From contig JAJZOC010000035.1 of the NCBI GenBank assembly GCA_021852095.1, positions 1 through 11,004 on the forward strand: a stretch of 11,004 nt of DNA, written 5' to 3'. The notes below the pieces were generated by a model. It ran no database searches. It saw only the letters and a list, made by a program, of their open reading frames with translations, and was not told the DNA's origin. Made by a program: the position numbers and the translations under genes. This stretch comes from a bacterium (lineage in GTDB: Bacteria > Patescibacteriota > Microgenomatia > Levybacterales > UBA12049). Shown here in pieces: positions 1-11,004 of this stretch (position 1 is its first letter; each line of letters starts with the position of its first letter).

Positions 1-23
1 AATCAAGGCCGAACTTAATATAA

Positions 24-134
24 ATGTTTACATTAAATCTCAAAGCGGAAATATTTACCGCCTTAGTAGTTGTTATAATGGTCCTTGCGATGATTACACT
101 GGGCTTTCTTATATTGTTTTACCCTGAAATATGA
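24..134 (+). CDS. Possible small single-span membrane peptide (36 aa)
   Basis: An ATG directly after the left repeat arm opens a 36-codon frame ending in TGA; an in-frame TAA lies immediately upstream (21-23). The peptide starts with a short polar stretch (MFTLNLKAE) and continues as one long hydrophobic segment, roughly residues 10-33 (around VVVIMVLAMITLGFLILF), as expected for a single membrane span. No Shine-Dalgarno sequence is visible and the function is unknown. The next gene also begins with a membrane anchor, so the two could form a small membrane-protein set. The short length, lack of a ribosome site and position between repeat arms keep this call tentative. Confidence 0.3.
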   Translation: MFTLNLKAEIFTALVVVIMVLAMITLGFLILFYPEI

Positions 135-155
135 CAACAATTCATCTGGTTTTAT

Positions 156-204
156 CAATAGCTATCTTTTTCTTAAGATAAAAATGCGATAGCGCTATTG
201 GAGC
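156..204 (+). promoter_or_regulatory. Hairpin with GGAG directly before the 187-aa gene
   Basis: CAATAG (156-161) pairs with CTATTG (195-200), CTATC (162-166) with GATAG (188-192), and T5 (167-171) with A5 (180-184). This gives about 16 base pairs interrupted by a 2-nt and a 3-nt bulge around an 8-nt loop. The only Shine-Dalgarno-like bases, GGAG (200-203), begin at the last base of the stem and sit just 2 nt before the ATG at 206. Folding could therefore limit ribosome access. No T-tract follows, so it is not a typical intrinsic terminator. A regulatory role is inference. Confidence 0.45.
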
Positions 205-205
205 T

Positions 206-769
206 ATGAATAACTCTATTAATTGGTTAGAAATTATATTAAGTTCGGCCTTGATTTCAGGAATTATTGCCGCAATAGTAAATCAATTTTTTTACTGGTT
301 GAATGGAGAAAGACAGGATGAGAAACAAAGATACCAAAAACTTTATGGTCCTCTTAAATTTCATTTTATGTATCTTAAATCTATAGATAAACATAGAGCA
401 AGAATTATAGAGGCAGGAAAAGAAGGAGATAAGGATGCACAAAAAATCTTAGATCGGCAAAGAAATATAGAAGAGAGAAATCAAAATATTTCATCGCAAC
501 TAAGTGCTCAGAACAAACTCGTTACGCCATGGTGGAAAACAATAGATAAAATCTATAATCTTTTGGAGAATAATCCAGACATGATAAGAAAAGGAGATTT
601 ACAATGTATCTCTAATTTTATAGATGCATATATCTCAACCGAGTATCTAGGAAAAGACATGCAAACAAAAATGTCTGTGTATTTGTTTTTTAAACTTAAT
701 GAACAAAGAAGTTCAATGAATAAATCAGTAGAAGCTTTAAGTAAAAAAGTGCTTAATGATCATGAATGA
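206..769 (+). CDS. Unrecognised membrane-anchored protein (187 aa)
   Basis: No family is recognised. The protein begins with a short polar segment and one hydrophobic span at about residues 8-26 (EIILSSALISGIIAAIVNQF). A long, highly charged, mostly helical region follows, with a KLYGPLKFHF segment at about residues 45-54 and coiled-coil-like sequence around 60-100. The simplest reading is an N-terminally anchored protein with a cytoplasmic helical domain. The ATG at 206 is chosen because the membrane span starts soon after it and GGAG lies just upstream, although the 2-nt spacing is too short for a good Shine-Dalgarno. Its TGA stop lies 14 nt inside the next gene, suggesting translational coupling. 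Codons 10-17 coincide with the right arm of the 23-bp inverted repeat, so any inversion at that repeat would cut off its start. Confidence 0.7.
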   Translation: MNNSINWLEIILSSALISGIIAAIVNQFFYWLNGERQDEKQRYQKLYGPLKFHFMYLKSIDKHRARIIEAGKEGDKDAQKILDRQRNIEERNQNISSQLSAQNKLVTPWWKTIDKIYNLLENNPDMIRKGDLQCISNFIDAYISTEYLGKDMQTKMSVYLFFKLNEQRSSMNKSVEALSKKVLNDHE

Positions 770-1034
770 AGAATTAAAAAAGAGTTTACGGCATATACAG
801 GCAAATCCTACAACAGGCATTCCACACAACCAGCAGGTTATATCAACGCAGGTTGAAACAATATTTGCTATAGATGAGTTAAAAGAAGAAATAGGTAAGT
901 TATCACAAACAATTATTTCATTGGACAAACAAAATCAGGATCTTGAAAAAACAAACATCAGGTTGCAATGGAGCATGATTGGCTTAACCATCGCAACAGT
1001 AATTTTGGCTATTCTAACATTATTCAAACACTAG
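756..1034 (+). CDS. Small coiled-coil protein with C-terminal membrane anchor (92 aa)
   Basis: The family is unrecognised. Residues about 33-69 have heptad-like spacing rich in E, K, Q, L and I (for example EIGKLSQTIISLDKQNQDLE), typical of a coiled coil. Residues about 73-90 (SMIGLTIATVILAILTLF) form a single hydrophobic span, followed by KH. This is a tail-anchored layout with the bulk in the cytoplasm. The start overlaps the end of the 187-aa gene by 14 nt; an ATG at 762, two codons in, is equally possible. No Shine-Dalgarno is seen, so translation probably depends on coupling. The partner gene has an N-terminal anchor and a helical domain, so the two products may interact at the membrane, but this rests on gene order only. 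Confidence 0.65.
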   Translation: MIMNEELKKSLRHIQANPTTGIPHNQQVISTQVETIFAIDELKEEIGKLSQTIISLDKQNQDLEKTNIRLQWSMIGLTIATVILAILTLFKH

Positions 1035-1423
1035 AAAATCATCCTCGGGGTGTCTTACGATTACACCTGCGGAGTTAAAATTGCACTTTTTCTACCTTTC
1101 TATTTTTAGTTTTAGTCGGTAGACTAGTCTACCGACTACATTCAGAATCCTATTAAAATTCAGTTTAGATTTCTTGTCTATGGTTTCGTGCTATGTAGCA
1201 TGATACTTTATAAGTCTAATAATTTAGATCATTAGATTATTTTACAACAACATCCTTCGAAATGGCTAAAATACTTGACCCCTTTGAAGTTATGTTTTCA
1301 TATTCCTTTTAGGAATAACCATAAAGATGAAAGCATTTTACGATTTAGACAAAATCTAAACCTGCCGATTATGCCTACGGAGTTTTACGCAAAAATCTTC
1401 GTAAAAAATACTGGCCTGACTTA
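1035..1423. other. 389-base non-coding stretch with several hairpins
   Basis: This lies between the ends of convergent transcription units, and no convincing coding frame or tRNA is seen. Visible structures are: GGTGT/ACACC around 1047-1065; the 26-bp palindrome (1113-1138, listed separately); TGCTA/TAGCA near 1188-1199; an AT-rich stem of about 10 bp with two G-U pairs (1218-1227 with 1232-1241) followed by TTTT-like sequence; TATTCCT/AGGAATA (1301-1307 with 1311-1317) inside an outer TTTCAT/ATGAAA pair (1296-1301 with 1327-1332); and TTTTACG/CGTAAAA around 1383-1407. None has the GC-rich stem plus T-tract of a standard terminator on either strand. One or more may end the two convergent operons. 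Confidence 0.6.
1113..1138. repeat. Perfect 26-bp palindrome
   Basis: The 26 bases are identical to their own reverse complement, centred on ACTAGT (1123-1128) with arms built around GTCGGTAG and CTACCGAC. The symmetry breaks at the next pair outwards. It lies between the end of the + strand membrane-protein pair and the end of the - strand operon. As RNA it would form a cruciform-type hairpin from either strand. Neither strand has a T-tract after it. It could be a protein-binding site, an intergenic repeat unit of the REP/MITE kind, or a bidirectional RNA-end structure; only one copy occurs in this window. Confidence 0.9.
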
Positions 1424-2371
1424 TTAACTAATATTTGTTGAACTGCCCTTGTAAACCTTTGGCATAAGCCAGTCAGGCGGAGGGGTTGCGCCTCTTTTGT
1501 CGGAAACGTCTCTTGGTTTTTGCGGTTGAATACCCTGACGTAATATCCTGCTTTGTCCATCCTGTCTGTTTTGGTTTTGCTGGGTCAAGGGCGTGGGCGC
1601 AAAAAACTGACGAGGCATCGGAGCCTTATCTTGTCTTTGGTAGTCATGTCGTAAAGCCCCTTTTCTCATAAGGATACCTGCCATTTCAAATGCGTAGATG
1701 CTGGTATTCTGTTTTTGAAAATTGTTCGTGGAATATGAGATTCCAGAAAGTAAATTTTGAGCTATGTCTTGATCCAAGTTAAGATTTAAATCCATAATAA
1801 GTTTTGCGATCTGTTCGGAAACAGAAGAAAATTGGGTTGAAACAAGAGATATTTCTCCAAAACCTTGATTATCCGACTTATTATCTATATTAATTAAAGT
1901 AGCATCTTTAAGAGCTTCAGGATCAAAAAGATTATTAAGATCCGAAAGTCTTGGAGTGCCCACTACAAATATTAATTTTGGATAGCTTCCCAATCTTACA
2001 TATTTTATGTCATTTTTATCGAAAGAAAGCCCTGCCTCACCTGTTTTAACAACAATATTTAAATAACCATTGTCTATTGTATAGGATACTTTATCTATTT
2101 CTCCCTCTTTATATGGAAAAGAAACCGTAAGATCCCCGCCTTCTGTTTCTATATTAGTTTTTAGTTCATCTATCCCAACCAGAGAAGAAACCTCGACCGT
2201 GGCCTGTTTAGGAGAAGCAATGCTCACTTTTTTGCCATAAGATTTAAGAGCAAGATATAAGGATAACGCGGCGGCAAGGGAATCCATATCGTAGTCTCTT
2301 CCGACTAAAATTCCTATATTGTTGTTTTTTTCTATTGCCAAACTTATTTGCTGAAAATCTATTCTATCCAT
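1424..2371 (-). CDS. DHH/NrnA-like protein lacking catalytic residues
   Basis: The position directly after infB and the overall pattern match the DHH phosphoesterase (NrnA-type) family, which normally degrades short RNA oligomers and pAp using metal ions. Recognisable traces are GRDYDMDSLAAALSLYLAL (24-42), VVGTPRLSDL (136-145), INIDNKSDNQGFG (160-172) and GISYST..F (210-218). In active members these read roughly H..PD.DA.GS, a metal-binding Asp, DHH, and GI..DT. Here the His of motif I, the motif II Asp, both DHH histidines (now NK) and the GI..DT Asp all appear replaced. The protein is probably not a phosphoesterase, unless my alignment is off. Residues about 240-315 are Q/P/R-rich and likely disordered, ending in PPPDWLMPKVYKG. 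A GAAGG (2381-2385) lies 9 nt before the ATG, and the gap to infB is only 18 nt, so it is co-translated with infB. rbfA is absent from the usual slot. Confidence 0.7.
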   Translation of the reverse strand: MDRIDFQQISLAIEKNNNIGILVGRDYDMDSLAAALSLYLALKSYGKKVSIASPKQATVEVSSLVGIDELKTNIETEGGDLTVSFPYKEGEIDKVSYTIDNGYLNIVVKTGEAGLSFDKNDIKYVRLGSYPKLIFVVGTPRLSDLNNLFDPEALKDATLINIDNKSDNQGFGEISLVSTQFSSVSEQIAKLIMDLNLNLDQDIAQNLLSGISYSTNNFQKQNTSIYAFEMAGILMRKGALRHDYQRQDKAPMPRQFFAPTPLTQQNQNRQDGQSRILRQGIQPQKPRDVSDKRGATPPPDWLMPKVYKGSSTNIS

Positions 2372-2389
2372 AATTAGCTACCTTCTTTT

Positions 2390-3856
2390 TTACCCATGAG
2401 ATATTAACATATCACCTATAGTAAAGTCAAGAAAAGGCGATATGACCACTCCGCATTCTCCTCCTTTTTCTGTCTTAGAAATACTTTCTTTGCCTTTTCT
2501 GACCGAAATCACATTGCTTTCTCCAATAATCTCATCATTTCTAATCAATCTAACTCTATCTCCTTTAGCGATTCTTCCGTCCTGAACGGAAATACCCATT
2601 ACGAATGTTTTTTCAAAGGGAAATTTTGCCAAAACTTTAGAAACTCCCAAAATTCTCTCTTCCTCCTGCAGTCTTTTTCCTTCAACCGCATCCTTCAGTT
2701 CATCTATTAGTTCATAAATAATTGTGTAGTTTCTTATCAAAACTTTCTCATCTAATGCCAGCTTTTTTACATTTTTTCTAATTTTTGTATTAAACCCTAT
2801 AATAATTGCTCCCGAAGACTTTGCCGATCCTATATCTCCTTCTGTAATCTCGCCTGTTTTCTGATCGATAACAAAAACTAAGTCGGGTAATAATCCTGTT
2901 ATAGCTTCTAATGATCCCAGTGTGTCGGCACGTAAAATAACCTTTATAACTGCTGTTTCTCTTAATTTGGGGTCTAGAGATTTTTTTAAAGACACTAAAG
3001 ATTGAGCGGATTTTTTAGAAGAGTCCTTTTTAAGAACAAATCCGCCTACCTGAACAACGTTTTCCATTCCCAATACTTCGACTGCTTCACCCACTCCGGC
3101 TCGATCAACATTCTCACCTCGATCATTCATTAAGGTTTTTACCTTGCCTTTTACCTCCTCTATTACAATCTCATCTCTTAATGACAGAGTGCCTGATTTA
3201 ACTACGATTGTTGCAACAGGACCTTTTCTTGAATCAAGGTAGCTTTCTATAACAACCCCTTTAAATTCCTCATCCTGTTCTTCCTCCTGCGACTGACTGC
3301 GGGTGTCAAAAACCAAAATGATTAAATCCAAAAGCTCTTTAATATGAAAGTTTGTTTTGGCAGACACTTCCAATACGGGAACGTTTCCGCCCAATCCCTC
3401 CAGCAAAACCCCTTCTTTTGTAAGTTGATCTTTGACCATACGAATATTTTTATTAGGCAGATCCGATTTTGTCAAAACCGCTATGAAGGGCGTTTGCGAT
3501 TCCTGCAAGATTTTTATACTCTCCTTTGTCTGTGGCATCACACCATCCACTGCCGACACAACTAAAAGTGCAACGTCACAAACCCGGGCACCTCTTGAGC
3601 GCATCGCGGAAAATGCTTCATGTCCAGGGGTATCTATAAAGGTAATAATTCTCTTAGTTCCTTCGAAAACGGTTTCAACGCTGGAGGCTCCTATTTTTTG
3701 AGTTATCCCGGCAGTTTCTTTTTTAGCAATATCTGTTTTTCTTATTGAATCAAGCAGACTGGTTTTACCGTGATCCACGTGTCCAAGAACAGTAACAACA
3801 GGAGGTACATTTATTGTTTTTGAAGCATATTTAGCCTTTAGGTTTCTCTTAACCAT
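2390..3856 (-). CDS. infB: Translation initiation factor IF-2, short form
   Basis: This GTPase brings initiator fMet-tRNA to the 30S subunit and promotes 50S joining. The protein is 488 aa, against about 700-900 in common bacteria, because the N-terminal region before the G domain is reduced to about 20 residues. G-domain motifs: GHVDHGKT (25-32), Thr52 in AGIT, DTPGHEAF (75-82), TKSD (129-132) in place of the usual NKxD, and SAK (165-167). Domain II follows from about 197, then the IF-2 core (about 290-390) and the fMet-tRNA-binding C2 domain (about 400-488, with GISVQDGRIAKGD and GGECGV). No Shine-Dalgarno precedes the ATG; the 34-bp gap to nusA is almost pure A/T and holds a TTAATTT/AAATTAA hairpin (3866-3880). 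It is transcribed from the nusA promoter as the middle gene of the operon. Confidence 0.97.
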   Translation of the reverse strand: MVKRNLKAKYASKTINVPPVVTVLGHVDHGKTSLLDSIRKTDIAKKETAGITQKIGASSVETVFEGTKRIITFIDTPGHEAFSAMRSRGARVCDVALLVVSAVDGVMPQTKESIKILQESQTPFIAVLTKSDLPNKNIRMVKDQLTKEGVLLEGLGGNVPVLEVSAKTNFHIKELLDLIILVFDTRSQSQEEEQDEEFKGVVIESYLDSRKGPVATIVVKSGTLSLRDEIVIEEVKGKVKTLMNDRGENVDRAGVGEAVEVLGMENVVQVGGFVLKKDSSKKSAQSLVSLKKSLDPKLRETAVIKVILRADTLGSLEAITGLLPDLVFVIDQKTGEITEGDIGSAKSSGAIIIGFNTKIRKNVKKLALDEKVLIRNYTIIYELIDELKDAVEGKRLQEEERILGVSKVLAKFPFEKTFVMGISVQDGRIAKGDRVRLIRNDEIIGESNVISVRKGKESISKTEKGGECGVVISPFLDFTIGDMLISHG

Positions 3857-3890
3857 AACATATTATTAATTTTAAATTAAAAATTACAAA

Positions 3891-4883
3891 TTATTTACTG
3901 TTTTTTTCTTCAGTCTCCTCTATATCCGTTTGTGTTTCTTCCTCTTCTATTTCTATCCTGTAGCCTGTCAACTTTGATGCAAGACGTACATTCTGACCTT
4001 CTTTACCGATAGCTAAAGAAAGAGAGTCTTTCGGAACAATTACTTTTGCTGTTTTATTTTTGTCATCTATTGTTATATCAACATTCTTTGCCGGAGATAA
4101 TGCTTGGGCAATATAATTTTTAATATCAGTCTTCCACTCAATAATGTCTATTTTTTCAAACCCCCCCAGTTCCGAGATAATAGATTGCACCCTTACACCT
4201 TTTTGTCCGACGCAACTTCCTACAGGGTCTATACCCGGCTGATTTGAATAAACGGCAACTTTTGTTCTGTTACCTGGCTCCCTAACGATAGCTTTAATCT
4301 GAACATTTCCCTGGGAGATTTCCGGAACTTCCCGTTTAAAAAGACCCTCTACAAGTCCGTTATTAGCCCTTGAAACAATAACATCTTCTCCTTTTAACCC
4401 CTTTCTGATTTCTACTACATAAACAGCCATTCTTTGATTTAAACGATATCTCTCGTTTGGTATTTGTTCAGATAGAGGCATTATGCCTTCCGCCCGTCCT
4501 ATATCGAAGATTACATTGGACCCCGCGAAGCGAAGAATCATTCCGCTTACAACCGTACCCACTTTTGTTCTGTAATCGCTTAATATTGCTTCTTTTTCTT
4601 TTTCTCTTATTTTTTGAAGAATAACCTGTTTAGCTGTTTGAGCGGCAATTCTGCCAAATCCAGGAGGGGTTACGTCTTTATTTTTATGCAATATATGGGC
4701 TTCTCCCGTATTTTTATCTAGGGTTGCCGTATATTCTTCTATCTCTATTCCAGGATGATCTTTTCTGTAAGCCGCGAGAATAGCGTTTTCCACTGCTTCT
4801 AAAACAACAGCTTGATTTATTCCTCTTTCTGTAACTACCTGGTTAAGAGCCAGGGAAAATTCACTTCTTTGTATTGCAGGCAT
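3891..4883 (-). CDS. nusA: Transcription elongation/termination factor NusA
   Basis: NusA binds RNA polymerase and nascent RNA to modulate pausing, termination and antitermination. The 330-aa protein has the N-terminal RNAP-binding domain (about 1-105, with the conserved AAQTAKQVILQKIREKEKE at 80-98), an S1 domain (about 106-172), KH1 (GSCVGQKG at 222-229) and KH2 (IGKEGQN at 292-298), then a short acidic tail (E/D/T-rich, 312-330). It lacks the acidic repeats of E. coli NusA (495 aa) and is a little shorter than the Bacillus form. The start at 4883 is supported by family alignment (MPAIQRSEF) and by a promoter whose predicted +1 is the A of this ATG. It is the first gene of the nusA-infB-DHH operon. 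Confidence 0.97.
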   Translation of the reverse strand: MPAIQRSEFSLALNQVVTERGINQAVVLEAVENAILAAYRKDHPGIEIEEYTATLDKNTGEAHILHKNKDVTPPGFGRIAAQTAKQVILQKIREKEKEAILSDYRTKVGTVVSGMILRFAGSNVIFDIGRAEGIMPLSEQIPNERYRLNQRMAVYVVEIRKGLKGEDVIVSRANNGLVEGLFKREVPEISQGNVQIKAIVREPGNRTKVAVYSNQPGIDPVGSCVGQKGVRVQSIISELGGFEKIDIIEWKTDIKNYIAQALSPAKNVDITIDDKNKTAKVIVPKDSLSLAIGKEGQNVRLASKLTGYRIEIEEEETQTDIEETEEKNSK

Positions 4884-4889
4884 AGTTCT

Positions 4890-4918
4890 AGTATATCAAA
4901 TTAGCCGTGTACCTTCAA
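4890..4918 (-). promoter_or_regulatory. nusA operon promoter giving a predicted leaderless mRNA
   Basis: On the - strand, TTGAAG (4918-4913) and TATACT (4895-4890) are separated by exactly 17 bp. Only six bases (AGAACT) separate the -10 box from the nusA ATG, so the expected +1 coincides with the A of the start codon. The -35 hexamer ends exactly where the insertion sequence begins (4919), so the upstream promoter context is IS DNA. Confidence 0.65.
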
Positions 4919-4950
4919 GCAGCAGTCTTACCAAATCAAAAAGTGAAGTG
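4919..4950 (+). repeat. Left terminal inverted repeat of the IS (32 bp)
   Basis: Aligned with the reverse complement of 6304-6336: GC, GCAGTC, TACC, AATC, AA and AAGTGAAGTG are shared, with single-base differences between these blocks and one missing base. The outermost matching base is G4919. Confidence 0.85.
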
Positions 4951-5014
4951 AACGGGTTACGTGTACCTAACCGAAAAAGAGAAGTAGATAGGTAGGGAGA
5001 AAAAAATTATCTCT

Positions 5015-5042
5015 TTGCGGAACAAACGCGAACCGCCATAAT
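5015..5042 (+). promoter_or_regulatory. Candidate transposase promoter
   Basis: TTGCGG (5015-5020) and CATAAT (5037-5042; five of six consensus bases) are 16 bp apart, giving a predicted +1 near 5049, about 4 nt before the ATG at 5053. The -35 is weak (three of six), but the near-leaderless layout matches other promoters in this window. It lies inside the inner inverted repeat of the element, so bound transposase could repress its own gene (inference). Confidence 0.4.
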
Positions 5043-5052
5043 AGATTCTGTC

Positions 5053-6294
5053 ATGAAAGTAATTATGGATGATTCGCGTTTAATTAATGTTACACAATTA
5101 AGAGAGTTTTTAAAAGGCTCACAAAAAGTGGTAGTTTCATTGGAGGACGCGGCACTATCTGAGAAGTACGCGTTTATCGGGAGAACAATCAAACGCTTTT
5201 CGTATCAAAACTTAGCAAGAAAAGAAAAGCATATTGTGATTTCCTATCTCCATAAGGTAACCGGTTACAAAAAAGGCAGGCTTTATCAATTTATCAAAAG
5301 AGCTGAGAGAGGAAAGTTACAAAAGGCAATATATGTCAGATCCAATCCAGTAAAGATCTATGTGACAAAAGACATTAAACTTTTAGAGACAACTGATGAG
5401 CTGCATCTGCGGTTATCAGAAGATGCTACTAAAAAGATACTAGAGAGGGAATATGAGGTATTTGGAAAGAAGGATTACCAAACCATTGCCCGTGTTTCCC
5501 ATTCCCATATTACCAATCTTCGGCACTGCCCAATGTACAAATCTTCCTGGATAAATCATACTAAATCCAGACAGATTCCTATTGGTATGACTATGCCGCC
5601 CAAAAACTATGGTAAACCAGGCTCAATTAGGGTTGATTCTGTATCTCAAAAGGATGTTTATCACATTAATTCTGTTGATGAGATTACTCAATGGGAGATA
5701 GTCTTCTGTGTCCCTCAGCTCTCGGAGCGGTATATGCTGCCGGTATTGGAAGAAATCATTACTCAATATCCATTTGTGATCTTTAACTTCCATTCAGACC
5801 GGGGAAAAGAAACCATTAATTACCTTGTCGCTGATCTACTTCAAAGGTTGGTTATCAAACAAACTAAAAACAGATCCTACCATTCAGGAGATAATGCTCT
5901 TTGTGAAACTAAGAACGGATCAGTTATCAGAAAAAACATGGGCTGGGAACATATCAACCAAAGCATGTGTAACGAAATTAACAATTACTACAAAAACTTC
6001 TTTAATCTTTATCTAAATTTCCACCGTCCCTGCGGTTATCCTACCGTTGAAGTTGACACTAAAGGCAAGAAGAAAAAAGTCTATGATAATTACCAGGTAC
6101 CTTATGAATTCTTAAAATCTCTACCCAACGTGGAGAAGTATTTAAAACCAGAAATAACTTTTGATAAACTTGATAAAATCGCTTACCAGATGTCAGATAA
6201 TGATTTTGCTGGTATAATGAGGAAGGAAGAAAGAAAACTCTTCCAAAAAATTAGAGAAGAAGATAGAAAAGACGGTTCGCAAAGAAAAACATAA
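5053..6294 (+). CDS. IS transposase with rve-type DDE catalytic core (413 aa)
   Basis: This is the transposase of the surrounding element, cutting and joining DNA at the terminal repeats. Residues about 1-90 look like a helical DNA-binding region (including VISYLHKVTGYKKGRLYQFIKR, 62-83), and a second region to about 165 contains ILEREYEVFGKKDYQTIARVSHSHITNLR, resembling a helix-turn-helix. The catalytic core has D195 in GSIRVDSVSQKD, D249 in NFHSDRGKETIN and E285 in GDNALCETKNGSVIRKNMG. Exactly 35 residues lie between D249 and E285, the D,D(35)E spacing of integrase-type cores. NFHRPCGYP (322-330) is the post-core motif common in this group, and the tail is very basic. The frame is intact, so the element may be active. 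A near-leaderless promoter is the likely start signal. Confidence 0.92.
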   Translation: MKVIMDDSRLINVTQLREFLKGSQKVVVSLEDAALSEKYAFIGRTIKRFSYQNLARKEKHIVISYLHKVTGYKKGRLYQFIKRAERGKLQKAIYVRSNPVKIYVTKDIKLLETTDELHLRLSEDATKKILEREYEVFGKKDYQTIARVSHSHITNLRHCPMYKSSWINHTKSRQIPIGMTMPPKNYGKPGSIRVDSVSQKDVYHINSVDEITQWEIVFCVPQLSERYMLPVLEEIITQYPFVIFNFHSDRGKETINYLVADLLQRLVIKQTKNRSYHSGDNALCETKNGSVIRKNMGWEHINQSMCNEINNYYKNFFNLYLNFHRPCGYPTVEVDTKGKKKKVYDNYQVPYEFLKSLPNVEKYLKPEITFDKLDKIAYQMSDNDFAGIMRKEERKLFQKIREEDRKDGSQRKT

Positions 6295-6303
6295 CCGTAA
6301 TTA

Positions 6304-6336
6304 CACTTCACTTATTCGATTAGGTATGACTGCAGC
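6304..6336 (-). repeat. Right terminal inverted repeat of the IS (33 bp)
   Basis: Inverted partner of 4919-4950, beginning 9 nt after the transposase stop codon. Its outermost matching base is C6336; the next pair (4918/6337) no longer matches. Confidence 0.85.
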
Positions 6337-6346
6337 AGTATAGTTC

Positions 6347-6375
6347 TTGACAATCAGAAGGGTTTATTGGATACT
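6347..6375 (+). promoter_or_regulatory. Strong promoter of the attenuator leader and 291-aa gene
   Basis: A perfect TTGACA -35 (6347-6352) and GATACT -10 (6370-6375) are separated by 17 bp. The predicted +1 is about 6382, the A of the leader ORF start codon. It begins 10 bp outside the right end of the insertion sequence. Confidence 0.7.
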
Positions 6376-6381
6376 TAGGTT

Positions 6382-6435
6382 ATGAATAGATTCTCTCAAA
6401 CATCAATTAAGTGCCTCGTCATTATTGTAAATTGA
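6382..6435 (+). CDS. Candidate 17-aa leader peptide
   Basis: ATG at the predicted +1 opens a 17-codon frame, MNRFSQTSIKCLVIIVN, ending in TGA (6433-6435). Its last codons run through the first arm of hairpin 1 (6414-6421), and its stop codon sits on the second arm. This is the placement used by attenuator leader peptides. The cluster Leu-Val-Ile-Ile-Val would be the natural control codons if translation is sensed, but the downstream gene has no visible link to branched-chain amino acids. It may be a fortuitous short frame; no Shine-Dalgarno is needed if the message is leaderless. Confidence 0.4.
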   Translation: MNRFSQTSIKCLVIIVN

Positions 6436-6487
6436 CGGGGAGGATTTATGTTGTAAGAAATCCTCCTAACACAGGAGGATTTTTTTT
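6414..6487 (+). promoter_or_regulatory. Attenuator-like leader with mutually exclusive hairpins
   Basis: Four segments can pair alternatively. Segment 1 (CCTCGTCA, 6414-6421) pairs with segment 2 start (TGACGGGG, 6433-6440). Segment 2 end (GGAGGATTT, 6439-6447) pairs perfectly with segment 3 (AAATCCTCC, 6458-6466). Segment 3 also pairs perfectly with segment 4 (GGAGGATTT, 6474-6482), which runs into the T-tract. Hairpin 2:3 therefore prevents the terminator, while 1:2 weakens 2:3. This is the topology of classic amino-acid attenuators. Both GGAGG copies also look like ribosome sites: the first precedes a two-codon frame (ATG TTG TAA, 6448-6456) in the loop of 2:3, the second a nine-codon frame (MDKIWQIMN, 6488-6517). 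Confidence 0.6.
6458..6487 (+). terminator. Intrinsic terminator before the 291-aa gene
   Basis: A 9-bp perfect stem (6458-6466 with 6474-6482) with loop TAACACA is followed by a run of eight T (6480-6487). It is the best terminator in the window, yet it stands upstream of a gene and downstream of a strong promoter, so it either controls read-through or ends a short RNA of about 105 nt. Confidence 0.85.
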
Positions 6488-6498
6488 ATGGACAAAAT

Positions 6499-7374
6499 AT
6501 GGCAAATCATGAATTAGTTCCCGATATAACAGCACATAATATGTTGCTCTATGGTACGCCTAATCCTCAGCAAAAAGAAATTATAGCTGCAAAGGATCTT
6601 AATTCTGTTCCTCCTATTTTTGATGTAATACCAAGAACAGACGGCAGGCCGTATGCAATTTTCCCTGACGATGTAATTTTTTCATCTTCGGAAGAAAATA
6701 AAAAATATATTACCGAACGAGCAGCAGTCTTAGGTCTAGTTATAGTAATGGCTATGGATTTGAAGTCTAATGGTATATTCGACATAAATTCTCCCCGCCA
6801 AACTCAACGATTAATGCAATTCGAGAGATTAATAGAAGTAGCAGATGATTTGGAAAGGGATCTTGATGGATCTTTTACCAAAGAACAAACAGAACAAGAA
6901 GAATATGTTCGGAGATTAGTACAAACGTTAAGGCATGTTGCTGCTTCTTGGTATAGAAGCGAATTTTCAACAGATTTACTTACGAAACAAGCTACTAAGG
7001 GTTCGGTTTCGGGAGGATTGCCTCAAACAGACGACGTATTAAGAGAAACAGACGCGCTATTAAGAAAAAATTCTTTTTATCTTGATGATATCTACAATGA
7101 AGTTGAGATAATTTTGCATCCTCGGCAAAAACAAATAGACCCAGAGGTAAAAAAACTTACAAGTCAATCTAAGAAAAGAGACGCAGAATTAGAATCTAAA
7201 ACATCTTCTATGGCAGAAGAAGAGCGAGAGAAAATTAAAGAAGAAATATTGCAGAGAATTACCCAAAAAATCGACAAACAAACATCAGGCGATATATATG
7301 TACATAATCAATTAGATGAACCAAGCAAAAGCGCAGCTGCCTATGTCGAAGAACTTTGGAAAAGACCTTTTTAG
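6499..7374 (+). CDS. Unrecognised charged protein (291 aa)
   Basis: No family is recognised. There is no signal peptide. Residues 75-88 (AAVLGLVIVMAMDL) are the most hydrophobic part but look like a buried helix rather than a clear membrane span. Residues about 100-160 are helical and charged, about 215-262 are a K/E/Q-rich likely coiled coil, and the C-terminus (AAAYVEELWKRPF) is short and amphipathic. The N-terminal segment (VIPRTDGRPYAIFPDDVIF, 43-61) looks like a compact beta-rich part. The first in-frame ATG is at 6499, but the strong GGAGG is 20 nt away and better spaced for an overlapping nine-codon frame at 6488, which could modulate initiation. No separate promoter is seen after the terminator, so expression probably depends on read-through of the attenuator. 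Confidence 0.75.
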   Translation: MANHELVPDITAHNMLLYGTPNPQQKEIIAAKDLNSVPPIFDVIPRTDGRPYAIFPDDVIFSSSEENKKYITERAAVLGLVIVMAMDLKSNGIFDINSPRQTQRLMQFERLIEVADDLERDLDGSFTKEQTEQEEYVRRLVQTLRHVAASWYRSEFSTDLLTKQATKGSVSGGLPQTDDVLRETDALLRKNSFYLDDIYNEVEIILHPRQKQIDPEVKKLTSQSKKRDAELESKTSSMAEEEREKIKEEILQRITQKIDKQTSGDIYVHNQLDEPSKSAAAYVEELWKRPF

Positions 7375-7432
7375 ACAAAATCAGTAGTTGAGAAAGTTGG
7401 GATTTCTTACATATTAATTATAATCAAGTATC

Positions 7433-7461
7433 TTTACAAACATAACGATATTTTCTATACT
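7433..7461 (+). promoter_or_regulatory. Promoter of the 138-aa gene, with palindrome over the start
   Basis: TTTACA (7433-7438) and TATACT (7456-7461) are 17 bp apart; the predicted +1 is near 7468, about 2 nt before the ATG at 7470. The inverted repeat CTCTGC/GCAGAG (7460-7465 and 7472-7477, 6-bp centre) begins in the -10 box and encloses the ATG, so it could be an operator or an RNA hairpin exposing or hiding the start codon. Confidence 0.6.
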
Positions 7462-7469
7462 CTGCTGCA

Positions 7470-7886
7470 ATGCAGAGAGAAAGAATAGAAGGAATATCAA
7501 TCAGAAGCGAAGAAGATGTTGTCGGCATTCCGGGGATATCAGAACAGCAACTTGCTCTTTTTTTGATTCGTGAAAGGCCTCATTTGGAAGTAGCTTACGA
7601 GAAAGTAATATTTGAGTATGTTAAAGATGATGGAAGATTAATAGGTACAACTCCTGATTTTCGGATAACAAATACAAGAACAGGACAAGTAGTATATCTG
7701 GAGATTACAACAGCATCGCTAAATGGTAAAGATCCAAAAGAAAGGCAAAAAACAGTAATGAAATCTCATCCAGGAGTGCGCTATACGGTATTGTATAGAG
7801 AGAATCTAAGACTAATACAGGAGAAACATCAAGACTATAGATTCTTTAACGGGAAGAAAATGAGAGAAGAAGAAATTATTATATAG
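7470..7886 (+). CDS. Small protein with PD-(D/E)XK nuclease-like core (138 aa)
   Basis: Residues 44-80 resemble a PD-(D/E)XK fold core: E44 in a helix-strand (YEKVIFEYV), then TPDF (61-64) with D63 at the start of a strand, a turn (TNTRTGQ) and YLEITTAS with E78. The catalytic Lys of the usual ExK is Thr80 here. Lys94 or Lys98 downstream might replace it, as happens in some families, or the enzyme may be inactive. A helix with K94 and K98 and a strand (RYTVLYR, 104-110) follow as expected. The N-terminal 35 residues (GIPGISEQQLALFLIRERP) could be a small helical domain. It has its own near-leaderless promoter, 95 bp after the 291-aa gene. Nuclease activity and target are not shown; the fold call is moderate. 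Confidence 0.7.
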   Translation: MQRERIEGISIRSEEDVVGIPGISEQQLALFLIRERPHLEVAYEKVIFEYVKDDGRLIGTTPDFRITNTRTGQVVYLEITTASLNGKDPKERQKTVMKSHPGVRYTVLYRENLRLIQEKHQDYRFFNGKKMREEEIII

Positions 7887-7946
7887 TTCTGGCGCGCCGC
7901 CCAATAGTATTTTCCATCCTTTATAATTGAACAAACTAGGGCATAA

Positions 7947-8705
7947 TTAATGGTTGGGGAATATAAATTTGTTGATTATATGCGCAAGTCCATCTTCTTC
8001 AACTTTCGGAGCTACATAATCAGCAATCGCCTTTAGATCTTTTACGGCATTTCCCATAGCAATTTTAAGTCCGCATGCCATAAGAAGAGGAAAATCATTA
8101 TTTCCATCACCAACACCAATAATTTCGTGCGTTCCGATATTGAGAATCTTTGCAATTTCTAATATTCCATGTTGTTTTGTAGCTTGCGCATGAGTAATAA
8201 GAATATCAGTTTTCCCTTTAGTCCAGGATGGTGCTGTGTGAACAGCAATACCTGGGATTTGAGATAATTGAGGAGTTAGTCTATGGATAAGCTGAAAGCT
8301 TATTCCTTGTGCAAATACCATGAATATTTTTTGGTTGAATTTCTTGTTTATTCTAAACAATGAGTGACCCATTTTATTGTCGCAATAAAGAAATGGAACT
8401 TCAATATTTTTTAATACTTTTCTAAGAGCATTAAGTTCACTTTCTTGGAGAATATATTCTGAAATAGTTATCTTCTTTTCTGCGTCAAATATGTATGCTC
8501 CTCCTAGTAGAATTGATGGTCCAGAAAGATGTAAATAATCGATAATACGAGAAACATTTGGGATGCATCGGGAAGTAGCAAGTCCCACGTGAAGAATTTT
8601 GCTTGCCTTATTCATTGCCGCTGTTACTTTTTCCGAAGGCATACCGTTTTCCCTATTAACTACAAGCGTTCCGTCAACATCAACAATGAGAGCTTTATAT
8701 TTCAT
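7947..8705 (-). CDS. HAD-superfamily phosphatase, Cof (IIB) type
   Basis: This is a probable sugar-phosphate or related phosphatase acting through an aspartyl-phosphate intermediate. Motif I is DVDGTLV with nucleophile D9 and acid/base D11; motif II is ATSR (43-46); motif III Lys is probably K177; motif IV is GDGNND (199-204), whose acidic residues bind Mg2+. The cap domain is inserted between motifs II and III (about 80-165), the C2/IIB arrangement, and VGDGNNDFPLL...AMGNAVKDLKAIADYVAP is the typical C-terminal signature of Cof proteins. The length of 252 aa is usual. Substrate cannot be told from sequence. It faces the 138-aa gene tail to tail with a 60-bp gap lacking a clear terminator, and is divergent from the P-type ATPase. 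Confidence 0.93.
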   Translation of the reverse strand: MKYKALIVDVDGTLVVNRENGMPSEKVTAAMNKASKILHVGLATSRCIPNVSRIIDYLHLSGPSILLGGAYIFDAEKKITISEYILQESELNALRKVLKNIEVPFLYCDNKMGHSLFRINKKFNQKIFMVFAQGISFQLIHRLTPQLSQIPGIAVHTAPSWTKGKTDILITHAQATKQHGILEIAKILNIGTHEIIGVGDGNNDFPLLMACGLKIAMGNAVKDLKAIADYVAPKVEEDGLAHIINKFIFPNH

Positions 8706-8713
8706 TTTCGGTA

Positions 8714-8744
8714 ATTATATCATTAATACATTAATCCGATTCAA
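8714..8744 (-). promoter_or_regulatory. Promoter of the HAD phosphatase gene
   Basis: On the - strand a perfect TATAAT (8719-8714) lies 8 nt before the ATG, giving a predicted leader of about 1-2 nt. The best -35 is TTGAAT (8744-8739) with a long 19-bp spacer, so the -35 is less certain than the -10. Confidence 0.55.
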
Positions 8745-8843
8745 GCTTTTGCCATTCCTCATTTTTTCTGTTCTCTGTGGTAAACCTTTCAAAAAATAAG
8801 CGTAGAAATCGTATTTATCGGATTATACATTTTTGTGTAGGTG

Positions 8844-8849
8844 TATAAT
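8844..8849 (+). promoter_or_regulatory. Candidate -10 box for the P-type ATPase gene
   Basis: A perfect TATAAT lies in the 220-bp divergent gap, which would give a leader of about 70 nt before the ATG at 8926. No good -35 is found at 16-18 bp, so this is only a candidate. No Shine-Dalgarno is visible before the ATG. Confidence 0.3.
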
Positions 8850-8925
8850 AGATTTAGAAAATAATAATTGTAGGTAGTTTTATTTTGCTTAGCTTCAGTT
8901 GTTTTGCTGACGGCACATATTAGAT

Positions 8926-11004
8926 ATGTCTATATATTCTGGATTATCTTCTTCCCAAGCAGAGAATTTTATAAAAGAAAATGGATATAACGAAATTCCA
9001 GATAAACATATAAGCATATTTCATAAAATAATAAAAAATCTCATTTCGTTTATATCTCTAATGCTTCTTCTTGCTTCAGGATTGTCATTTATTTTAGGAA
9101 AAACATTTGATGGTTACTTCATCGTTATCCTTTTATTCCTAAATGTTTCAATTACTCTTTGGCAAGAGAATAAAGCTGACAATGCAATTAAAAAACTGAA
9201 TGAGCATTTACAGCAGAAAATTAAAGTATTTAGAGATAATAAGTGGCAATACATTGCTTCTCGCTTTCTTGCAGTAGGAGATGTAATTCAACTTACATCA
9301 GGAGAAGTTATACCAGCAGATGGTACAATTATTGAAGTAAACCATGTACAGGTTAATGAATCTGCTTTGACAGGAGAATCATTACCAAAGATTAAAAACT
9401 TACATGATTCTGTCTTTTCGGGATCATTTATTGCTACAGGTATTGCAGTAGTCGAAATCACCGCAACAGGAGTAAAGACAAGTTTTGGTAAAACAATTTT
9501 TTCAGTTGAAAGAGTAAGAAAAGAGAGTGAATTGGAGAAAAACATTCTTAGTATTTCGAAATTTCTTACCATTTTAAGTCTTATCGCTGTAGCGATTCTT
9601 AGTATTATCTTTCTTTTAAAAAAAGCGCCGTTTTTGGAACTTTTAACTCTTGATCTTAGCCTTCTTATTGCCGGAATCCCAATCAGTCTTCCAACGGTGA
9701 TGACGTTAATTATTGAGTTTGGCGTGTTGGCACTTGCCGCAAAAAATGTCATTGTCAGAAGATTGTCAGCTCTTGAAGATTTAGCAAATGTCAACTTACT
9801 TTTAACAGATAAAACAGGAACACTCACGAAAAACAAAATAACAGTTCAAGACGTTTATGCGTATGACGGATTTACTCATAATGATGTTCTTTCTTATGCG
9901 GCAATCCTTGCTTTATCCGAAAGTGATAATCCAATTGATTTGGCGATAAGCGAAAAAGCAAAAGAGCTAAAACTTTCTATCCCCTCATTTAAAAAAATAG
10001 AATTTATTCCTGCTGATTCAGCACGAAAAAGAAGCACGATGATTATACAAGAGGGAAAAAACAATAAAATAATTTCAGTTGGTGCTTGGCAAATTATTAA
10101 ACAATTGTGCCAACTAGATGAGACAACGCGGGAAAAATTCAAACGAGAAGTAGATACATTAGCCAAAAACGGATACCGGACTCTTGCTGTTGCTTTGGCA
10201 AATGGGACTGGCGAAGACAATATGAGAATTGTTGGACTGATCGCATTGTCCGATACGCTTCGAGAAGATGCAAAATCAGTCATTGGATTTCTAAAGGAAA
10301 ATGGTATCGGCGTTGTAATGGTAACAGGCGATAACAGAGCTATTGCGACAAATATATCAGCACAACTTGCTCTGAATGAGAATAGAATTGTTACAAAGGA
10401 CCAATTAGATAAAATGGATTGGAACACGATTAATGCAGATTTTTATCAACACGTAGATGCATTTGCAGAGATACTTCCAGAAGACAAATTTCGTCTTGTG
10501 CAAAAAGCAAAAGAGTTTTTTGTGGTAGCTTCTAATGGAGATGGTGTTAATGATCTTCCTGCAATTAAAGCGGCTAATGTTGGCATCGCTGTTAAAAATG
10601 CAGTAACAGCCCTTAAAGCAACAGCAGATATTGTTCTTCTGTCAGAGGGTATTAGTGTTATTAAAGATGCGATTATTGAAAGCAGAAAAATTTTTGAACG
10701 TTTATACACTTATTCGCTTTATAGAATTTCCGAGAGTCTTAGGCTTATTATTACCATAGCAGTCCTAGGTATTTTGTACGGAGTATATCCTCTTACAGCA
10801 CTGCAAATTATTCTTATTGCACTTTTGAATGATCTTCCTATTATTTCGCTTGCTGGCGATCGGGTAAAAACAACTAATAGTCCGGGAAAAATAGATGCAA
10901 AGAAACGTTTTACTTTAAGTTCGCTATATGGATTAGTTGGTGTAGCGGAAAGCCTTTGTTTGTTTTTTCTTGTTAGAAACATTTTGCACGTTGATTGGTC
11001 AGTC
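8926..11004 (+). CDS. P-type ATPase, P3A (proton-pump-like), 3' end outside window
   Basis: An ion-pumping membrane ATPase; 693 codons are visible and the frame is open at the window end. In order: N-terminal cation-ATPase region (GLSSSQAENFIKENGYNEIPDK), TM1-2 (about 40-78), actuator loop TGES (149-152), TM3 (about 212-231), TM4 with IPISLP (251-256), phosphorylated Asp295 in DKTGTLT, nucleotide domain (about 305-455), TGDN (467-470), GDGVND (538-543), then TM5 and TM6. NVIVRRLSALEDLANV before DKTGTLT and a TM6 Asp636 in LLNDLP...GDRV closely resemble plasma-membrane H+-ATPases, where the equivalent Asp is the proton-binding residue. H+ export is therefore the best guess, but specificity is inferred. 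The usual KGAP nucleotide-site motif reads VGAW (385-388). Metal-binding CxxC motifs are absent, which argues against Cu/Cd pumps. At least the last four membrane spans probably lie partly beyond the window. Confidence 0.93.
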   Translation, partial: MSIYSGLSSSQAENFIKENGYNEIPDKHISIFHKIIKNLISFISLMLLLASGLSFILGKTFDGYFIVILLFLNVSITLWQENKADNAIKKLNEHLQQKIKVFRDNKWQYIASRFLAVGDVIQLTSGEVIPADGTIIEVNHVQVNESALTGESLPKIKNLHDSVFSGSFIATGIAVVEITATGVKTSFGKTIFSVERVRKESELEKNILSISKFLTILSLIAVAILSIIFLLKKAPFLELLTLDLSLLIAGIPISLPTVMTLIIEFGVLALAAKNVIVRRLSALEDLANVNLLLTDKTGTLTKNKITVQDVYAYDGFTHNDVLSYAAILALSESDNPIDLAISEKAKELKLSIPSFKKIEFIPADSARKRSTMIIQEGKNNKIISVGAWQIIKQLCQLDETTREKFKREVDTLAKNGYRTLAVALANGTGEDNMRIVGLIALSDTLREDAKSVIGFLKENGIGVVMVTGDNRAIATNISAQLALNENRIVTKDQLDKMDWNTINADFYQHVDAFAEILPEDKFRLVQKAKEFFVVASNGDGVNDLPAIKAANVGIAVKNAVTALKATADIVLLSEGISVIKDAIIESRKIFERLYTYSLYRISESLRLIITIAVLGILYGVYPLTALQIILIALLNDLPIISLAGDRVKTTNSPGKIDAKKRFTLSSLYGLVGVAESLCLFFLVRNILHVDWSV

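Follow-up and report, generated by a model that had tools for sequence, protein, structure and literature searches.

The window analysed here is a stretch of 11,004 nucleotides from a contig of the order Levybacterales, read on its forward strand and belonging to an assembly of 656,910 bases in 96 contigs that is 57% complete. It carries infB-like and nusA-like genes on the minus strand (2390-4883, as read from their translations) and an IS481-like element at 4924-6331, with the ends AGTCTTACC.. and ..GGTATGACT and the flank GCAGC on both sides (4919-4923 and 6332-6336). The transposase of this element (5053-6294) matches NF033577 with an E value of 4.7e-7, below the cut-off of that family, and its right end recurs, exact or nearly so, on other contigs of the source genome and in two further genomes, G066 and G071. 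The element ends 15 nt upstream of a promoter that the insertion left untouched, and beyond this promoter lies a 291-aa gene transcribed away from the nusA-like gene. A 138-aa gene downstream of it (7470-7886) is preceded by promoter-like sites and has a very weak resemblance to the MunI restriction enzyme (E 0.089). The features between the promoter and the end of the 291-aa gene are:

6347..6375, plus strand: promoter TTGACA-17-GATACT, read directly, score 10/12, kept in the relative L078
6382..6435, plus strand: putative leaderless leader ORF of 17 codons, MNRFSQTSIKCLVIIVN, plus TGA (6433-6435), its position relative to the promoter typical of the family described below
6409..6426, plus strand: predicted control codons AAG TGC CTC GTC ATT ATT (Lys Cys Leu Val Ile Ile)
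6414..6421, plus strand: segment 1, CCTCGTCA, pairing with TGACGGGG at 6433-6440
6433..6447, plus strand: segment 2, of which 6433-6440 pairs with segment 1 and 6438-6447 with segment 3
6455..6467, plus strand: segment 3, AAGAAATCCTCCT, pairing with AGGAGGATTTTTT at 6473-6485 (3:4)
6473..6487, plus strand: segment 4 and T run, the 3' arm of the predicted terminator; GGAGG at 6474-6478 is also Shine-Dalgarno-like
6488..6517, plus strand: mini-ORF ATG GAC AAA ATA TGG CAA ATC ATG AAT TAG, overlapping the gene start, a layout shared by relatives
6499..7374, plus strand: 291-aa gene, the presumed target, with two relatives 44% and 30% identical

The initial annotation had described a promoter, a 17-codon ORF, segments able to pair as 1:2, 2:3 or 3:4 and a run of eight T, and all of these are present by direct reading. 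TTGACA (6347-6352) and GATACT (6370-6375) are separated by a 17-nt spacer, and the leader ATG (6382-6384) lies six bases downstream of the -10 element, at the spacing usual for the family; translation of the leader is predicted from the sequence. As a class, promoter-like sites are not enriched in the window (36 vs 37.4 in shuffles). In the 2:3 pairing, GGGAGGATTT (6438-6447) pairs with AAATCCTCCT (6458-6467), and the T run occupies 6480-6487. The mini-ORF has nine codons and its ATG, at 6488, stands 9 nt past GGAGG, while the ATG of the 291-aa gene, at 6499 inside the mini-ORF, is 20 nt from it. A terminator scan of the window did not list the 3:4 hairpin because, in our reading, the stem runs into the T run.

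Computed alone, the pairings have energies of -11.9 (1:2), -13.3 (2:3) and -15.9 (3:4) kcal/mol, and none of 200 shuffles matched the folding of the 109-nt RNA (z -3.79) or that of the region 6410-6490 (z -4.55). By computation 2:3 and 3:4 are mutually exclusive, and 3:4 has the shape of a terminator, which it is predicted to be. Since the overlap between 1:2 and 2:3 is only about three bases, and 2:3 can coexist with five 1:2 pairs (energy -18.5, without a ribosome), segment 1 makes a weak lock. It had been proposed that a ribosome paused in segment 1 frees segment 2 and that one at the stop codon covers it, and a simulation reproduced this as a matter of geometry, with the ribosome assumed to cover the RNA as far as 13 nt beyond the first base of the codon in its A-site. 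An A-site at 6406-6424 leaves 2:3 (-13.3 to -12.9) while segment 4 is not yet made, and the positions 6427, 6430 and the stop abolish it, with -4.5 to -1.6 left before segment 4. With segment 4 in place, 3:4 is the most favourable fold at all ribosome positions tried, that of the stalled ribosome included, so read-through would need 2:3 to have formed first and to persist.

The same architecture occurs elsewhere. A DNA search with the leader matched another genome of the same family, where a cystathionine/cysteine synthase family gene is preceded by the leader MKLQNTIICCTILS, which contains two Cys codons, and by the same segments and terminator as in the window. We then used a pattern composed of segment 2, segment 3, segment 4 and the T run, with the reversed pattern as control. 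In a sample of the phylum, the pattern was present in 34 of 379 genomes, by our count 14 of 32 in the window's class and 20 of 347 in the rest, at no fewer than 49 places (two of them overlapping) vs 2 reversed-pattern matches, a frequency far in excess of chance. Across the class it was found in 170 of 373 genomes, and the control counts listed for the reversed pattern were all zero. We worked with 173 distinct places, including 17 further ones among those listed in the phylum search and 92 chosen by eye among the class matches listed, and at 164 of these a short leader ORF ends near segment 2. Leaders were chosen by promoter score and position, the gene not being used. For 83 of the 164 a promoter of at least 10/12 ends no more than 12 nt before the ATG, a figure to be read with the 0-12 nt limit of this first scan, which biases the choice of leader; a later scan covered 45 nt with the chosen ATG kept. 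Stem 1:2 (at least 8 pairs, G-T allowed) is commoner in these leaders than in codon-shuffled ones (96/164 vs 257/820). Two candidates were set aside on reading: L011 (G013), an apparent second copy, reads as a hisG gene with T-box-like features, and L017, also in its turned orientation, is not an attenuator.

In the window's own family, argS scores over its cut-off in 51 of 73 genomes. Among 30 argS upstream stretches, those in gene orientation mostly showed no attenuator by eye, and argS attenuators were found only in G053 and G004. Many of the argS upstream stretches in gene orientation (L084-L106) have, by eye, a -10-like box close before the start, as if argS were itself leaderless.

The later scan found a promoter of at least 10/12 within 45 nt of 101 leaders, and for 86 of these the distance to the ATG is 6-13 nt. 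For comparison, five points were placed at random upstream in each locus, as far as its length permitted, and these yielded 12 such promoters in total. A Shine-Dalgarno-like sequence precedes the leader ATG in 1 of 83. From the promoter position we infer that leaders of the family begin at, or a few bases from, the 5' end of the RNA. Segment 4 usually appears to serve as a Shine-Dalgarno sequence as well. Of the 118 loci that have a leader and a promoter scoring 8/12 or better, 61 have a start codon (ATG, GTG or TTG) at exactly 7 nt past the GGAGG in segment 4; the corresponding counts are 24 and 17 for distances of 5 and 8 nt, and between 2 and 11 for every distance from 10 to 29 nt. A start 6-9 nt past GGAGG is present in 87 of the 118, opening an ORF of at least 50 codons in 26 and a mini-ORF in 61, and in 28 of the 118 a mini-ORF overlaps the start of a longer ORF, in a layout like that of the window. 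The same 7-nt peak is equally strong at places without a scored leader and promoter (29/55), so it marks the type of terminator rather than the leader and is no proof of attenuation on its own.

For 46 leaders the gene downstream could be assigned to an amino acid, and 45 of them contain cognate codons, the exception being the pheA leader of L140, with no Phe. The sum over the best five codons is 154, vs a mean of 55 and a maximum of 88 in 20,000 shuffles of the labels, and with one locus per gene family (25 loci) it is 81, vs a mean of 30 and a maximum of 51. Counted from segment 2, the cognate fraction peaks at -24 (35/46), ranges from 46% to 76% at -30 to -18, falls to 35% at -15 and lies at 0-22% at the remaining positions listed. 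The control zone of -30 to -15 is therefore measured on these 46 loci of the same architecture and not assumed. Downstream genes were named by NCBIfam, with several scores below the curated cut-off, partly as genes are cut by the end of the locus, and 16 of the 46 labels come from BLAST to exemplars, the second batch of which was chosen with the leaders in view. The sets of amino acids accepted for each gene, such as Thr/Lys/Met for aspartokinase and Trp/Phe/Tyr for DAHP synthase, were likewise written after leaders had been seen. Of the 109 loci that combine a leader with a gene of at least 90 aa, 63 stayed unlabelled.

An earlier set, comprising all 37 other downstream genes of at least 100 aa, gave 12 cognate cases among 13 assignable genes, a result reached by none of 100,000 shuffles. 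Of the remainder, 16 had no NCBIfam name at 1e-5 and 8 had names not tied to one amino acid (including greA, two rpsB and a glutamate-cysteine-ligase-like gene); ten of the less clear genes were taken to Pfam, where two were named. Individual leaders illustrate the correspondence: MFAFPAIFTTTTTG (Thr5) precedes thrS and MTQTQHDVRRRNL (Arg3) argS, and leuS, lysS and metG follow MKRFLSFLLLNFA, MQLHTNLKKAAKKQNS and MNVDTSMMMVIVSV, respectively. The same holds for further genes, with MISQTSVMMDMMNAS before a SAM hydrolase, MNTNQVNYFSFYFYFATRREVS (Trp/Phe/Tyr codons) before DAHP synthase, MVLRRLRNLIVTTTTTSTKEVS before aspartokinase (labelled by BLAST), MSWNLSNITKKTTKTAFQRREFS before aspartokinase in another lineage, and MNSRVDVNNNFSPSSSSDLNFGRFMVL before a serB-serA-like fusion. 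In L073 (G074:C17) a leader containing ..LHHSHTN.. stands before a gene with histidine racemase matches in NCBIfam, under the cut-off, and its His-His-Ser-His codons support histidine as the probable substrate. The proposal of a leaderless leader peptide joined to an attenuator thus finds support in the recurrence of the arrangement across the class with codons cognate to the downstream gene.

In the window, the positions -30 to -15 are held by Lys Cys Leu Val Ile Ile. The control codons had been given as Leu-Val-Ile-Ile-Val; the first four fall inside the zone and the last Val just outside it. No other type of zone is as common as that with at least four Ile, Leu or Val (43 of 164, counting the window), so that the run Leu-Val-Ile-Ile is weak evidence by itself. 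Ten ORFs behind such leaders, hand-picked and mostly the second ORF downstream, comprised ileS twice, threonine ammonia-lyase, RelA/SpoT, a PepT-like peptidase, prephenate dehydratase, acetolactate synthase (one clear case and one weak fragment) and two without a name. Acetolactate synthase and citramalate synthase also stand directly behind two other Ile/Leu/Val leaders, yet at L241, where the leader is Ile-rich, the named second gene is prephenate dehydratase. Our best guess for the window is that its leader would sense branched-chain amino acids; sensing of cysteine, through the codon at -27, is possible. At L201 (G292:C15), an Ile/Leu/Val-rich leader attenuator lies upstream of the RelA/SpoT family gene, with a short ORF between. 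L062 (G150) and L191 (G258) apparently share a protein family (..YL.ERG.LV.LP..LAQ..) that has Ile/Leu/Val leaders and no NCBIfam name.

Two relatives of the 291-aa gene turned up in a pattern-based search of 84,980 species genomes, both on contigs of Levybacteria, which belong to the Microgenomates group of the Patescibacteria. Genome searches placed relatives, presumably the same two, in one genome of the window's family (G050) and one of the order (G066); none was found in the viral contigs scanned. The protein has no useful match in Pfam, NCBIfam, PHROGs, PADLOC or PDB sequences, and the protein-family and PDB sequence searches gave no link to branched-chain amino acids. Of the two relatives, L078 (44% protein identity) keeps the promoter block and hairpin 1:2, and a hand alignment of that stem shows one two-sided change (C-G to T-A) and one one-sided change (T-G to T-A), while a two-sequence MAFFT alignment puts the copies of segment 1 three columns apart. 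Its leader, ATA AAT AGT TTT GTT CAA GTC TAA GCT CTG AAA AAA CAT CTC GTC ATT GAC AAT TGA, is in the same frame as that of the window, with the start ATG changed to ATA, an in-frame TAA and the end LVIDN in place of LVIIVN. By our reading of the upstream sequence, L078 has no terminator ahead of the gene, and no such leader was seen upstream of L079 (30% identical). Among 82 genomes of the order, no other has the promoter block, even with up to 3 mismatches allowed. The idea that the leader belongs to the transposon is rejected, as L078 shares the promoter and hairpin and the end of the element was not seen in the stretch read before it.

The loss of leader start and terminator in L078 and the lack of such a leader in L079 mean that the attenuator is not a fixed property of the 291-aa gene. 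Comparison of homologous loci, which the initial annotation had offered as a check, accordingly gave a divided answer, the promoter and hairpin 1:2 being kept in L078, the leader start and terminator being lost there and no such leader being seen in L079. Such conservation is not essential to an attenuator of this kind, so its failure lowers confidence only.

Taken together, these results are best explained by a ribosome-controlled transcription attenuator of the trp/ilv type with a leaderless leader ORF, a prediction to which we assign a probability of about 0.72. Transcription would start at or beside the leader ATG. When Leu, Val or Ile (possibly Cys) is short, the ribosome would wait at 6409-6426 and cover segment 1, leaving segment 2 free to pair with segment 3 before segment 4 is made, and RNA polymerase would read on into the 291-aa gene. 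With no shortage, the ribosome would reach the stop at 6433 and cover segment 2, 3:4 would form and transcription would end. The Shine-Dalgarno-like sequence of the mini-ORF that overlaps the start of the 291-aa gene lies in segment 4, so that pairing 3:4 would keep ribosomes from this site as well.

The window could also hold a decaying or orphaned attenuator, an ancestral amino-acid switch that is now partly relaxed and in which the terminator mostly dampens transcription into the 291-aa gene to a constant degree. The fate of L078 is what such decay would look like, with a broken leader frame (start lost, in-frame stop, ..LVIDN* vs ..LVIIVN*) and the terminator gone while the gene is kept, and the IS481-like element ending 15 nt ahead of the promoter fits as well. 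In the window, however, promoter, frame, pairings and T run are all intact and the insertion spared the promoter, so we regard decay at this locus as unlikely. A second possibility is that the promoter serves to make a small RNA of ~105 nt, which ends at the terminator, and that transcription reaching the gene is incidental. A length of ~105 nt is indeed bracketed by promoter and terminator, sub-threshold Rfam resemblances include the small RNAs ncr1575 and STnc370, and terminated attenuator RNAs can act in trans, as described for rnTrpL (PMC7298713). That family members hold cognate codons before matching genes, and that stems 2:3 and 3:4 share segment 3, speaks for attenuation instead; a terminated RNA of ~105 nt is expected from an attenuator too, and this alternative, raised in the initial annotation, is left with little support and is improbable.

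Control by a bound protein or metabolite in place of the ribosome (T-box, riboswitch or autoregulation) draws on the leaders that we read as T-box-like at some matches of the first class search (L029, L030, L043, L027, L039 and L042). Neither the window nor any of 20 family loci had an Rfam match at gathering threshold, and in the window the T-box was absent both at that level and among the eight weak matches, which makes such control very improbable here. A type III toxin-antitoxin locus, in which an RNA antitoxin and a terminator precede the toxin gene, shares the order of promoter, RNA, terminator and gene only and is rejected, given that 6300-6560 contains no tandem repeats and that scans with Pfam, PADLOC, NCBIfam and PHROGs gave no toxin family and no ToxN-like gene.

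Gene regulation in Patescibacteria is little studied, as few of them can be cultured. The attenuator had been presented as a novel use in a reduced genome, and the recurrence of leaderless attenuators across the class goes against a one-off; what is unusual in the window is the uncharacterised target gene. The window is thus a somewhat irregular member of the family, and the family matters more than this locus. We tentatively suggest that the leaderless attenuators of the Microgenomates group, with a Shine-Dalgarno sequence in the terminator arm, could form a general control of amino-acid starvation whose branched-chain branch reaches starvation-response genes, the 291-aa gene being a starvation-induced factor within it. 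In that branch, RelA/SpoT and the PepT-like peptidase lie behind one leader each, in both cases with an unnamed ORF in first position. If this were true, leader codons would reveal from the sequence which amino acid each gene answers to, uncharacterised genes included, and would show which pathways reduced genomes still manage; leaderless initiation would be the usual entry point for a whole set of attenuators, and the terminator would double as a lock on the ribosome site.

Among known attenuators, that of trpL in Sinorhizobium meliloti belongs to the Alphaproteobacteria. The closest Rfam resemblance in the window, as judged by E value among the weak matches, is Phe_leader (RF01859) at 6420-6488, covering the segments and terminator; at 27.3 bits vs a gathering score of 55, the window is not a member of that family. 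Among the best-ranked matches in the open-licence full-text literature, no such attenuator was reported for Patescibacteria, and the one paper on Microgenomates among them that contains the words leader peptide uses them, in the passage concerned, for bacteriocin peptidases. The authors of a survey from 2010 stated that they knew of leader-peptide systems demonstrated in Proteobacteria and Actinobacteria only, leaving ermC aside, and themselves added Firmicutes (PMC2965389). Leaderless leader-peptide attenuators as such are already known. The RNA of trpL/rnTrpL in S. meliloti has its 5' end at the leader ATG and is subject to ribosome-dependent attenuation, as proposed for the window, but it senses Trp and its leader peptide has additional roles in trans (PMC7298713). 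The ilvBNC attenuator of Corynebacterium glutamicum, with the leader MTIIRLVVVTARRLP and a start site one nucleotide from the start codon, resembles the window in its branched-chain codons and in its terminator, antiterminator and anti-antiterminator (PMC11857589). It differs in belonging to the Actinobacteria and in having a biosynthetic operon as its target, and the account of its structure in that report makes no mention of a Shine-Dalgarno sequence in the terminator (PMC11857589). Finally, the screening of 302 genomes for premature terminators described leader-peptide attenuators with runs of His codons before aminoacyl-tRNA synthetase genes (PMC2965389), and runs of cognate codons before such genes are what those attenuators share with the family to which the window belongs.
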